A DNA stretch of 64,000 nucleotides from Marinomonas balearica (lineage in GTDB: Bacteria; Pseudomonadota; Gammaproteobacteria; Pseudomonadales; Marinomonadaceae). A model generated the notes under the pieces. The model was not told where the DNA came from. It searched no databases and saw only the letters and a program-made list of their open reading frames with translations. Position numbers and translations under genes: made by a program. Shown here piece by piece: positions 1 through 64,000 of the stretch. Numbering within the stretch: position 1 is the first letter of the stretch; each line of letters begins with the position of its first letter. Where the stretch lies: contig NZ_SNXC01000010.1 of assembly GCF_004362145.1 (NCBI RefSeq), positions 434,001-498,000 of the forward strand. Direction: 5' to 3'.

Positions 1-609
1 ACCGATACTTCCTGTGTCTGCTTGAACTGGGCGGTAATCTAGACCAATACGATCAAATACGTTGCAGTAAGCTTTGTGCATTGTTTCGTAGGTTTCTTGC
101 AGTGACTCTGAGTTTGCATGGAATGAGTACGCATCCTTCATCAAGAATTCTCTAGAGCGCATAACACCAAAGCGAGGGCGAACTTCATCACGGAATTTAG
201 TCTGGATTTGGAAAAAATTAATAGGCAGCTGTTTGTAGCTAGTTAATTCATTACGAGCGAGTTCTGTAATAACTTCTTCGTGCGTTGGGCCTAAGCAGTA
301 ATCGCGATTATGGCGGTCTTTCATGCGAAGTAGTTCAGGGCCATATTTCTGCCAACGACCGGACTCTTCCCATAACTCAGCGGGCTGCACGCCCGGCATC
401 ATAACTTCAAGGGCGCCTGCTTTTTCCATTTCCTCGCGAACGATGTTTTCTACTTTCTTTAAAACACGTAATCCAGTAGGAAGCCAAGTATAGAGACCCT
501 TAGATATTTGGCGGATCATTCCTGCGCGAACCATAAGTTGGTGGCTGGCTACTACAGCGTCAGTAGGGGCGTCACGAAGGGTGGAAAAAAGGTAGTTACT
601 AGCTCGCAT
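1..609 (-). CDS. proS: Prolyl-tRNA synthetase, N-terminal part (cut by window edge)
   Basis: Charges tRNA-Pro with proline in the cytoplasm. I translated the minus strand from the ATG at 609. The protein begins [15 protein letters not shown] and continues with the class II synthetase core, including [17 protein letters not shown], the motif-2 region ([20 protein letters not shown]) and [10 protein letters not shown], all typical of bacterial-type ProS. Only the first 203 codons are present; the insertion (editing) domain and the anticodon-binding domain lie outside the window. The gene is followed on the same strand by nothing visible here. It points away from the SMP-30 gene's start but lies on the same strand, 32 bp downstream of that gene's stop. 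Identification is secure. Confidence 0.95.
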
Positions 610-641
610 GATATGTTTTGTCTTCTCTTAATGTTCTTTTA

Positions 642-1511
642 TTAACCCGCAAAGCGAGGTTCAAATTGTCCGGTCGCATCAACTTCTAATGCAAAAATTC
701 CGCCTGCGTTGGGGAACTGTTTAAGCTCCTCGTCGCTTTGTGCGGCTCGGCAAGTGGTGATATATAGGGTTTTCATCTCTGGCCCACCAAATGCACACAT
801 TGTAGGGTATGTTGCTGGAAGTGGGTATTCTGCCAAAATCTCTCCCTCAGGGCTAATTTTTACAACTCGCTGTCCTTGATATAGTGCCGACCAGTAATTG
901 CCATCTGTATCGACTGCTGCTCCGTCGGGGCGACCCTTTCCTCTTGGAAACTCAATGAACGTTGTTTTATTGGAGGCTACACCTGTATCTAGGTTGTAAT
1001 CAAATTTATATACAATATGGTTTGGAGTGTCTGAGTAATACATAACGGTATTATCAGGGGAGAAAGCCAAACCGTTTGATGTCCATGCTGCCTGATCAAG
1101 TAAGTTTTCCGTTTTGTTTGAAAATTGATGTAAAGCACCTAAAAACGCATCTTTTGGGCTGTACATTGTTCCTGCAAGAAAGCGGCCTTTTGCATCGCAG
1201 CGACCATCATTGAATCGAGTGGTTTTTTGATCGTAATCTGCAAGCCAGTAGGGTACTAGCTTTGCATCAAATGACTCAAATGTATATACGCCAGAGCGGA
1301 AGGCCGCAACGAAGCCGCCATTTTGATCTAGCGAAAAGCAGCCAATTTCTTCATCGAATGCTCTAGATTGTGTTTTGTTGCTGCCCGGGTGGAACGCGTT
1401 TAACGTAAATGAGTCAATATCAACAAAGTATAGCGTTTGAGATTGTTCGTCCCATCTAGGACATTCAGCAAGTTTTGCTTGTGCGTCCAAAACGCATTGC
1501 ATTTCAGGCAT
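642..1511 (-). CDS. SMP-30/gluconolactonase/LRE family protein (sugar lactonase-like)
   Basis: Predicted calcium- or zinc-dependent sugar lactonase of the SMP-30/regucalcin beta-propeller family, 289 aa. The metal-site pattern of the family is visible: AECPRWD near the N-terminus (Glu ligand), TSNGLAFSPD in the middle (Asn ligand) and RPDGAAVDTDGNYW (Asp ligand). The frame is open up to 1598, but that longer start would overlap the divergent HIT gene. The ATG at 1511 has a GGAG about 7 nt upstream and begins just before the conserved domain, so I prefer it. The substrate cannot be read from the sequence; gluconolactone, arabinolactone or similar aldonolactones are the family's usual ones. No sugar-catabolic partner gene is adjacent. 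Confidence 0.85.
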   Translation of the reverse strand: MPEMQCVLDAQAKLAECPRWDEQSQTLYFVDIDSFTLNAFHPGSNKTQSRAFDEEIGCFSLDQNGGFVAAFRSGVYTFESFDAKLVPYWLADYDQKTTRFNDGRCDAKGRFLAGTMYSPKDAFLGALHQFSNKTENLLDQAAWTSNGLAFSPDNTVMYYSDTPNHIVYKFDYNLDTGVASNKTTFIEFPRGKGRPDGAAVDTDGNYWSALYQGQRVVKISPEGEILAEYPLPATYPTMCAFGGPEMKTLYITTCRAAQSDEELKQFPNAGGIFALEVDATGQFEPRFAG

Positions 1512-1596
1512 ACCGACTCCAAGTTCTGTGAGTGAATTGCTATTAAAGGTGCTATAGTGCTTATGAAAGGCAGTCTTGTAAATAGGTAAGTAAAAC

Positions 1597-2040
1597 ATGT
1601 TTCAGCTTGACGAACGATTAATGAATGACTCGGTGCTGGTAGGGCAATTGTCTCTATGTGAACTTCGGGTGATAAATGATTGTCAATTTCCTTGGTTTAT
1701 TCTTGTTCCCAAACGGGCTGGCGTTAAAGAGATCTATCAGTTATCCGAAGATGATCGATCGACTCTGATGGCAGAAAGTTGCCTGTTAGCGGAGGCTATT
1801 CATGACTCTTTTTCCGCTGATAAGCTAAATATTGCCGCTATAGGCAATAAAGTTACGCAGCTACACCTCCATCATGTCGCGCGATTTGAAGACGATGCCT
1901 GCTGGCCTGAGCCAATATGGGGAAAAAAAAGCCCAATTCCATATACTGATTCGGAGTTGGCTAACATTTTGCAGAAAGTAAGAACATTGCTAGAAGATCA
2001 CCTGCATGTTTCGGAAGCAAGCGGTGAACTTTACTACTAA
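1597..2040 (+). CDS. HIT-family protein (histidine triad, Gln variant)
   Basis: A 147-aa protein of the histidine-triad superfamily, whose members hydrolyse or transfer nucleotidyl groups such as those of Ap4A or AMP conjugates. The fold is suggested by CQFPWFILVPKR near residue 30, which starts the HIT core, and by the triad region TQLHLHHVARFEDD near residue 90. Aligned with the consensus H-x-H-x-H-x-x, the first His is Gln while the two others are kept. I believe this QLHLHH form recurs in a gammaproteobacterial subgroup, so it need not mean inactivity. The gene is divergent from the SMP-30 gene, with about 85 bp between the preferred starts for promoters. The ATG follows a weak AGGTAAG. 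Confidence 0.85.
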   Translation: MFQLDERLMNDSVLVGQLSLCELRVINDCQFPWFILVPKRAGVKEIYQLSEDDRSTLMAESCLLAEAIHDSFSADKLNIAAIGNKVTQLHLHHVARFEDDACWPEPIWGKKSPIPYTDSELANILQKVRTLLEDHLHVSEASGELYY

Positions 2041-2107
2041 ACTCAGTTACGAAATTTTTCCAGAGACCTAAATCTTCATAATTATAGTAGGTATAGGGAC
2101 GAGATAC

Positions 2108-3907
2108 ATGAATATGCGTCGACGAAAAAAAGCGATAAGCAAAGTTATTAAACTGCTGAACTTAGCAACATCATCCAATGTCACCGAAGCTCAGATGGCA
2201 TTGCGCCATGCAGAGGCTCTAATTAATCAAAATGGGCTTAATCAAGGTGAGATTCCTGCACACCAATTGTGTGATCGTATGATGCTGTTTAAAGTAAGTT
2301 GGAACGGTATTCCTAAGCACAGCCGAGCCAAAGATGAGATTGCTCAAGAACCGACGGGTTCTGTTTATTCTCGTCGTTTTTCTGAAAAGCCGTTTGATGC
2401 TGGCCGTTCGTATGCCAATGCTAAAACGATTCTTGACGATGTGATTGACGAGGCTGAAGTGACAGAGAGTTCGAGTGCTGATTCTGCCTCTGTTGAGTCA
2501 TGTAACTCAAATGATTCAGTATCTTGGGGAGCGCAGCCTTCCCAAAACGATGTTGATGAAAAAATGGACGACGCTATCTCAGAAGAGTTAAAGGGCGATA
2601 CCGAATCCGTGTTCCCTGATGATCTCCTTGATGTAGAGGAAGTGCAAGAGCGCGCTGACCAACCGATCAATGACGAAGTGAAATGCGAAGAAACCGTAAG
2701 TGACAACGATATGGCATCAATTAGTGTAAGTGATGATGTAATGACAGAGCCAAAAAGAGCCAATGGTAGTAAGGGTTATACGTATGATGATCCTAGCTCT
2801 CAAAACAATGACAACGTAATTGATGCAGCGAATGCTTTTCGAGCTCAAGCTGGAAAGTTTCAAGATACCCTTCGTAATCAGTATTCTTCAAGTAATCCCG
2901 ACCTTCCGTTTGAAGATGACGAATATTGGAATAAAGTCAGCGAGCGATTGCTTGATTTTGATGAAGTTTCGGTTTTAACCGTTATGGAAGATCTCGAGAC
3001 ACAGCTTACGTTGGCTAAAGAGTTACTTTCGCAAAAACGAAATGCTCGGGCGGAAATGGAGCAAGAAGAGCTTCAGGAGCGAGCGGATAGAGCGCGAATA
3101 GAGCAAAGTTTTGAAGAGGCAATAGAAAAAGCCTTTCGAGCAAGAGCGGAAGCGTACGAAGAATGGGAAGCAAGTCAAAACGAAATTCGAATGACGTCTT
3201 TGCGTGCAGAGCAGGAAGCGCAGCAAGGCTTTGAGGATTTGCAGTCACAACTGGATGATCGACAAGGCGCCTATAAACAGCATCTTCAACTTAAAGAAGA
3301 CTATCGTGCTGCTAAAATTATGCATCAGCTGCGAAATGCTTTATCTAGCGCTGCCAAAGGAGGGGAAAAAGCCACTGAAGCATATGACAAGGTCACTGCG
3401 CTACTTCAAGAAAATGAGTTGTCTCTTCGTGATCTGGAATTTTCTGATATTAAGAATAAAAGCCTTTTCATTAGGTTGCTTGAGCGTGAAACTGCCGTAA
3501 TCGAAAATGTTGATGAGCGAGAGCGTCATACTGAAGAAATGCTTGATAAGTTTTTGATGGTCAGTCGAGCGGCGGCAAAAGAGCCGCGATTTTCCGAAAA
3601 CCCCGTGCAGCAAATAGAACGTTTACTGAAAAGTGTTGCAACTTCAAATCAATATGAAGGGCAAAAGATTATTGACCAATCTTTGCGATTGATGGAGCAG
3701 CATGGTGTCAGTGTCAAGGATTTAGATTATGGCTGTATTTCAAAATATTCTGTGTTTGTACGGTTAATTAACTGGGAGGCAGAGCAAATATCTTCTTTGA
3801 AAGAGCGTGAGAAATTTACTGCTTCGATATTGGAGGAATATGTGCAGTACTCTGTATCTGGCCCGGTGATCAATGAGGATCTCAACGGAACCAATACTAA
3901 CAAGTAG
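2108..3907 (+). CDS. Large hypothetical protein with three DUF2786-like units, acidic linker and coiled coil
   Basis: A 599-aa protein of unknown function. Residues about 8-50 (SKVIKLLNLATSSNVTEAQ, then ALINQNGL) resemble DUF2786, a small helical domain with the pattern KhhKLLxLAxSxNxxEAxxAhxxAxxLhxxxGh. Two further related units lie at about 405-480 (LRNALSSAAKGGEKATEAYD) and 503-585 (IERLLKSVATSNQYEGQKII); these two also match each other downstream (SLFIRLLERE against SVFVRLINWE). Between the first and second units is a Ser/Asp/Glu-rich, probably disordered stretch (about 95-240), then a charged Glu/Arg/Gln-rich coiled coil (about 290-400). It is a single gene between the HIT and fumarase genes and is followed by its own terminator. 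Function is not assignable. Confidence 0.8.
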   Translation: MNMRRRKKAISKVIKLLNLATSSNVTEAQMALRHAEALINQNGLNQGEIPAHQLCDRMMLFKVSWNGIPKHSRAKDEIAQEPTGSVYSRRFSEKPFDAGRSYANAKTILDDVIDEAEVTESSSADSASVESCNSNDSVSWGAQPSQNDVDEKMDDAISEELKGDTESVFPDDLLDVEEVQERADQPINDEVKCEETVSDNDMASISVSDDVMTEPKRANGSKGYTYDDPSSQNNDNVIDAANAFRAQAGKFQDTLRNQYSSSNPDLPFEDDEYWNKVSERLLDFDEVSVLTVMEDLETQLTLAKELLSQKRNARAEMEQEELQERADRARIEQSFEEAIEKAFRARAEAYEEWEASQNEIRMTSLRAEQEAQQGFEDLQSQLDDRQGAYKQHLQLKEDYRAAKIMHQLRNALSSAAKGGEKATEAYDKVTALLQENELSLRDLEFSDIKNKSLFIRLLERETAVIENVDERERHTEEMLDKFLMVSRAAAKEPRFSENPVQQIERLLKSVATSNQYEGQKIIDQSLRLMEQHGVSVKDLDYGCISKYSVFVRLINWEAEQISSLKEREKFTASILEEYVQYSVSGPVINEDLNGTNTNK

Positions 3908-3936
3908 TAATTCTTATTTGTATTTGGAATCCAAAT

Positions 3937-3968
3937 AAAGCCCGCGAAATATAAAAGTGGGCTTTTTT
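3937..3968 (+). terminator. Rho-independent terminator after the DUF2786-like gene
   Basis: AAAGCCC at 3937-3943 pairs with GGGCTTT at 3959-3965, with a 15-nt loop and a run of T at the 3' side. It lies 30 bp past the stop codon of the DUF2786-like gene and separates it from the fumarase gene. Confidence 0.75.
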
Positions 3969-4103
3969 GTGTCTAAAATAGGATATTTATTTCGTGAATA
4001 GGCTATATTTTTATTGAAAATTAAGCGTAGCTCTTTCTTTGCTGCGATTCATCTTTTACCATTCTCGCACTAAAATAAACACAATACTCAGCAGGAGAGA
4101 GGC

Positions 4104-5621
4104 ATGAGCATTATTAAAGAAGATGATCTGATAGATAGCGTTGCGGACGCATTGCAGTTTATCTCTTATTACCATCCTATCGACTTTGTTAAAGGCGTTC
4201 ATGAAGCGTACGAACGTGAGGAGAGTCAGGCTGCCAAAGATGCAATGGCGCAGATTTTGATCAACTCACGCATGTGTGCTGAGGGTAAGCGCCCTATCTG
4301 TCAAGATACAGGGATTGTGACGGTTTTTGTAAAAGTCGGAATGAATGTTCAGTGGGAGAGCTCAAAAAGCGTCACTGATATGATTAACGAAGGTGTGCGT
4401 CGTGCCTATTTGAACCCAGATAATGTTCTTCGCGCCTCTATTCTGGCTGACCCTGCTGGTGCTCGTAAAAATACCAAGGACAATACGCCTGCCGTTATCC
4501 ATATGGAAATAGTGCCTGGAGATACGGTCGAAGTTCATGTTGCAGCTAAAGGTGGTGGTTCGGAAAACAAATCTAAGCTGGCGATGTTGAATCCGTCCGA
4601 CTCTATTGTTGAGTGGGTTAAGAAAACAGTCCCAACGATGGGTGCTGGCTGGTGTCCACCAGGAATGTTGGGTATTGGTATCGGCGGTACGGCCGAAAAA
4701 GCCATGGTTATGGCAAAAGAGTCGTTGATGGACCCTATTGATATCCATGAGCTAAAAGAGCGAGGCCCACAAAATAAAGTTGAAGAGCTTCGTTTAGAAA
4801 TCTTCGATGCGGTAAATAGTTTAGGTATTGGTGCTCAAGGTCTAGGTGGTCTAACGACGGTTCTTGACGTGAAAATCATGGATTATCCGACTCATGCTGC
4901 ATCTTTGCCCGTTGCTATGATTCCTAACTGTGCAGCGACTCGTCACGCTCACTTTGTTCTGGATGGTACTGGACCTGCGGATCTGGTTCCTCCTTCTTTG
5001 GATGACTGGCCAGATATTACATGGGAAGTCGGAGATTCTGTTCGTCGTGTTAATTTAAACGATGTCACACCTGAAGAAGTAAAGGAATGGAAGCCGGGTG
5101 AAACGGTATTGCTGAACGGTAAAATGTTAACTGGTCGCGATGCTGCTCATAAAAAAATGGTTGAAATGATTGCGAATGGTGAAGAGTTGCCCGTTGACCT
5201 GAAAGGGCGATTTATTTACTACGTTGGCCCAGTTGACCCAGTGAAAGATGAAGCGGTAGGACCTGCAGGCCCAACAACTTCAACTCGTATGGATAAGTTC
5301 ACCCACACTATGTTAGAAAAAACTGGCTTGCTGGGTATGATTGGTAAGGCGGAACGCGGACCGGCAGCCATTGAGGCGATTAAAGAGTTTGGTGCTGTGT
5401 ATTTGATGGCGGTAGGTGGTGCAGCCTATCTGGTCTCCAAAGCGATAAAGAAAGCAGATGTGGTTGCGTTCCCAGAGATGGGTATGGAAGCAATTTACGA
5501 GTTTGATGTCGTTGATATGCCCGTTACAGTAGCGGTTGATTCAGAAGGAACGTCCGTTCATCTTACGGGGCCTGCTGAGTGGAAGGCTCGCATCGAAGAG
5601 CAAGCTATCGAAATTAAGTAA
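4104..5621 (+). CDS. Class I fumarate hydratase (iron-sulfur fumarase)
   Basis: Interconverts fumarate and malate in the TCA cycle using a [4Fe-4S] cluster. The 505-aa chain has the fused alpha and beta domains of single-chain class I fumarases. Three cysteines sit in the expected contexts: C66 in RPICQDTG, C184 in GAGWCPPGMLGIG and C276 in IPNCAATRHAHF. The C-terminal beta domain shows LNGKMLTGRDAAHKKM and AVGPAGPTTSTRMD. The ATG at 4104 follows a strong AGGAGAG. It is monocistronic, with a terminator on each side. Oxygen-sensitive cluster enzymes of this type usually coexist with an iron-free class II fumarase elsewhere in the genome, which cannot be checked here. I leave the symbol blank because fumA and fumB are not distinguishable. 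Confidence 0.95.
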   Translation: MSIIKEDDLIDSVADALQFISYYHPIDFVKGVHEAYEREESQAAKDAMAQILINSRMCAEGKRPICQDTGIVTVFVKVGMNVQWESSKSVTDMINEGVRRAYLNPDNVLRASILADPAGARKNTKDNTPAVIHMEIVPGDTVEVHVAAKGGGSENKSKLAMLNPSDSIVEWVKKTVPTMGAGWCPPGMLGIGIGGTAEKAMVMAKESLMDPIDIHELKERGPQNKVEELRLEIFDAVNSLGIGAQGLGGLTTVLDVKIMDYPTHAASLPVAMIPNCAATRHAHFVLDGTGPADLVPPSLDDWPDITWEVGDSVRRVNLNDVTPEEVKEWKPGETVLLNGKMLTGRDAAHKKMVEMIANGEELPVDLKGRFIYYVGPVDPVKDEAVGPAGPTTSTRMDKFTHTMLEKTGLLGMIGKAERGPAAIEAIKEFGAVYLMAVGGAAYLVSKAIKKADVVAFPEMGMEAIYEFDVVDMPVTVAVDSEGTSVHLTGPAEWKARIEEQAIEIK

Positions 5622-5646
5622 TTGTCAATGTAAGTGGCTTGATCGA

Positions 5647-5677
5647 AAAAAAAGCGTGAATTATTCACGCTTTTTTT
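5647..5677 (+). terminator. Terminator after fumarase
   Basis: GCGTGAA (5654-5660) and TTCACGC (5664-5670) form a 7-bp stem with a 3-nt loop, flanked by seven A upstream and seven T downstream, so it could also work in the other direction. It starts 25 bp past the fumarase stop codon. Confidence 0.9.
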
Positions 5678-5847
5678 ATGTTTGTTTTAAGCCTCTCTGC
5701 AAGTTTCAACTCTGTTGTGTACGTCAATATTGTCCTTTTAAGTTCGATTTCCTTAATTGTAAAGACATTGAAAAGGCCGCTGGGTTTTTATTTTGAGTAC
5801 GTTAACATGGTCTATAAATTTGAATTGTAAGGAATGAAGGTATCGGC

Positions 5848-6540
5848 ATGGTTAAATTATTATTAGCGGACGATGATGCGCGCTTGTCGGAGCTTATTAA
5901 AGAATACTTTGATGGTGAGGGTTATGATGTAACCCATGCTTGGAATGGACGAGAAGCGCTCGATTGTATGGCACAAGAAATGCCTGATATCGTTATTTTG
6001 GATGTCATGATGCCCGAATTGGATGGGTTTGATACGTTAAAACAGATCCGGTCGAAAAGCACAGTGCCGGTAATAATGTTAACGGCTAAAGGCGATGATA
6101 TAGATCGCATTCTCGGTTTGGAGATGGGAGCAGATGATTACTTGTCAAAACCATTTAATCCGAGAGAGTTATTGGCGCGAATTAAGGCAATATTAAGGCG
6201 ATCTACTCAGGAAAAAGACGACGACACTGTGACGGATATTGAAATGTCTGGGGTGTTATTACGTCGTAAAGATCGAACGGTGCATTTGGATGGGGAGCTG
6301 GTTGATCTAACGACCTCAGAATATACGTTGTTAGAATGCATGCTCATGGTGCCTGGGCAGGTGTTGACGAAGCAAGAGTTGTCTGAGAAAGCGCTTGGGC
6401 GAAAGTTGACTATGTATGATCGCAGCTTAGATATGCATATCAGTAATTTGCGTAAAAAGGTCGGAAACCAAAAATCTGGAGATGCTCGGATTAAAACAGT
6501 GCGCGGAGTTGGTTATATATTTGTGGAGTCAGTGGACTAA
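5848..6540 (+). CDS. OmpR-family response regulator, CpxR-like
   Basis: DNA-binding response regulator of 230 aa. The receiver domain (1-118) has the acidic pair D8/D9, phosphoacceptor D52 in VILDVMMPELDG, T79 and K101 in LSKPFNPREL. The winged-helix domain (about 130-228) contains LTTSEYTLLECML and YDRSLDMHISNLRKKVG. Overall it resembles CpxR more than PhoB or OmpR, notably AKGDDIDRILGLEMGADDYLSKPFN. It is followed after 15 bp by its sensor kinase, so the two are likely co-transcribed. If it behaves like CpxR it would answer envelope stress, but target genes cannot be read from here. I withhold the symbol because RstA and CpxR are close relatives. Confidence 0.9.
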   Translation: MVKLLLADDDARLSELIKEYFDGEGYDVTHAWNGREALDCMAQEMPDIVILDVMMPELDGFDTLKQIRSKSTVPVIMLTAKGDDIDRILGLEMGADDYLSKPFNPRELLARIKAILRRSTQEKDDDTVTDIEMSGVLLRRKDRTVHLDGELVDLTTSEYTLLECMLMVPGQVLTKQELSEKALGRKLTMYDRSLDMHISNLRKKVGNQKSGDARIKTVRGVGYIFVESVD

Positions 6541-6555
6541 GGATAAGTTCAAAGG

Positions 6556-7914
6556 ATGAAAAATACTTTTTTTCGCGTTTTTTTGGTTGTTTTGTTGTCG
6601 AACGTAGTGGTCGTGACAATAGGTTTCTCTTTAGTCTATTGGATGGAGCAAAATAATAGAATATCGGATGAACGTTTAGGGGAAATCGGCATTGTTTTGG
6701 TTAAGGAGTATGAGGCTCTAGGTGTCAGGGCTCTACGTGACAAAGTTCGAGATATTGAAGCTGAGCTAAATGGAAGGATCTATCTTTATCAAGAAAACGG
6801 GCGACCTCTTCTACGCCCTTTGCCGAGAGATCCTAGGGGAGGCCCAGAAGAAGGTGTCTTGCCAGAAAATGTGCGTCAAGAAGAAGGTAAAAGAGAGCCG
6901 CCTGATGATTTAGGTCGACCATTTTCTGATTTTGTTAGAAGTCAATTTGTGCCAATTATTGGCGTTAGTGATGCGCAATATCTTCTGATTTATCGTTCGC
7001 ACCCAGAACCTCCGCCGCTTGCTCCAGCTGTGATTTTAGGTTTTTCTGTATTGGGTTTGTTGGTATCAAGCGCCATTTTGAGTTATTGGCTGCTGTCTCC
7101 TTTACTGGGGTTACAGAGAAAGGTTCGTTCTCTTGGCTTTGGGGAAACTAACGCTCGAATGGAAGGTGGATTGATCAAACGGCACGATATGATTGGTGAT
7201 CTTGCTAGAGAGTTTAACGACATGGCGGAGCGCATTGATCTTTTGCTTAGTTCTAAAGAGCGCTTAATGCGAGATGTTTCCCATGAGCTGAGAACGCCAC
7301 TTGCTCGAATTGAAGTGGCGTTGACAATTGCAGAAGATAAGCGTGGTAGTGATTCACAGCAGAGCTATCTCGACCGAATTCGGCGCGAGCTGCACGAGCT
7401 TGACGAGTTGATCGGTCAAGTATTGACTCTTTCTCGATTAGAGGCAGGGTCTCTTAAGAAAGAAACTATTGATTTTCAATCGTGGCTTGATGAGATCGTC
7501 GATGATGTAAGCTTTGAAAGTCAGCTTAAAGGTATTGAAATAGTTAAGGAGGGTGAGCTGCCTGTTGAGTTGTTTGGAGATGCATTGCAGTTAAGGCATG
7601 CTCTTGAGAATGTTCTGAGGAATGCTTGCTTTTATACAGGAGAAAACGGCACTGTACGTATCGTCAGTGACGTTGAGTCGGATTATGCTTTAGTGTCTAT
7701 AATCGATTCGGGTACTGGGGTGCCTGAAGATATGTTGGAAAAAATCTTCCATGCATTTTTTAGGTCTTCATCTGCTAGAGAATCGAATACAGGCGGATAC
7801 GGTGTTGGTTTGACGATTGCTAAGCGGATTGTTCAAGCTCACGGCGGCGTTATTTCTGCAAAAAATGTTACCTCTGGTGGCTTGAGGGTGGACTTTAGGT
7901 TGCCTTTACGTTGA
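6556..7914 (+). CDS. Sensor histidine kinase, CpxA-like
   Basis: Inner-membrane sensor kinase of 452 aa, partner of the preceding regulator. A first membrane segment spans about 8-30 and a second about 156-180. The periplasmic part between them is short and carries a Pro/Arg-rich stretch (about 84-122: RPLPRDPRGGPEE and on), unusual for a ligand-binding fold. A HAMP linker follows (about 180-235), then the H box with H243 in RDVSHELRTPLAR, the N box ENVLRNACFY, and the G boxes DSGTGVPEDM and GGYGVGLTIAKRI. All catalytic boxes are intact. The regulator stops 15 bp upstream. Confidence 0.9.
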   Translation: MKNTFFRVFLVVLLSNVVVVTIGFSLVYWMEQNNRISDERLGEIGIVLVKEYEALGVRALRDKVRDIEAELNGRIYLYQENGRPLLRPLPRDPRGGPEEGVLPENVRQEEGKREPPDDLGRPFSDFVRSQFVPIIGVSDAQYLLIYRSHPEPPPLAPAVILGFSVLGLLVSSAILSYWLLSPLLGLQRKVRSLGFGETNARMEGGLIKRHDMIGDLAREFNDMAERIDLLLSSKERLMRDVSHELRTPLARIEVALTIAEDKRGSDSQQSYLDRIRRELHELDELIGQVLTLSRLEAGSLKKETIDFQSWLDEIVDDVSFESQLKGIEIVKEGELPVELFGDALQLRHALENVLRNACFYTGENGTVRIVSDVESDYALVSIIDSGTGVPEDMLEKIFHAFFRSSSARESNTGGYGVGLTIAKRIVQAHGGVISAKNVTSGGLRVDFRLPLR

Positions 7915-7975
7915 AAGTTGAGCTGAATGTTTTATTTTTCTTGCATTTAGTCTCTCAATCATTAACATGCGCTGC

Positions 7976-8320
7976 GCAAGCTGGCCAGGCAGTCGCCGCC
8001 TTTTTAAAGGGGGAGGAAAGTCCGGGCTTCGCAGGGTAAAGTGCCAGGTAACGCCTGGGGGGCGAAAGCCTACGGAAAGTGCAGCAGAAAATAAACCGCC
8101 TAAGCAGTTCGCTGCCGGTAAGGTTGAAATGGTGCGGTAAGAGCGCACCGCGCGACTGGTAACAGTTCGTGGCAAGGTAAACCCCACTTGAAGCAAGACC
8201 AAATAGGAGCTCATTGGTGTGACCCGCACTGAGTTCGGGTAGGTCGCTAAAGACGTGCAGTGATGTACGTATTAGATGAATGGCTGTCCACGACAGAACC
8301 CGGCTTATCGGCCAGCTTGC
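7976..8320 (+). ncRNA. rnpB: RNase P RNA (class A)
   Basis: Catalytic RNA subunit of RNase P, which removes tRNA 5' leaders. The ends pair with each other: GCAAGCTGGCC at 7976-7986 and GGCCAGCTTGC at 8310-8320 form helix P1. Universally conserved blocks are present in order: GAGGAAAGTCCGGGC, GTGCCAGGTAACGCCTGG, AAACCGCC, GGTGCGGTAAGAGCGCACC, CAAATAG and ACAGAACCCGGCTTATCGG. Length is about 345 nt, slightly shorter than in E. coli. It lies between the sensor kinase and mraZ on the plus strand, next to the dcw cluster. No clear T-rich terminator hairpin is visible immediately after it. Open frames across it on either strand are accidental. Confidence 0.97.
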
Positions 8321-8530
8321 AAACTTTTCCCCTTTTGTTATCTAGTTTAATGCTCCCCCCCAAAATCAACTTTTTCTTGTGTTTTAATTTTCTCGTTCCG
8401 TGTTGCCCTCGGTGTTTTGCAAGTTACCTCGGTTATTTTAATCGTGAATTTGTGTATCGCTCGCTTTTATATAATTAAATCTGATTATCCAGATTGATAA
8501 TAAAGGTCGTCCCTTTATAGGGAGGAGTCT

Positions 8531-8623
8531 ATGACTTATGTTCGTATCGATTTTGTTAATTTGGACGATTTTTTTTACCATTTTTTTCAAAAAGTGTTAA
8601 ATTGTGGGATAAAGTGTCGATAA
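8531..8623 (+). CDS. Candidate 30-codon leader ORF upstream of mraZ
   Basis: ATG at 8531 follows GGAGGAG (8521-8527), one of the strongest ribosome-binding sequences in the window, and runs 30 codons to TAA at 8621-8623, 15 bp before mraZ. The peptide starts MTYVRIDFVNLDDFFYHFF, rich in aromatic residues. A small hairpin, TCCCT (8510-8514) with AGGGA (8519-8523), would partly cover the ribosome site. Its last codons run through the MraZ repeats. Against it: a promoter candidate at 8574-8602 would start transcription inside the repeats and leave this ORF out of the mRNA. I see no family and treat it as a possibility only. Confidence 0.3.
   Translation: MTYVRIDFVNLDDFFYHFFQKVLNCGIKCR
8574..8602 (+). 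promoter_or_regulatory. Candidate sigma70 promoter for mraZ
   Basis: TTTACC (8574-8579), a 17-nt spacer and TTAAAT (8597-8602) give a moderate match to the -35/-10 consensus, with a start near 8609 inside the MraZ repeats, where bound MraZ could block it. Other candidates exist in this 318-bp leader (8321-8638): a perfect TATAAT at 8470-8475 without a good -35, and TTGATA (8494-8499) with TATAGG (8516-8521) at 16 nt. The sequence alone does not decide which is used. Confidence 0.35.
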
Positions 8624-8629
8624 GTGGGG
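8594..8629 (+). promoter_or_regulatory. MraZ operator: four 10-bp-phased GTG repeats
   Basis: TGTTA (8595-8599), TGGGA (8605-8609), TGTCG (8615-8619) and TGGGG (8625-8629) recur exactly every 10 bp, each preceded by G. This matches the known MraZ recognition pattern of direct TGGGN repeats separated by 5 bp upstream of mraZ. The second and fourth copies fit best; the first and third keep only GTG. The fourth copy also supplies the GGGG that serves as ribosome-binding site for mraZ (GTG at 8639), so operator and ribosome site coincide. It implies autoregulation of the dcw operon by MraZ. Confidence 0.75.
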
Positions 8630-8638
8630 TTGTAGATC

Positions 8639-9094
8639 GTGTTTCGTGGAATTCATCAAATTAGCGTTGATGCCAAAGGCCGAATGTCTTTGCCTGCGCG
8701 CTTGCGAGATGAATTAGAATGCGAAGAAGCTAGCCACGTTGTTGTAACGATTGATCCGTCGTCTCGATGTTTGCTTTTGTACCCCTTAGATGAGTGGGAG
8801 CAAATACAAGAAAAATTGGATCGCCTACCAAGTTTTCAACCTCAGGCGAGGCGCTTGCAGCGTTTACTGGTAGGGCACGCGACGGATTTAGAAATAGATA
8901 AGGCGGGGAGGGTGTTACTGCCTGCTCCCCTGCGCGACTTTGCCAAGTTAGACAAAAAAGTAACACTGCTTGGTCAAGGCAAAAAAATTGAAATCTGGAG
9001 CCTCGAAGAGTGGGAGTCTCAAAGAGATGAATACTTATCAGAAGCGGCTTTAGAAGATTTTCAACTAGACAATATGATGGATATCTCTTTATGA
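8639..9094 (+). CDS. mraZ: Transcriptional regulator MraZ
   Basis: First gene of the dcw cluster; MraZ is a ring-forming DNA-binding protein that regulates its own operon and, in E. coli, represses it. The 151-aa protein has the two SpoVT/AbrB-like half-domains: [16 protein letters not shown] near residue 12 and [15 protein letters not shown] near residue 88. The start is GTG at 8639, giving [10 protein letters not shown] as in other MraZ proteins, with GGGG at 8626-8629 as the ribosome site. It overlaps rsmH by 4 nt. The phased repeats directly upstream are its likely binding site. Confidence 0.98.
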
Positions 9095-10029
9095 CGAGCA
9101 ATGAACACGAACATATTAGTGTCATGCTAAATGAATCGGTAGACATGCTGATTACCGATGAATCGGGCCAATATGTTGATGGGACGTTTGGGCGTGGAGG
9201 TCACACCCGATTAGTGCTTTCTAAATTGAGAGACGGTCAGTTGTTAGGGTTCGACAAAGACCCAGTAGCAATCGAATACGGGAAAAAATTGGAGGTTGAA
9301 GACTCGAGGTTTTCAATCGTACAAGACAGTTTTGCCAATATGCTTGAGCACATACCAAGTGTTTTTGGCACGGAACAAATCGATGGCATTATGATGGACC
9401 TTGGGGTGTCATCTCCTCAACTTGATGATGCAGAACGCGGCTTTAGTTTTATGAATGACGGCCCGTTAGATATGCGGATGAACCCTGATAAAGGGATGAG
9501 CGCCGCTGAATGGATCGCTGTAGCGGATGAGAAAGAAATAGCGGATGTTATGTATCAGTTTGGTGAAGAGCGCTTCTCCCGTCGGATCGCAAGAGCAATA
9601 TGTGAAAAACGCTCCGAGGTTCCTATTACGACAACAGCGCAGTTATCAAAGATTGTTGCAGAAGCTAACCCCGCTTGGGAAAAAGGAAAAAACCCTGCTA
9701 CCCGGGCGTTCCAAGGAATTCGAATATTCATAAATAATGAGCTTGGAGATCTTGAAAAAGGTTTAGAAGCTGCGGTTGATTCGTTGAAGGTTGGTGGGCG
9801 TTTGGTTGTGATCAGCTTCCACTCATTGGAGGATCGAATCGTTAAGCGGTTTATGAAAAAAATGTCCAAAGGGCCTGACTTACCGCGTCATTTGCCTATT
9901 CAAAACGCTCATTTGGATATTAAGTTTAAGACCATTGGTAAAGCGACAAAGCCTTCCAAAGATGAGGTGAGTAGTAATGTTCGGTCTCGAAGTGCAGTGC
10001 TTCGGGTGTTGGAGCGAATTCGTGACTAA
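9091..10029 (+). CDS. rsmH: 16S rRNA m4C1402 methyltransferase RsmH (MraW)
   Basis: SAM-dependent methylation of the N4 of C1402 in 16S rRNA, fine-tuning the P site. The 312-aa protein has the SAM-binding start [16 protein letters not shown] (about 27-42), [12 protein letters not shown], the family motif [20 protein letters not shown] and the C-terminal [19 protein letters not shown] at 9091 overlaps the mraZ stop by 4 nt, which suggests translational coupling. The 3' end overlaps ftsL by 8 nt. Confidence 0.98.
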
Positions 10030-10297
10030 AGAAAAATGGCTTTCTTCGTATGTCTTGTCGGTTATTGCTGTTGTGGTGCTTGCCATTGTATTGATCGTTC
10101 AGGTCTACGAATTCCGGAAGGATTTTTCATACTTACAAAGTCTTAAAAAAGAAGAAGTGAATTTAGAGGTTGTATGGGGGCAGTTGCTGTTAGAGCAAAG
10201 TGCTTTGACTCAACCAAGTCGATTGGAGCAAGCCGCAGTGAAAGAGCTAAATATGCATGCACCAAGTCAAAATGAGTTAATTATTGTTAAACCATGA
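10022..10297 (+). CDS. ftsL: Cell division protein FtsL
   Basis: Bitopic divisome protein that joins FtsB and FtsQ and helps activate FtsWI. I start it at GTG 10022 ([11 protein letters not shown]), which has GGAG at 10011-10014 and gives 91 aa: a short cytoplasmic tail, one membrane segment (about 9-30, [20 protein letters not shown]) and a periplasmic coiled coil ending in [12 protein letters not shown], typical of FtsL C-termini. A longer frame from 9977 would lie inside rsmH. FtsL is too divergent to identify by sequence alone, but position between rsmH and ftsI makes it firm. It overlaps ftsI by 4 nt. Confidence 0.93.
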
Positions 10298-12054
10298 ATG
10301 AAAGTAACGGGCATTTTAGGCCTGATAAATGGCGAATTTACTTCATCTACCTAGTGGCGGCGGTTCTGTTTTCTGTTGCGGGTGGACGTCTGTTTTATTT
10401 GTCTGTCGTGAAAAAGGATTTTTTGCAAAGTCAGGGTGAAATGAGAGCAGTTCGAACGGTTTCGATACCCGCTACACGTGGAATGATACTTGATCGTAAT
10501 GGCGAGCCGCTTGCTGTAAGCACGCCAACGTGGACAATAATTGCTAACCCCAGAAAGTTGTGGGAGCTTGAAAAAGATCCTAAGGCAAAAACCACACCCC
10601 AAGCCGAAATGGATCGGTTAGCAAAAGTGACAGGGCTTGGGCGAGCGTGGTTACAAGAGAAGTTTGAGTTTAACCGCAACAAAGCATTTATGTACTTGCG
10701 TCGCCAAATTCCACCTCAAGATGCGGATGAAATAATGGCCGCTAAAGTTGTTGGGGTGAGTAAACGTAAAGAATATAAGCGGTTTTACCCTTCTGGTGAA
10801 GTGACGGCGCATGTCGTTGGTTTTACCGGTATTGATGATAAAGGTCAGGAAGGACTGGAGCTTGCATATGAAAGCAGTTTGCAGGGTACTCCCGGTAAAA
10901 GATCCTATCTCAAAGATTTAAAAGGGAATGAAATACTTCGTATTGGTCAAGATTTGCCAGAACACCCAGGTGAGAATATCGAACTGAGTATTGATCTTCG
11001 TCTTCAATATCTTGCGTATCGAGAGCTTAAAGCTGCAGTGACTCAAAATAGAGCAGCGTCGGCTTCAGCGGTTATTCTGGATGTAAAAACGGGCGAAATT
11101 CTCGCTATGGTGAATCAACCTTCTTATAACCCAAACGACCGATCTACTCTAGAATATGATCAGTTGCGTAACCGAGCTGTTATTGATCTATTTGAGCCAG
11201 GCTCAACGATGAAACCGTTCACTGTGTCCGCGGCACTGAGATCTGGTCAGTACACAACTGAGTCGATTATTGATACTCACCCAGGCTACTTGAGGTTTGG
11301 TAGACAAACAATACGAGATTTGGGTAATTACGGTAAGATCGATTTAGAAACCGTTTTGGTAAAATCCAGTAATGTGGGGACGTCAAAAATCACGCTGTCA
11401 CTGCCTCAAGATACAGTGTGGAATTTAGACTATGAGCTGGGTATCGGCTCTCTTGCTGGTATTGGTTTTCCTGGGGAGGCCACAGGTGTATTACCCTCAC
11501 GACCTAAGTGGCATCCAGCTGAAATTGCGACGTTATCATATGGTTACGGTCTGTCGGTAACCACGCTTCAGTTAGCTCAAGCTTATATGGTGCTTGCTAA
11601 TGATGGCTATAAAGTTCCTGTTACCTTACTCAAGCAAGAGCTGCCGCTCGAAGGGAAGCAGGTGTTACCGCCAAATGTCTCTAAATCAGTCGTTAGTATG
11701 CTGGAATCTGTTGTCTTGAGGGGCTCAGGTAAGCGTGCTCGTATCCCTGGTTATCGCGTAGCGGGCAAAACAGGTACTGTTCACAGGGTGGGTTCTCAGG
11801 GCTACGAATACGACCAATACAATGCCATTTTTGCAGGTATTGCTCCTGCCTCTGACCCGCGTCTTGCAATGGTTGTCATTGTGAACGACCCCAAAGGGCG
11901 AAAATATTACGGCGGTGAAGTTGCCGCACCTGTGTTTTCGCGTGTGATGGAAGGTGCGTTAACCACACTGAATGTGACGCCTGATCTACCCGAGGGTCTA
12001 CGGGAAGTTCGACTAGAGCCAAAGGTGCCATATCGACTAGCGCAGGGAGGGTAA
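10294..12054 (+). CDS. ftsI: Peptidoglycan D,D-transpeptidase FtsI (PBP3)
   Basis: Septal peptidoglycan cross-linking enzyme, anchored in the inner membrane with its catalytic domain in the periplasm. The 586-aa protein has one N-terminal membrane segment (about 15-37), the class B PBP dimerisation region with RGMILDRNGEPLAVS near 62, and the transpeptidase domain. The catalytic motifs are intact: S304-T-M-K307, S358-S-N360 and KTGT at 492-495. It overlaps ftsL by 4 nt. A GGGAGGG near its 3' end serves as ribosome site for murE, whose ATG lies 4 nt past the ftsI stop. Confidence 0.98.
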   Translation: MNESNGHFRPDKWRIYFIYLVAAVLFSVAGGRLFYLSVVKKDFLQSQGEMRAVRTVSIPATRGMILDRNGEPLAVSTPTWTIIANPRKLWELEKDPKAKTTPQAEMDRLAKVTGLGRAWLQEKFEFNRNKAFMYLRRQIPPQDADEIMAAKVVGVSKRKEYKRFYPSGEVTAHVVGFTGIDDKGQEGLELAYESSLQGTPGKRSYLKDLKGNEILRIGQDLPEHPGENIELSIDLRLQYLAYRELKAAVTQNRAASASAVILDVKTGEILAMVNQPSYNPNDRSTLEYDQLRNRAVIDLFEPGSTMKPFTVSAALRSGQYTTESIIDTHPGYLRFGRQTIRDLGNYGKIDLETVLVKSSNVGTSKITLSLPQDTVWNLDYELGIGSLAGIGFPGEATGVLPSRPKWHPAEIATLSYGYGLSVTTLQLAQAYMVLANDGYKVPVTLLKQELPLEGKQVLPPNVSKSVVSMLESVVLRGSGKRARIPGYRVAGKTGTVHRVGSQGYEYDQYNAIFAGIAPASDPRLAMVVIVNDPKGRKYYGGEVAAPVFSRVMEGALTTLNVTPDLPEGLREVRLEPKVPYRLAQGG

Positions 12055-12058
12055 TTGG

Positions 12059-13540
12059 ATGTTTCAACTTAGCGAGTTTGAACGCTTTCTATCGCTTGAT
12101 GGTCGGTTTGAAGACTTAAATTATCCGCTAACTAATGTGGAAACAGACAGTAGAAAGGTGTCCTCTGAGACGCTTTTTGTCGCTTTGCCGGGTGTAGAAA
12201 GCAATGGGTGGGATTATCTTGATGCTGTTGAAAAACAGGGGTGTAAGTATGCCATTGTTCCATCTAATGTTGGAAAAGAGATTTTTCAGAATCGAAATGG
12301 TTCGTTGAACGTCATCGCCTCTGACAATGTTTATGCTTTCTTAAAAGCGCTTGTAGAACAGTCGATAGGGAAAGCGCCACGTCACCTAATAGCCGTCACG
12401 GGCACAAACGGAAAATCTTCTATTTGCTTTTACGTTGCTCAACTTGCTGACGCAATAGGTTTAACCAGTGCAATTATTGGTACCTTTGGTGTTGGGAAGC
12501 TCAATAGTCTGCGCGAAGCGAAACAAACTACGCCAGATCTGCTTACGTTGCAAAAAACGTTGGCTCGGTTCGAAAAAGAGTGTGTTGACTTAGTTGCTTT
12601 TGAAGTTTCATCTCATGCTTTAGATCAAAATAGAGTTAACGGAGTGGCTATTAATACAGCAATATTTTCGAACCTGTCTCAGGACCACCTCGATTATCAC
12701 GGCTCAATGGAGAATTACGCTGAGGCTAAGCGTAAATTATTCCGCCTTCCGTCAGTGGCACGCGCGATTTTCTGTAGTCAATCTGATTACTATAACTTCA
12801 TGAGTGAAAAAGCGAATGGTGAAAGACTGTATTACGGGGAGCGATCTGAGGATGATTTTGCAATAAGCAATGTGGTTTACCATGCGGCAGGTTGCACTTT
12901 TACTCTTTCTGTTGCTGAGGCCCATTATGAGGTTGAGTTGCCTCTTATGGGGGAATTCAATGTTGAAAATGCTGTGGGTGCATTGGCGTCAGTCTGGCCG
13001 TTAACCGAAAATAAGCTGGCGTTGATATCAGCACTTAATGAGCTTAAGGGCGCTCCCGGTCGGATGGAAAAGGTGTTGCTTGAGAGTACAGCGAAAACGC
13101 CTGTCGTTCTGGTGGATTATGCACATACGCCTGATGCGCTGTCTGTCGCATTAAAAGCTCTGTCTGTTCATTCGAATGCTCCGGTTACTTGTGTATTTGG
13201 TTGTGGTGGTGATAGGGATAAAGGAAAGCGTTCTCAAATGATGCAAGCCGCATTTGAGAATGCCGACAAAATTATATTGACCACGGATAACCCAAGGACA
13301 GAATCTCCAGATGATATTATTCAGGATGCGTTAAAGGGTATTTCAGAAATCGAAAGGCAGAAGGTGATTGTAGATAAGGATCGTCGGAACGCTATTGAGC
13401 ATGCGATTCTCTCTGCGTCGAGTAACGAAATTGTGCTGATCGCAGGAAAGGGCCATGAAACGTATCAAGACGTTAATGGTGTGAAATATCACTTTGATGA
13501 TAAAGAAGAGGCGTTAAGCGCTCTGAAAAAATATGCTTAA
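12059..13540 (+). CDS. murE: UDP-MurNAc-tripeptide synthetase MurE (meso-diaminopimelate adding)
   Basis: Adds meso-diaminopimelate to UDP-MurNAc-L-Ala-D-Glu in the cytoplasm with ATP. The 493-aa Mur ligase shows the ATP loop VTGTNGKSSICFY (about 114-126), the central motif EVSSHALDQNRV, and DNPRTESPDDI (about 412). DNPR is the signature for diaminopimelate rather than lysine, fitting a Gram-negative wall. The C-terminal GKGHETYQ is also present. ATG at 12059 is preceded by GGGAGGG inside the end of ftsI. It overlaps murF by 8 nt. Confidence 0.98.
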   Translation: MFQLSEFERFLSLDGRFEDLNYPLTNVETDSRKVSSETLFVALPGVESNGWDYLDAVEKQGCKYAIVPSNVGKEIFQNRNGSLNVIASDNVYAFLKALVEQSIGKAPRHLIAVTGTNGKSSICFYVAQLADAIGLTSAIIGTFGVGKLNSLREAKQTTPDLLTLQKTLARFEKECVDLVAFEVSSHALDQNRVNGVAINTAIFSNLSQDHLDYHGSMENYAEAKRKLFRLPSVARAIFCSQSDYYNFMSEKANGERLYYGERSEDDFAISNVVYHAAGCTFTLSVAEAHYEVELPLMGEFNVENAVGALASVWPLTENKLALISALNELKGAPGRMEKVLLESTAKTPVVLVDYAHTPDALSVALKALSVHSNAPVTCVFGCGGDRDKGKRSQMMQAAFENADKIILTTDNPRTESPDDIIQDALKGISEIERQKVIVDKDRRNAIEHAILSASSNEIVLIAGKGHETYQDVNGVKYHFDDKEEALSALKKYA

Positions 13541-14891
13541 AAAACTTAAGTTATCTCATATTGCAAATCTTTGTGGCGGTGTTCTATTCGGAGAAGACTG
13601 TGTTGTATCAGATGTTTCTACGGACTCTAGAGAGGATCTTTCTGGAAAGCTTTTTGTGGCGTTGCGCGGTGAAAATTTTGACGGGCACGCTTTCGTTGTC
13701 AATGCAATGTCTCAGGGTGCGGGTGGTGTTGTAGTTGATGCGAGTTTTGATTCGTTAGTTGAGCCGCGAGTAGTTGTTCAGGATACGTTGAAAGCGTATC
13801 AAGCGATCGCGCAGTATTTGCGTCTGGAGTTTCAGGGCTGTGTGTTTGGGATTACGGGCAGTAATGGAAAAACCAGTGTAAAAGATTGGTTGGCTCAGTC
13901 TTTGAGTGAATTCGGAAGTGTGCTCAAGACCCAAAGTAATTATAACAACCAAATTGGCGTGCCCCAGACGCTTATTCAGATAGAAAATACTCATGATTAT
14001 GCTGTTATTGAAGCGGGCACCAGTTTCCCCGGTGAAATCGAGATTCTTTCCAAAACGATTCAGTCAGATGTTGTCATTTTAACAAATGCAAGTGGCAGTC
14101 ATTTAGAGGGTTTTGGTACAACAGAGGCGATTGCAAAGGAAAAAGGCAATTTGATTGCGTTTTCACTTCCGTCATCAGCTATTGTTTTGAACTTCGATGA
14201 TCCATTTTTTGATTATTGGCGGAATATTGCGGGCTCTCGTAGAGTTTTTAGTTTTTCGTTGCTTGATTCACGTGCGGATATTTACACGTCAAATTTAGTT
14301 CTTGGGGCAAATGCATCTACTTGTACTGTTCACTTTATGGGGCAGGCGTCTTTGGTAACTGTGCCATCTCCGGGCAAACACCAAATTTATAATGCTTTGG
14401 CTGTCATGCTGGCTATGATGGCTGCTGGTGTATCCTTTAATGATGCATTGGCGGGTATTTCAAAAGCAGTTGTCGTCCCAAGAAGAATGGAATTTGGCTT
14501 GACGAAAAATAACGTTCTCTTGATTGATGACTGTTACAATGCCAGCCCAACTTCTGTTGAAGCTGGCATTGATGTGCTTGCGATGCAAGATAAACCCACA
14601 AAGTGGTTGGTGTTGGGAGCGCTTGGTGAGTTGGGAGATAAGGAAGAGAGTATTCATCGGAATCTTGGGCGATATGCGGCTGAGGCCGGTATAGATCACG
14701 TTTTGGCTGTTGGGCCAGTTGCTGGAATGGCAGCCGACGAATTTGAAAAAGCGGGAAAAGAAGGACGCGTTTACGCAACGAAAGAAAGTCTCGCGCGGTT
14801 TTTGTTAACCTTAAATAATGAACATGCTGTCTTGGTGAAAGGCTCACGGTCTTCTAAGATGGACGATATTGTAAACGCTATAAAAATCTAG
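13533..14891 (+). CDS. murF: UDP-MurNAc-tripeptide--D-Ala-D-Ala ligase MurF
   Basis: Adds the D-Ala-D-Ala dipeptide made by Ddl to complete the UDP-MurNAc-pentapeptide. The 452-aa ligase shows the N-terminal substrate domain with [16 protein letters not shown], the ATP loop [15 protein letters not shown] (about 107-121), [11 protein letters not shown] and the C-terminal [14 protein letters not shown]. It starts 8 nt inside murE and is followed by mraY after 13 bp. Its D-Ala-D-Ala substrate enzyme is encoded further down the same cluster. Confidence 0.98.
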
Positions 14892-14904
14892 GAATTGTCC
14901 TAAA

Positions 14905-15987
14905 ATGCTACTTTTTTTAACGGCTTACTTAAGTAAGTACTTCACTTTTTTTTCTGTGTTTAATTACCTTTCCTTAAGGGCTATTTTGGGCGTTCTGACT
15001 GCGCTCTTTATTTCCTTGCTTATCGGGAAGCGAGTAATCCGTTTATTGCAAACGCTACAGATTGGTCAGGCGGTGAGATCAGATGGACCACAGACCCATT
15101 TAAGTAAAGAGGGTACGCCGACAATGGGCGGCGCGCTGATTATTTTTTCAATCTGTATTAGTACATTACTTTGGGGTGATCTAACAAACCAGTATATATG
15201 GGTAGTTGTGTTGACGACGTTGGCATTCGGCTTGGTCGGCTGGGTGGATGACTATCGCAAAGTTGTTGAGAAAAACCCACGTGGCTTGCCCGCTAAATGG
15301 AAATATCTTTGGCAAAGTGTGTTTGGATTAGCTGCAGCGCTGTATCTATATATGACAGCTTCTACACCCGCTGAAACATCGCTCATTGTTCCACTATTTA
15401 AAGATGTTGCCATTCCTCTGGGTGTGTTTTTTGTTGTGCTCACGTATTTTGTTATTGTTGGAACGAGTAATGCGGTTAATTTGACTGATGGCTTAGATGG
15501 TTTAGCTATTTTGCCGACGGTTCTAGTGGGTGGTGCGTTAGGTGTCTTTGCTTATCTTACTGGTAATATTCGATTCGCAGATTATTTGCTGATTCCCTAT
15601 GTTGAAGGCGCTGGTGAACTCATTGTGTTTTGTGCAGCACTTGTCGGAGCTGGATTGGGTTTTCTTTGGTTTAATACCTACCCCGCTCAAATATTTATGG
15701 GGGATGTTGGTGCGCTGGCGTTAGGGGCTGCATTGGGAGTGATTGCGGTCATTGTTCGACAAGAGCTTGTTCTGTTTATCATGGGGGGCGTTTTTGTAAT
15801 GGAGACGGTTTCTGTCATATTACAAGTTGCATCTTATCGACTGACGAAACGACGTATATTTCGTATGGCACCAATCCATCATCACTTTGAATTGAAAGGA
15901 TGGGCTGAACCTAAAGTAATCGTTCGGTTTTGGATTATCACAGTCTGTTTGGTTCTCGTTGGATTTGCTACGTTGAAAGTACGTTAA
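14905..15987 (+). CDS. mraY: Phospho-MurNAc-pentapeptide transferase MraY
   Basis: Transfers phospho-MurNAc-pentapeptide to undecaprenyl phosphate, making lipid I at the inner membrane. The 360-aa polytopic protein (about ten membrane segments) has the family signatures [12 protein letters not shown] (about 70), [20 protein letters not shown] (about 190), the Mg-binding [12 protein letters not shown] (about 265) and [13 protein letters not shown] (about 322). Catalytic aspartates and the HHH motif are intact. It lies 13 bp after murF and 10 bp before murD. Confidence 0.98.
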
Positions 15988-15997
15988 AGAGGTTGGC

Positions 15998-17347
15998 ATG
16001 GGTTTAATTGGATCTGATAAGGTTCGGGCAGTAGTTGGGCTTGGTAAGTCAGGTGTTTCATGTGCCAAGTTTTTAGCAGAGAAAGGCATTGATTTCGTTA
16101 TTGTGGATTCCAGAGAAAACCCGCCAGGGTTGGATGAAGTCAAAACATTTTGTGACAATACTCGTATATTTACGGGGTCGCTTGAGCCTCTTTTGCGTCT
16201 AGGGGTGACAGAGTTGTATGTTAGTCCCGGTGTGCCTTTATCTACACCAGTGTTGAAGACCTTGGCCGATCAAGGTGTAGCGATGAGGGGGGATATTGAC
16301 CTTTTTGCTGAATATGTCGATGTGCCTTTTATCGCTATAACAGGTTCAAACGCGAAAAGCACAGTAACCACGCTGGTTGAATATTTATTGAAGTCGGTGG
16401 GTAAAAGGGCGCAGGCCGGAGGGAATTTAGGGCTTCCGGCGCTGGATGTATTGTCTCACGAAGCGGACTATTACGTTCTAGAGTTGTCTAGTTTTCAGTT
16501 GGAAACGACACATGCTTTAAAAGCAGATGTTGCTTGTATGCTCAACGTCAGTGAAGATCATATGGATCGCTATGATGACCTCTATTCCTATCAGCGTGCC
16601 AAGCAGCGCATTTATCGAGGTTGTAAATCTGCCGTATGTAATAAGCAAGATATACTTACAGCGCCTCTGTTGGCTCAAGATACTCCTGTTCGAGCCTTTA
16701 CTACAGGAAGCCCTGACCTTAAAGAGTTTGGTCTGTTGCCCGATGATCAGGGTGTTTGGTTGTCAAAGGGAGTAAAGCCGTTATATCACTCATCTGAAAT
16801 TGCTTTGCAGGGTGTTCACAACTATGCGAACGTTTTGGCGGCATTATCAATTCTTGATTTGCTCGGTATTGATATTGAGGCGCCGGCAATTGCTCAGGCA
16901 CTCTATGAATTTAAAGGGTTACCTCATCGATGTGAAACGGTTTCAGTTGTTAATGATGTGACCTACATAAACGACTCAAAAGGGACGAATGTTGGAGCGA
17001 CTCTGGCCGCGCTTTCTGGATTAGGAAGTTTGAAAAACAAAAATATTATCTTAATTGCGGGTGGTATAGGAAAAGATGCTGATTTTTCTCCACTTTCTGT
17101 GCCTATCGATAAGTTTGTGAAGCAAGTTGTTTTATTTGGTAAGGATGCCACGAATATTTCAAAAGTTGTTTCGAACTCAGTAAAGTGTGAATTTGTTGAG
17201 GGTTTGGATTCTGCGGTGTCAATGGCACATGATGTTTCTCAGCAAGGTGATATTGTTTTGTTCTCTCCCGCCTGTGCGAGTTTTGATATGTATAAAGGTT
17301 TTGAAGAGCGAGGCGAGCACTTCGTGGAGTTGGTCGAAGCATTATGA
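15998..17347 (+). CDS. murD: UDP-MurNAc-L-alanine--D-glutamate ligase MurD
   Basis: Adds D-glutamate to UDP-MurNAc-L-Ala. The 449-aa ligase has an N-terminal Rossmann-like substrate domain (VVGLGKSGVSCAKFLAEKG), the ATP loop AITGSNAKSTVTTLVEYL (about 111-128), LELSSFQLETT and YINDSKGTNVGATLAAL. The loop reads NAKS rather than NGKS; I recall the same in Pseudomonas MurD, so I do not treat it as a defect. ATG at 15998 follows AAAGAGG. It overlaps ftsW by 4 nt. Confidence 0.98.
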   Translation: MGLIGSDKVRAVVGLGKSGVSCAKFLAEKGIDFVIVDSRENPPGLDEVKTFCDNTRIFTGSLEPLLRLGVTELYVSPGVPLSTPVLKTLADQGVAMRGDIDLFAEYVDVPFIAITGSNAKSTVTTLVEYLLKSVGKRAQAGGNLGLPALDVLSHEADYYVLELSSFQLETTHALKADVACMLNVSEDHMDRYDDLYSYQRAKQRIYRGCKSAVCNKQDILTAPLLAQDTPVRAFTTGSPDLKEFGLLPDDQGVWLSKGVKPLYHSSEIALQGVHNYANVLAALSILDLLGIDIEAPAIAQALYEFKGLPHRCETVSVVNDVTYINDSKGTNVGATLAALSGLGSLKNKNIILIAGGIGKDADFSPLSVPIDKFVKQVVLFGKDATNISKVVSNSVKCEFVEGLDSAVSMAHDVSQQGDIVLFSPACASFDMYKGFEERGEHFVELVEAL

Positions 17348-18564
17348 GGATTAAGCTCAGCGACATATTTGAACCATTAACCGCTTCTCAGATTGGGCGG
17401 GTTGATGTGTGGTTTGTTATGTCGCTTGTAGCAATTTTGGCATTGGGTATCGTTATGGTAGCCAGTGCATCGATTTCGGTGTCAGAGTCGATTCATAATA
17501 CCCCATATTTTTTTATGGGCCGTCAGATTTTGTATCTGATTATTGGTGTCTCATTTGGGTTTATGATGTTGCAAATACCAACGCATAACCTTCAGAAATG
17601 GGGCATATTTATGATGCTTCTCTCGTTGATCTTGTTGGTGTTGGTTTTAATGCCTGGAATAGGTAAAACCGTGAATGGCAGTCGACGCTGGATTAATTTA
17701 ATTGTTTTCAATCTACAAGCTTCAGAGGTAGCGAAGGTGTGTATGGTAGTTTATGTATCAGGCTACCTTGTTCGACGAGCTGAGCGTGTTAGAGAGAACC
17801 TTATCGGATTTGCTTTGCCTCTTTGTTTGACGTCACTTTTTCTGATTTTCTTAATGATGGAGCCTGATTTCGGTGCTTCTGTGGTGCTGATTGGAACTGT
17901 AATCGCGCTTCTTTTTATCGGCGGAGCTCCTGTCTATCAATTTATCGCTATCGTTATTATGGCTGTGTTGGTTATGGCTGGGTTGGCATTCTCTGAAAGC
18001 TATCGTGTTAAACGCTTAATGAATTTTGTAGATCCTTGGGCTGACCCTTTCAATGATGGTTATCAACTCAGTCAGGCATTAATTGCTTACGGTCGAGGAG
18101 AGTGGTTTGGGCTCGGTCTAGGGAACAGTGTACAAAAATTAAGTTACTTGCCAGAAGCGCATACCGATTTCGTTTTTTCTATTTGGGTTGAAGAGACTGG
18201 CTTATTGGGTGGAGTGCTTCTTCTGTGTCTTTTTGCGGTGCTGGTGTCGCGAATTTTTAAGATTGGTCATCGCGCTTTGTTGCACGCAAGGCCGTTCGCG
18301 GGATACATGTGCTTTGGTTTCGCAATTCTTATACTGGCTCAAGTGATTATTAATGTGGGGGTAAATACGGGCTTCCTACCAACAAAAGGACTGACGTTGC
18401 CTCTTATTAGTTACGGCGGCAGTAGCTTGATTATTACGCTTGGGTCTCTTTTTGTCGTCGCGCGGGTGGATATTGAAAATAAGTTGTCGAATGTTGAATC
18501 TGACGTGATCAACGAGAGTCAAGCGGCAGATACATCAGAGCATGAGGGTAAGGTGTTAGAGTGA
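17344..18564 (+). CDS. ftsW: Septal peptidoglycan polymerase FtsW (SEDS family)
   Basis: SEDS-family glycosyltransferase that polymerises lipid II at the septum together with FtsI. The 406-aa protein has about ten membrane segments. Family blocks include VMVASASISVSE near the N-terminus, GSRRWINL, LMMEPDFGASVVL, the loop YQLSQALIAYGRGEWFGLGLG and EAHTDFVFSIWVEETGLLGG, then LPLISYGGSSL near the end. It overlaps murD by 4 nt and murG by 4 nt. The last 35 residues are a charged cytoplasmic tail. Confidence 0.98.
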   Translation: MRIKLSDIFEPLTASQIGRVDVWFVMSLVAILALGIVMVASASISVSESIHNTPYFFMGRQILYLIIGVSFGFMMLQIPTHNLQKWGIFMMLLSLILLVLVLMPGIGKTVNGSRRWINLIVFNLQASEVAKVCMVVYVSGYLVRRAERVRENLIGFALPLCLTSLFLIFLMMEPDFGASVVLIGTVIALLFIGGAPVYQFIAIVIMAVLVMAGLAFSESYRVKRLMNFVDPWADPFNDGYQLSQALIAYGRGEWFGLGLGNSVQKLSYLPEAHTDFVFSIWVEETGLLGGVLLLCLFAVLVSRIFKIGHRALLHARPFAGYMCFGFAILILAQVIINVGVNTGFLPTKGLTLPLISYGGSSLIITLGSLFVVARVDIENKLSNVESDVINESQAADTSEHEGKVLE

Positions 18565-19634
18565 GTCAGGAAAGAACGGTTGTTATTATGGCGGGCGGTA
18601 CAGGTGGGCATATATACCCTGCTCTCGCGTGTGCGAATCGCTTTAGTCAGTTGGGGTTTAAAGTTGTCTGGCTAGGTTCGAAAGGTGGGATGGAAGAAAG
18701 TATTGTGCCAGCACACAATATCCCATTAGAGGTTATTTCGATCAAAGGTGTTAGAGGAAAAGGGTTGTTGGGGCTCGCAAAAGCACCTTTTCAAGTTCTT
18801 CATGCCATTGGTCAGGCCGTCGCTATATTGCGCACTTTAAAACCTTCTGTCGTTCTTGGAATGGGAGGTTTTGTCGCAGGACCTGGCGGCGTGGCTGCTA
18901 AAATGTTAGGTATTCCGCTTGTTATCCACGAGCAAAATGCGATTGCAGGAACCACAAATAAGTTACTTTCGAAAGTAGCTACGCTTAAGTTACAGGCATT
19001 TGATGGGGCTCTTCCAGCTGCATTGACTGTAGGAAACCCAGTAAGAGACGATATATTAAGTCAAGATGTGCGAGCCGCTCGTTCGAATGTTTCGCGTCCT
19101 TTAAAGTTACTGGTTGTAGGCGGTAGCTTGGGTGCAAGAGCAATTAATGAGTTGATTCCGGAGTTTTTGGCTGAATGGCAGGGAAGTGAGCGACTTGATG
19201 TTTGGCATCAAACTGGACGAAACAACATTGATGAAGTTCAGTTATCCTATCAAAATCATGGAATTGAAAGTGCTCGCGTCGAACCTTATATCGAGAATAT
19301 GGCTCAAGCTTATTATTGGGCGGACATCGTTGTTTGTCGTGCTGGGGCTATGACAGTAAGTGAGCTTGCTGTCGCTGGTCTGCCGTCTATCTTAATTCCT
19401 TTTCCTCATGCTATTGATGATCATCAAACAGAAAATGCGAAACATTTATCAAAGCTCGGCGGTGCATTTTTGTTGCCGCAGTCTGATTTAAATGTTCCGA
19501 CAGTCGCAAAATTACTTCAATCCGTTGTAACGGATCAGGATAAGTTAAAAGAAATGGGCGAGAGTGCAAAAAGGCTTGCTTTGCCTGATGCTACTCAGAA
19601 TGTAGTGTCGAACTGTTTAAGGTATGCAAAATAA
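18561..19634 (+). CDS. murG: Lipid II synthase MurG (GlcNAc transferase)
   Basis: Transfers GlcNAc from UDP-GlcNAc to lipid I on the inner face of the membrane, giving lipid II. The 357-aa GT28 enzyme has the N-terminal G-loop [16 protein letters not shown] (about 9-24), a second glycine loop [14 protein letters not shown] (about 181), [13 protein letters not shown], and the donor-binding [26 protein letters not shown]. The start is GTG at 18561, overlapping the ftsW stop by 4 nt, with AAGGTG about 8 nt upstream. It overlaps murC by one base. Confidence 0.98.
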
Positions 19635-21061
19635 TGAATGAAAATAAATTTCAATACGATATTCCTGCAATGCGTAGAATTCAAAAGGTGCACTTTATCG
19701 GTATTGGTGGTGTTGGTATGTGTGGAATCGCTGAGGTTCTTCATAATCAAGGGTATCAAGTTTCTGGCTCGGATATTAAAACAAGCTCTACTACGCAACG
19801 TTTGGAAGATATGGGTATCGGTGTCTACATCGGGCACAAAGAAGAGAATGTGTTCGATGCTCACGTTATTGTCGTTTCTACAGCGATAAATGAGGAGAAC
19901 CCTGAAATAAAATGGGGGAAAGAGCATCGAATTCCTATCGTAAGACGAGCTGAAATGCTCGCTGAATTGATGCGCTATCGCCATGGTATTGCCGTTGCAG
20001 GTACTCATGGAAAAACGACAACGACGAGCTTAATGTCGTCAATTTTAACGGCAACAGGAGATGCTCCCACGTTTGTAATTGGTGGGAAGCTGACAAGTGC
20101 TGGCACCAATGCTCAACTTGGCAGCAGTAAATACCTTGTTGCTGAAGCTGATGAAAGTGACGCATCGTTTCTGCACTTGCAGCCACAAACGGTGATTGTG
20201 ACTAATATTGATGAAGATCATATGGACACGTATCAAGGGGACTTTGAACAGGTAAAGCGCACATTTATTGAATTTATACATAATTTGCCATTTTACGGAT
20301 TGGCTGTCTTGTGTATTGATGATGAAAATGTGCGGTCGATTTTGCCTGAATTGAGTCGTCCGGTTTTGACCTACGGTATTGAGAGTGAGGCGGACTTTTA
20401 CGCTACTGATATCAAGCAATCAGGGCGCTACTGTGAATTTCTAGCACACCTGCCTGAAGGGGAGCCAATTAGGATTCGATTGCCTATGCCGGGTAAACAT
20501 AATGTCTTAAATGCATTGGCGACGATCGCAGTTGCGAGTGATTTAGGGGTGGACCCAAAAATTATTCAGGCTGGGTTAATGGGATTTGAAGGTGTTGGGC
20601 GAAGATTTCAAGAGATGGATCCCCTTGAATTATCATCGGGCGGTAAGGTTATGTTTGTTGATGACTACGGACATCACCCTAGTGAGGTGTTAGCGACGGT
20701 TAATGCAATACGAGATGGTTGGCAAGATAAGCGTTTGGTCATGGTGTATCAGCCTCATCGCTTCACTCGCACGCGAGATCTCTATGAGGACTTTGTGCGT
20801 GTTTTATCTAAAGTGGATGTGTTGATTTTGCTAGATGTATATGCTGCGGGTGAAACGCCTATTAGCGGAGCGGACAGTAAATCTCTTTGTGGTAGCATTC
20901 GGATGCGAGGAAATGTTGATCCTATTCATGTCCGTGATGAAAGCGAGTTACAGTCTATTTTAGCTAATGTGTTGCGTGATGACGATTTGTTGATTACTCA
21001 AGGAGCTGGGAATATAGGTGTTATTTCTCGTAAGCTTGCTGCAACAGGAGTGATAAATTAA
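19634..21061 (+). CDS. murC: UDP-MurNAc--L-alanine ligase MurC
   Basis: Adds L-alanine to UDP-MurNAc, the first peptide step of the pathway. The 475-aa ligase shows [18 protein letters not shown] (about 20-37), the ATP loop [15 protein letters not shown] (about 121), [19 protein letters not shown] and the C-terminal [14 protein letters not shown] and [13 protein letters not shown]. It shares one base with murG and one with ddl, so the stop of one and the start of the next are almost fused. Confidence 0.98.
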
Positions 21062-22008
21062 TGAAATTACAAGATGCTCGTATTGCGGTTCTATATGGTG
21101 GTAAATGTGCTGAGAGAGAGGTTTCTCTTGAGTCTGGAGGCTTGATACTAGAGGCTCTTATAGGGAAAGGGTACGATGCGTTTGGCATTGATTTGTTTGG
21201 TGAGCAGCGAAACAGTGATCCAATAGCCCAGTTAACTGCTGAGAAATTTGATGTTGCTTTTATTGCCTTGCATGGTGGTGATGGAGAGGATGGTCATATA
21301 CAGGCTGTATTAGATTTATTGTCAAAGCCATATACAGGAAGTCGTCAACTTGCGTGTGCTTTAGCGATGGATAAATTGATGACGAAAAAGTTATGGATAG
21401 GAATGGGAATCCCCACGCCGGAGTACATATCAGGTGCAGGTAAGGTTTCCATCGAATCCATAGAGCGTCAGCTTGAATATCCAGTGATCGTAAAACCATC
21501 CCGTGAAGGCTCCACTTTAGGCATTAGTAAAGCTGAAAATGCTGACCAATTGCGTGTCGCTCTCGAAGATGCTCTTAAGTACGATTCGGATATTTTGGTA
21601 GAAGAATTTATTGAGGGTCCTGAATTTACAGTGACCATTATTGATGATGAAGTTTATCCTGTCATTGGCTTAAAACCGTCTGAAGATCATCAGCTTTATG
21701 ATTATGATGCTAAGTATCTGGCTGACGATACCGAGTATTTGCTTCCCTGTGGATTAAGTGATTTAGAAGAGTCACAACTTAAGGCTTTGTCTCTTGAGGC
21801 TTATAAAGCTGTTGGTTGTGAGGGATGGGGGCGAGTCGATGTAATGCGACGGATGAATGGTCACTTTTCTGTGCTTGAGGTAAATACTTCTCCGGGAATG
21901 ACGTCTCACAGTCTAGTTCCTATGTCGGCGGCCTCTACTGGCATGAAATACCAAGACCTAGTTGAAAGAATATTAAACTCTGCATGGAGCTCAACTAACG
22001 GTGTCTAA
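21061..22008 (+). CDS. ddlB: D-alanine--D-alanine ligase (DdlB type)
   Basis: Makes the D-Ala-D-Ala dipeptide that MurF attaches. The 315-aa ATP-grasp enzyme has VLYGGKCAEREVSLESG (about 10-26), ALHGGDGEDGHIQAVLDLL, PVIVKPSREGSTLGISKA (about 141) and EVNTSPGMTSHSLVPMSA (about 278). ATG at 21061 overlaps the murC stop by one base. Its place inside dcw, between murC and ftsQ, marks it as the DdlB copy; a DdlA paralogue may exist elsewhere. Confidence 0.97.
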   Translation: MKLQDARIAVLYGGKCAEREVSLESGGLILEALIGKGYDAFGIDLFGEQRNSDPIAQLTAEKFDVAFIALHGGDGEDGHIQAVLDLLSKPYTGSRQLACALAMDKLMTKKLWIGMGIPTPEYISGAGKVSIESIERQLEYPVIVKPSREGSTLGISKAENADQLRVALEDALKYDSDILVEEFIEGPEFTVTIIDDEVYPVIGLKPSEDHQLYDYDAKYLADDTEYLLPCGLSDLEESQLKALSLEAYKAVGCEGWGRVDVMRRMNGHFSVLEVNTSPGMTSHSLVPMSAASTGMKYQDLVERILNSAWSSTNGV

Positions 22009-22011
22009 AAA

Positions 22012-22701
22012 ATGCGTTTAGCGGCATTGATTGGAGCGATTTCGCTCATTGTGTTCGCTGTTTTTCAGGGAGAGAAAGACAGTGCGCCCAATGAACGTTG
22101 GTTTGCAGTTAAGAGCATTGAAATCGCAGGGGATCTAATTAACGCGGATCGACAACAGCTTCAATTTGCTTACAGTGTTTTGCTTGGAGAGAGTCTGTTG
22201 ACTTTGTCTTTAGAGCGGGCTGAGAGCGTTGCGCTGTCGCCAGAGTGGGTTGAAAGTGTAAGAATTCGCAAGGTTTGGCCAGACAAAATTGTTGTTGAGG
22301 TCAGTGAGCATAAACCAATAGCGCATTGGAATTCTAGGCAGGTTATTACCTCTAACGGGGAGGTGATTGCACCAAAAAACGGTGAAATTCTGCCACTGGC
22401 GAATTTAGAGGGGCCGGATGCGAGTAGTCAAATTGCATTAGACCAGTTTGGTTTGATGAGTCAAATGTTGTCAAACTCTAAATTAAGGATCAAAGAGTTG
22501 GTTCTTGAGGAGCGTGGCGCTTGGAATATCAAGTTTCAAAACGGTGTATATGTAAAACTTGGTCGAGACAAGGTTTTAGAACGTTTACAGCGATTTATTG
22601 CCGTGTATAAAAGTGATTTATCAGGTAAAATAAAGAATATTTTGTTAGTTGATGCTCGGTATCCTCATGGAGTATCGGTGCAATGGAACAAAAAATTATA
22701 A
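22012..22701 (+). CDS. ftsQ: Cell division protein FtsQ
   Basis: Bitopic divisome protein that recruits FtsL and FtsB. At 229 aa it is shorter than the roughly 275 aa of E. coli FtsQ because the cytoplasmic tail is nearly absent: the protein begins MRLAALIGAISLIVFAVF, so the membrane segment starts almost at residue 1. The POTRA domain follows (about 30-100: FAVKSIEIAGDL then VESVRIRKVWPDKIVVEVSEHKPIAHWN). The C-terminal beta domain ends in VDARYPHGVSVQWNKK. ATG is 3 nt after the ddlB stop and has no good ribosome site, so it probably depends on translation of ddlB. Next gene is 67 bp away. Confidence 0.95.
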   Translation: MRLAALIGAISLIVFAVFQGEKDSAPNERWFAVKSIEIAGDLINADRQQLQFAYSVLLGESLLTLSLERAESVALSPEWVESVRIRKVWPDKIVVEVSEHKPIAHWNSRQVITSNGEVIAPKNGEILPLANLEGPDASSQIALDQFGLMSQMLSNSKLRIKELVLEERGAWNIKFQNGVYVKLGRDKVLERLQRFIAVYKSDLSGKIKNILLVDARYPHGVSVQWNKKL

Positions 22702-22703
22702 AT

Positions 22704-22732
22704 TTGGCTTACATGTTGCTTTCAGATATGTA
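22704..22732 (+). promoter_or_regulatory. Candidate internal promoter for ftsA-ftsZ
   Basis: TTGGCT (22704-22709), a 17-nt spacer and TATGTA (22727-22732) lie in the 67-bp gap between ftsQ and ftsA, the widest gap between rsmH and ftsA in the cluster. E. coli drives ftsA and ftsZ partly from promoters inside and near ftsQ, so a promoter is expected around here. The match is moderate and untested. Confidence 0.3.
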
Positions 22733-22768
22733 TAAAAGTTGCGATTTAGCTAGAGCTAGGAAGGTTGA

Positions 22769-24040
22769 ATGATAGTTGGCTTAGACGTTGGCACATCAAA
22801 GGTTACTTGTGTAGTAGGCGAGATGCTTGATGATGGTGACGTTGAAATTGTTGGTATTGGTACTCACCCTGCTAAAGGCATGAAAAGAGGTGTTGTTATT
22901 AATATTGAATCTACAGTTCAGTCTATTCAAAGAGCTGTAGAAGAAGCAGAGTTGATGGCTGGCTGTAATATTCACTCGGTTTATGTCAGTGTTGCTGGAA
23001 GTCATATTCGAAGCCAAAACTCTCATGGTATTGTTGCGGTTAAGGACGGAGAAGTTCAAAAAGAGGACATTGAGCGAGTAATCGATGCTGCGCAAGCAGT
23101 ACCAATCTCATCAGATCAGCGTCTTCTTCATGTTTTGCCGCAAGAGTTTCAAATCGACTCTCAAGAAGGTATTAGAGATCCTTTAGGGATGTCTGGTGTG
23201 CGTTTGGAGGCAAATGTTCACCTAGTATCTGGCGCAGCAAACGCCGTCATGAACGTTGAAAAGTGCATTAAGAAGTGTGGTTTGGGTGTTGATGGCGTTA
23301 TTTTGTCGCAGTTGGCAGCCAGCGATACGAGTTTGAGTGAAGACGAGAAGGAGCTTGGTGTCTGCCTTGTTGATGTAGGTGCGGGAACGTCAGACATTGC
23401 TGTTTGGGTTGATGGTGCATTGCACCATACGTCTGTCGTGCCAGTCGCAGGTGATCAAGTAACTAATGATATTTCTATGGCGTTGCGAACGCCAACTGTT
23501 CACGCAGAAGATATAAAAATTAAATATGCGTGCGCATTATCATCATTAGCTTCTGCTGATCAGGTGATAGATGTACCAAGTGTAGGTGATCGTCAGTCTC
23601 GCTCAATATCACGACATGCATTGGCAGAGGTGGTAGAGGCAAGATACGAAGAAATTTATCAGCTTATTTATGATGAGTTACAGCGAAGTGGTTTCGCTGA
23701 GCGTATTCCTGCTGGAATAGTTATAACGGGTGGTACGGCATTGATGGAAGGTGCTGTCGAGCTTGCGGAGCGTATCTTTGATATGCCTGTTCGATTGGCA
23801 ACACCTGCTAGGATTAAAGGGATTTCGGAAATTGTCGACAACTCTATGTATGCGACAAGTGTTGGTTTATTAGCAAATGGAAATGCTGGAATGGATGAAG
23901 TAAGTGCTGAACCTTCAAATGTTTTGAGGGCTGGAAATAGTAGAAATTCACAAGATTATAGCAGTGATGAAATCAAGCCGTCTTTCAGTGCAGCGAAAGC
24001 TTGGCATAAAGTAAAAAATTGGTTTCAAAGTTATATTTAA
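22769..24040 (+). CDS. ftsA: Cell division protein FtsA
   Basis: Actin-like membrane tether of the Z ring. The 423-aa protein has the ATP-binding phosphate-1 loop VGLDVGTSKVTCVVGE at the very start, the 1C domain region, phosphate-2 DVGAGTSDIAVW (about 206-217) and the adenosine motif VITGGTALMEGAVELAE (about 320). The C-terminus, KAWHKVKNWFQSYI, is the amphipathic membrane-targeting helix. The start at 22769 is fixed by an in-frame TGA just upstream and follows AGGAAGG. ftsZ starts 42 bp after its stop codon. Confidence 0.98.
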   Translation: MIVGLDVGTSKVTCVVGEMLDDGDVEIVGIGTHPAKGMKRGVVINIESTVQSIQRAVEEAELMAGCNIHSVYVSVAGSHIRSQNSHGIVAVKDGEVQKEDIERVIDAAQAVPISSDQRLLHVLPQEFQIDSQEGIRDPLGMSGVRLEANVHLVSGAANAVMNVEKCIKKCGLGVDGVILSQLAASDTSLSEDEKELGVCLVDVGAGTSDIAVWVDGALHHTSVVPVAGDQVTNDISMALRTPTVHAEDIKIKYACALSSLASADQVIDVPSVGDRQSRSISRHALAEVVEARYEEIYQLIYDELQRSGFAERIPAGIVITGGTALMEGAVELAERIFDMPVRLATPARIKGISEIVDNSMYATSVGLLANGNAGMDEVSAEPSNVLRAGNSRNSQDYSSDEIKPSFSAAKAWHKVKNWFQSYI

Positions 24041-24082
24041 TAATTGTCATTTTGGCAGCAGATTTTTAGGAGCGTGTCGCCC

Positions 24083-25321
24083 ATGAATGTGTTTGATTTA
24101 GCAGATGAAAATTTATCCGACAATGCTGTCATAAAGGTTGTTGGTGTTGGTGGTGGTGGCGGTAATGCAGTTCGTCATATGTTGGAAAATCAACTAGAAG
24201 GCGTGGAATTTATCTGTGCCAATACCGATTCAAAAGCTTTGATGGGATTGGATTCGGGTGTTACCTTGCAGCTTGGTACTACCGTTACTAAGGGGCTTGG
24301 AGCGGGGGCTAATCCGTCAGTAGGGCGTGACTCAGCTTTAGAGGATCAGGAAAAAATCACTCAGCTCCTTACAGGGGCTGATATGGTATTTATTACAGCA
24401 GGCATGGGTGGAGGTACCGGAACGGGTGCGGCCCCTGTTATTGCGCAAGTAGCGAGAGATTTGGGGATTCTTACTGTTGCAGTAGTCACTAAACCGTTTC
24501 CTTTTGAAGGTCGTCGTCGTGCAAAAGTGGCTGATGCTGGGCTTCAAGAATTGCGGGAGAATGTTGATTCTCTTATTACGGTCCCCAACGAGCGTTTACT
24601 TCCTGTATTAGGAAAAAATATTTCTCTTTTGAAGGCGTTTGGTGAAGCAAACAATGTTTTGTTTAACGCTGTTCAAGGTATTACAGACCTTATTATGCGC
24701 CCTGGTTTGATTAACGTTGACTTTGCAGACGTTAAGACGGTTATGTCCGAAATGGGGATGGCAATGATGGGGACTGGTGCTGCAATTGGTGAGGATCGTG
24801 CTCGTGTTGCTGCAGAAGCGGCAATACACAACCCTTTGCTTGAAGATATTAATTTAAAAGGTGCCCGTGGGGTGCTGGTTAATATTACGGCGAACGAAGA
24901 AGTCGGGCTTTCTGAATTTACTGAAGTAGGTGGAATCATTGAAGAGTATGCATCTGAAGATGCAACCGTCGTAATTGGTTGTGCTATTGACCCTTCTGTG
25001 GAAGATGAAATGCGTGTGACTGTGGTCGCGACTGGTTTGGAAGGTAATAGTTCGAATGTTGAAATGAAAGTGGCTGTGGGTGATGTGTCCGCTGCTAAGT
25101 CGGTTTCTAGTCAGGCTCCTACTTCTTCCGGTGCTACTCCTGTGGTCGAGACAGTGTCAAAGCCTGTCGTGACAGCTTCTGTTGTGCAAAAAGAAGAAGC
25201 GACTTCTTCGGAAGATGTTCAGGCTAAGGTGAGTGAAAAAACTCAAGAGTCATCGAAGGGGGCGGAGGATCAGTTGTCATATCTAGATATCCCTGCGTTC
25301 TTGCGTCGTCAAGCTGATTAA
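24083..25321 (+). CDS. ftsZ: Cell division GTPase FtsZ
   Basis: Tubulin homologue that forms the Z ring. I start it at ATG 24083 ([11 protein letters not shown]), preceded by AGGAG at 24069-24073, rather than at an in-frame codon 39 bp earlier. The 412-aa protein shows [15 protein letters not shown], the tubulin signature [16 protein letters not shown] (about 100), and [12 protein letters not shown] Ser/Val/Glu-rich linker of about 60 residues leads to the conserved C-terminal peptide [12 protein letters not shown], which binds FtsA and ZipA. A hairpin begins at the last base of its stop codon. Confidence 0.98.
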
Positions 25322-25343
25322 TTTGCGTAAAAATTACGCAAAT
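25321..25343 (+). other. Hairpin at the ftsZ stop codon
   Basis: ATTTGCGTAA (25321-25330) pairs perfectly with TTACGCAAAT (25334-25343) across a 3-nt loop. No T-run follows, so it is not a normal terminator; it could stabilise the ftsZ end of the mRNA, mark a processing site or pause transcription before lpxC. Confidence 0.5.
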
Positions 25344-25426
25344 TAATGGCTTTGAATTGTATAAAAATTAGATAGTTGATAATATTCTCATTAATTAACT
25401 GTCTGTAATGAAACTGTAGGAAAAGA

Positions 25427-26341
25427 ATGGTACGTCAGCGCACACTGAAAAATATTATCCGCGCTACCGGGGTTGGTTTGCACTCTGGTGAAAAAGTGTA
25501 TTTAACACTTAAGCCAGCTCCAGCTAATACTGGTATTGTATTTGTGCGGACAGATCTTGAGCCGCCTTTAGAAATAGTCGGCGATGCTCGCGCTGTTGGC
25601 TCAACGAACTTTGCTACTGCTCTGTGTTCTGGGGACGTTAAGATAAGTACAGTTGAACATCTTATGTCAGCAATGGCTGGCTTGGGTGTTGATAATGCCT
25701 ATGTTGAGGTTAGCGCTAGTGAAATCCCATTGATGGATGGCAGTGCCAGTCCATTTGTCTTCTTGTTGCAGTCGGCTGGCCTCGAAGAGCAGGATGCACC
25801 GAAGAAGTTCATTCGTATTACTAAACCTATACGAGTTGATGAAGGTGATAAATATGCCATTTTGGAGCCACATTCAGGCTTTAGGTTATCGTTTACCATC
25901 GACTTTGATCACCCTGCGATTGGTGAGGATGTTCAAAATACATCAATAGATTTTTCTACGACGACGTTTGTAAAAGAAATCAGTCGTGCCCGTACGTTTG
26001 GGTTTATGAAAGATCTAGAGTATTTTAAGAATAACGATTTGGCTCGTGGCGCCAATATGGATAACGCGATTGTCCTTGATGATTTCAAAGTGTTGAACGA
26101 TGAAGGGCTTCGTTATAGAGATGAGCTCGTTAGGCATAAAGTGCTAGATGCAATCGGTGACTTGTACTTGTTAGGCCATAGCTTAATTGGTGAGTACAAA
26201 GCTCATAAGTCGGGTCATGCGTTAAATAATAAATTGTTGCTTGCTTTACTTGAGCGTCAAGATGCTTGGGAATATGTTTCCTTTGAAGATGAAGCGCAAG
26301 AGATGCCTATTTCTTTTGTTGAGCCTGTAGCGGCAAATTAA
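25427..26341 (+). CDS. lpxC: UDP-3-O-acyl-GlcNAc deacetylase LpxC
   Basis: Zinc-dependent deacetylase, the committed step of lipid A synthesis. The 304-aa protein has [18 protein letters not shown] (zinc His in the first domain, about H78), [16 protein letters not shown], the active-site segment [12 protein letters not shown] and [15 protein letters not shown] (zinc His and Asp, about 237-241). All ligands are present. It is 105 bp downstream of ftsZ, as in most gammaproteobacteria, and ends in a very strong terminator. In E. coli its level is set by FtsH proteolysis; the C-terminus here, EPVAAN, is compatible with such a degron but proves nothing. Confidence 0.98.
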
Positions 26342-26368
26342 TTGACTGCAAAATATGCAGTCAGTTGT

Positions 26369-26414
26369 ATAGACACAAAAAAGCCAGACTAAAGTCTGGC
26401 TTTTTTGTGTCTAT
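26369..26414 (+). terminator. Long perfect terminator after lpxC
   Basis: A 21-bp perfect inverted repeat: the core GCCAGAC (26383-26389) pairs with GTCTGGC (26394-26400) across TAAA, extended outward by A-runs pairing with T-runs and by ATAGACAC with GTGTCTAT. A smaller hairpin, TGACTGCA (26343-26350) with TGCAGTCA (26356-26363), precedes it. Together they close the dcw-lpxC transcription unit before secA. Confidence 0.92.
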
Positions 26415-26492
26415 ACACTTGTTATTTCATGTTTTGCCCCACATTACCATGTTAAACTCTAACCACTATAAATTTAGCGACGTTGAAATAAG

Positions 26493-29207
26493 ATGCTAGG
26501 AACAGTCATTAAGAAAGTTATCGGTACAAAGAATGACCGAGAAGTTAAAAAATACAAAAAAGTTGTTAATCAGATCAATCAACTAGAAGAGGCATTCTCC
26601 TCCCTAAATGATGATGAACTTATGGCTAAGACATCAGAGTTCAGGTCGCGTCTAGATAAAGGAGAGGAGTTAGATGCACTTCTCCCTGAGGCTTTTGCAA
26701 CCGTGCGAGAAGCCAGTAAGCGAATCATGGGGATGCGACATTTTGATGTTCAGCTAATTGGTGCCATGGTTCTCAATAAGGGATCAATCGCTGAAATGCG
26801 TACTGGTGAAGGTAAAACCCTGGTAGCAACTTTGGCTGTTTATCTGAATGCGTTAACTTCAAAAGGTGTTCACGTAGTTACTGTGAATGATTATCTTGCG
26901 AAGCGTGACGCAAACTGGATGCGCCCATTGTATGAGTTTCTTGATTTAAGTGTCGGCGTTGTATTTGCTGGCCAGGAGAAAGAAGAAAAGCGAGCGGCGT
27001 ATTTGAGCGATATCACGTACGGCACAAACAACGAGTTTGGCTTCGACTATCTGCGTGACAACATGGTTTTCAGAATGGAAGATCGTGTGCAGCGTGATCT
27101 TAACTTTGCGGTGGTCGATGAAGTTGACTCGATCTTGATTGATGAGGCGCGTACGCCTTTAATCATTTCTGGCGCCGTTGAAGACAGTTCTGAGCAATAT
27201 GAAAAAATCAATAAGCTGATTCCTTTGCTAATAAAGCAAGAGGAAGAGGTTGAAGGTGCCGAAGAAGTTGCAGTTGGGCATTACACTTTTGACGAGGCTC
27301 AGAAAAATATTGAGCTGACAGAAGATGGTCATCAGTTCGTTGAGGCGTGGCTGGTAGAGCAAGATATGCTTCAAGAAGGTGATAGTCTTTATTCTGCGTC
27401 CAATTTGGCTCTTCTGCATCATGTCCATGCCTCTATGCGTGCGCATGTTATCTTCAAAAAGAATGTGGATTACGTGGTTCAGGACGGTCAGGTAGTTATT
27501 GTTGATGAGCATACTGGTCGAACAATGGCTGGGCGTCGTTGGTCTGAAGGTATTCATCAGGCTGTAGAGGCTAAAGAAGGTGTTGCGATTCAAGCAGAGA
27601 GTCAAACCCTTGCCTCCACCACGTTCCAGAATTATTTTAGATTGTATGAGAAACTGTCTGGGATGACCGGGACGGCTGATACTGAAGCGTACGAATTCCA
27701 GCAAATTTATGGATTAACTGTTGTTGTTATTCCGACCAACAAAGTTGTGCAGCGTAAAGATCATAATGATTTGATCTATATGTCAACCCAAGAAAAGTTT
27801 GAGGCGATCGTTAAGGATATCGAGGAGATTGTTAAGCAAGGGCGTCCGGTTTTAGTTGGTACGGCGTCAATTGATTACTCTGAATTGCTTTCAAGTTATC
27901 TGAATAAAGTGGGCATCGAGCATAATGTTCTTAATGCTAAGCACCATGAGCGGGAAGCTGAGATAGTGGCAGGTGCCGGACGTGCGGGTGCTGTTACGAT
28001 AGCAACCAATATGGCTGGCCGTGGTACAGACATCGTATTGGGCGGCAACCTTCAAACTGAGTTGGCTGATTTGGGTGAGGGTGCGACCGAAACTCAAATA
28101 AGTCAATTGAAATCAGATTGGGAGTCTCGACACAAGGCCGTATTGGCGGCAGGCGGATTGCATATTATTGGTACTGAGCGTCACGAATCGCGCCGTATTG
28201 ATAATCAGCTTCGTGGTCGAGCGGGTCGTCAAGGTGATGTTGGTTCGTCACGTTTTTACTTGTCTCTTGAAGACAACCTAATGCGTATTTTTATGTCTGA
28301 CCGTATCAAAAAAATGATGCAGGCGCTGGGCATGGAAAAAGGTGAAGCGATTGAGCATAAAATGGTCTCTAACGCCATTGAAAAAGCTCAGCGCAAAGTG
28401 GAAGGTAGAAACTTCGATATTCGTAAGCAGCTTCTTGAGTATGATGATGTTGCTAATGATCAACGTCAGGTTATCTATACTCAGCGTTACGATATGATGT
28501 CTTCTGATGACCTTTCTGGCGCGATTGAGTCTATGCGTGAGGAGGTTGTAGCTGGGGTTGTTGATGAGTTTATTCCGCCTCAGAGTATGTTTGATCAATG
28601 GGATCTTGAAGGGCTGGAAGAGAAGCTTAAGAATGAGTTTGGGCTTGAATTGCCAATTAAAGCTTGGGTAGAAGCGGATAAAAAACTCTACGAAGAGCCG
28701 TTACGTCAAAAAATTCTTGATGGTTTCATTGAAGATTATAAAGCGAAAGAAGAAGTGGCGGGCGCTGAGTCTATTCGAGCATTTGAGAAGCAAGTTTTAT
28801 TGCAGGTGCTTGATACTCTATGGAAAGAGCATTTGCAAACAATGGATATGCTGCGTCAAGGGATTCACCTACGTGGATATGCTCAGAAAAACCCTAAACA
28901 AGAATATAAGCGTGAATCCTTTGAGTTGTTCCAGAATCTATTGGAGCAAATTAAGTACGAAGTGATTCAAATAACTGCGCGAGTTCGAGTTCAGTCTCCA
29001 GAAGAAGCACAAAAGATTGAAGAGGCGAGAAGGTTGCAGGAGGAGCAGCTCAAAATGAGTGTGCAACATCAGCAATCAAATGCTTTTGGAGAAGACAATC
29101 AGTCGTCAGAAGAGTCGGGGTCTTCCGTACCTAAAGTCGGGCGCAATGAACCCTGCCCTTGTGGGTCGGGTAAAAAGTACAAGCAGTGTCACGGTCGGTT
29201 AGTGTAA
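26493..29207 (+). CDS. secA: Preprotein translocase ATPase SecA
   Basis: Motor ATPase of the Sec translocon; it drives unfolded preproteins through SecYEG. The 904-aa protein has [20 protein letters not shown] (Walker A, about 102-121), the DEAD-like [19 protein letters not shown] (about 209), the preprotein-binding domain, [15 protein letters not shown] and [23 protein letters not shown]-type motifs, and the C-terminal zinc motif [14 protein letters not shown] that binds SecB and phospholipid. No SecM-like arrest peptide is seen upstream. The ATG follows only a weak ribosome site. argJ starts 13 bp after the stop. Confidence 0.98.
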
Positions 29208-29220
29208 GGGGGAGATTAGA

Positions 29221-30441
29221 ATGGCTGTTGGTTTAAACTCTTTTCCTGCAATTCCTCATATTGAAGGTGTTCGGTTTTCAGCGGTTGAGGCGGGCATTAA
29301 AAAGGCATCTCGAAAGGATCTTGTTGTATTTGAAATCGACAAGGGTGCGAGTGTGGCAGGTGTTTTTACACAAAATGCGTTTTGTGCGGCTCCTGTTCGC
29401 TTGTGTCGCGAGCATTTGGCGTTATCTGTGCCAAGGTATTTGGTGATTAACACTGGCAATGCGAATGCGGGAACAGGAAAGCAGGGGTATCAGGATGCTT
29501 TGTTGACGTGTGAAGCCCTCGCTGCAATTGTAAAATGTGATGTTTCTGAGGTGCTCCCTTTTTCAACGGGTGTAATAGGTGAGCCTCTACCGACTGATAA
29601 AATAGTAAATGCCCTGCCAGCGGCATTGGCTTCGCTTAAGGGTGAAGGTTGGCGTGATGCTGGCGAAGGTATTATGACGACGGATACATTGCCAAAAGGT
29701 GCGTACCGTCGATTCGAAGTTGATGGAGTCCACTATACTGTTGGTGGTATTTCGAAAGGGGCGGGTATGATTCGCCCTAACATGGCTACAATGTTGGGCT
29801 ATGTTTTTACTGACATCGCAATTGATCAAAATGTATTGCAAGGTGTCCTCAAACGAGCAACTAATAAAAGCTTTAACCGCATTACAATCGACAGTGACAC
29901 ATCTACCAATGATTCGTGTATCGCTGTTGCTACTGGTTTAGCGGGTAATGAGAAGGTTTTGGATGTTGAGTCCAAGTTGGGTTGTGCGTTTGAGCGGGCT
30001 TTTACTGACGTCATGCAAGAATTGGCACACGCCATTGTAAGAGATGGTGAAGGGGCGACTAAGTTTGTGACAGTTGAGGTGATTGGGGCGAAAAGTCAAG
30101 ATGATGCTGCTGCAGTAGGTTTTGAAATTGCCCATTCGCCCTTGGTTAAAACGGCATTGTTTGCATCAGATCCAAATTGGGGGCGTATTTTGGCTGTTGT
30201 TGGCCGTGCTCCGATTGAAAGCTTGGATGTGGATCGAGTGAATATTTCACTTAATGGATGTTCAATTGTGGCTCAAGGTGGTCGTGCAGATAGCTATACT
30301 GAAGAGCAGGGTCAAGAGGCAATGAATCCGGACGGAATTCATATTTTGGTGGATTTGGGTGTTGGCGATGGTGAAGATACGGTGTGGACAACGGATTTGT
30401 CTCACGAGTATGTGACAATTAATGCGGAATACAGAACGTGA
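29221..30441 (+). CDS. argJ: Bifunctional glutamate N-acetyltransferase / ornithine acetyltransferase ArgJ
   Basis: Recycles the acetyl group from N-acetylornithine to glutamate in arginine synthesis and may also use acetyl-CoA. The 406-aa precursor contains the self-cleavage region KGAGMIRPNMATMLGYVF (about 180-197), with the nucleophilic Thr of NMATML intact, so it should split into alpha and beta chains. Other family blocks are NTGNANAGTGKQG and FNRITIDSDTSTNDS. ATG follows a strong GGGGGAG. It is 13 bp after secA and overlaps the mutT-like gene by 4 nt, so the three may be one transcript. Confidence 0.97.
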   Translation: MAVGLNSFPAIPHIEGVRFSAVEAGIKKASRKDLVVFEIDKGASVAGVFTQNAFCAAPVRLCREHLALSVPRYLVINTGNANAGTGKQGYQDALLTCEALAAIVKCDVSEVLPFSTGVIGEPLPTDKIVNALPAALASLKGEGWRDAGEGIMTTDTLPKGAYRRFEVDGVHYTVGGISKGAGMIRPNMATMLGYVFTDIAIDQNVLQGVLKRATNKSFNRITIDSDTSTNDSCIAVATGLAGNEKVLDVESKLGCAFERAFTDVMQELAHAIVRDGEGATKFVTVEVIGAKSQDDAAAVGFEIAHSPLVKTALFASDPNWGRILAVVGRAPIESLDVDRVNISLNGCSIVAQGGRADSYTEEQGQEAMNPDGIHILVDLGVGDGEDTVWTTDLSHEYVTINAEYRT

Positions 30442-30839
30442 CGTTGATCCAAGTCTCGGCTGGCATCATTAAAAGGGATGATCGCATATTTTTGGCGTTT
30501 AGAGATGAAGCTAAACATCAGGGTGGTTTGTGGGAGTTTCCCGGAGGGAAGTGTGAGGCTGGCGAGTCTTCTTATGATGCATTATGTCGTGAGCTCTTGG
30601 AAGAATGTGCTATTGCTGTATCGTCAGCGACATTGTTTAAAGAAGTGCGTCATGACTATGAAGATAAGTCGGTTGTGTTGTACTTTTATTTAGTTGAGGC
30701 GTTTAAAGGGGAACCTGCGGGCGCTGAAGGTCAAAATGTTTCTTGGGTTCAGGTGTGCGAGTTAAATGACTTGCAATTCCCTGCAGCAAATCAAGTGATT
30801 GTTGATGAGTTAGTGGCGCAATGTTGTGAGTTGAATTAG
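30438..30839 (+). CDS. mutT: Nudix hydrolase, MutT-like (8-oxo-dGTP diphosphatase)
   Basis: Probably removes 8-oxo-dGTP from the nucleotide pool. The 133-aa protein carries an intact Nudix box, GKCEAGESSYDALCRELLEE (G-x5-E-x7-REL-x-EE), after the typical ALIxxDxRxLLAxR-like strand IIKRDDRIFLAFRDEAKHQG and GGLWEFPGG. It starts at GTG 30438, overlapping the argJ stop by 4 nt. The secA-(argJ)-mutT neighbourhood is seen in many gammaproteobacteria and supports MutT over other Nudix types. No thiamine-synthase domain is fused, unlike in some relatives. Confidence 0.88.
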   Translation: MTLIQVSAGIIKRDDRIFLAFRDEAKHQGGLWEFPGGKCEAGESSYDALCRELLEECAIAVSSATLFKEVRHDYEDKSVVLYFYLVEAFKGEPAGAEGQNVSWVQVCELNDLQFPAANQVIVDELVAQCCELN

Positions 30840-30870
30840 CGCGAGATTCACTGTCATTGCTGAAAGATAC

Positions 30871-30914
30871 AAGATATAAAAAAAGGAAGCGAAAGCTTCC
30901 TTTTTTTATATCTT
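30871..30914. terminator. Bidirectional terminator between mutT and the double-receiver gene
   Basis: A perfect 20-bp stem closed by a GAAA tetraloop: GGAAGC (30885-30890) pairs with GCTTCC (30895-30900), extended by AAGATAT plus an A-run against a T-run plus ATATCTT. A on one side and T on the other lets it serve both convergent genes. Confidence 0.92.
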
Positions 30915-30926
30915 GGCTAAATAGGG

Positions 30927-31724
30927 TTAGCCAAGTAGGTTATGTAGAAGTGATTTGATAGTGTTGGGTGTGAATGTTTTGTCGCATAGGGCATCAACTT
31001 CGCCTTTAGTGACATTGGATAGTTGTGGCGTATCTGCGTCTGAGCTGACCATTAGTACGGGAATGTGAGAATGTGCAGGTGAGTTCTTAATATGGTTTGC
31101 AAGCTCAATGCCGTTCATTTCTGGCATGTTGTAATCTGTAATGATTAAGTCGTACTGCTTTTCTTCTAAGAGTGCTAGTGCTGCGCGTCCGTCATCAGCG
31201 CGATCAATATACATAATTCCCATTGATTGAAGTGTTCTTGAGATGTGTTTTTGAGCCATATTACTGTCATCGGCGATTAGCACTTTAAGTTCTCGGGGGT
31301 CAAAAAACTCAAGCTCAATTTCTTCTTCATTATTTAGATCGAGGGTTGCTTTTATGGCAGTGTCTAGATCGTCGCTAGAAAAAGGTTTAGGGAGTACGGC
31401 TAGAAGACCATTTTGTCGAAGGTGCTCTAAAGATTCTCTTTTCCTTTCGCTTGAAATAAGCATAAAGGGTACATCGGACGTGCTTGGAGTGGATCTTATA
31501 AAATCAATTATGTCGTTTGCAGTGCCATCTTCAAGGTACATCGATGAAATAACTAAATCGGGGGTGTGCATTGTTAATGTGTTTGATGCTGATGCGACAT
31601 TTTCTGCCACGTCGATATCTGTTACTCCGGATTCATGCAGTGCATTTAGGATGATTTTTTGCTGAGCTTTAGAGGGCTCAATGAGGATGATTGATAACTC
31701 TTGTGCATCTGCAATCAATTTCAT
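30927..31724 (-). CDS. Double-receiver response regulator with a degenerate first receiver
   Basis: A 265-aa cytoplasmic protein made of two CheY-like receiver domains and no output domain. REC2 (about 146-265) is intact: D152/D153 in IADDSN, phosphoacceptor D197 in DLIITDYNMPEMNG and K243 in CDKTFTP. REC1 (about 10-128) keeps the fold and K113 in LPKPFSSDDL, but the phosphoacceptor position reads Ser (S61 in DLVISSMYLEDG) and the acidic pocket reads IEPS, so it is likely not phosphorylated. Such proteins usually work by protein-protein contact, for example with a kinase or flagellar switch. No kinase gene is adjacent. Transcribed alone, convergent to mutT. Confidence 0.88.
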   Translation of the reverse strand: MKLIADAQELSIILIEPSKAQQKIILNALHESGVTDIDVAENVASASNTLTMHTPDLVISSMYLEDGTANDIIDFIRSTPSTSDVPFMLISSERKRESLEHLRQNGLLAVLPKPFSSDDLDTAIKATLDLNNEEEIELEFFDPRELKVLIADDSNMAQKHISRTLQSMGIMYIDRADDGRAALALLEEKQYDLIITDYNMPEMNGIELANHIKNSPAHSHIPVLMVSSDADTPQLSNVTKGEVDALCDKTFTPNTIKSLLHNLLG

Positions 31725-31942
31725 TTTGTGTACGTCTCTCGTATTTAAATCTTTTCTAAGAATACCAATGTTACGCCTTGGGGCGTGTTAAAAAATGTAG
31801 TCTCAGTGTGCGTGTTTATGCTTATTTTGCGCGTTTTTAGTGGCTCTTTGGTGGTTTTTTTTCATTCGTAAATGGATAACAATTACTCCAAATAACGGGT
31901 TATACTTTAACGTTGTTATTTAGAGTTGTCTTGGAGGGTATT

Positions 31943-32221
31943 ATGGCGACCGCTAGTGCGTGCCATATATTGGTAAAAAGTAAAGTTGAAGCAGATAAGC
32001 TGAAAGTTCGACTCAATAAGGGTGAGGATTTCCACAAATTAGCGAAGAAGCACTCAACGTGCCCATCCGGAAAGAAAGGTGGGGATTTGGGGGAGTTTCG
32101 TAAAGGGGATATGGTTGCGGGGTTCGATAAAGCTGTATTTAATGGACCTTTATTGACGATTCAGGGGCCTATAAAAACCCAGTTTGGTTTTCATCTAATT
32201 AAGGTGCTATACCGGAATTAA
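31943..32221 (+). CDS. ppiC: Parvulin-type peptidyl-prolyl cis-trans isomerase PpiC
   Basis: Small free-standing parvulin of 92 aa that isomerises peptidyl-proline bonds in the cytoplasm. The start at ATG 31943 ([14 protein letters not shown]) is preceded by GGAGGG and gives the standard PpiC length; an in-frame codon 30 bp earlier is unlikely. Motifs: [51 protein letters not shown] and [11 protein letters not shown]. There is no signal peptide. It is followed after 31 bp by the DUF442 gene. Confidence 0.95.
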
Positions 32222-32252
32222 TCTGTTGAAGTGAAAGTGTACCGAGGTGGTT

Positions 32253-32672
32253 ATGACAATTACAAAATTAGGTGAACGCTATTCAGTGTCTCCTCAGCTT
32301 ACGCTTAAAGATTTGGAGCTTGCTGCAAAGGATGGTATTGAGTTGATTATAAATAATCGGCCCGATGCAGAGTCCGAAGATCAGCCATTATCGAGTGATT
32401 TGGCTGAAAAGGCTTTAGAGCTTGGGGTTCAATACGTCGAAAATGCGTTTGATTTTAAAACTCTCTCACAGCAGCATATTGATGCTCAGTCTCAACTGTT
32501 GAATTTAAATAAAAAAACGTTGAGCTTTTGCCGTACCGGTACGCGATCTTCTGTTCTTTGGATATTGTCGGGCGTGAAATCAGGTGGCAACTATTCCAGT
32601 CTTCGCAAGCATGTCGAGCTGAGCGGCTTTGATTTGACGCGTTGTGAAGCAGCGATGGAACAATTTATTTAG
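32253..32672 (+). CDS. DUF442 / TIGR01244 family protein (beta-lactamase hydrolase-like phosphatase fold)
   Basis: A 139-aa protein resembling the dual-specificity-phosphatase-like domain called beta-lactamase hydrolase-like (BLH, DUF442). The cysteine loop reads FCRTGTRSSVLW near residue 90, that is C-x4-R followed by S, and the N-terminal region LGERYSVSPQLTLKDLELAAKDGIELIINNRPD is characteristic. In other bacteria the domain is free-standing or fused to a persulfide-dioxygenase-type beta-lactamase fold and to sulfur-handling genes; no such partner is near here. ATG at 32253 follows GAGG; the GTG two codons earlier is possible. The enzymatic activity is uncertain. Confidence 0.85.
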   Translation: MTITKLGERYSVSPQLTLKDLELAAKDGIELIINNRPDAESEDQPLSSDLAEKALELGVQYVENAFDFKTLSQQHIDAQSQLLNLNKKTLSFCRTGTRSSVLWILSGVKSGGNYSSLRKHVELSGFDLTRCEAAMEQFI

Positions 32673-32733
32673 CCAGTCTTCATTTTAAATGCTGCTATAG
32701 GGCAAATTGGACCGTCTTTATAAAGGAGGGTTT

Positions 32734-32778
32734 ATGTTGTTTGAGTGTGGCAAGGGTAGTAGGAGTATTCATGGTTAG
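32734..32778 (+). CDS. Candidate 14-codon leader ORF overlapping the XRE regulator start
   Basis: ATG at 32734 follows AAAGGAGGG (32722-32730), a better ribosome site than that of the next gene. It encodes MLFECGKGSRSIHG and stops at TAG 32776-32778, 8 bp inside the XRE regulator gene in another frame. The overlap would allow translational coupling. Alternatively the GGAGGG serves in-frame TTG or GTG starts of the regulator at 32741 or 32747. Too short for confident calling. Confidence 0.25.
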   Translation: MLFECGKGSRSIHG

Positions 32779-33382
32779 TCGCCCTTCGCTGGAAACGGCA
32801 ACATCTTCAGAACCTGATAAATTCGTCGAACCGCTTGAGCTTGGTAAACGAGTAAAAGCAATTAGGCTTGCAAAGGGTTGGACGCTAGAAGAAGTCGGTC
32901 AGAGGACTGGGATTGCGCGTTCGACTTTGTCTAAGATTGAAAACGACCAAGTGTCTCCAAGCTTTACGATAGTTCAAAAGTTGATTAAAGGGTTGGGGAT
33001 GGATTTACCTCAGCTTTTTGTTGAATCCTCTGATCAATCTATCGCAGGAAGGCGTGATATTACACGTAAAGGGAAAGGTGAGCCTCACCCTACGTCAACT
33101 TATGAGCATGAACTTCTAAACTTTTCTATTAGTCATAAAAAAATGGTGCCGTTCAAAACGAAAGTGCGTGCCAGAGCGATAGAGGAGTTTAAGGAGTGGA
33201 TTCGACATGATGGCGAGGAGTTCCTGCTGGTACTATCTGGAAAGATAAGGTTCTTCTCCGAGTTTTACGAGCCTATAGAGTTAAAATGTGGAGACAGTGT
33301 GTACTATGATGCAGCTATGGGTCATATGGTTGTCTCATTATCCGAAGAAGATGCGGATATACTGTGGGTGGTTGCCCGCTAA
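32771..33382 (+). CDS. XRE-family transcriptional regulator with C-terminal cupin
   Basis: A 203-aa regulator: helix-turn-helix (about 20-75: LGKRVKAIRLAKGWTLEEVG then GIARSTLSKIENDQVSPSF) followed by a cupin domain (about 100-200: EEFLLVLSGKIRFF and CGDSVYYDAAMGHMVVSL). Proteins of this layout often sense a small amino acid, polyamine or osmolyte ligand through the cupin. I start at ATG 32771 (MVSRPSLETATS), with AGGAG at 32761-32765. It is transcribed alone between the DUF442 gene and the DAHP synthase gene. The target genes are unknown, and no catabolic operon lies alongside. Confidence 0.88.
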   Translation: MVSRPSLETATSSEPDKFVEPLELGKRVKAIRLAKGWTLEEVGQRTGIARSTLSKIENDQVSPSFTIVQKLIKGLGMDLPQLFVESSDQSIAGRRDITRKGKGEPHPTSTYEHELLNFSISHKKMVPFKTKVRARAIEEFKEWIRHDGEEFLLVLSGKIRFFSEFYEPIELKCGDSVYYDAAMGHMVVSLSEEDADILWVVAR

Positions 33383-33445
33383 AGGTTGCTTTTCAGGAAG
33401 TGCTGAATTGTCGTATAAATAAAAAAATTAAGTGATGTGATAAAA

Positions 33446-34792
33446 ATGAGTGAATGGAGTACAGCGAGCTGGAGGTCTAAAGTGGCGCTTCAGCAGCCAG
33501 AATACCCGGATCTAGGTGTATTAAATTCAGTTGAGGAAACTTTGTCTGGAATGCCTCCACTGGTGTTTGCAGGTGAGGCTCGGCAACTGCGTCGTAACTT
33601 GGCTAAAGTGGCGAATGGTGACGCGTTTTTGTTGCAGGGCGGAGATTGTGCTGAAAGCTTTGCAGAGTTTCACGCCAATAATATTCGAGACACCTTTAAA
33701 GTTATGCTGCAGATGGCTGTCGTAATGACGTATGCTGGAAAGTGTCCGGTAGTAAAGGTGGGTCGTTTGGCGGGGCAGTTCGCAAAGCCGCGATCAGCTG
33801 GTACTGAGATTGTGGACGGTGTTGAGCTGCCAAGCTATCGTGGCGATATTATCAACGGAATCGGTTTTACACCTGAGGCACGTATTCCTGATCCTGAGCG
33901 ATTGATAAAGGTTTACAATCAAAGTGCGGTGACAATGAATTTGTTGCGTGCATTTGCTCAGGGCGGTTTTGCTGATTTGCATCAGGTTCATAAATGGAAT
34001 TTGGACTTTTTGAAGGTTAGTCCTGCTGGAGCTCGATATCAGGGGGTTGCTGATAAAATTGACGATGCTCTTCAGTTTATGGAGGCGTGTGGTATTGGTG
34101 AAGGAGTTGGGCAGTTAAAAGAGACTGACTTTTACACTTCCCACGAGGCGCTTCTTTTGCCTTATGAAGAGGCTTTGACGCGTCAGGATAGTTTGACCGG
34201 AGAGTGGTACGACTGCTCTGCACACATGCTTTGGATAGGGGATCGTACGCGTCAACTGGACGGTGCTCATGTTGAGTTTCTTCGTGGTGTGCAAAACCCT
34301 ATTGGGCTTAAAGCGGGTCCGTCTATGAATCCAGAAGATTTGGTTCGTCTGTGTGATATTTTGAATCCAAATAACGTTCCGGGGCGTTTAAATATTATTG
34401 TGCGCATGGGGGCTGATAAAGTCGCCGAGGGGATGCCGAAGCTTATTCAGGCGGTTCAAAAAGAAGGTAAGAATGTTGTCTGGAGTAGTGACCCGATGCA
34501 TGGAAATACATGTAAGGCGAGCTCAGGTTATAAGACGCGTCGCGTTGATGATATTCTGCGTGAAGTTCAGCAATTTTTTGAGGTGCATCAGTCGGAAGGG
34601 AGTTACCCAGGTGGTGTGCATTTTGAAATGACGGGCCAGAATGTGACTGAGTGTGTAGGTGGTGCGTTCCAAGTAACAGAGGCAGATCTAGCAGATCGCT
34701 ATCATACTCACTGTGATCCAAGATTAAATGCAGATCAGTCGTTGGAGTTGGCATTTATGATATCGGAGACGCTCAAGAAGGCTCGCGCGTAG
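33446..34792 (+). CDS. Class II 3-deoxy-7-phosphoheptulonate (DAHP) synthase
   Basis: First step of the shikimate pathway: condenses phosphoenolpyruvate and erythrose 4-phosphate. The 448-aa protein belongs to the class II (plant/Mycobacterium-type) family: [22 protein letters not shown] at the start, [14 protein letters not shown] (about 63), [34 protein letters not shown]-like [24 protein letters not shown] and [19 protein letters not shown]. The Cys, His and Glu metal positions appear intact. I choose ATG 33446 over a GTG 9 bp earlier. It ends at a bidirectional terminator. The TyrR-like regulator at 53 kb might control aromatic genes such as this one, but no TyrR box was found. Confidence 0.96.
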
Positions 34793-34800
34793 CTTTTTAT

Positions 34801-34833
34801 AAAAAAGCCAGCCTTGGTTGGCTGGCTTTTTTT
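34801..34833. terminator. Bidirectional terminator between DAHP synthase and the GIY-YIG gene
   Basis: AAAAAAGCCAGCC (34801-34813) pairs with GGCTGGCTTTTTTT (34820-34833) across a 6-nt loop. It lies between two convergent genes and has an A-run and a T-run, so it suits both. Confidence 0.9.
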
Positions 34834-34845
34834 GGAGGCTGCTAT

Positions 34846-35583
34846 TTAGCCTTTTCTTCTTCGGAAAGCTGATGTGGCGACTTTAGATGTAGTGTCTATT
34901 TTTGCCATAATCATAGACATTTCTTCTGCTTGCTCTTGTTGAGCGGCTTTTAACTTATCTTCTCTTTCTTTTTTGGCTTGTTTTTCTGCTTCTTTAAGCA
35001 TTCTCTGTAAGGTTGCTGAGCTTGCTTTTGTTCGCTTAACTTGTTTGACATCGGACGGCTTTTTTGGGTCGGCGATGGTTGCTGTCGCAGGGGAGTCTAA
35101 TCGATCTTCACCGATTAGCTCTCCGAAGAAAGACTTTGTGCTGGGTGTCGGTTCAGGCTTTGCTGGTAGCTCGATTTTCTTCGCTGAAGCGGCGGTTTTG
35201 CGAGCGCTTTTTTTGGCTGCTTTCTTTTCTGCTTCAGCGTTAGAGTTACCGCTGGTGTCGAACATGGCTTTTTTGCCGAAGTCAAAAGTCTTCGCTTTTA
35301 CTGAGCTTTGGCCTATTTTGTATCCACGGAGGCTTTCACCGTTGTAGATAGAAACATAGTCTTGTTCTAGTTCGTATAACTCTTCTTTGTCAGAAGTTTC
35401 GAACAGTTCTTCTACTACGAAAGCGTCAGCTCCGCTAGCGCGGATGTCTTCATACAGTGGGTATGTTAATTCTTCGTCAGAAGAAGCCTCGACATATTGC
35501 TCGAAGCGCTGGAACCCGCTGTTGAAGGACGTTCCAATATAGTTTTTTCCGGTAATCGTGTTAGTAATCTTAAAAACGACCAA
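34846..35583 (-). CDS. GIY-YIG-domain protein with long basic Ala/Lys-rich tail
   Basis: A 245-aa protein not assignable to a named family. The first 90 residues resemble a GIY-YIG nuclease: VFKITNTITGKNYIGTSF (Y15-I-G17), R26 in FQRFEQY, E73 in ELEQDYVSIYN and N81. The first signature Tyr is replaced by Phe (F4), so catalysis may be altered. Residues about 115-245 are Lys/Ala/Glu-rich, with blocks such as EKKAAKKSARKTAASAKK and a coiled-coil-like EAEKQAKKEREDKLKAAQQEQ, suggesting nucleic-acid binding. The start appears to be TTG at 35583, preceded by GAGG 8 nt upstream; no ATG or GTG in frame fits. No mobile-element genes adjoin it. Confidence 0.75.
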   Translation of the reverse strand: MVVFKITNTITGKNYIGTSFNSGFQRFEQYVEASSDEELTYPLYEDIRASGADAFVVEELFETSDKEELYELEQDYVSIYNGESLRGYKIGQSSVKAKTFDFGKKAMFDTSGNSNAEAEKKAAKKSARKTAASAKKIELPAKPEPTPSTKSFFGELIGEDRLDSPATATIADPKKPSDVKQVKRTKASSATLQRMLKEAEKQAKKEREDKLKAAQQEQAEEMSMIMAKIDTTSKVATSAFRRRKG

Positions 35584-35676
35584 GATCGTTGCCTCTATAT
35601 TAACTTTTTAATAGCAAATAACTCCCCATACCATCTTGGGTAAAGAAGGTGGAGAGAAAGGTTCTAGTAGTGTGGT

Positions 35677-36366
35677 TTAACGTTTGACGATAAGGTTTAA
35701 GCCGTCTCGTACGTTTAAATGTACGTTTTCGACTCGTTCGTCGTTGAAAATGCGTTTGTTAGCAGTGTCAACTGCTATGTCGCTATTTTCAATGGGATCT
35801 AAAACGCGTCCTTGCCATAGAGAGTTGTCTATGATGATGAGTCCGCCGGAGCGAACAAGTGGGACAACTGCCTCGTAATAATTTAAATAGTTGCGTTTGT
35901 CTGCGTCAATAAAGACAAAATCAAATTCACCCGTTAGTGTTTCAATTGTCTCAAGTGCAGGGCCAAACTGAGTTTGAATCTTTTTTCCGTATGGGCTGCG
36001 GTCAAAAAAACGTTGAGCAAATTCAATTGCCCGAGGGTTGGTTTCACAACAAATTAGTTCGCCATCTTCCGCCATTCCTTCTGCTATAGACAAGGCGGAG
36101 TACCCAGTAAACATACCAATCTCAAGGGCTCTTTTGGGGCGAGTGAGTTTGGCGAGAAGTTTCAGGGTTCGACCTATGGTTTTTCCAGACAGTTTGTTTG
36201 GATACCCCATATCCGAGTAAGTCTTTTCTACTAACTCAACGAGTAAATCAGGCTCAGATTGTGTTGTATCTGTGCAATAGTCGTCTAAAAGAGTGTAATC
36301 CATAAGGCCTTGAGCTAGTTGGTTGTGAAACGGCGTCATTTTACCTTGGGTGTGGAGAATGTCCAT
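35677..36366 (-). CDS. SAM-dependent O-methyltransferase (COG4122 / caffeoyl-CoA type)
   Basis: A 229-aa class I methyltransferase of the cation-dependent catechol/caffeoyl-CoA O-methyltransferase family. Residues show KLLAKLTRPKRALEIGMFTGYSALSIAEGM (SAM motif I near 84-95), ELICCETNPRAIEFAQ, FDFVFIDADKRNYLNYYE (motif with metal ligands Asp) and GGLIIIDNSLWQGRVLDP, and it ends in RDGLNLIVKR. ATG 36366 gives a full-length protein; ATG 36339 with an AAGG upstream is an alternative. It is divergent from thrS and monocistronic. Bacterial members methylate diverse small phenols, and the substrate here is unknown. Confidence 0.88.
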   Translation of the reverse strand: MDILHTQGKMTPFHNQLAQGLMDYTLLDDYCTDTTQSEPDLLVELVEKTYSDMGYPNKLSGKTIGRTLKLLAKLTRPKRALEIGMFTGYSALSIAEGMAEDGELICCETNPRAIEFAQRFFDRSPYGKKIQTQFGPALETIETLTGEFDFVFIDADKRNYLNYYEAVVPLVRSGGLIIIDNSLWQGRVLDPIENSDIAVDTANKRIFNDERVENVHLNVRDGLNLIVKR

Positions 36367-36423
36367 GCCTAAATTGTAGAAAAAAAGGTTGATTTATTTG
36401 CATTCTTTTAAGTTGGGTATGGG

Positions 36424-36511
36424 GCGGGTATATGAATTGGATTCGCATGTTTTTATAAAAAATGTTAGTTTATACCGCTCAAAATTCCATGTGCTCTCTG
36501 GTATGGAGCAC
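36424..36511 (+). promoter_or_regulatory. thrS translational operator with tRNA-Thr anticodon-arm mimic
   Basis: Upstream of thrS, bases 36491-36511 form a 7-bp stem (GTGCTCT with GGAGCAC, the last pair U-G) and a 7-nt loop, C-T-G-G-T-A-T (36498-36504). Read as an anticodon arm this places U at 33 and GGU at 34-36, the anticodon of tRNA-Thr for ACC/ACU, followed by A37. A second stem further up pairs GCGGGTATA (36424-36432, one bulged G) with TATACCGC (36471-36478). This two-arm layout parallels the E. coli thrS operator, where ThrRS binds its own mRNA and blocks ribosome entry. The ribosome site AGGGG is at 36525-36529. Confidence 0.6.
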
Positions 36512-36535
36512 CACTGACTCCGATAGGGGAAAAAA

Positions 36536-38452
36536 ATGCCTGTAATTACATTGCCAGATGGCAGCCAACGTACTTTTTCTGAACCTGTAACGCTAATGCA
36601 AATTGCTGAGGATATTGGTCCTGGGCTTGCGAAAGCGACAGTTGCGGGAAAAATTAATGGAACACTCGTTGATGCTTGTGAAGTTATTGACGAAGATGCT
36701 GATGTGAGTCTTATCACGGGTAGGGATGAGGAAGGCCTTGAAATCATTCGCCACTCATTTGCCCATCTCGTTGGTCATGCTGTTAAGCAATTATTTCCAA
36801 CAGCCCAAATGGCAATTGGTCCAGTTATAAATGAAGGTTTTTACTACGACGTTGCATTTGAACGTCCGTTTACGCTTGATGATATGGCGGCAATCGAAAA
36901 GCGAATTGGCGAACTTATCAAAACGGATTATGACGTTGTTAAAAAAATGACGTCAATTCAAGATGCTCGTCGCCAGTTTGAAGAACGAGGGGAAACTTAT
37001 AAAGTTCAGCTTATTGATGATATGGATGAGTCGGTAAGCGAGGTGGGCTTGTATCATCATGAGGAATACATGGATATGTGTCGTGGGCCACATGTCCCTA
37101 ACACTCGTGTACTTCGTCATTTCAAATTGATGAAACTTGCTGGAGCTTATTGGCGCGGAGATTCCAATAATGAAATGCTTCAGCGTGTTTATGGAACGGC
37201 GTGGGCAGATAAAAAAGAGCTAAAAGCGTATTTGCTGCGTATCGAAGAAGCTGAAAAGCGTGATCATCGAAAATTAGGCAAAAAACTTGATTTGTTCCAT
37301 GTTCAAGAAGAAGCACCAGGTATGGTGTTTTGGCATCCTAAAGGCTGGAGCTTATATCAAATTGTTGAGCAGTATATGCGTCAAAAGCAACTTGATAATG
37401 GCTATCAGGAAGTAAAAACCCCTCAGATTGTTGACCGTGTACTTTGGGAAAAGTCTGGCCATTGGGGTAAGTATCAGGAAAACATGTTCACGACGCATTC
37501 GGAAAATCGCGATTATGCGGTTAAACCAATGAACTGCCCGTGTCACATTCAGGTTTATAACCAAGGCCTTAAAAGTTACCGCGATTTACCGTTCCGAATG
37601 GCGGAGTTTGGTTCATGTCATCGCAATGAGCCGTCTGGTGCATTGCATGGGATCATGCGTGTTCGTAACTTTGTTCAGGACGATGGACATATTTTCGTAA
37701 CTGAAAATCAAATTCAATCAGAAGTGTCTGAGTTTATTAAGTTGCTTCATGATGTTTATGCGGATTTCGGCTTTGAGCAGATCGTATATCGTCTTTCAAC
37801 ACGCCCTGAACAGCGGGTTGGTTCTGACGAAGTATGGGATAAAGCAGAGAAAGCATTGGCGGATGCGCTAAATGTCGCTGAATTGGATTGGGAAGAGTTG
37901 CCTGGAGAAGGTGCTTTTTATGGTCCTAAAATTGAATTCTCTTTGAAAGATGCTATTGGCCGAGTTTGGCAGTGTGGTACTATTCAGGTAGACTTCTCGA
38001 TGCCTACTCGTTTAGGCGCACAGTATGTTTCTGAAGACGGCTCTCGCCAAACACCTGTAATGTTGCACAGAGCAATAGTGGGGTCATTGGAAAGATTCAT
38101 CGGAATATTGATAGAAGAAACCGAAGGATCGTTCCCAGTTTGGTTGGCGCCTGAGCAGGTGGTGATCATGAATATTACTGATCGTCAGACCGAATACTGT
38201 GAAAAATTGGAAAAAACCCTAAATTCTAATGGGTTTAGATCAAAACTGGACTTGAGAAACGAGAAGATCGGGTTTAAAATTCGCGAGCATACTCTTCAAC
38301 GCATCCCATACTTAATTGTTGTTGGTGATAAAGAAGTTGAAAACGATCAGGTTGCAGTTCGAACTCGTTCGGGCGAAGACCTAGGTGTAATGAGTATAAC
38401 CCAATTCGAAGATTTGCTTCGTGAAGAAGTTGCTCGTCGTAGTCGAAAATAA
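36536..38452 (+). CDS. thrS: Threonyl-tRNA synthetase
   Basis: Charges tRNA-Thr and edits misacylated Ser-tRNA. The 638-aa protein has a TGS domain (1-60), the editing domain with [11 protein letters not shown] (about 73) and the CRGPHVPNT segment (about 182), the class II core with [13 protein letters not shown] (zinc Cys, about 333), [26 protein letters not shown] (motif 2) and [19 protein letters not shown] (motif 3), and the anticodon-binding domain (about 535-638). ATG at 36536 follows AGGGG. The leader carries a tRNA-like operator, so autoregulation by ThrRS is likely. infC follows directly, as in E. coli. Confidence 0.98.
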
Positions 38453-38469
38453 TTAATGGAGATAGAGCC

Positions 38470-39015
38470 ATAAAAGGTAATATGAATCGTGGGCGCAATA
38501 ATAAACAGCAGCGCCCTCAAATCAACGAAAACATTGCAGCTACCGAAGTGCGCTTAATCGGTGCTGACGGTAATCAAGTGGGTGTTGTTTCGATTGAGGA
38601 AGCACTGGATGCCTCTCGCGCAGCGGCACTAGACCTAGTGCAGATTGCAGATTCAGATCCGATTGTTTGCAAAATCATGGACTACGGCAAGCATGTTTTT
38701 GAGCAGAAAAAAGCTAAAGCCGCTCAAAAGAAAAATGCGAAGCAAATCCAGGTTAAAGAAATGAAGTTCCGACCAGGGACGGAAGAAGGGGATTATCAGG
38801 TAAAACTCCGCAACCTGATACGTTTCCTAGAAGGTGGAGACAAGGCCAAAGTATCTTTACGATACCGTGGTCGTGAAATGGCCCATCAAGAGCTTGGCAT
38901 GCAGCTTATGAATCGAGTCGCTCAAGACTTAGAGGAATATGGTGTAGTTGAACAAGCCGCGAAAATGGAAGGTCGTCAATTGACGATGGTGCTTGCTCCC
39001 AAAAAGAAGAAGTGA
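38470..39015 (+). CDS. infC: Translation initiation factor IF-3, probable AUA start
   Basis: IF-3 keeps 30S subunits free and checks start codons. The C-terminal and N-terminal domains are clear: [63 protein letters not shown] and [12 protein letters not shown] place the start at ATA 38470 (I-K-G-N-M-N-R), giving 181 aa. It has GGAG at 38458-38461 at good spacing, and the extra residues match the I-K-x-x-M pattern I recall for Pseudomonas IF-3. A non-canonical start is the known basis of infC autoregulation. ATG 38482, four codons on, with a weaker AAGG, is the alternative. The stop of thrS is 17 bp upstream. Confidence 0.95.
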
Positions 39016-39076
39016 TTCACGTCTGAAAAGACAGAGGAATCATATTTAAATTAACGAATGCGAGAGTGGTTTTACC

Positions 39077-39271
39077 ATGCCAAAAATTAAATCAAATAGT
39101 GGCGCAGCTAAGCGCTTCAAACGTACCGCTAACGGTTTTAAACATAAGCAGTCTTTCACTAGTCACATTTTGACGAAGAAATCGACTAAGCGTAAACGTC
39201 AACTTCGTTCTATGAACCAAGTAGCATCTTGCGACAAGCCATTGATCGTTCGTATGCTTCCATACGTTTAA
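39077..39271 (+). CDS. rpmI: 50S ribosomal protein L35
   Basis: Small basic ribosomal protein of 64 aa: [20 protein letters not shown], then [23 protein letters not shown], and ends LIVRMLPYV, all typical of bL35. It lies in the canonical infC-rpmI-rplT order, 61 bp after infC and 48 bp before rplT, so co-transcription is expected. In E. coli, L20 represses this pair at the rpmI leader; I did not identify the long-range pseudoknot here. Confidence 0.98.
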
Positions 39272-39319
39272 TCGTTTATACAAATTTTAGTCAAATTAAC
39301 TAGTTAAAGGGTTTATATT

Positions 39320-39676
39320 ATGCCTCGCGTAAAACGTGGTGTTCAGGCTCGTCGCCGTCACAAAAAGATTTTAAAACAAGCTAAAGGTTACTACGGTGCT
39401 CGTAGCCGTGTATTTCGCGTAGCGAAACAAGCGGTTATTAAAGCCGGTCAATATGCTTACCGTGACCGTCGTCAACGTAAACGTCAATTCCGTGCTCTAT
39501 GGATTGCTCGTATTAACGCTGCCGCTCGTATCAATGGTCTATCTTACAGCCGCTTCATTGCTGGCCTAAAGAAAGCGTCTATTGAAATTGACCGTAAAGT
39601 ATTGGCTGACTTGGCTGTATACGAAAAAGAAGTTTTTGCAGCAATCGTTGAAAAAGCGAAAGCTAGCTTGGCTTAA
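39320..39676 (+). CDS. rplT: 50S ribosomal protein L20
   Basis: Assembly-initiating ribosomal protein of 118 aa, bL20: [57 protein letters not shown] and [23 protein letters not shown]. In E. coli it also acts as translational repressor of rpmI-rplT. ATG at 39320. A strong terminator-like hairpin follows before pheS. Confidence 0.98.
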
Positions 39677-39739
39677 TTTCAGACGTAGTGCCTAATGTGA
39701 CGTATACCTGTTATTTGGGTGTCACACATAGCAGTCTTT

Positions 39740-40785
<1,046 letters not shown>

Positions 40786-40803
40786 TCGGTCTGAGGAAGA
40801 AAG

Positions 40804-43188
40804 ATGAAATTCAGTGAAAATTGGCTAAGAGAGTGGGTCAATCCAGAAATCTCTACCGAAGAACTTGTTGCTCAAGTAACAATGGCAGGATTGGAAGTCG
40901 ACGAAGTTGAGTCCGTGGCTGAAGATTTTTCAGGTGTTGTTGTTGGTGAGATCTTGGCAGCAGAAAAGCACCCAAATGCAGATAAGCTTCAGGTTTGTCG
41001 TGTTTCGGATGGTGCGGAAGAATATCAGGTGGTTTGTGGTGCTCCTAATGCTCGCGCGGGCATTAAAATTCCGTTTGCGAAAGTGGGTGCGGTATTAGGC
41101 CCAGACTTCAAGATTAAAAAGGCGAAGCTGAGACAAGTTGAATCCTTTGGTATGTTATGTGCTGCAGCTGAACTGGGTATTAGCGACGACAATGATGGTT
41201 TGCTTGAGTTATCTAATGAGGCTCCAGTAGGGAAGGATTTCCGCCAATATTTGGATTTGGATGATTCTATTATTGATGTTGACTTAACGCCAAATAGAAG
41301 TGACTGTTTAAGCATTGCTGGAATGGCGCGAGAAGTTGGTGTTCTAAATAACACTGATTTAACGCCTGTGGATATTGCTCCGTCAGATGTTCAAATTCAA
41401 GATACATTTAATGTAAGGGTTGAGTCATCTAATGCATGTCCTCGCTATGTAGGGCGAATCATCAAAGGTGTCAATGTCGCTTCACAAACGCCGCTTTGGA
41501 TGTCAGAGAAGTTGCGTCGTAGTGGGATTAGAACCATAGACCCAATTGTCGATATTACAAACTATGTAATGTTGGAGTTGGGGCAGCCGATGCATGCATT
41601 TGATTTAGCTAACCTGAATGGCTCTGTTGTTGTTCGTGATGCGGTTGCGGACGAAAAAATCACTCTGCTTGATGGTCAGGAGTTAACTCTTCGTAGCGAT
41701 ACACTTGTTATTGCTGATGAAAAGGGTCCGCTTGCAGTGGCTGGCATCATGGGCGGAGAGTTTTCCGGAGTAAATGAGAATACTCAAGATATCTTCCTTG
41801 AGTCTGCTTTTTTTGCACCAATAGCGCTCGCAGGTAAAGCTCGTTCGTACGGATTACATACGGATTCGTCTCACCGATTTGAGCGTGGAGTAGATGCTAC
41901 TTTACAAGAAAAGGCTATTGAGCGTGCAACAGCGCTAATTATCGAGATCGCGGGCGGTCAAGTAGGTCCATTGACTGAAGTTGTCAGTGAATCTTACTTG
42001 CCAAAAGCCAATCAAGTTACTCTAAGACGCAAGAAGTTAGATCAGTACCTTGCGGTTTCGTTGGAGCAGTCTCAGGTTACTGAAATCCTAACGCGTCTTG
42101 GTATGAGTTTGGTTGAGGAAACGGACGAAGCTTGGACGATATCTGCTCCATCGCATCGTTTCGATATTGAGATTGAAGCGGATCTCATTGAAGAAGTGGC
42201 TCGAATTTACGGCTACGACAATTTGCCTTCTTCCATGCCTACTGCCGCTGTAAATTTCAAGCCAGTAACGGAGACGAAAACAGCGATTCAATCAGTTCGA
42301 GCGACATTGGTTGCGAATGGCTATCAGGAAGCGGTGACTTACAGCTTTATCGATCCTGCTTTAAGTAAGCAATTTTGTCCAGATATTGACCCCGTGCCGC
42401 TAGCAAACCCTATTTCTTCGGATATGGGTGTGATGCGTCCTAGTTTAGTGCCAAGTTTGGTGAAAACTTATCTTTACAACCAGAATCGTCAGCAATCGCG
42501 TGTAAGGTTGTTTGAGACAGGAAGACGTTTCATTGGGCGTGTATCTGAACTTGATAAGTTAGATCAGCAGGAGCGTATAGCTGGTTTGATTGCAGGTTCG
42601 CGTGCTCCTGAAGGCTGGTATCATAAAAACGAAAGTGTTGACTTTTATGATCTTAAAGCACATGTAGAAGCGCTGTTTGGGCTTAATCAAGGGCGAGTTC
42701 CTACGTTTGAGCGTGCTGATGTCGTGTATCTACATCCTGGTCGATCAGCACGAGTGCTTATTGATGGTAAAGAGGTTGGCGTATTGGGTGAGCTTCATCC
42801 ACGGTTTGCTAAAGAGCTTGGAATTAACCAGGCGGTTTACATCTTCGACCTTGAATTGGACGCAGTGTTGTCGGCACAATTGCCGCTGTATTCAGCTGTA
42901 TCCAAATTCCCTGAGGTTCGTAGAGATTTGGCATTGGTTGTCGATCGACAAACACCGGTAAGCGCGATGGAATCTATCGTAGCTAAGAATGCTGGTGAGG
43001 CGTTCCAAAAAGTAGCGGTTTTTGACGTTTATCAAGGTCAAGGTATTGATGAATCTAAAAAAAGTGTTGCTTTGGGCTTGACGTGGCAGCATCCTTCCCA
43101 CACTCTTAGTGATGAAGAAGTGAACAATACAGTGGATCAGATAATATCTGCTCTCACTGAAGAACTTGGGGCAGTTATTCGAGGGTAA
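40804..43188 (+). CDS. pheT: Phenylalanyl-tRNA synthetase beta subunit
   Basis: Beta subunit of PheRS, 794 aa. Domains in order: OB-fold tRNA-binding EMAP-like region (about 40-150, [20 protein letters not shown]), B3/B4 editing domain (about 210-395, with [20 protein letters not shown] and [13 protein letters not shown]), B5 domain (about 400-475), the degenerate catalytic core (about 480-690), and the C-terminal anticodon-binding FDX-ACB domain (about 700-794, [15 protein letters not shown]). ATG at 40804. ihfA begins 4 bp after its stop. Confidence 0.98.
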
Positions 43189-43192
43189 GCTT

Positions 43193-43489
43193 ATGGCATC
43201 GTTGACTAAAGCGGATCTAGCGGAAAACCTTGTTGAAACTATAGGTTTGACTAAGAAAGATGCGAAAGACCTAGTAGAAGGTTTTTTTCAGGTAATACGA
43301 GAGTCTCTAGTAGAGCGGGAGCAAGTGAAGTTGTCTGGTTTCGGCAACTTCGAGGTTCGCGAAAAAAGTCAGCGACCTGGCCGTAACCCTAAAACCGGAG
43401 AGGAAATCCCAATTACTGCGCGTACTGTAGTTACTTTTCGACCTGGGCAAAAATTAAAAGCCAAGGTTGAGAACTACATGCAAGAGTGA
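43193..43489 (+). CDS. ihfA: Integration host factor alpha subunit
   Basis: DNA-bending protein that works as a heterodimer with IhfB. I start at ATG 43193 ([19 protein letters not shown]), giving 98 aa, the usual length; an in-frame earlier codon would lie inside pheT. Motifs: [20 protein letters not shown], the beta-arm with the conserved Pro that kinks DNA, then [22 protein letters not shown]. It immediately follows pheT, as in E. coli, and ends in a strong terminator. Confidence 0.97.
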
Positions 43490-43522
43490 TTGTGATAATC
43501 GTTTTTAGATTGTTGTGAGTTT

Positions 43523-43555
43523 AAAAAGCCAAGCACAAAAGTGCTTGGCTTTTTT
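43523..43555. terminator. Terminator between ihfA and the DUF3549 gene
   Basis: AAAAAGCCAAGCAC (43523-43536) pairs with GTGCTTGGCTTTTT (43541-43554) across AAAA. It lies between convergent genes and has an A-run and a T-run, so it can serve both directions. Confidence 0.9.
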
Positions 43556-43599
43556 GTTTTCAGAGTGGGGTAATGTGTCGTAAAGAAAGGCGAATTAAC

Positions 43600-44664
43600 C
43601 TACTGAACGGTACTTGATTGTGGTGCGAATAGACTTTCTACTGCTTTTTGCAATGTGCTACTTATATGATCTGATCGTAGCAAAGACCATAAAGGAATGT
43701 TTGCTTCAGGGTGCTGACTTAGTTCAGTGGCGATTTGATTGAACCCCAGCCAGCCATCCTCACGATGGGCGAGTTTCTCCATAATAATTCTTAATAGAGC
43801 GGGTTCGTTAGCGAGCCAGTGAGGACATTTTGCAGCAAGTGCAGTAATCAAATGAATGTGGGTGTCGTCACATGTTGAAAGATCGCCAATTGCTTGAAAA
43901 AGGCTCAAGTTTAATTGAGGTGGCATGCTTCCGTTTGAAAGGGCACGTATATAGCCTGCGACCACTTCAGGGCGATTTTCTTCAGAGCAAACGTTTTTCA
44001 ATTTTGATGAAAGCTCGTTTGATAGTGTGTGATGCTCTAAGCAATTGCACAAAGCCATTGAAAAAGCGAGAGGGGTCGAGTCAATGGCTTTTATAATGAG
44101 AGGCTCAATATCTTTGTGAGCGTGACGAGAGGCAAGATCAGCAATGCCTTGGAGTCCAAGTTGGCGCCATGTGTCGTTTTCGTCAGGTAGGCTTTTCGTC
44201 AGGTAGTCTTTTACATCATCAAAGTAAGGTGACGGAGCTTGTTTCATCGAAGTGGCCATTATTGCGTGAAAGTTCGCCATTCGTTCTTGGTCTGGAGTAA
44301 ATGCGTACGGGTTATCTTCTAAGGCTTCATTCAATCCTTGTTCTTTACCTTTGTTCATTATTCTATCAACAATGGTTTTTATGAAATGATCTCTTGTACC
44401 TAGATTTAGGCTTCCTTGCTCGTCAATAGGAAGGCGTATAAACCAAATGACAGAATCATCGGCTTTGGACTGCGAGTTTGTTGGTGACAGAACACAAGCC
44501 AACCAAGCATGTTTTCGAAAAGGGTACGGGTACGGTTGTTGCTTTTTATCAAATTGGATGACTTGTTGAGGAGCCAGCCTTTGAATTCGACGTCCTATAT
44601 CGTAGTAGTTTACTTGGCATCCGACTAAGCTAAAAAGATCACTCAAAGATTCTATTTGATTCAT
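43600..44664 (-). CDS. DUF3549 family protein (helical-repeat-like)
   Basis: A 354-aa protein of unknown function that I recognise as the DUF3549 family found in Pseudomonas and relatives. The N-terminus (LSDLFSLVGCQVNYYDIGRRIQRL) and the KHAWLACVL...WFIRLPIDEQG region are typical; the second half (about 150-350) is mostly helical, with repeat-like segments such as WRQLGLQGIADLASRH and FQAIGDLSTCDD that recall HEAT-type repeats. No signal peptide or membrane segment. ATG at 44664. It is divergent from the YqcC-like gene, leaving about 77 bp for both promoters. Confidence 0.8.
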   Translation of the reverse strand: MNQIESLSDLFSLVGCQVNYYDIGRRIQRLAPQQVIQFDKKQQPYPYPFRKHAWLACVLSPTNSQSKADDSVIWFIRLPIDEQGSLNLGTRDHFIKTIVDRIMNKGKEQGLNEALEDNPYAFTPDQERMANFHAIMATSMKQAPSPYFDDVKDYLTKSLPDENDTWRQLGLQGIADLASRHAHKDIEPLIIKAIDSTPLAFSMALCNCLEHHTLSNELSSKLKNVCSEENRPEVVAGYIRALSNGSMPPQLNLSLFQAIGDLSTCDDTHIHLITALAAKCPHWLANEPALLRIIMEKLAHREDGWLGFNQIATELSQHPEANIPLWSLLRSDHISSTLQKAVESLFAPQSSTVQ

Positions 44665-44741
44665 TGTAAAACCATATTAGGGGATTCGCTAAATTGCGTT
44701 TAAAATGTCGGTAATTATATCTGCTTTACTCGGAGAATTCA

Positions 44742-45077
44742 GTGACACTTGATATAAAACGTTATCATGACTTGGCGGATAGTTTGCTCGATTTAGAAAT
44801 TTTGATGCGCGAAGCCGGTGTATGGGAGTGTGAGAAGCCAGAAGAGGAGGCGTTCAAAAGCCGGGTTCCATTTGCGGTTGACTGCATGACTTTTAATCAA
44901 TGGTTGAAGTTCATCATGATACCAAAGTTTAAAGAGATGATTGAGCTAGGTTCTCCGCTACCCCGTACATCGAGTATTGCTGAATATGCAAGTGAAGCTG
45001 GCCTCAACTTGAGTCCAGAAAATGAGCGAAAAATATTGCATTGTATTCGTTCAATTGATCAGATTTTGTCTCAATGA
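44742..45077 (+). CDS. YqcC family protein
   Basis: A 111-aa helical protein of the YqcC (DUF446) family, function unknown. Typical features are LLDLEILMREAGVWECEKPEEEAFKS, PFAVDCMTFNQWLKFIMIPKF and the C-terminal helical bundle. In Enterobacteria and Vibrio yqcC neighbours truC, a tRNA pseudouridine synthase, but here it sits between DUF3549 and DUF1853 genes. The start is GTG 44742, with GGAG about 6 nt upstream. It is followed after 9 bp by the DUF1853 gene, so the two are probably one operon. Confidence 0.85.
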   Translation: MTLDIKRYHDLADSLLDLEILMREAGVWECEKPEEEAFKSRVPFAVDCMTFNQWLKFIMIPKFKEMIELGSPLPRTSSIAEYASEAGLNLSPENERKILHCIRSIDQILSQ

Positions 45078-45086
45078 TATATCACA

Positions 45087-45905
45087 ATGAATAGGTCAAA
45101 TTTAATTGATGATCTCAAATGGGTGCTTCGGTTTGAGACAATTAACGAAGCATTGGATTTGTCATATTATCGAATAGTAGATTGGGAGGGTAAGTTACAG
45201 CAACTCTCTGACAACCCCAGCCCACTCTACGATGTCTTTTCAAACGTAAAATCCCATTTTTTGGGCAGCTACTTTGAAGTGCTGTTTTCATTTGCAATCA
45301 GGCATTTTACAACACTCGATATTGTATGTGAGCACGAGCAAATTCAGTCCGATACCCGAACACTAGGAGAGATAGACTTAATTGTAAAAACAGTGGAAGG
45401 TCATTACATTCAATTTGAGATCGCAATAAAGTTTTATTTAGAAAGACCGGATTTAGCACCTGATAATTGGATTGGTCCAAATAAAAACGACAGTCTGCGT
45501 AAAAAAACGGAACGAGCAATGCACCATCAGCTGAAAATACTAAATACAAAAGAAGGTGTTGCTTGGCTTAATTCTCATTCGATTCCGAATGTTGGGAATA
45601 AAGAACTGCTTATTTTTGGTCGGCTGTTCCGATATCCAAGAATGGACCAATCTTACAACAGCGAGGCAAATTGGATTCATTTAAGAGACCTTGACGCCAC
45701 AGCGCTGCCATTGCTGGCAGAAGCTATCAAACCGCATTGGCTAACCCCGACGTTAGATATGGAATATATAACTCATAGAGAGTGTAGTCGTCGTCTAACG
45801 GCTCGGTTTGAAATCGATGATCGTCCTGTTTTGTTTACGGTTTCGAGTGACAAGAGTGCAAAAATAGGACATAAATGGCTTTTTGTTGTACCTGATGAAT
45901 GGTGA
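45087..45905 (+). CDS. DUF1853 family protein (PD-(D/E)XK nuclease-like)
   Basis: A 272-aa protein I assign to DUF1853, a family placed in the PD-(D/E)XK nuclease superfamily. The active-site-like pattern is visible at about residues 93-115: GEIDLIVKTVEGHYIQFEIAIKFYL, with Asp in GEID and E-x-A-x-K in FEIAIKFY. A later NDSLRKKTERAMHHQLKIL and LLIFGRLFRYP are also typical. The biological role is unknown. It follows the YqcC gene closely and ends 61 bp before the GGDEF-EAL gene. Confidence 0.82.
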   Translation: MNRSNLIDDLKWVLRFETINEALDLSYYRIVDWEGKLQQLSDNPSPLYDVFSNVKSHFLGSYFEVLFSFAIRHFTTLDIVCEHEQIQSDTRTLGEIDLIVKTVEGHYIQFEIAIKFYLERPDLAPDNWIGPNKNDSLRKKTERAMHHQLKILNTKEGVAWLNSHSIPNVGNKELLIFGRLFRYPRMDQSYNSEANWIHLRDLDATALPLLAEAIKPHWLTPTLDMEYITHRECSRRLTARFEIDDRPVLFTVSSDKSAKIGHKWLFVVPDEW

Positions 45906-45966
45906 TACTTGAAATGTATGTTCGTTTCAGGCATAAAATTACTTTAGCTGTAAATGTTTCCTTTTG

Positions 45967-47985
45967 ATGACAGACTTATTCTTTATAAATAATGATGCGC
46001 GTGAAATTGCTCGTTGGCTAATTGATGTCTCTAAATCATCAATATCTTGGCGTAACGCAGCGGCAAAGACGCTTTTTTCTACAGAGATTTCGAAGGATCG
46101 ATCACTAAACTCTCAACTTCAAAATGCACTCATTGAAAAAGTGCAGGCACACTTGTCTTTAGGTTTTGAGGACAGTCTAACTTGGATTATTCAATGCGAA
46201 GGTGGTCGAATTTTCCATTGTTCTGGTGAGCGAGTGCCGCTAGGTCCGAATGAGTTTGGTGTTAAGGTTGAGGCTCGGGAGATGTCATCTGCCGTCGATT
46301 TCGGCGTGACCAAAGCAGGTGATTTTACCCGCGATATTGAATCTTCTTCTCATCTAGATGCTTTTAATTTATCTTACTTTCGTTTTGATATAACAGGAAA
46401 GTGCCTTAAGCAAAGTGCTCAAGCGCAAACTCAGTTTGAATGTGTTGAAGAGTTTAAAGACCTGTTTGCTGTTTCTGCGATGGCGCCTTCGGTATTTGGT
46501 CAACTGCTTTCAAAAGGGCAAATTTCTACCGATGTTCGCTTTTTGACAAAGAAGGGTGTTCATTGGTGTCACATCCAAGGCTACAAAGAACCCAGCGGCG
46601 ATTCTTTTTATATTCAAATCACTGATAAGCAAGAAATCAGACAGGCAGAAGCAGAGTTGTTTCGGTTGAAAAACTACGATTCTTTAACCCAGCTTCCTAA
46701 CCGGGATTCTCTCTATCAAAAACTTAACAGTCAAATCGCTAGGGCTGAAAAGAATGATCAAAAGTTTGGTTTGTTGTACATCGACCTAGACGGGTTTAAA
46801 ACAGTAAACGATTCCTTTGGTCATCAGGTTGGAGATGAGCTTTTGAGAGGGGTCGCTAGTCGGATTCAAAGCGTATTGCCTCGTAATGCTCAGTTATTTC
46901 GATTGGGAGGAGACGAATTTGCTATTTTAGTAGATGATTTGTTGGAAGACGCTGAACTTGCTGCAGTAGCTCAAGACGTTGTTTCAGTAAGCGCACAACC
47001 TTACCCAGTCGAAGATTTGGAAATGCTTGTCACGGCCAGTGTGGGGATTTCAAAATACCCAGAGTTTGGTAAAAGTATCGATGACCTTCTGAAAACGTCT
47101 GCATCTGCGATGTGCCGTTCAAAAGCCTTAGGCTACAATAACTTTTGCCTGTATAAAAGTGAGATGCACCAGGACTATCGTGCGCAACTAACGTTAGGTG
47201 GTGCACTGAGAAAGGCGATAGAAGAAGAGCAGTTTGAATTATACTATCAGCCTAAAATTCGGCTTTCAGATGAGTTAACGGTCGGAGCTGAAGCACTAAT
47301 TCGTTGGATTCACCCAGAGCGTGGGATGATACCGCCTGATGAGTTTATACCAATAGCGGAAGAAACGGGTTTAATTCTTCCTTTGGGCGAGTGGGTTATA
47401 AAGCGAGCTTGTCGTCAACTGAAAGAATGGCGAGAGGCGGGACATGCGCCTATCAGTTTGTCTGTTAATTTGTCTGGTAGGCAGTTTATGCAGACTAACT
47501 TGGTCGAAATGGTTAGAGCTACGTTAGCTGAGACGGGGGTCGACCCTAAATACTTGGAACTAGAGCTGACTGAAAGTATGCTTATGGCGGATGCTCAACA
47601 AACAATTGAAAAGCTCCATGGGTTTAGAAAACTTGGGCTGACGTTGTCTATTGATGACTTTGGGACGGGTTACTCATCTTTGGCGTATTTGAAAAAATTC
47701 CCTATTCAATCTTTGAAGATCGATCGCTCGTTTGTGAACGACTTGGGTATTGATGCAGATGACGATGCAATTGTTAAAGCGACGATAGCCATGGCAAATA
47801 GCTTAAATTTGAAAGTCATAGCGGAAGGCGTGGAAAGCCGATCTCAAATTGATGTTTTAAACAATTACCACTGTGAAGAAGTTCAGGGTTATTTGTTTGC
47901 AAAACCAATGAATAACCAAGATTTTTCATCCTATTTGGATTTGCAATCCAGTAGGCAGTTTGATTTGGTCGTGCCTGTTCATTAG
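45967..47985 (+). CDS. GGDEF-EAL domain protein (cyclic-di-GMP turnover)
   Basis: A 672-aa cytoplasmic protein with about 240 N-terminal residues that include a PAS-like region, then GGDEF and EAL domains. GGDEF is intact (314-318 in [10 protein letters not shown]), but the RxxD inhibitory site is absent (RNAQ before it). The EAL domain keeps the residues of active phosphodiesterases: EALIRW (442), [45 protein letters not shown] and QGYLFAKPM. It is therefore probably a phosphodiesterase, with the GGDEF either active or GTP-sensing. No membrane segments are seen. The start is uncertain: ATG 45967 has no clear ribosome site. Confidence 0.9.
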
Positions 47986-48048
47986 TTTTGATAATCTAGC
48001 TTGATAACACTAGAATAGCGCTCATTCTATTAGTCTCTGGGAGCGCAA

Positions 48049-48897
48049 GTGACGCTTTTCAATAATTTACTATGTCCACTCGATCAAGAAGTACTTGTTC
48101 ATGAGGGTCGTTCAATGCACTGCCCTAATGGGCATGTGTATGATATCGCAAAATCAGGTTATATAAACTTATTGCCTGTTCAAAAAAAACATTCCAAAGA
48201 TCCGGGAGACAGTAAGGAAATGGTCTCCTCTCGGAAGCAATTCCTTGACTCTGGCATCTATGATCCGATCATAACAGGTTTGCATTCGTTTTTATTCAAT
48301 GGACAGAACGAGAGTGCTGTATTGGATGCAGGCTGTGGTGATGGGTATTATTTAAGTAAATTGATTGAAGAAAATAACCGTCAATCTGCTCAATCACAGT
48401 CCATAAGAAATTTTGAGAGTGTTGGAATTGATATTTCTAAATGGGCTATTACTGCAGCCAGCAAAAGAAGTAAAAATGTTTCATGGATTGTAGGCAGTAA
48501 TGCAAACATTCCTGTTTCCGATTGCCAATTTGATGCTGTTTTATGTGCTTTTGGATTCCCAGTATTTTCCGAGTTTCATCGTGTTCTCAAATCTTCTGGC
48601 CAGCTTATTTTGGTTGAGTCAGGAGAGAACCATCTGCTTGAGTTGCGAGAATTACTGTATCCATCCATTAAAGAATATCGCCAGACTCACATGAACGGTA
48701 TTGATGGATTTGATTTGGCAAATGAGGAAAAAGTGACCTTTAAGTTTCATTTGGGGTCTCAAGATGAGATTGCGCATTTGCTCAGTATGACTCCACATAT
48801 GCACAAGGCACCTTACGAAGGTCGTCAAAAAGTTCAGGAATTAAAACAATTGTCTTTAACTGCGGATGTCGTAATACGCAGTTTCATTAAGAGTTAG
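48049..48897 (+). CDS. rlmA: 23S rRNA (guanine745-N1)-methyltransferase RlmA
   Basis: Methylates G745 in helix 35 of 23S rRNA. The 282-aa protein has the N-terminal zinc-ribbon region, the family link YDIAKSGYINLLPVQKKHSKDPGDSKEMV (recognisable by its PGD box), the SAM motif VLDAGCGDGYYLS (about 95-107), VGIDISKWAIT and VLCAFGFPVFSEFHRVLK. One zinc-ligand position differs: C9-P-L-D12 instead of C-x-x-C, with C25 and H29 kept. The start is GTG 48049 after GGGAG. It is followed after 9 bp by the carbonic anhydrase gene. Confidence 0.92.
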   Translation: MTLFNNLLCPLDQEVLVHEGRSMHCPNGHVYDIAKSGYINLLPVQKKHSKDPGDSKEMVSSRKQFLDSGIYDPIITGLHSFLFNGQNESAVLDAGCGDGYYLSKLIEENNRQSAQSQSIRNFESVGIDISKWAITAASKRSKNVSWIVGSNANIPVSDCQFDAVLCAFGFPVFSEFHRVLKSSGQLILVESGENHLLELRELLYPSIKEYRQTHMNGIDGFDLANEEKVTFKFHLGSQDEIAHLLSMTPHMHKAPYEGRQKVQELKQLSLTADVVIRSFIKS

Positions 48898-48906
48898 GAA
48901 ACCGAT

Positions 48907-49518
48907 ATGTCCAGCGGTAAGTTACCAGAACTATTTGAAAAAAACAGACAATGGGCTGCTAAAGTAAATGCAGAGGATCCAGAGTTTTTTGAGAAGCTGT
49001 CAAAGCAACAAAAACCTGAATACTTATGGATTGGGTGTGCCGATTCGCGTGTACCCGCAAATCAAATTGTAGATTTGATGCCAGGTGAAGTTTTTGTCCA
49101 TAGAAATATTGCAAATGTAGTCGTTCATACTGATCTAAACTGTTTGTCTGTCATTCAGTTTGCTGTTGATGTATTGAAGGTAAAGCACATCATGGTGGTT
49201 GGACATTATGGTTGTGGCGGCATTAAAGCGGCGATGGAGCAAGAAGAGCTTGGTCTAATCGATAACTGGCTACGCCACATCAAGGATGTATACCGATTAC
49301 ATAAAGAGGAAATTGACGCCATTGGAGATGAGCATGAGCGCTTTGACCGAATGTGTGAGCTGAATGTTGTTGAGCAGGTAGCTAACGTTCGAGAAACGAG
49401 CGTGGTTCAAAGTGCTTGGAAAAATGGGCAAGAATTGCATGTTCATGGTTGGTGCTACAGCATTAATAACGGCCATATTAAAGACTTGTATGTAACCAGT
49501 TCGGGAAACGAGAAGTAA
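48907..49518 (+). CDS. can: Beta-class carbonic anhydrase
   Basis: Interconverts CO2 and bicarbonate in the cytoplasm, supplying bicarbonate for carboxylases. The 203-aa protein shows WIGCADSRVPANQI (zinc Cys and catalytic Asp-Arg dyad, about 39-52), GEVFVHRNIANVV and VGHYGCGGIKAAM (zinc His and Cys, about 98-110). Length and motifs match the Can type of E. coli rather than CynT. It is probably co-transcribed with rlmA, and ends in a moderately strong hairpin shared with the convergent LysR gene. Confidence 0.96.
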   Translation: MSSGKLPELFEKNRQWAAKVNAEDPEFFEKLSKQQKPEYLWIGCADSRVPANQIVDLMPGEVFVHRNIANVVVHTDLNCLSVIQFAVDVLKVKHIMVVGHYGCGGIKAAMEQEELGLIDNWLRHIKDVYRLHKEEIDAIGDEHERFDRMCELNVVEQVANVRETSVVQSAWKNGQELHVHGWCYSINNGHIKDLYVTSSGNEK

Positions 49519-49522
49519 AATG

Positions 49523-49562
49523 AACCACCGCCCATTCTATATGAAGTCGGGCGGTTGGTTTT
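49523..49562. terminator. Probable terminator between can and the LysR gene
   Basis: AACCACCGCCC (49523-49533) pairs with GGGCGGTTGGTT (49549-49560) with one bulged T and a 15-nt loop, followed by a short T-run. It lies between convergent genes; GC-rich but with a weak T-tract. Confidence 0.6.
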
Positions 49563-49573
49563 CGAACAATGAG

Positions 49574-50527
49574 TTAGAGCTTGTGATTTTCTGCGATCAC
49601 GTTAGCGCATCCTGCAATCGTGGATCTTAACCAAATATGACCGGGGTCGTGTTGTAATAAGGGGCTCCATAACATTTTTAATTCGACAGGAGGGATGTCG
49701 AATGGTGGCGGAACGACTTTAACTCCACTATTGCCTTCAACGAGCTTTGTAGCCAGTGTCGGCAGCGTTGCAATTAAGCCAAGTTGCTCTGTCGCTCTCA
49801 TCGCAACGTTATAGTTTCGAGTGAAGAGTCGGATATTTCTTTTGTGACCGAGCTCTGCCAACGACGCGTCGACCCAACCGAGTTTTTGAACCTCTTCAGG
49901 CTGCACGCCAACCCCAACCCCAAAGCCTGTTTTACTTACCCAAACGTGGGGCAGTTGCAGGTACTTTTCTAATGAGAAATCTTTAATTACATCCGCTCTG
50001 TTTGGAACAAGGCATGAAAAATGATCAACCCAAACTGACTTTTGGTGGAAAGATTGAGGTAAGGTTTCAAATCGGTTGATAACAAGATCAACTTTACCTT
50101 TTTCTACGTCATGGAAACTAACATCGCTAGGGTTCATAACGTCGAGTATGACGTTGGGTGCTTCGGCTTGCAGTCGTTCCATCAGTGGTGGAATAAGGGT
50201 TGCCTCTGCATAATCACTTGCCATAATTCTAAAAACGCGTGAACTGGATTCTGCATCAAAGTTTTGGCCAAGATGCAGTACTTCATCAACACTTTGTAAA
50301 ATGACCTGAACTTTTGGCTGCAATTGAATGGCCAACGCGGTTGGCATCATTCCGTCGCTTGTTCTGACCAACAAAGGGTCATGAAAAAGATCTCTTAGCC
50401 TTCTTAGCCCGTTGCTCATTGCGGGTTGAGTTATGCCAAGTTGATTGGCGGCATGGGTGACATTTTGTTCGCGTAGTAAAGAATCTAAATAGCGAAGTAG
50501 ATTGAGGTCAATTTTGTCTAGCTGCAT
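49574..50527 (-). CDS. LysR-family transcriptional regulator
   Basis: A 317-aa LysR-type regulator. The winged helix-turn-helix is at about 5-65 (LNLLRYLDSLLREQNVTHAANQLGITQPAMSNGLRRLRDLF then DPLLVRT), followed by a ligand-binding domain of the NodD-like group. I start at ATG 50527 (MQLDKIDLNLL), the conserved family beginning; an in-frame TTG at 50578 would add 17 residues without support. It is convergent with the carbonic anhydrase gene and downstream, on the same strand, of the AGE epimerase gene, 135 bp apart, so a regulatory link to that gene is possible but unproven. Confidence 0.9.
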   Translation of the reverse strand: MQLDKIDLNLLRYLDSLLREQNVTHAANQLGITQPAMSNGLRRLRDLFHDPLLVRTSDGMMPTALAIQLQPKVQVILQSVDEVLHLGQNFDAESSSRVFRIMASDYAEATLIPPLMERLQAEAPNVILDVMNPSDVSFHDVEKGKVDLVINRFETLPQSFHQKSVWVDHFSCLVPNRADVIKDFSLEKYLQLPHVWVSKTGFGVGVGVQPEEVQKLGWVDASLAELGHKRNIRLFTRNYNVAMRATEQLGLIATLPTLATKLVEGNSGVKVVPPPFDIPPVELKMLWSPLLQHDPGHIWLRSTIAGCANVIAENHKL

Positions 50528-50661
50528 AGTTGGTCCGAGTGCTCCCACGGAAGAGGTGAAGCTTATCTTAAGAATCAACCTCAGGAGGTAAAATAATACT
50601 TTATTTTACGGTTTAATTGAATCACTCAACTAAAATGATGGATATTTATTGAACTGCCGTT

Positions 50662-51855
50662 TTAGTTTTGATCGGTTTTCAGCGTTTTCAAAACTTCATA
50701 GCATGCGCCCATTGTGTGGTAATCTGTTTTTCCCGCAGGGCTTTTATGATCGTCGTATTTTTTATTACGCTCATTGAGTATTCGATACCACGCGCCGTGT
50801 TTATGGTCGATCATATTATCCCAACTGAACTCCCAAAGTGCTTGATATTGCTCTCTGTATTTTTCGTCTTTTGTATTGAGATAGAGTAACCACGCCGCCG
50901 CGAAGGACTCTGCTTGAACCCAAAAATATTTGTCGGCATCGCAAATACTGCCGTCGGGGGCGTAGCCATAATGGAGGCCACGATTCTTCGTATCCCACGC
51001 TTTTTTATAAGCTGCGTCGAATAACGATTTTGCCTTTGAAAGATACCATGGTTCGGGCGCGCGATTGTTCAGCATTAATAGCAGCTTTGCCCATTCTGTT
51101 TGGTGTCCAGGCTGAAACCCCCAGGGCCTAAATAAATGCTTAGGGTCGTTTGTATTGTAATTCCAATCGATTTTCCAATCTGGGGTATAGTGTTCCCAGA
51201 TTTCACCTGACTCTGATAAATTAGCTTGGTGTTGGGTTATATTCTTTGCCAACAGTTTCGCGCGAATTAAGTATTTTTCATTCTGTGTGGCGTCAAAGGC
51301 GGCCATCATGGCCTCGCACATATGCATATTGGCATTTTGTCCGCGATAAGTGCTTTTGATGGACCAGTCTTCACTGATTTCATCTAGATAGAGTCCATGC
51401 TCTGCTTCCCAAAAGTGTTCTTCTAAAAGATTGTAGGTTTCTTCAATCCACTCTGAAGATTTTGAAATGCCGGCTTGTAGCGCATTTGAGTAGGCCAACA
51501 TAACAAATGCAAGCCCATAGCAGTGATTGGTCTCGTCTAGGTTCTTTTCGCCTTCCAGTAGCCATACATAGCCTCCAGATTTGGAACGGTGTCTTTCTCT
51601 TAGGTATTGTATGCCATGCACAACCGCTTGTTTGTATTCTGCGATGTTTGTATGTAGATAGGCTTTGCTAAAATTGAAAATAAACCGAGTGCTGCTGACT
51701 AAGTGGCGTGTATTCGCATCATAAATACTCCCGTCATCTTTGAAAAATTGAAAGAATCCCCCGCTTGGGTCAATACAAGAGGGAAAATAGAAAGCCATTG
51801 TTTGTTCAATGTGTCTTTCCAAAAAGGCTTTCGAATCAAATTCAGGGTATGACAT
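50662..51855 (-). CDS. AGE-family sugar epimerase/isomerase (mannose isomerase-like)
   Basis: A 397-aa (alpha/alpha)6-barrel protein of the N-acylglucosamine 2-epimerase superfamily, which includes mannose isomerase, YihS and cellobiose 2-epimerase. Recognisable segments: SGGFFQFFKDDGSIYDANTRHLVSSTRFIFNFSKAY, RSKSGGYVWLLEG, YRGQNANMHMCEAMMAAFDAT, RPWGFQPGHQTEWAKLL (barrel His) and KYFWVQAESFAAAW, with KTDYHTMGACYE near the end. Spacing of the conserved His residues fits mannose isomerase, but the substrate is inference. ATG 51855 has GGAG 8 nt upstream. It is divergent from a ROK regulator gene that probably controls it. Confidence 0.88.
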   Translation of the reverse strand: MSYPEFDSKAFLERHIEQTMAFYFPSCIDPSGGFFQFFKDDGSIYDANTRHLVSSTRFIFNFSKAYLHTNIAEYKQAVVHGIQYLRERHRSKSGGYVWLLEGEKNLDETNHCYGLAFVMLAYSNALQAGISKSSEWIEETYNLLEEHFWEAEHGLYLDEISEDWSIKSTYRGQNANMHMCEAMMAAFDATQNEKYLIRAKLLAKNITQHQANLSESGEIWEHYTPDWKIDWNYNTNDPKHLFRPWGFQPGHQTEWAKLLLMLNNRAPEPWYLSKAKSLFDAAYKKAWDTKNRGLHYGYAPDGSICDADKYFWVQAESFAAAWLLYLNTKDEKYREQYQALWEFSWDNMIDHKHGAWYRILNERNKKYDDHKSPAGKTDYHTMGACYEVLKTLKTDQN

Positions 51856-51919
51856 GGATATCACTCCGTGTGTATAGTATTTTTTTTATGGTTGTTAGTC
51901 ATGCATCATAGCCTGTAGA

Positions 51920-51970
51920 CTAATTAAATCAACTAGGTTTATTAATTATTAAAAAGGTGTCTTTAATTAG
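51920..51970. promoter_or_regulatory. Candidate operator in the AGE/ROK divergent region
   Basis: CTAATTAAA (51920-51928) and TTTAATTAG (51962-51970) form a perfect 9-bp inverted repeat around an AT-rich centre (TTTATTAATTATTAAA). AT-rich inverted sites of this kind are typical for NagC/Mlc-type ROK regulators. It lies between the two divergent genes and just before the ROK start. Confidence 0.35.
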
Positions 51971-51975
51971 AGTTT

Positions 51976-53145
51976 ATGATGAATCTCATCGGCAGTACTT
52001 CTGAGCGAAGTCGTTTTTTTAACGAGCGCATTATTCTTCAGTTAATACGTCAGTATCCTGATATATCAAGACAAGAAATTTCTGCGTATACCAAATTAAG
52101 TGCGCAAACAATTTCCGTTATTTCTTCAGCGTTGATCGAGAGGAACTTGATTGTTAGCGAAGGTAAGGTGAAAGGAAAGCGAGGGCAGCCTCAAAAAAAA
52201 TTGAATTTGAATGACTCAGGCGCTTACGGTGTGGGTGTGAATGTAGATCGTGATTTCATCAGTGTTGCGCTCGTTAATTTTGGTGGAAAATGCATTTATC
52301 AAATTGAAGAGCGTATTTCTTTTCCTGGCGAAAATAACGCAAAGGCGATTGTTGCAAAATTAGTGGAGAAGGCGGCTGACTTTTTGGGCAACGATTGGTT
52401 TAAAGTTCAAGGTATTGGCCTTTCTAGACCAGATTACATGGGAGAGTGGACAGAACGTCTAGGAATTAACTCCAAAAGTGATGTGGTAGAAGGTTTAGAT
52501 TACTGGAATGGAAGCCAGTTTGAAGACTGGTTAGAGGGTGAGTTTTCGTTACCCGTCATGAGAGAGAACGACGCACAGGCAGCGGCATTGTGTGAGTTGT
52601 TTTTTTCTACTCAGCCGTTAGAGCATATATTTTACTTGTATATGTCCACGGCTGTGGGTGGATGTATTATTGAAAACGGTGAATGCTTAAATGGCACGCA
52701 CGGAGCGGCAGGGCAGTTTGGTTTGCTGTATACCAAAACAGGGAAGTTTGGAGAGCGAGTATTAGAAGCCTTATCTTTAACTTCCTTGCAACGGTTTTTG
52801 ATGTCGACCTACAACCGAACACTAGATGATCTCGATGAAAACTCGGATTCGGGCTTAATCTACGAATGGGCAAAAAGTGTCGCTGTAGAAGTGCTGCCTG
52901 CATTTGTTGCTTTACTTGCGCTAACAAATCCGAGTGAAGTTAGGGTGGGAGGGAGAATGCCGGCTTGGATGATTGTCCCGTTTATAATGGCTCTTTCTGA
53001 AGCTTTGAGTGATGAACCATTGCTTACTGTTCCAAGTATTCAGCCTGCTCGCTATGCTCGGTATTCTGGAGCTCTTGGTGCAGCCGTGCTTCCGTTGTAT
53101 GAAAGGTTTGCACCGCAAACTTCCATTTTGAAGTTAAAAATGTAA
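51976..53145 (+). CDS. ROK-family transcriptional regulator (NagC/Mlc-like)
   Basis: A 389-aa protein with an N-terminal winged helix-turn-helix (about 20-70: ISRQEISAYTKLSAQTISVISSALIERNLI) and a C-terminal ROK domain. The ROK part keeps RENDAQAAALCELFF and an MSTAVGGCIIENGECLNGTHGAAGQFG segment, but the zinc motif C-x-C-G-x2-G-C-x-E is missing and no kinase-type catalytic core is evident, so it is a regulator, not a sugar kinase. It probably senses a sugar or sugar phosphate and represses the divergent AGE epimerase gene. ATG 51976 and ATG 51979 are equally possible. Confidence 0.88.
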   Translation: MMNLIGSTSERSRFFNERIILQLIRQYPDISRQEISAYTKLSAQTISVISSALIERNLIVSEGKVKGKRGQPQKKLNLNDSGAYGVGVNVDRDFISVALVNFGGKCIYQIEERISFPGENNAKAIVAKLVEKAADFLGNDWFKVQGIGLSRPDYMGEWTERLGINSKSDVVEGLDYWNGSQFEDWLEGEFSLPVMRENDAQAAALCELFFSTQPLEHIFYLYMSTAVGGCIIENGECLNGTHGAAGQFGLLYTKTGKFGERVLEALSLTSLQRFLMSTYNRTLDDLDENSDSGLIYEWAKSVAVEVLPAFVALLALTNPSEVRVGGRMPAWMIVPFIMALSEALSDEPLLTVPSIQPARYARYSGALGAAVLPLYERFAPQTSILKLKM

Positions 53146-53226
53146 GGCTTGTTGGTTGTTTTGTGATCGAATTGCCCTTGGGATCTAACTAAATTGAGAT
53201 GAATAAGCTTCGGATTTGAGGATGTC

Positions 53227-54717
53227 ATGCGTTTAGAAGTTCAGTGTAAAGACAGAATAGGTATGGTGCATGAAATTCTTAAGCTTTTCGTGTCTCAAAG
53301 AATTGATTTGCGTTTAGTTGAGGTCGATACAACGAATCGATGCTTGTTTGTCGGTTTTCCTGATATTGACTTTGTCTTGTTGCAGGAGCTTCTTGCTGCT
53401 CTGCGTCGATTAGATGGAGTAGAGGATGTAAAGCGTGTTCAGTTTTCTTCATCAGAACGAGAAACGAATACGCTCGCTCAAACATTAGAAGCGTTGCCTG
53501 ATGGCGTTATTGCAATTGATGTAAAGGGCAATGTGACGATGGCGACTGAGCTCGCTGCACAGGATTTAGGGGTTGCATTAAAGGATTTATTACACAAGCC
53601 GCTCAATTCTTTCATAAAGACCGTTAACTTTTCGCGGTTGAGTCGTTCTGATATCGATAGCGGATTTTCTAAGCGTATTCGTGTTAATAGAAAATCGCTT
53701 TTATTGGAGATACAACCCATCAATGTTTCCAATAATAATGAAGATATCTATGCGGGCGCCGTTATCCACCTCAAGTCCGCAGTAAGGATCGATCAGCAAT
53801 CTGAGAGATTCAGACGAAATGCGAGTGACTTTAAGTTAGAGCAGTACTTTAAGAGCAATATGGTTCTAAGTGAAGCGATGATGTCTTGTATGATGCGAGC
53901 TAAACGTTTCGCTAATTTGAGCTCTCCATTAATGATATCGGGAGAGGTAGGAACAGGAAAAAATGCCATCTTAAACGCTTTGGTTGAATATTGGCGATCA
54001 CATGGGCATGAAGGTGGCCAGATTAATCGAAAGAAGGCCATTGAGCTGCAAACTGAAGCGGAGTTAGCGGCGTTTCTATCTAATCCGGGATGGTTGGTTA
54101 TTGAGGGAGTTGAGGGATTAGTGGCGCCTGTGCAAATGTGCTTATCGGATTGGTTGAAAAGAAATCAGGTTGATATTGTGGGCGACAGTGTCTTTAGGAG
54201 GCTGATTGTTTTAACGTCGCTTTCGAGCAACGATATGCGTTCTCATAGTTCGTTTAATTATGAGCTATATTTGCATCTGGCACAGCAGAACCTTCGTGTG
54301 CCAGCATTAAGGGATCGGCCTGATGATCTTGACGGTTTAGCCAATGAGATATTGAGTAGGGTGTGTGATCATTTAAGAGTTGGTCGAGTTTCTCTCAGTA
54401 AAAACGCTGTTTTAGAGCTAGGGCTTTATCATTGGCCTGGAAATATCGCTGAGCTAAAAGGGGTGCTGTACAGTGCGGTAGCCTCAACGGATAAGTTGAT
54501 ACTAGAGGCTGGCGATTTTGATTTGCCTACGGGCTCAAAAGGTGTCGCATTAGAATTAATTGAGGGCTCTTTAGATAAAACAATAAAGACGTGGGAAGCG
54601 GATTTGCTGCGTAAGCTATACCCCAAGTATCCGAGCACAAGAAAATTAGCCAAAGAGCTTGGTATGAGTCACAGCGCCATTGCAAATAAACTAAGAGATT
54701 ACTCTATTGTAAAGTAG
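53227..54717 (+). CDS. tyrR: TyrR-family regulator with degenerate ATPase domain
   Basis: Homologue of TyrR/PhhR, the regulator of aromatic amino acid genes. The 496-aa protein has the TyrR order: ACT domain (1-75, MRLEVQCKDRIGMVHEIL), PAS (about 80-190), AAA+ (about 205-435) and Fis-type helix-turn-helix (455-496, YPSTRKLAKELGMSHSAIANKLRDY, very close to E. coli). Walker A is kept (GEVGTGKN, 239-246). Where E. coli has LLDEIGEM, this protein reads VIEGVEGL (291-298), so the Walker B acidic pair is lost; the ELFG region is shortened and the FRxDLYYRL arginine is Asn (SFNYELYLHL). ATP hydrolysis is unlikely, while DNA and ligand binding should persist. Confidence 0.88.
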   Translation: MRLEVQCKDRIGMVHEILKLFVSQRIDLRLVEVDTTNRCLFVGFPDIDFVLLQELLAALRRLDGVEDVKRVQFSSSERETNTLAQTLEALPDGVIAIDVKGNVTMATELAAQDLGVALKDLLHKPLNSFIKTVNFSRLSRSDIDSGFSKRIRVNRKSLLLEIQPINVSNNNEDIYAGAVIHLKSAVRIDQQSERFRRNASDFKLEQYFKSNMVLSEAMMSCMMRAKRFANLSSPLMISGEVGTGKNAILNALVEYWRSHGHEGGQINRKKAIELQTEAELAAFLSNPGWLVIEGVEGLVAPVQMCLSDWLKRNQVDIVGDSVFRRLIVLTSLSSNDMRSHSSFNYELYLHLAQQNLRVPALRDRPDDLDGLANEILSRVCDHLRVGRVSLSKNAVLELGLYHWPGNIAELKGVLYSAVASTDKLILEAGDFDLPTGSKGVALELIEGSLDKTIKTWEADLLRKLYPKYPSTRKLAKELGMSHSAIANKLRDYSIVK

Positions 54718-54727
54718 TCAGCATTTC

Positions 54728-54761
54728 GGCGTTGCCCTTTACTTGATCTGGCAGCAACGCC
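54728..54761. terminator. Possible bidirectional hairpin between tyrR and the small membrane protein gene
   Basis: GGCGTTGC (54728-54735) pairs with GCAACGCC (54754-54761) across an 18-nt loop; a smaller CTTAG/CTAAG hairpin follows near 54765-54778. Placed between convergent genes, but without a clear T-run, so terminator function is uncertain. Confidence 0.4.
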
Positions 54762-54795
54762 TTAGCTTAGCGACTAAGTTAAGCTCCGCAAAAAA

Positions 54796-54984
54796 TTAAC
54801 GAGGGAATCGATTGTTATTGTATGCGCGAGATTTCTGCGCAAGTAGACGTTCTTTTTCTTGTTGCTCTTTATCAAGCTTGATGGGTTGTAGCTTAACTCG
54901 AGGTTGAGCAAAATGCGTGATTAGCTTGCTTGACATAACGCCTATCAATACAAGTGCTGCTGCAAATAAAATCATTTCTACCAT
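54796..54984 (-). CDS. Small single-pass membrane protein, unknown function
   Basis: A 62-aa protein with one hydrophobic segment at the N-terminus (MVEMILFAAALVLIGVMSSKLI, about residues 4-23) followed by a charged tail rich in Lys, Gln and Glu (PIKLDKEQQEKERLLAQKSR). ATG at 54984 has GGAG 9 nt upstream. It lies between the tyrR 3' end (convergent) and the HAD phosphatase gene, same strand, 112 bp apart. The composition (TM plus a long charged tail) looks like a real small membrane protein, but no family is recognised. Confidence 0.6.
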   Translation of the reverse strand: MVEMILFAAALVLIGVMSSKLITHFAQPRVKLQPIKLDKEQQEKERLLAQKSRAYNNNRFPR

Positions 54985-55096
54985 CTTGGATTTCTCCGTA
55001 TTTTCTGCCTTAACCTAATCATGGCTCAAACCGATGAAGGGGTAAAGTAACTTTTGTTGTTATTAGGTAAATGGGGGGCGCCTTCTAAACTTCAAC

Positions 55097-55918
55097 CTAA
55101 AGTTGAAAATAGTCTCTTAAGAAGTGAGCGACTCCGTCGTCGTTATGATGACCAATTACTTTTGTTGCGTGCGATTTTATACGCATAGTAGCATTGTTTG
55201 GTACGAAAAATTCATCGGCATACTCAAACATAGACAAGTCATTGTCGCCATCACCAAAAGCGATAATTTTGTTTGCTCCAAGTTCATTCTTTAATGCACT
55301 GATCGCAGAGCCTTTGCAAGCATTTTGGTGGTGAATGTCTATCCAGAAAACATCTTTGTTATACACTCCACCACCACAGTACGCCTTTATTTCATTTATT
55401 CCGTTAAGAGACAATACAATAGAGCTTGCCTGACCTTCAGAGCCTAATGCACTTAGGTTTGTCACAACGTCATCGTTTTTCATTTCTCGTATGGGGTGTA
55501 GGCTTAACTCTTCATGTTGCCCCAATTCATTCGCAATCAAATTGCTAAGATGTGCTTTTATAGGTGGGTGATAAACTTTATGAGAGCCGTCACTAGCAAC
55601 GCAAAAAACGAAAGGAGTAACGCCATTGAGAGAAAAATGAGAGAGTGCGAAGTCAACTGAGTCTCTTTTTAGAGAGGTTTGATGGCGATATTGTTGCTTT
55701 AGTGGGTGCCACCATTCAACTCCGTTTTTAAAAATCATCCAATGTTCAAAGTGGTGTTGAGTTAGGCATTTTCTTGCGGCCAAATGAGTTCGCCCAGTTG
55801 CGATGGTGTATAAAATGCCTCTTTCACTTAGGGCATCGAGAGTCTCCAAAGTAAAAGGCGAAAGGGTCTGGTTTCTATCTAAGAGAGTACCATCCAAATC
55901 GAAAACGACTAGTTCCAT
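55097..55918 (-). CDS. Cof-type HAD-superfamily phosphatase
   Basis: A 273-aa haloacid-dehalogenase phosphatase of the Cof (type IIB) subfamily, related to YidA and YbiV, which dephosphorylate sugar phosphates. Motif I is VFDLDGTLLDRNQTL (nucleophile D8, D10), motif II TIATGRTH, motif III includes the Lys of ACKGSAISALKNEL and motif IV is IIAFGDGDNDLSMFEYA. A cap domain occupies the middle. The substrate is unknown. It lies on the minus strand between the small membrane protein and HopJ-family genes. Confidence 0.9.
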   Translation of the reverse strand: MELVVFDLDGTLLDRNQTLSPFTLETLDALSERGILYTIATGRTHLAARKCLTQHHFEHWMIFKNGVEWWHPLKQQYRHQTSLKRDSVDFALSHFSLNGVTPFVFCVASDGSHKVYHPPIKAHLSNLIANELGQHEELSLHPIREMKNDDVVTNLSALGSEGQASSIVLSLNGINEIKAYCGGGVYNKDVFWIDIHHQNACKGSAISALKNELGANKIIAFGDGDNDLSMFEYADEFFVPNNATMRIKSHATKVIGHHNDDGVAHFLRDYFQL

Positions 55919-56031
55919 ATCTCACCTTCTTATGGTTTTACGCTATGAAGATAGCACCTTGATGTTGGAGTTCTGCATATTTAAATGTGCAATCTTCAAA
56001 CGGTGCTATCGTCATATGGTTGGATCGAATA

Positions 56032-56388
56032 TTACGCCTTAGGCGTTAAGGCAGTTGCTGCAAAGGAGATGCCGCCCCAGCCATTTTGAATGAACTGACG
56101 TATATTTTGATGATCTTCGCCTTCTGGGTTTTGAAGAACATCTGTTCTGTAATATTCGCCGAATAAATTTAGTGTTGTTTGTTCATTGAGTTCATGCAAC
56201 TGTGCGAAAAAGAAGATTTTGCAGGATCCATTGTTTTGATCTTCTTGGTTTAGTTGTGCGCCATTTTGAAATTGTGTAGGCGTAAACTGGTAGTGTGTTT
56301 CAATGGTGTTTATCACATCTGAAAAAACAGTTTTTTCGGGTGTTTGTTTGTATTGTGCAATTTTTTCTGCAAGCTGCTCGGTTGGCAT
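56032..56388 (-). CDS. HopJ-type III effector family protein (housekeeping homologue)
   Basis: A 118-aa protein that matches the HopJ family: FSDVINTIETHYQFTPTQFQNG, NNGSCKIFFFAQLHELNEQTTLNLFGEYYR and NPEGEDHQNIRQFIQNGWGGI. HopJ was named for a Pseudomonas effector, but the family is common in free-living bacteria with no type III system and its ordinary function is unknown. I start at ATG 56388 (MPTEQLAEKIAQY), since the sequence before it is not family-like. Nothing suggesting type III secretion is nearby. It lies on the minus strand, divergent from the ABC exporter gene. Confidence 0.85.
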   Translation of the reverse strand: MPTEQLAEKIAQYKQTPEKTVFSDVINTIETHYQFTPTQFQNGAQLNQEDQNNGSCKIFFFAQLHELNEQTTLNLFGEYYRTDVLQNPEGEDHQNIRQFIQNGWGGISFAATALTPKA

Positions 56389-56725
56389 GAACGGTATTAC
56401 CTTGTGTTGAGAAAAGCTTATTAAAGCTTCGTGTTTAAAAATAAGAGCTAAAATGTATGCGCGTTTTAGTCGCAAGTCAAAATTTCTTAGCGAACTCTTG
56501 GCTCACTTATTTAATGAGTTTTTGGTATCCGAATTTGCGCTCTTTGAATTTAGGAGTCAATTGGCTTTTTTGTGAGCAAGGCCAATAAGTAAGGAAAAAT
56601 CACGTAAGCGTTCTATCTCGTATAATATAGCGGCTTATATTCATTAAGATACTAAAACGGTTGTCGCTAAACGATAAACAATGCCTCAACATTCCCAAAT
56701 ATTAGAATAATTAGTAAGAGTCTAT
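56389..56725. other. Intergenic region between HopJ-family and ABC exporter genes
   Basis: About 337 bp with no supported gene. It holds a perfect TATAAT at 56621-56626 on the plus strand, without a good -35 box, which is the best candidate promoter for the exporter gene, and a small inverted repeat, ATTGGC (56570-56575) with GCCAAT (56581-56586). The first 90 bp are the unused 5' extension of the HopJ-family frame. Confidence 0.5.
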
Positions 56726-58591
56726 ATGTTAAAGTTTTTCGAACGTTGGGTAGCGCCATACCCAGAGCATCACGTACAACATGCTCCAAAGAACTTGTTT
56801 GATTTTTGTCGCTTTTATTCTAAAGGCGTTGAAGTTCCTCTTATATTGATGTCTATCTTGACTGCATCTCTTGCCATCATGGAAGTCGTTTTGTTTGGCT
56901 TTATGGGGCAATTGGTCGACTGGCTTGTCAACTCTAACCCCGATACCTTTCTTGAAGAGGAAGGTGGGCGCTTAATTTCAATGTCTGCACTTATATTAGT
57001 GGGAATGCCTGTTGTCACCTTTTTGCATTCTGCGATTGTGCATCAGACTTTACTGGGGAATTACCCAATGCGGGTTCGTTGGTTAGCGCATCGATATCTG
57101 TTACGCCAAAGTTTGAGCTTTTTTCAAGACGAGTTTGCGGGACGGCTGGCGACAAAAGTGATGCAGACGTCACTTGCTGTTCGAGAAAGTGTGATGAAAC
57201 TACTCGATGTGCTTGTGTATATATTGGTGTATTTCATCTCGATGTTGGTCTTGATTGCGAATGCCGATTATCGACTCATGTTGCCGATGCTTGGCTGGCT
57301 GGCTTGTTATGTATCGATTCAACTTTATTTTATTCCAAAGCTTAAAGCGGTTTCGGAGGAGCAGGCTGACGCGCGTTCGACAATGACGGGACGTGTTGTA
57401 GATAGCTATACCAATATATCCACCGTGAAGCTGTTTTCTCATACTAACCGAGAGTGGGACTATGCGCGAGATAGCATGGATGGTTTTCTTAAAACTGTGC
57501 ACAAGCAGATGCGACTGGTAACAGGGGTCAATGTCAGCGTGCAGCTGTGTAATTACTTGCTGACGTTTGTGATCGCGGTAGTGGCTATTTCTCTTTGGTT
57601 GGGCAGCGCCATTGGTGTTGGTGCGATTGCAATAGCCATTAGTTTGGCGTTGCGGTTAAACGGTATGTCTCAATGGATTATGTGGGAAATAGGGTCGTTA
57701 TTTGAAAATATTGGAATGGTTGCCGATGGCATGGGGACATTATCAAAACCTCTATCTGTTCAGGATAAAGCCGGCTCTCAGCCAATCGAAGTGACAAAAG
57801 GTGCTATCGAATTTGATCAAGTAAGTTTCCATTATGGCAAGAAAGATAAAAAGGTAATAGACAATTTAAGTTTGTCTATTCATCCGGGAGAAAAAGTGGG
57901 TTTGGTAGGGCGTTCAGGGGCTGGCAAGTCGACAATTGTGAATCTGTTGATGAGATTTTACGATGTTGAGTCGGGCGAGATACGTGTAGATAATCAACAA
58001 GTAGCTGATGTTCGACAAGACTCTCTTCGCCAAATGATCGGTGTTGTATCGCAAGATACCTCTTTGTTGCACAGAACCGTAAGAGAGAACCTGCTTTATG
58101 GTAGACCAGATGCGTCAGAAGCGGAGATGATCGAAGCCGCTAAGAAAGCGGAAGCGCATGAGTTTATCTTGGGTCTTACGGATCCTCATGGAAACACTGG
58201 CTATGACGCCATGGTGGGCGAACGAGGAATTAAATTGTCAGGGGGACAAAGGCAGCGAGTAGCGATTGCTCGTGTTTTACTTAAAGATGCTCCTATTCTA
58301 ATTCTCGATGAAGCGACATCTGCTTTGGATTCTGAAGTGGAGGCGGCTATTCAGCAAAGTTTGTATAAATTAATGGAAGGCAAAACAGTGATCGCCATTG
58401 CTCATCGCTTGTCGACCATTGCAGCAATGGACCGATTAGTGGTTTTGGACGAAGGCAGTGTTGTCGAGCAAGGTTCGCATGAAGAGCTGATTGCGTATCC
58501 GGGGATATACTCTGCTCTATGGGCGCATCAAACAGGTGGTTTTTTAGCAGAGTCTATTGAGGGTGAAGAGCCGTCCGTGGCTTTCAAGTAA
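56726..58591 (+). CDS. ABC exporter, fused membrane and ATPase domains
   Basis: A 621-aa half-transporter of the MsbA/MDR type, forming a homodimer in the inner membrane. Six membrane segments lie in about residues 35-330. The nucleotide-binding domain (about 360-605) has Walker A GRSGAGKST (412-420), Q-loop VVSQDTSLLHRTVRENLLYG, signature LSGGQRQRVAIARVLL, Walker B PILILDEATSALDSE and the H-loop AIAHRLST. Everything needed for ATP hydrolysis is present. The substrate could be lipid, drug or peptide; the family resemblance does not decide. It is convergent with the glucosylglycerate cluster and ends 21 bp from it. Confidence 0.93.
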   Translation: MLKFFERWVAPYPEHHVQHAPKNLFDFCRFYSKGVEVPLILMSILTASLAIMEVVLFGFMGQLVDWLVNSNPDTFLEEEGGRLISMSALILVGMPVVTFLHSAIVHQTLLGNYPMRVRWLAHRYLLRQSLSFFQDEFAGRLATKVMQTSLAVRESVMKLLDVLVYILVYFISMLVLIANADYRLMLPMLGWLACYVSIQLYFIPKLKAVSEEQADARSTMTGRVVDSYTNISTVKLFSHTNREWDYARDSMDGFLKTVHKQMRLVTGVNVSVQLCNYLLTFVIAVVAISLWLGSAIGVGAIAIAISLALRLNGMSQWIMWEIGSLFENIGMVADGMGTLSKPLSVQDKAGSQPIEVTKGAIEFDQVSFHYGKKDKKVIDNLSLSIHPGEKVGLVGRSGAGKSTIVNLLMRFYDVESGEIRVDNQQVADVRQDSLRQMIGVVSQDTSLLHRTVRENLLYGRPDASEAEMIEAAKKAEAHEFILGLTDPHGNTGYDAMVGERGIKLSGGQRQRVAIARVLLKDAPILILDEATSALDSEVEAAIQQSLYKLMEGKTVIAIAHRLSTIAAMDRLVVLDEGSVVEQGSHEELIAYPGIYSALWAHQTGGFLAESIEGEEPSVAFK

Positions 58592-58612
58592 GGCGAGCGG
58601 GCCGCTAGGTCT

Positions 58613-60367
58613 CTATTCTTTTGGGCGAGAAGTTTTGTTTGCTAACCACATGAATTGATATGGCATCAATGTTACTTGTGCCATTTGGTCTTCGTAGCGT
58701 TGATCGCTTACCAGATCAGTCCAGTCTTCAGTTGCTATAAGGTTTAGCTCAGAAAGGTTGAATGTTTTTGGCTGATCTGAAATGTTGTAAATTGCAAATA
58801 AGCTTTGGCGTCTATCGATACTTTGACGCCAAAATGCAAAGAGTTCATCGCCCATATGCAGTACATATTGTGTTGCGTTTGGATGAAACGCCGCCTGAGC
58901 TCGGCGGATTTTCATCAGTCGACTCATCGCTTCAAATACTTTTTTGTGGTGTGTATTGGTATTGAGAGCGTGATCTAAATCGTCCATTTGCCAGATATGG
59001 CGATTGATTGAGCGGAAATGCCCTGTATTCTTCACTCGCTCATGGTCATTCTCTGTTCCAAATAGCGAGTGAATATAAAAGGCGGGTACGCCTTCCAGCG
59101 CCATTTGAACGCCTGCCGCACATAAGAATCGAGCAAATTGCCACTGATCAGGTCCATGGAGGACCGATCCACTCAAAGCATTCCAGAGGCTTATGTTTAT
59201 TTCATAAGGCTTCGCTTCCCCTTCTGGTGTTGTTCGTGAGCTGACTTTGCCTCCAAATTTCTTCATAGTGCTGATCAAGGTGTCTATTTCCCATTCGGAT
59301 AATAGCCCTTCTGTTGGTCGTAAACCGATACCGTCGTGTGAAGCAACAAAATTAAGATAGGTCGTGCCTTGTTGTGCGGGCGGCATTCCCATTAGCCAGC
59401 TTTTTAGGTGCGAGCAATTCCCTGTTGCCAGTGTATTGATAAGCAATGGGGGTAAAGAAAAATTGTAAATTAAGTGGGCTTCGTTGGCGTTACCAAAATA
59501 GGTAAGGTTTTCTCTGTTTGGAATATTTGTTTCTGTAATGATGACGGAATCTGGCGCCCAGTGTTCGATCATGAGTCGTAACAGTCGTATCATTTCATGG
59601 GTATTGGGTAAATTAATACAGTTTGTGCCTGGTGTTTTCCAAATAAATGCAACAGCATCCAATCTAAACCAACGAATGCCTTTCTCTAGGTATAGTCGAA
59701 TAATTCTTAAAAACTCTAAAAGGACTTCTGGATTCTCGAAGTTTAAATCGACTTGATCATGACTAAAAGTACACCATACATGTTTAACCCCATTTTTAGT
59801 TTGCACTTCTCGCAAAAGGGGAGATGTTCGTGGGCGCACGACATTGCTTAAATCAAAATGAGGGTCTGCTTCATAGAAGTAATCTTTGCCGGGTGAAATA
59901 CCTGCTTTGTAATTTTCAAACCACATGCTTCGGCTGGAGCAGTGGTTGATTACTAGATCGCCCATGACTTTAAAGTCTTCTGTAATGGCCGACACGTTAG
60001 CCCAGTCTCCGCTTGATGGATTTACAGTTGTGTAATCCATAACACTGAAACCGTCATCGGAGCTATACGGGAAGAACGGCAAAAGGTGAGTGGCTGAAAT
60101 GCTCTCACTTAAGTTGGTTTTTATGAATTTATGCAGCGTCTCTAGCGGTGAAGCGTCTTCTGAGCGTAACGTATCAGCATAAGTGATCAACATAATATCT
60201 GATTGATCCCACAAGTTCTTATGCGGTCGCGGGGGTTCGGCATTTGCGTCTAAATTAAATGTAGTCAAACATTTTCTCGCCAGTTCGCTGGCATCGAGTT
60301 TAGGGTACAGAGTTTGCAAATGCCCTGTGAGACGTTGTTCTAAATGAGAAGGAGCGCTTGAATCCAT
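58613..60367 (-). CDS. GH13_18 phosphorylase, probably glucosylglycerate phosphorylase
   Basis: A 584-aa glycoside-hydrolase family 13 protein of the sucrose-phosphorylase group (subfamily 18), which splits alpha-glucosides with phosphate. The catalytic residues stand in their usual places: nucleophile Asp in WFRLDAVAFIW, acid/base Glu in IITETNIP and the transition-state Asp in VASHDGIGLRP; DLVINHCSSRS and THLLPFFPYSSDDGFSVMDY are subfamily blocks. Because it lies just downstream of a GpgS-type synthase, the likely substrate is glucosylglycerate, giving glucose 1-phosphate and glycerate. Sucrose or glucosylglycerol cannot be excluded. ATG 60367 follows AGG. It is last in a three-gene minus-strand run. 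Confidence 0.88.
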   Translation of the reverse strand: MDSSAPSHLEQRLTGHLQTLYPKLDASELARKCLTTFNLDANAEPPRPHKNLWDQSDIMLITYADTLRSEDASPLETLHKFIKTNLSESISATHLLPFFPYSSDDGFSVMDYTTVNPSSGDWANVSAITEDFKVMGDLVINHCSSRSMWFENYKAGISPGKDYFYEADPHFDLSNVVRPRTSPLLREVQTKNGVKHVWCTFSHDQVDLNFENPEVLLEFLRIIRLYLEKGIRWFRLDAVAFIWKTPGTNCINLPNTHEMIRLLRLMIEHWAPDSVIITETNIPNRENLTYFGNANEAHLIYNFSLPPLLINTLATGNCSHLKSWLMGMPPAQQGTTYLNFVASHDGIGLRPTEGLLSEWEIDTLISTMKKFGGKVSSRTTPEGEAKPYEINISLWNALSGSVLHGPDQWQFARFLCAAGVQMALEGVPAFYIHSLFGTENDHERVKNTGHFRSINRHIWQMDDLDHALNTNTHHKKVFEAMSRLMKIRRAQAAFHPNATQYVLHMGDELFAFWRQSIDRRQSLFAIYNISDQPKTFNLSELNLIATEDWTDLVSDQRYEDQMAQVTLMPYQFMWLANKTSRPKE

Positions 60368-60492
60368 AAATTTGCCTGTTCTTCTTTACATGGAGGTTTT
60401 AGCCACTTAGTACGAGGAGCGTGTCGTAATCGGGCTCCCCGTGTTAAGTCTAAAAGTTCGCCATTACGGTTCGAACTCAGATTAATGCAGTG

Positions 60493-61719
60493 CTATTTTG
60501 GGCCAAAGTCATTCATATCTTTTTCAACCGCAACTGAAAGTTGTTTTAACACACCAGGGAAGGCGCTCACCACGCGATTCCAACTGGGGATAAACGGTGC
60601 TTCCATTGGGTTTTCTAGGTACATATTGCCGGCTTTCATAATGTTGCTTGCAAACAGTTCAACAGCTTGCTCTTCCATATGAACATCCAGCTTCAGTCCG
60701 TTTATCTCTGCATCGTTGCGATACGTTTCGATAAAATCCAGAGCCACTCGAAAATAGGTTGCCTTGATAGTTCGGAACGTTTCCTGATTAAAGATGATGC
60801 CATTTGTAGCCAGCTTTCTAAAAACAGCTTTCGTGATGTCAATCGACATCTTGGATAGGCCGCCGTCGTCATTATCTGCGGAAAGGTCTTGGTGTTTATG
60901 ATCGTACACATCTGCGATATCAACTTGACAGAGTTTGTTCGTTGAGTAGTTTCTGTACATTTCGCTGAGTACGCCGATTTCTAATCCCCAATCACTTGGG
61001 ATTCGTAAATCTGTCATAACATCACGGCGGAAGGAGAACTCACCGGCCAGTGGGTACCGGTAGCTGTCTAAATAATCTAAGTAATCCAAATTACCAAACA
61101 CTTTTTTAAGTGAATAGAGCAATGGTGTTACAAGAAGGCGACTTACCCGACCGTTCATTTTTCCATTGGCTGTACGAGCATAGAATCCTTTACAAAACTC
61201 ATAGTTGAAATTTGGGTTTGCGACTGGATAAATCAGCCTAGCAAGCAGTTCTCTATCGTACGTGACGATATCGCAATCATGCATAGCAACCGATTCGGCT
61301 TCGCCTGCAGCCAAATTGTAGCCCATGCAAAACCAGACATTTCGACCTTTTCCGGGGTCTGTTGGGGATAAGTGTTCGCCCTTAAGTACTGCATCTATTT
61401 CTCTTAGGCGAGGTCCGTCATTCCAAAGGACTTTGGTTTTTTGAGGTAAAACAGAAAAGAACTCTAATGCATGTCGGTACTGTTCTTCTGTGGCTCTGTC
61501 TAGGCCTATAATAATTTCAGAAAGATACGGTACTTTTTTTAGATGCTCAATGATATTAGGCATCGCAGCTGTTTCAAGCTCGGAGTATAAGCAAGGCAAT
61601 ATCAATGACATTGGGCGTGTTTTGGCGAATTCACATAACTCTTTTTCTAGGTCCTCTAACGGACGATTGGCTAAATTATGTAGCGTCGTAATGATCCCGT
61701 TTTGGTAAAAATCACCCAT
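60493..61719 (-). CDS. gpgS: Glucosyl-3-phosphoglycerate synthase (GT81)
   Basis: Transfers glucose from an NDP-glucose to 3-phosphoglycerate, the first step of glucosylglycerate synthesis. The 408-aa protein has the GT-A fold: LILPCLYSELETAAMPNI at about 37, SEIIIGLDRATEEQY, PGKGRNVWFCMGYNLAAG (about 141), a metal-binding D-x-D in MHDCDIVTYD (about 167), and GEFSFRRDVM, SDWGLEIGVLSEMYRNY and YDHKHQDLS, all typical of GpgS. ATG 61719 follows AGGAG. It lies between the phosphatase gene (69 bp upstream) and the phosphorylase gene (125 bp downstream). Confidence 0.92.
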   Translation of the reverse strand: MGDFYQNGIITTLHNLANRPLEDLEKELCEFAKTRPMSLILPCLYSELETAAMPNIIEHLKKVPYLSEIIIGLDRATEEQYRHALEFFSVLPQKTKVLWNDGPRLREIDAVLKGEHLSPTDPGKGRNVWFCMGYNLAAGEAESVAMHDCDIVTYDRELLARLIYPVANPNFNYEFCKGFYARTANGKMNGRVSRLLVTPLLYSLKKVFGNLDYLDYLDSYRYPLAGEFSFRRDVMTDLRIPSDWGLEIGVLSEMYRNYSTNKLCQVDIADVYDHKHQDLSADNDDGGLSKMSIDITKAVFRKLATNGIIFNQETFRTIKATYFRVALDFIETYRNDAEINGLKLDVHMEEQAVELFASNIMKAGNMYLENPMEAPFIPSWNRVVSAFPGVLKQLSVAVEKDMNDFGPK

Positions 61720-61788
61720 ATGAAACTCCTAATGATGAAGGTCTTATTTTTTAATGACTCTTGCAAAGTGTGAATTAACGTTTTTTGT

Positions 61789-62610
61789 TTACAGGTAACC
61801 TTCCTGAATAAGTGCTTTCTTGACGGCCTCTGCCCAGCCAATTGGTCCGTAACTTGAGGTTAGCCAAGCATCAGTTCTATTGGGAACCTTTGGTGGAATA
61901 TGAACAGGGGAGCGAATGACGACGGGAATGTCGGCTGCTGATAGCATGCCGATATCGTTTTCACCGTCACCAAGTGCCATCGTGGTAATGTTCTCTGAGT
62001 ATTCGGCAGTATATTGGCTTGCAAGCCAATTCATCGCTTTCGCTTTGTCACAGTGTTTTCCCATGACATGGGTGAAGCGTCCTCCTTTTTGAACTTGCAA
62101 TTCGTAGTTTTCAAGAGAATCTTTGAACTTAGAAAGCGCCGCTTCTGAGTCATTCCAGACCATCGGTTCAGTAAACTCCCTTTGCATTGCCTGTACTGCT
62201 TTCTCAATAGAAAGGCCGGTTAAGTTTGCAATGTCGAGGGAGCTCATGTCACTAAAGCGGACGAATTCGAAATCACTCCTGTGTGTGTTTGTGATTTCCG
62301 TTATTTTTGTTCGAGAGGGCCCCATGGCTTTGCGCCAATAGTTCCCACAATCTTCTAGTTCGTCATTTATCTCTAATTGGGAGCCTTTAGGGATATAAAT
62401 CGCGGCTCCATTTTCTACGATAAATGGGTCAGTGTGAGAAAGCTCTGCTCTTAAGTTGAGTAGTTCTGCGAACGTTTTACTCGTATTTAATACGCACGGT
62501 ATCTTATGAGCCTTTAGACTTTGAAGTGTATCTTTTGCAGCTTCAAAGCTGTATGTGTGGTGATCTAATAATGTACCGTCAAGATCTGAAAAAATGACGA
62601 GTTTGGACAT
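61789..62610 (-). CDS. HAD phosphatase, probable glucosyl-3-phosphoglycerate phosphatase (MPGP family)
   Basis: A 273-aa HAD phosphatase of the mannosyl-3-phosphoglycerate phosphatase (MPGP/YedP) family. Motif I is VIFSDLDGTLLDHHTY (D9, D11), then VLNTSKTFAELLNLRAEL, PFIVENGAAIYIPKG, HCDKAKAMNWLASQY and MALGDGENDIGMLSAAD. Its place directly upstream of gpgS indicates that it removes the phosphate from glucosyl-3-phosphoglycerate to release glucosylglycerate; the family name refers to the mannosyl analogue. ATG 62610 begins right before the domain. No Shine-Dalgarno is visible near it, and the leader contains an inverted repeat. It is the first gene of the cluster. Confidence 0.88.
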   Translation of the reverse strand: MSKLVIFSDLDGTLLDHHTYSFEAAKDTLQSLKAHKIPCVLNTSKTFAELLNLRAELSHTDPFIVENGAAIYIPKGSQLEINDELEDCGNYWRKAMGPSRTKITEITNTHRSDFEFVRFSDMSSLDIANLTGLSIEKAVQAMQREFTEPMVWNDSEAALSKFKDSLENYELQVQKGGRFTHVMGKHCDKAKAMNWLASQYTAEYSENITTMALGDGENDIGMLSAADIPVVIRSPVHIPPKVPNRTDAWLTSSYGPIGWAEAVKKALIQEGYL

Positions 62611-63265
62611 GTTGGTCGAGCAAACTGCTTAGATTGCCACTCAAAAGGAGCTAGTTTGCTCTTTCCTCCTTATTTAATGCGGTACTACCGCTTAAGTCAC
62701 TGTTTGTCGATCCAGTGGATCTGTTTGTGATCTATATCGTTTGTGCAAATGTAGTGCCAGTCAAATGCATAGTTTAATTTTGATCTTTGTTTTTTTGCTT
62801 GTTTCTTTAGGGGAGTAGGTTTGACGTTGCTATGTTACTGCGCAATGTTCGGTATTTTTGTTACAGGAAAGCGGAGTCTATAGTTCATTTGTTGGTTTTT
62901 TTGAAATTGTTTGTCGGTTTTTGGTGCGTGTAGCACTTATGATGCATCGCAGTGTTCTGTTTTGGTGCTAAGTGATTGTAGTGCGCTATTAGGGAGATCT
63001 TCGGTAATTTATGAGGGAGAAAGAGAGTTGTGGGGGGAATTTGGGGTGAGTGTAGATGATCCGACTGTTTTAAGTTTTTGTGCTCCTAATTTATGAAGGG
63101 CTAAAGTATTATATTTAGGATAAAGTGTTGAAATATTAAATATAGTAAAACTTTATTCTGAATTTTTTTAATTAATAGATAATGATATTGCTTGGGAATG
63201 TCTTGCTTTTGCAGTGACTCAAAGAGCATTGATCCCTTTTACAAATTATAGAATGTAGTGAGAAA
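62611..63265. other. 655-bp divergent region between the glucosylglycerate cluster and the aminotransferase
   Basis: I see no supported gene here. On the minus-strand side it holds the leader of the phosphatase gene: GAGCAAACT (62618-62626) with AGTTTGCTC (62653-62661), a perfect 9-bp inverted repeat, and an AAGGAGG on the minus strand at about 62664-62670 with no start codon near it. Small palindromes lie at 62679-62691 (GCGGT/ACCGC) and 62709-62721 (GATCC/GGATC). The rest is T-rich and AT-rich. A 61-codon open frame at 62911-63096 has low-complexity composition and no ribosome site. Confidence 0.6.
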
Positions 63266-64000
63266 ATGACTGACAGCGTAAACTCCGTTCACACTCCGTT
63301 GATAAAATCGTTAGATGATATCTTGCCTCGCGAGCCTTTGTTAATGATGGGTGCTGGTCCTGTACCCATTCCTGAAAGAGTAGCACGAGCCAACTCTGTG
63401 GTGATTAACCATTTGGGTGATGTTATGGCGCAGGTAATCGATCAAGTGAAAGCAATGGCGCGTTATGTTTTTCAAACTGAATCGAAGTGGGTTATCGGGG
63501 TGGCGGGGCCAGCATCTGCTGCAATGGAAATGGCAATTGTTAATTTGCTTTCTCCTGGAGATTCATTTCTTTGTATTAACAACGGCTTTTTTAGTAGCCG
63601 CATGGGAGAAATGGCGGAGCGCATAGGGGCGAATGTTAAGACGTTAGATGTTCCTACGCACACGGCTGCAGATCCGGATCTAGTTGAGCGTGCAATTGAA
63701 GAATTTAGGCCAAAAGCGATCAGCCTTGTTCAAGGTGAAACATCGAACACGGTGTTTAATTACTCATTGGAAGAAATTGCCAAACGCGCGAAAAAATATG
63801 GATGTCTAGTCATTGTCGATGCCGTTTGTACGTTGAGCACCATGCCTCTCAAAATGGATCAATGGCAGGTGGACGTTGTCATTACCGGTGGGCAAAAAGG
63901 TCTTTCTTGTATACCGGGGGTGTCGCTGGTGGCTTTTTCTGATGCGGCTTGGCATGTTATTCAGAACCGAGAGGAGACGTTGTCTCATTGGTGTTTCGAC
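63266..64000 (+). CDS. Class V aminotransferase (alanine/serine-glyoxylate type), cut by window edge
   Basis: PLP-dependent aminotransferase, first 245 residues only. I translated from ATG 63266 (MTDSVNSVHTPLIKSL), which follows GTGAGA. The class V fold is clear: LLMMGAGPVPIPERVARA at about 26, GVAGPASAAMEMAIVNLL, NNGFFSSRMGEMAERIGA, VQGETSNTVFNYSLEEIA, IVDAVCTLSTMPLKMDQW (PLP Asp, about 191) and ITGGQKGLSCIPGVSLVAF (PLP Lys about 212). It belongs to the alanine-glyoxylate/serine-glyoxylate/serine-pyruvate group; pyridoxamine-pyruvate aminotransferase is a related alternative. Glycerate from the neighbouring cluster and glyoxylate/serine metabolism could connect, but that is conjecture. It is divergent from that cluster. 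Confidence 0.9.
   Translation, partial: MTDSVNSVHTPLIKSLDDILPREPLLMMGAGPVPIPERVARANSVVINHLGDVMAQVIDQVKAMARYVFQTESKWVIGVAGPASAAMEMAIVNLLSPGDSFLCINNGFFSSRMGEMAERIGANVKTLDVPTHTAADPDLVERAIEEFRPKAISLVQGETSNTVFNYSLEEIAKRAKKYGCLVIVDAVCTLSTMPLKMDQWQVDVVITGGQKGLSCIPGVSLVAFSDAAWHVIQNREETLSHWCFD

Follow-up and report, generated by a model that had tools for sequence, protein, structure and literature searches.

In E. coli, threonyl-tRNA synthetase (ThrRS) represses thrS through domains 2 and 4 of an operator, according to passages in three papers (PMC11088916, PMC9976931, PMC3858243), and the passages in two of them describe an operator of two arms that are both recognised by ThrRS (PMC11088916, PMC9976931). 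The thrS leader of Marinomonas balearica, which lies within the 64,000-nt stretch of DNA analysed here (the window), raises the question of whether ThrRS is controlled in the same manner in this genus, through how many arms, and which bases of the anticodon-like loop are read.

The anticodon-like arm upstream of thrS

The first-pass annotation of the leader had described a 7-bp stem closed by the 7-nt loop CTGGTAT at 36491-36511, and this was confirmed exactly when read from the sequence. The features between the predicted transcript start and the end of thrS are as follows (positions are those of the window).

36478..36490, + strand: A/U-rich segment from the predicted mRNA start to the arm (mean conservation 0.82 over 36472-36488, 48 leaders)
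36491..36497, + strand: GTGCTCT, 5' half of the anticodon-like stem (53 distinct arms compared for covariation)
36498..36504, + strand: anticodon-like loop CTGGTAT, positions 32-38 (G35 and U36 invariant, base 34 variable)
36505..36511, + strand: GGAGCAC, 3' half of the anticodon-like stem (covariation, genus conservation, RNAalifold)
36512..36516, + strand: conserved 3' flank CAC-TG adjoining the arm (193 arms compared)
36525..36529, + strand: Shine-Dalgarno-like AGGGG (read from the sequence)
36536..38452, + strand: thrS, threonyl-tRNA synthetase, 638 aa, with TGS, tRNA_SAD, class II core and HGTP_anticodon domains

The two strands of the stem are joined by six Watson-Crick pairs and a closing T.G pair, and loop positions 32 to 38 read C U G G U A U. 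The Shine-Dalgarno-like stretch stands 13 nt past the arm and 6 nt ahead of the thrS ATG, and mean conservation is 0.93 over positions 36521-36535, which span it (genus alignment). With regard to the split ribosome-binding site of the E. coli operator, in which single-stranded segments flank the arm, the A/U-rich segment sits upstream of the arm and the transcript 5' end would fall there. At the foot of the arm, CA at 36488-36489 is able to pair with TG at 36515-36516, and in 53 sequences compared 99.1% of cells retain these pairs. A longer helix below CA/TG was tried and rejected, the mean run being 2.75 against 2.68 in shuffled sequences, with 352 of 2000 shuffles as high (123 non-genus leaders).

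Folded alone, the window leader has no advantage over shuffled versions of itself (z -0.52; 61/200 shuffles at least as good). Moreover, 26 of 122 leaders contain one or more additional hairpins in which 6 or 7 of 7 pairs form and GU occupies loop positions 35-36; some of these hairpins may be true second arms. Because the leader fold is ordinary and further GU-loop hairpins are frequent, neither the arm nor the second stem proposed upstream of it stands beyond chance on one sequence. It is comparison across genomes, not single-sequence folding, that sets the arm apart from chance.

Conservation of the arm and its counterpart in E. coli

Each of the 48 Marinomonas genomes searched has the arm, at roughly -45 relative to the start codon, and 333 of its 336 pair cells (99.1%) are formed across the 48 leaders. 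Conservation in these leaders is 0.98 for 36489-36520 and 0.51 for 36411-36441. When RNAalifold was given 47 distinct genus leaders with the arm included, the arm was recovered (-7.64; 0/50 column shuffles as low). The first-pass annotation had proposed covariation as a check on both of its stems, and the anticodon-like stem does covary: in a set of 53 distinct arms that combines the genus with E. coli and further Gammaproteobacteria, pairing holds in 96.9% of cells (shuffled mean 88.0), changes on both sides occur in 6 of 9 pairs against 2.7 when shuffled (2/500 shuffles as high), and covariation scores 0.358, compared with 0.180 for the shuffles (none of 500 reaching it). The flank is equally constrained. 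Over 193 arms, in which species common to both collections were left unmerged and 126 sequences are distinct, column 25 is C in 193/193, column 27 is C in 192/193 and column 28 is T in 193/193.

The E. coli K-12 thrS leader reads GTGATCT-TTCGTGT-GGGTCAC-CACTG at the same place, an arm that we identify, from its sequence, as the known domain 2 of the thrS operator. The CGU loop that had been quoted for E. coli is borne out, since CGU occupies positions 34-36 of the K-12 loop TTCGTGT. The Marinomonas arm is the counterpart of domain 2: it has the same 7-bp stem and 7-nt loop, the same GU at 35-36 and the same CACCACTG flank, and it likewise stands a few tens of nt before the thrS AUG and is followed by a Shine-Dalgarno sequence. 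Where the E. coli loop reads CGU, however, the window loop reads GGU and base 34 drifts. As an independent hint, a SNP in the thrS 5' UTR is reported from borrelidin-selected E. coli strains, with the suggestion, made without a test, of reduced autoregulation (PMC13148393); this SNP maps to conserved column 27 of the CAC flank.

Could the repeat act otherwise, as a palindromic repressor site in DNA or a plain mRNA-stability hairpin, instead of as a ThrRS operator? In favour of this, the inverted repeat is nearly perfect and stands near a predicted promoter. However, its compensatory changes and tolerated G.T pairs fit RNA, its invariant loop bases and narrow distance to the gene fit an RNA bound by an anticodon-binding protein, and the arm is homologous to a proven operator arm, leaving this explanation with hardly any probability in our estimate.

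Control of threonine-linked genes from a leader is also known from T-boxes and the thr operon leader (Thr_leader, RF00506), which act by transcriptional attenuation. The window leader resembles these in being threonine-linked, but it has no such Rfam match and no terminator: neither T-box nor Thr_leader was found at gathering score or, between 36380 and 36560, with E values as high as 10, and no intrinsic terminator was found within 36340-36560. The only Rfam hits to the window leader were IRE_II (14.4, gathering 30) and freshwater-2 (14.2, gathering 49.9), both far below threshold.

Distribution across the Gammaproteobacteria

A covariance model of the arm, 31 positions long, was searched against sampled genomes at three taxonomic levels. 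At class level it matched in 126 of 369 genomes (131 matches), with no match under strict filters in the other 243. Most of the matches are next to thrS: in 124/131, from 123/126 genomes, the gap to the first ThrRS codon in the alignment is 5-44 nt (median 12.5), and one further match, in G359, precedes the N-terminal piece of a thrS that is cut by the end of a split contig. There were matches in 132 of 194 genomes at order level and in 48 of 299 at phylum level, 45 of the latter within the class, the distance to thrS being computed for the class-level matches only. No Rfam 15 family covers the arm in the window or in the nine relatives searched. The E. coli textbook case of RNA mimicry is shown to be widespread in the Gammaproteobacteria, yet it is without an Rfam 15 match in these ten; the literature searched, which omits most subscription papers, yielded no survey of this element across the class.

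Once G359 is counted as thrS, six of the 131 class matches lie away from thrS. Three of them, considered as operators of other genes, were rejected as they fall within long open reading frames and are apparently chance matches. A fourth, in G352, duplicates 42 bp of the thrS leader (L175:990-1031 against L174:944-985, 41/42 identical), with no ThrRS sequence in 4 kb and no frame of 100 codons over the copy; it is possibly a decoy or a remnant. The remaining two, in G112 and G361, had no ThrRS match in the stretches examined. Similarly, the three matches outside the class (f240) had no ThrRS match within 1.5 kb around, and weak second matches at order level in G421, G553, G575 and G589 (L263-L266) had none in the stretch. 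In some other Gammaproteobacteria a tRNA gene lies upstream of thrS (L051:744-817, L048:253-326), which on our reading of the alignment would be tRNA-Val with anticodon GAC.

Loop bases and the isoacceptor question

The GGU loop had led the first-pass annotation to suggest that the operator tracks a different isoacceptor from that of E. coli, with GGU expected to be invariant. The second and third bases behave as expected and the first G is free. G35 and U36 are invariant in 48/48 Marinomonas genomes. The seed set, A1, had itself been selected for loops with GU, which makes GU invariance among model matches alone partly circular, and the arms were also anchored on the 3' flank alone with the loop disregarded. 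Across 213 leaders, many of which had been found with the model, GU occupies 35-36 in 190/190 anchored arms; the 23 leaders without an anchored arm include paralog-free ones from Methylophaga, Neisseria, Psychrobacter and records labelled Prochlorococcus. Among loci outside the genus that were found by protein only, 50 of 70 could be anchored and GU was at 35-36 in 50/50. These two tests offset the circularity only where leaders retain the 3' flank.

Base 34 is G in 33, C in 9 and A in 6 of the 48 Marinomonas genomes. It is G in 75, C in 50, A in 18 and T in 2 of 145 other thrS-proximal arms (156 model matches minus four rows that were truncated or gapped and seven that were distal or duplicates). 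The tRNA genes retrieved do not follow these changes. A tRNA-Thr pattern was run on 11 Marinomonas genomes, three of which have CGU mimics and five AGU mimics; it gave two tRNA-like strings that recur, one with UGU and one with GGU, and could miss a tRNA whose loop differs. We take it that an E. coli-like tRNA-Thr(CGU) would be caught by this pattern. ARAGORN confirms both strings as tRNA-Thr in G028 (AGU mimic) and G010 (CGU mimic), and found four tRNA-Thr(UGU) and one tRNA-Thr(GGU) in the window genome; all 14 pattern matches with C34 (5) or A34 (9) were not tRNA genes by ARAGORN.

Sensing of a single isoacceptor, tRNA-Thr(GGU), on the grounds that the loop reads GGU, is very improbable when set against these counts. 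The window loop is GGU, this is the commonest triplet both in the genus and elsewhere, the window genome has the corresponding tRNA gene, and the identity table in part of one review includes G34 beside G35 and U36 for bacterial Thr (PMC9976931). However, base 34 is C or A in 15/48 genus genomes, the mimic of E. coli is CGU, and the eight of these 15 whose tRNA genes were sought gave only UGU and GGU tRNA-Thr, allowing for a tRNA that escapes the pattern. The proposal that the operator tracks a different isoacceptor was accordingly abandoned. G35 and U36 are described as ThrRS recognition elements in a passage of PMC4267643, and the simplest reading is that ThrRS would read 35-36 while base 34 drifts. 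What is fixed in the element is GU, the CAC-TG flank and the stem geometry; what is free is base 34.

One arm or two

A second stem had been proposed upstream by the first-pass annotation. On paper it can form in the window sequence, 36424-36432 (GCGGGTATA) with 36471-36478 (TATACCGC), giving 8 pairs and one bulge. It is not conserved in the genus. Across the 48 Marinomonas leaders, 140 of its 352 ungapped cells are paired (39.8%), near the 37.5% expected from equal base frequencies and far from the value for the arm. For 47 distinct genus leaders, RNAalifold left the 80 nt preceding the arm entirely unpaired (energy 0.00). The stem at 36424..36478 (+ strand) was therefore rejected as an operator domain, on its pairing, on the lack of a consensus structure and on its overlap with a conserved promoter-like element:

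36442..36447, + strand: TTCGCA, the -35-like hexamer in the promoter predicted for thrS (48 aligned genus leaders)
36463..36471, + strand: extended -10-like element TG-T-TAGTTT (genus alignment; predicted start near 36478)

Since the upstream gene is divergent (ORF 35677-36366, minus strand), the gap between the two genes would be expected to hold a promoter for thrS. Among the 48 genus leaders the -35-like hexamer is TTCGCA in 30, GTCGCA in 12 and TTAGCA in 3; the spacer to the -10-like element is 18 nt in 48/48; and the latter, TG-N-TA-NN-TT, has TG in 48/48, TA in 48/48 and TT in 47/48. We read the TG-N-TA element as a putative extended -10 promoter with the thrS transcript starting near 36478. 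A strict sigma-70 consensus scan found no promoter in the leader and the -10 matches just 3/6 consensus bases in 43/48 leaders, for which reasons the start site is given here as predicted. A start at this position would lie 13 nt before the arm and would therefore leave no room for a second one.

Two arms are present in some relatives. A scan for an upstream hairpin with 6 bp, a loop of 7 nt and GU as the fourth and fifth loop bases was positive in 22 of 141 non-genus leaders, any other dinucleotide giving at most 5/141, and in 1/48 leaders of the genus. The scan overlooks E. coli's own second arm and hence undercounts, and 11 of the 22 positives belong to one family, f3, so that the GU enrichment is inflated by kinship. 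For the 11 f3 leaders, RNAalifold predicted a second upstream hairpin (-11.73; 0/50 column shuffles as low). Examples of two-armed thrS leaders with an upstream GU-loop hairpin are Halopseudomonas (L068), Nitrincola (L065 and L072) and family f3; these share the proximal arm with Marinomonas, but the extra upstream hairpin is theirs and not that of Marinomonas. Tandem copies of the arm are seen in some leaders (L056, L168/G401, L252, L253, L255).

A full two-armed operator of the E. coli type, with transcription starting further upstream and a divergent second arm serving as domain 4, is unlikely in Marinomonas. It would accord with the upstream second arm that part of PMC11088916 describes in E. 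coli, with the upstream hairpins of the 22 leaders and of f3, and with the window fold, in which the three outer pairs of the proposed stem have a probability of about 0.7; the inner five, however, have 0.09-0.18. A divergent arm could also escape a scan that is blind to E. coli's own. Against this, the proposed stem pairs at close to the random rate, it has no GU anticodon-like loop, its region is far less conserved than the arm (0.51), the genus leaders share no consensus structure ahead of the arm and the promoter-like element falls between. To judge from the sequences, some relatives are two-armed and Marinomonas looks one-armed: where E. coli has two arms, the genus has no conserved second arm and a predicted 5' UTR that is short. 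Because a second arm, a defining feature of the E. coli operator, was looked for in the genus leaders and no conserved one was found, the leader is filed as a variant and not as a full E. coli-type member.

Competing fold with early thrS codons

In the window, the mean arm-pair probability is 0.89 for the leader alone and 0.01 when 30 coding bases are included. The difference arises because C32 in the loop lets UCUGGUA (36496-36502) pair with UGCCAGA (36550-36556) in the first thrS codons, and this predicted loss of the arm in the window species would count against the operator reading. C at loop position 32 is found in 2/48 genus leaders. With 30 coding bases, the arm keeps a probability of at least 0.5 in 34 of 37 distinct genus leaders, 3 falling below, and in 86 of 137 distinct non-genus leaders, 51 falling below.

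Proposed mechanism

Taken together, ThrRS autorepression through a one-armed operator homologous to E. coli domain 2, a variant of the known system, is in our view the probable function of this leader. Excess ThrRS unoccupied by tRNA-Thr would bind the arm loop through its C-terminal anticodon-binding domain, reading G35 and U36. The bound enzyme would cover the ribosome-binding site, which starts 13 nt downstream of the arm, and so lower thrS translation, and free tRNA-Thr would compete ThrRS off the arm. As the Marinomonas mRNA is predicted to begin about 13 nt upstream of the arm, it would carry one arm and no domain 4 arm. We infer ThrRS binding, translational repression, the transcription start and the one-armed stoichiometry in Marinomonas. 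The enzyme has the E. coli-like feature required, an anticodon-binding domain (PF03129) at residues 541-630, and its C-terminal 148 aa are 62% identical to E. coli ThrRS. The binding mechanism is proposed by homology on account of this region and of the E. coli precedent, in which arm-bound ThrRS blocks the ribosome, as stated in part of PMC3858243. Of the suggestion that the same mechanism operates as in E. coli, the operator arm stands, by its position, geometry, presence throughout the genus, covariation and invariant GU, while the second arm and isoacceptor tracking do not.

A more tentative idea, which we would not favour at present, is that one subunit of the ThrRS dimer holds the single mimic and the other is free for tRNA-Thr or a second thrS mRNA. 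If true, repression would read tRNA-Thr via a mixed mRNA-enzyme-tRNA complex, not via the symmetric two-arm clamp of E. coli. The Marinomonas leader offers a natural one-armed operator for asking whether dimeric ThrRS needs two arms to repress.

Other ThrRS-like genes and infC

A second full-length ThrRS, about 60% identical and without an operator arm, is found in G038 (L138:5037-7058) and also in G031 (L137) and G047 (L139). The G038 neighbourhood, the only one of the three that was read, resembles a zinc-starvation set; its neighbours, named by us from their sequences, are presumably CobW-like GTPase, FolE2-like, carbonic-anhydrase-like and dihydroorotase-like proteins. The window genome itself encodes a short ThrRS-like protein on contig C11 (L140:2647-3843, 398 aa, about 41% identical) that is without the N-terminal editing part. 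Similar short matches occur in at least ten other Marinomonas genomes, and no operator arm was found in the L140 stretch.

Downstream of thrS, the listed infC open reading frame starts at ATG 38482. An in-frame ATA (ATAAAAGGTAATATG, window 38470-38484) stands at the usual distance after GGAG, and it recurs (as the reverse complement) in several relatives within the genus. IF3 may start at this non-standard AUA; the start codon of E. coli IF3, AUU, is likewise non-standard.
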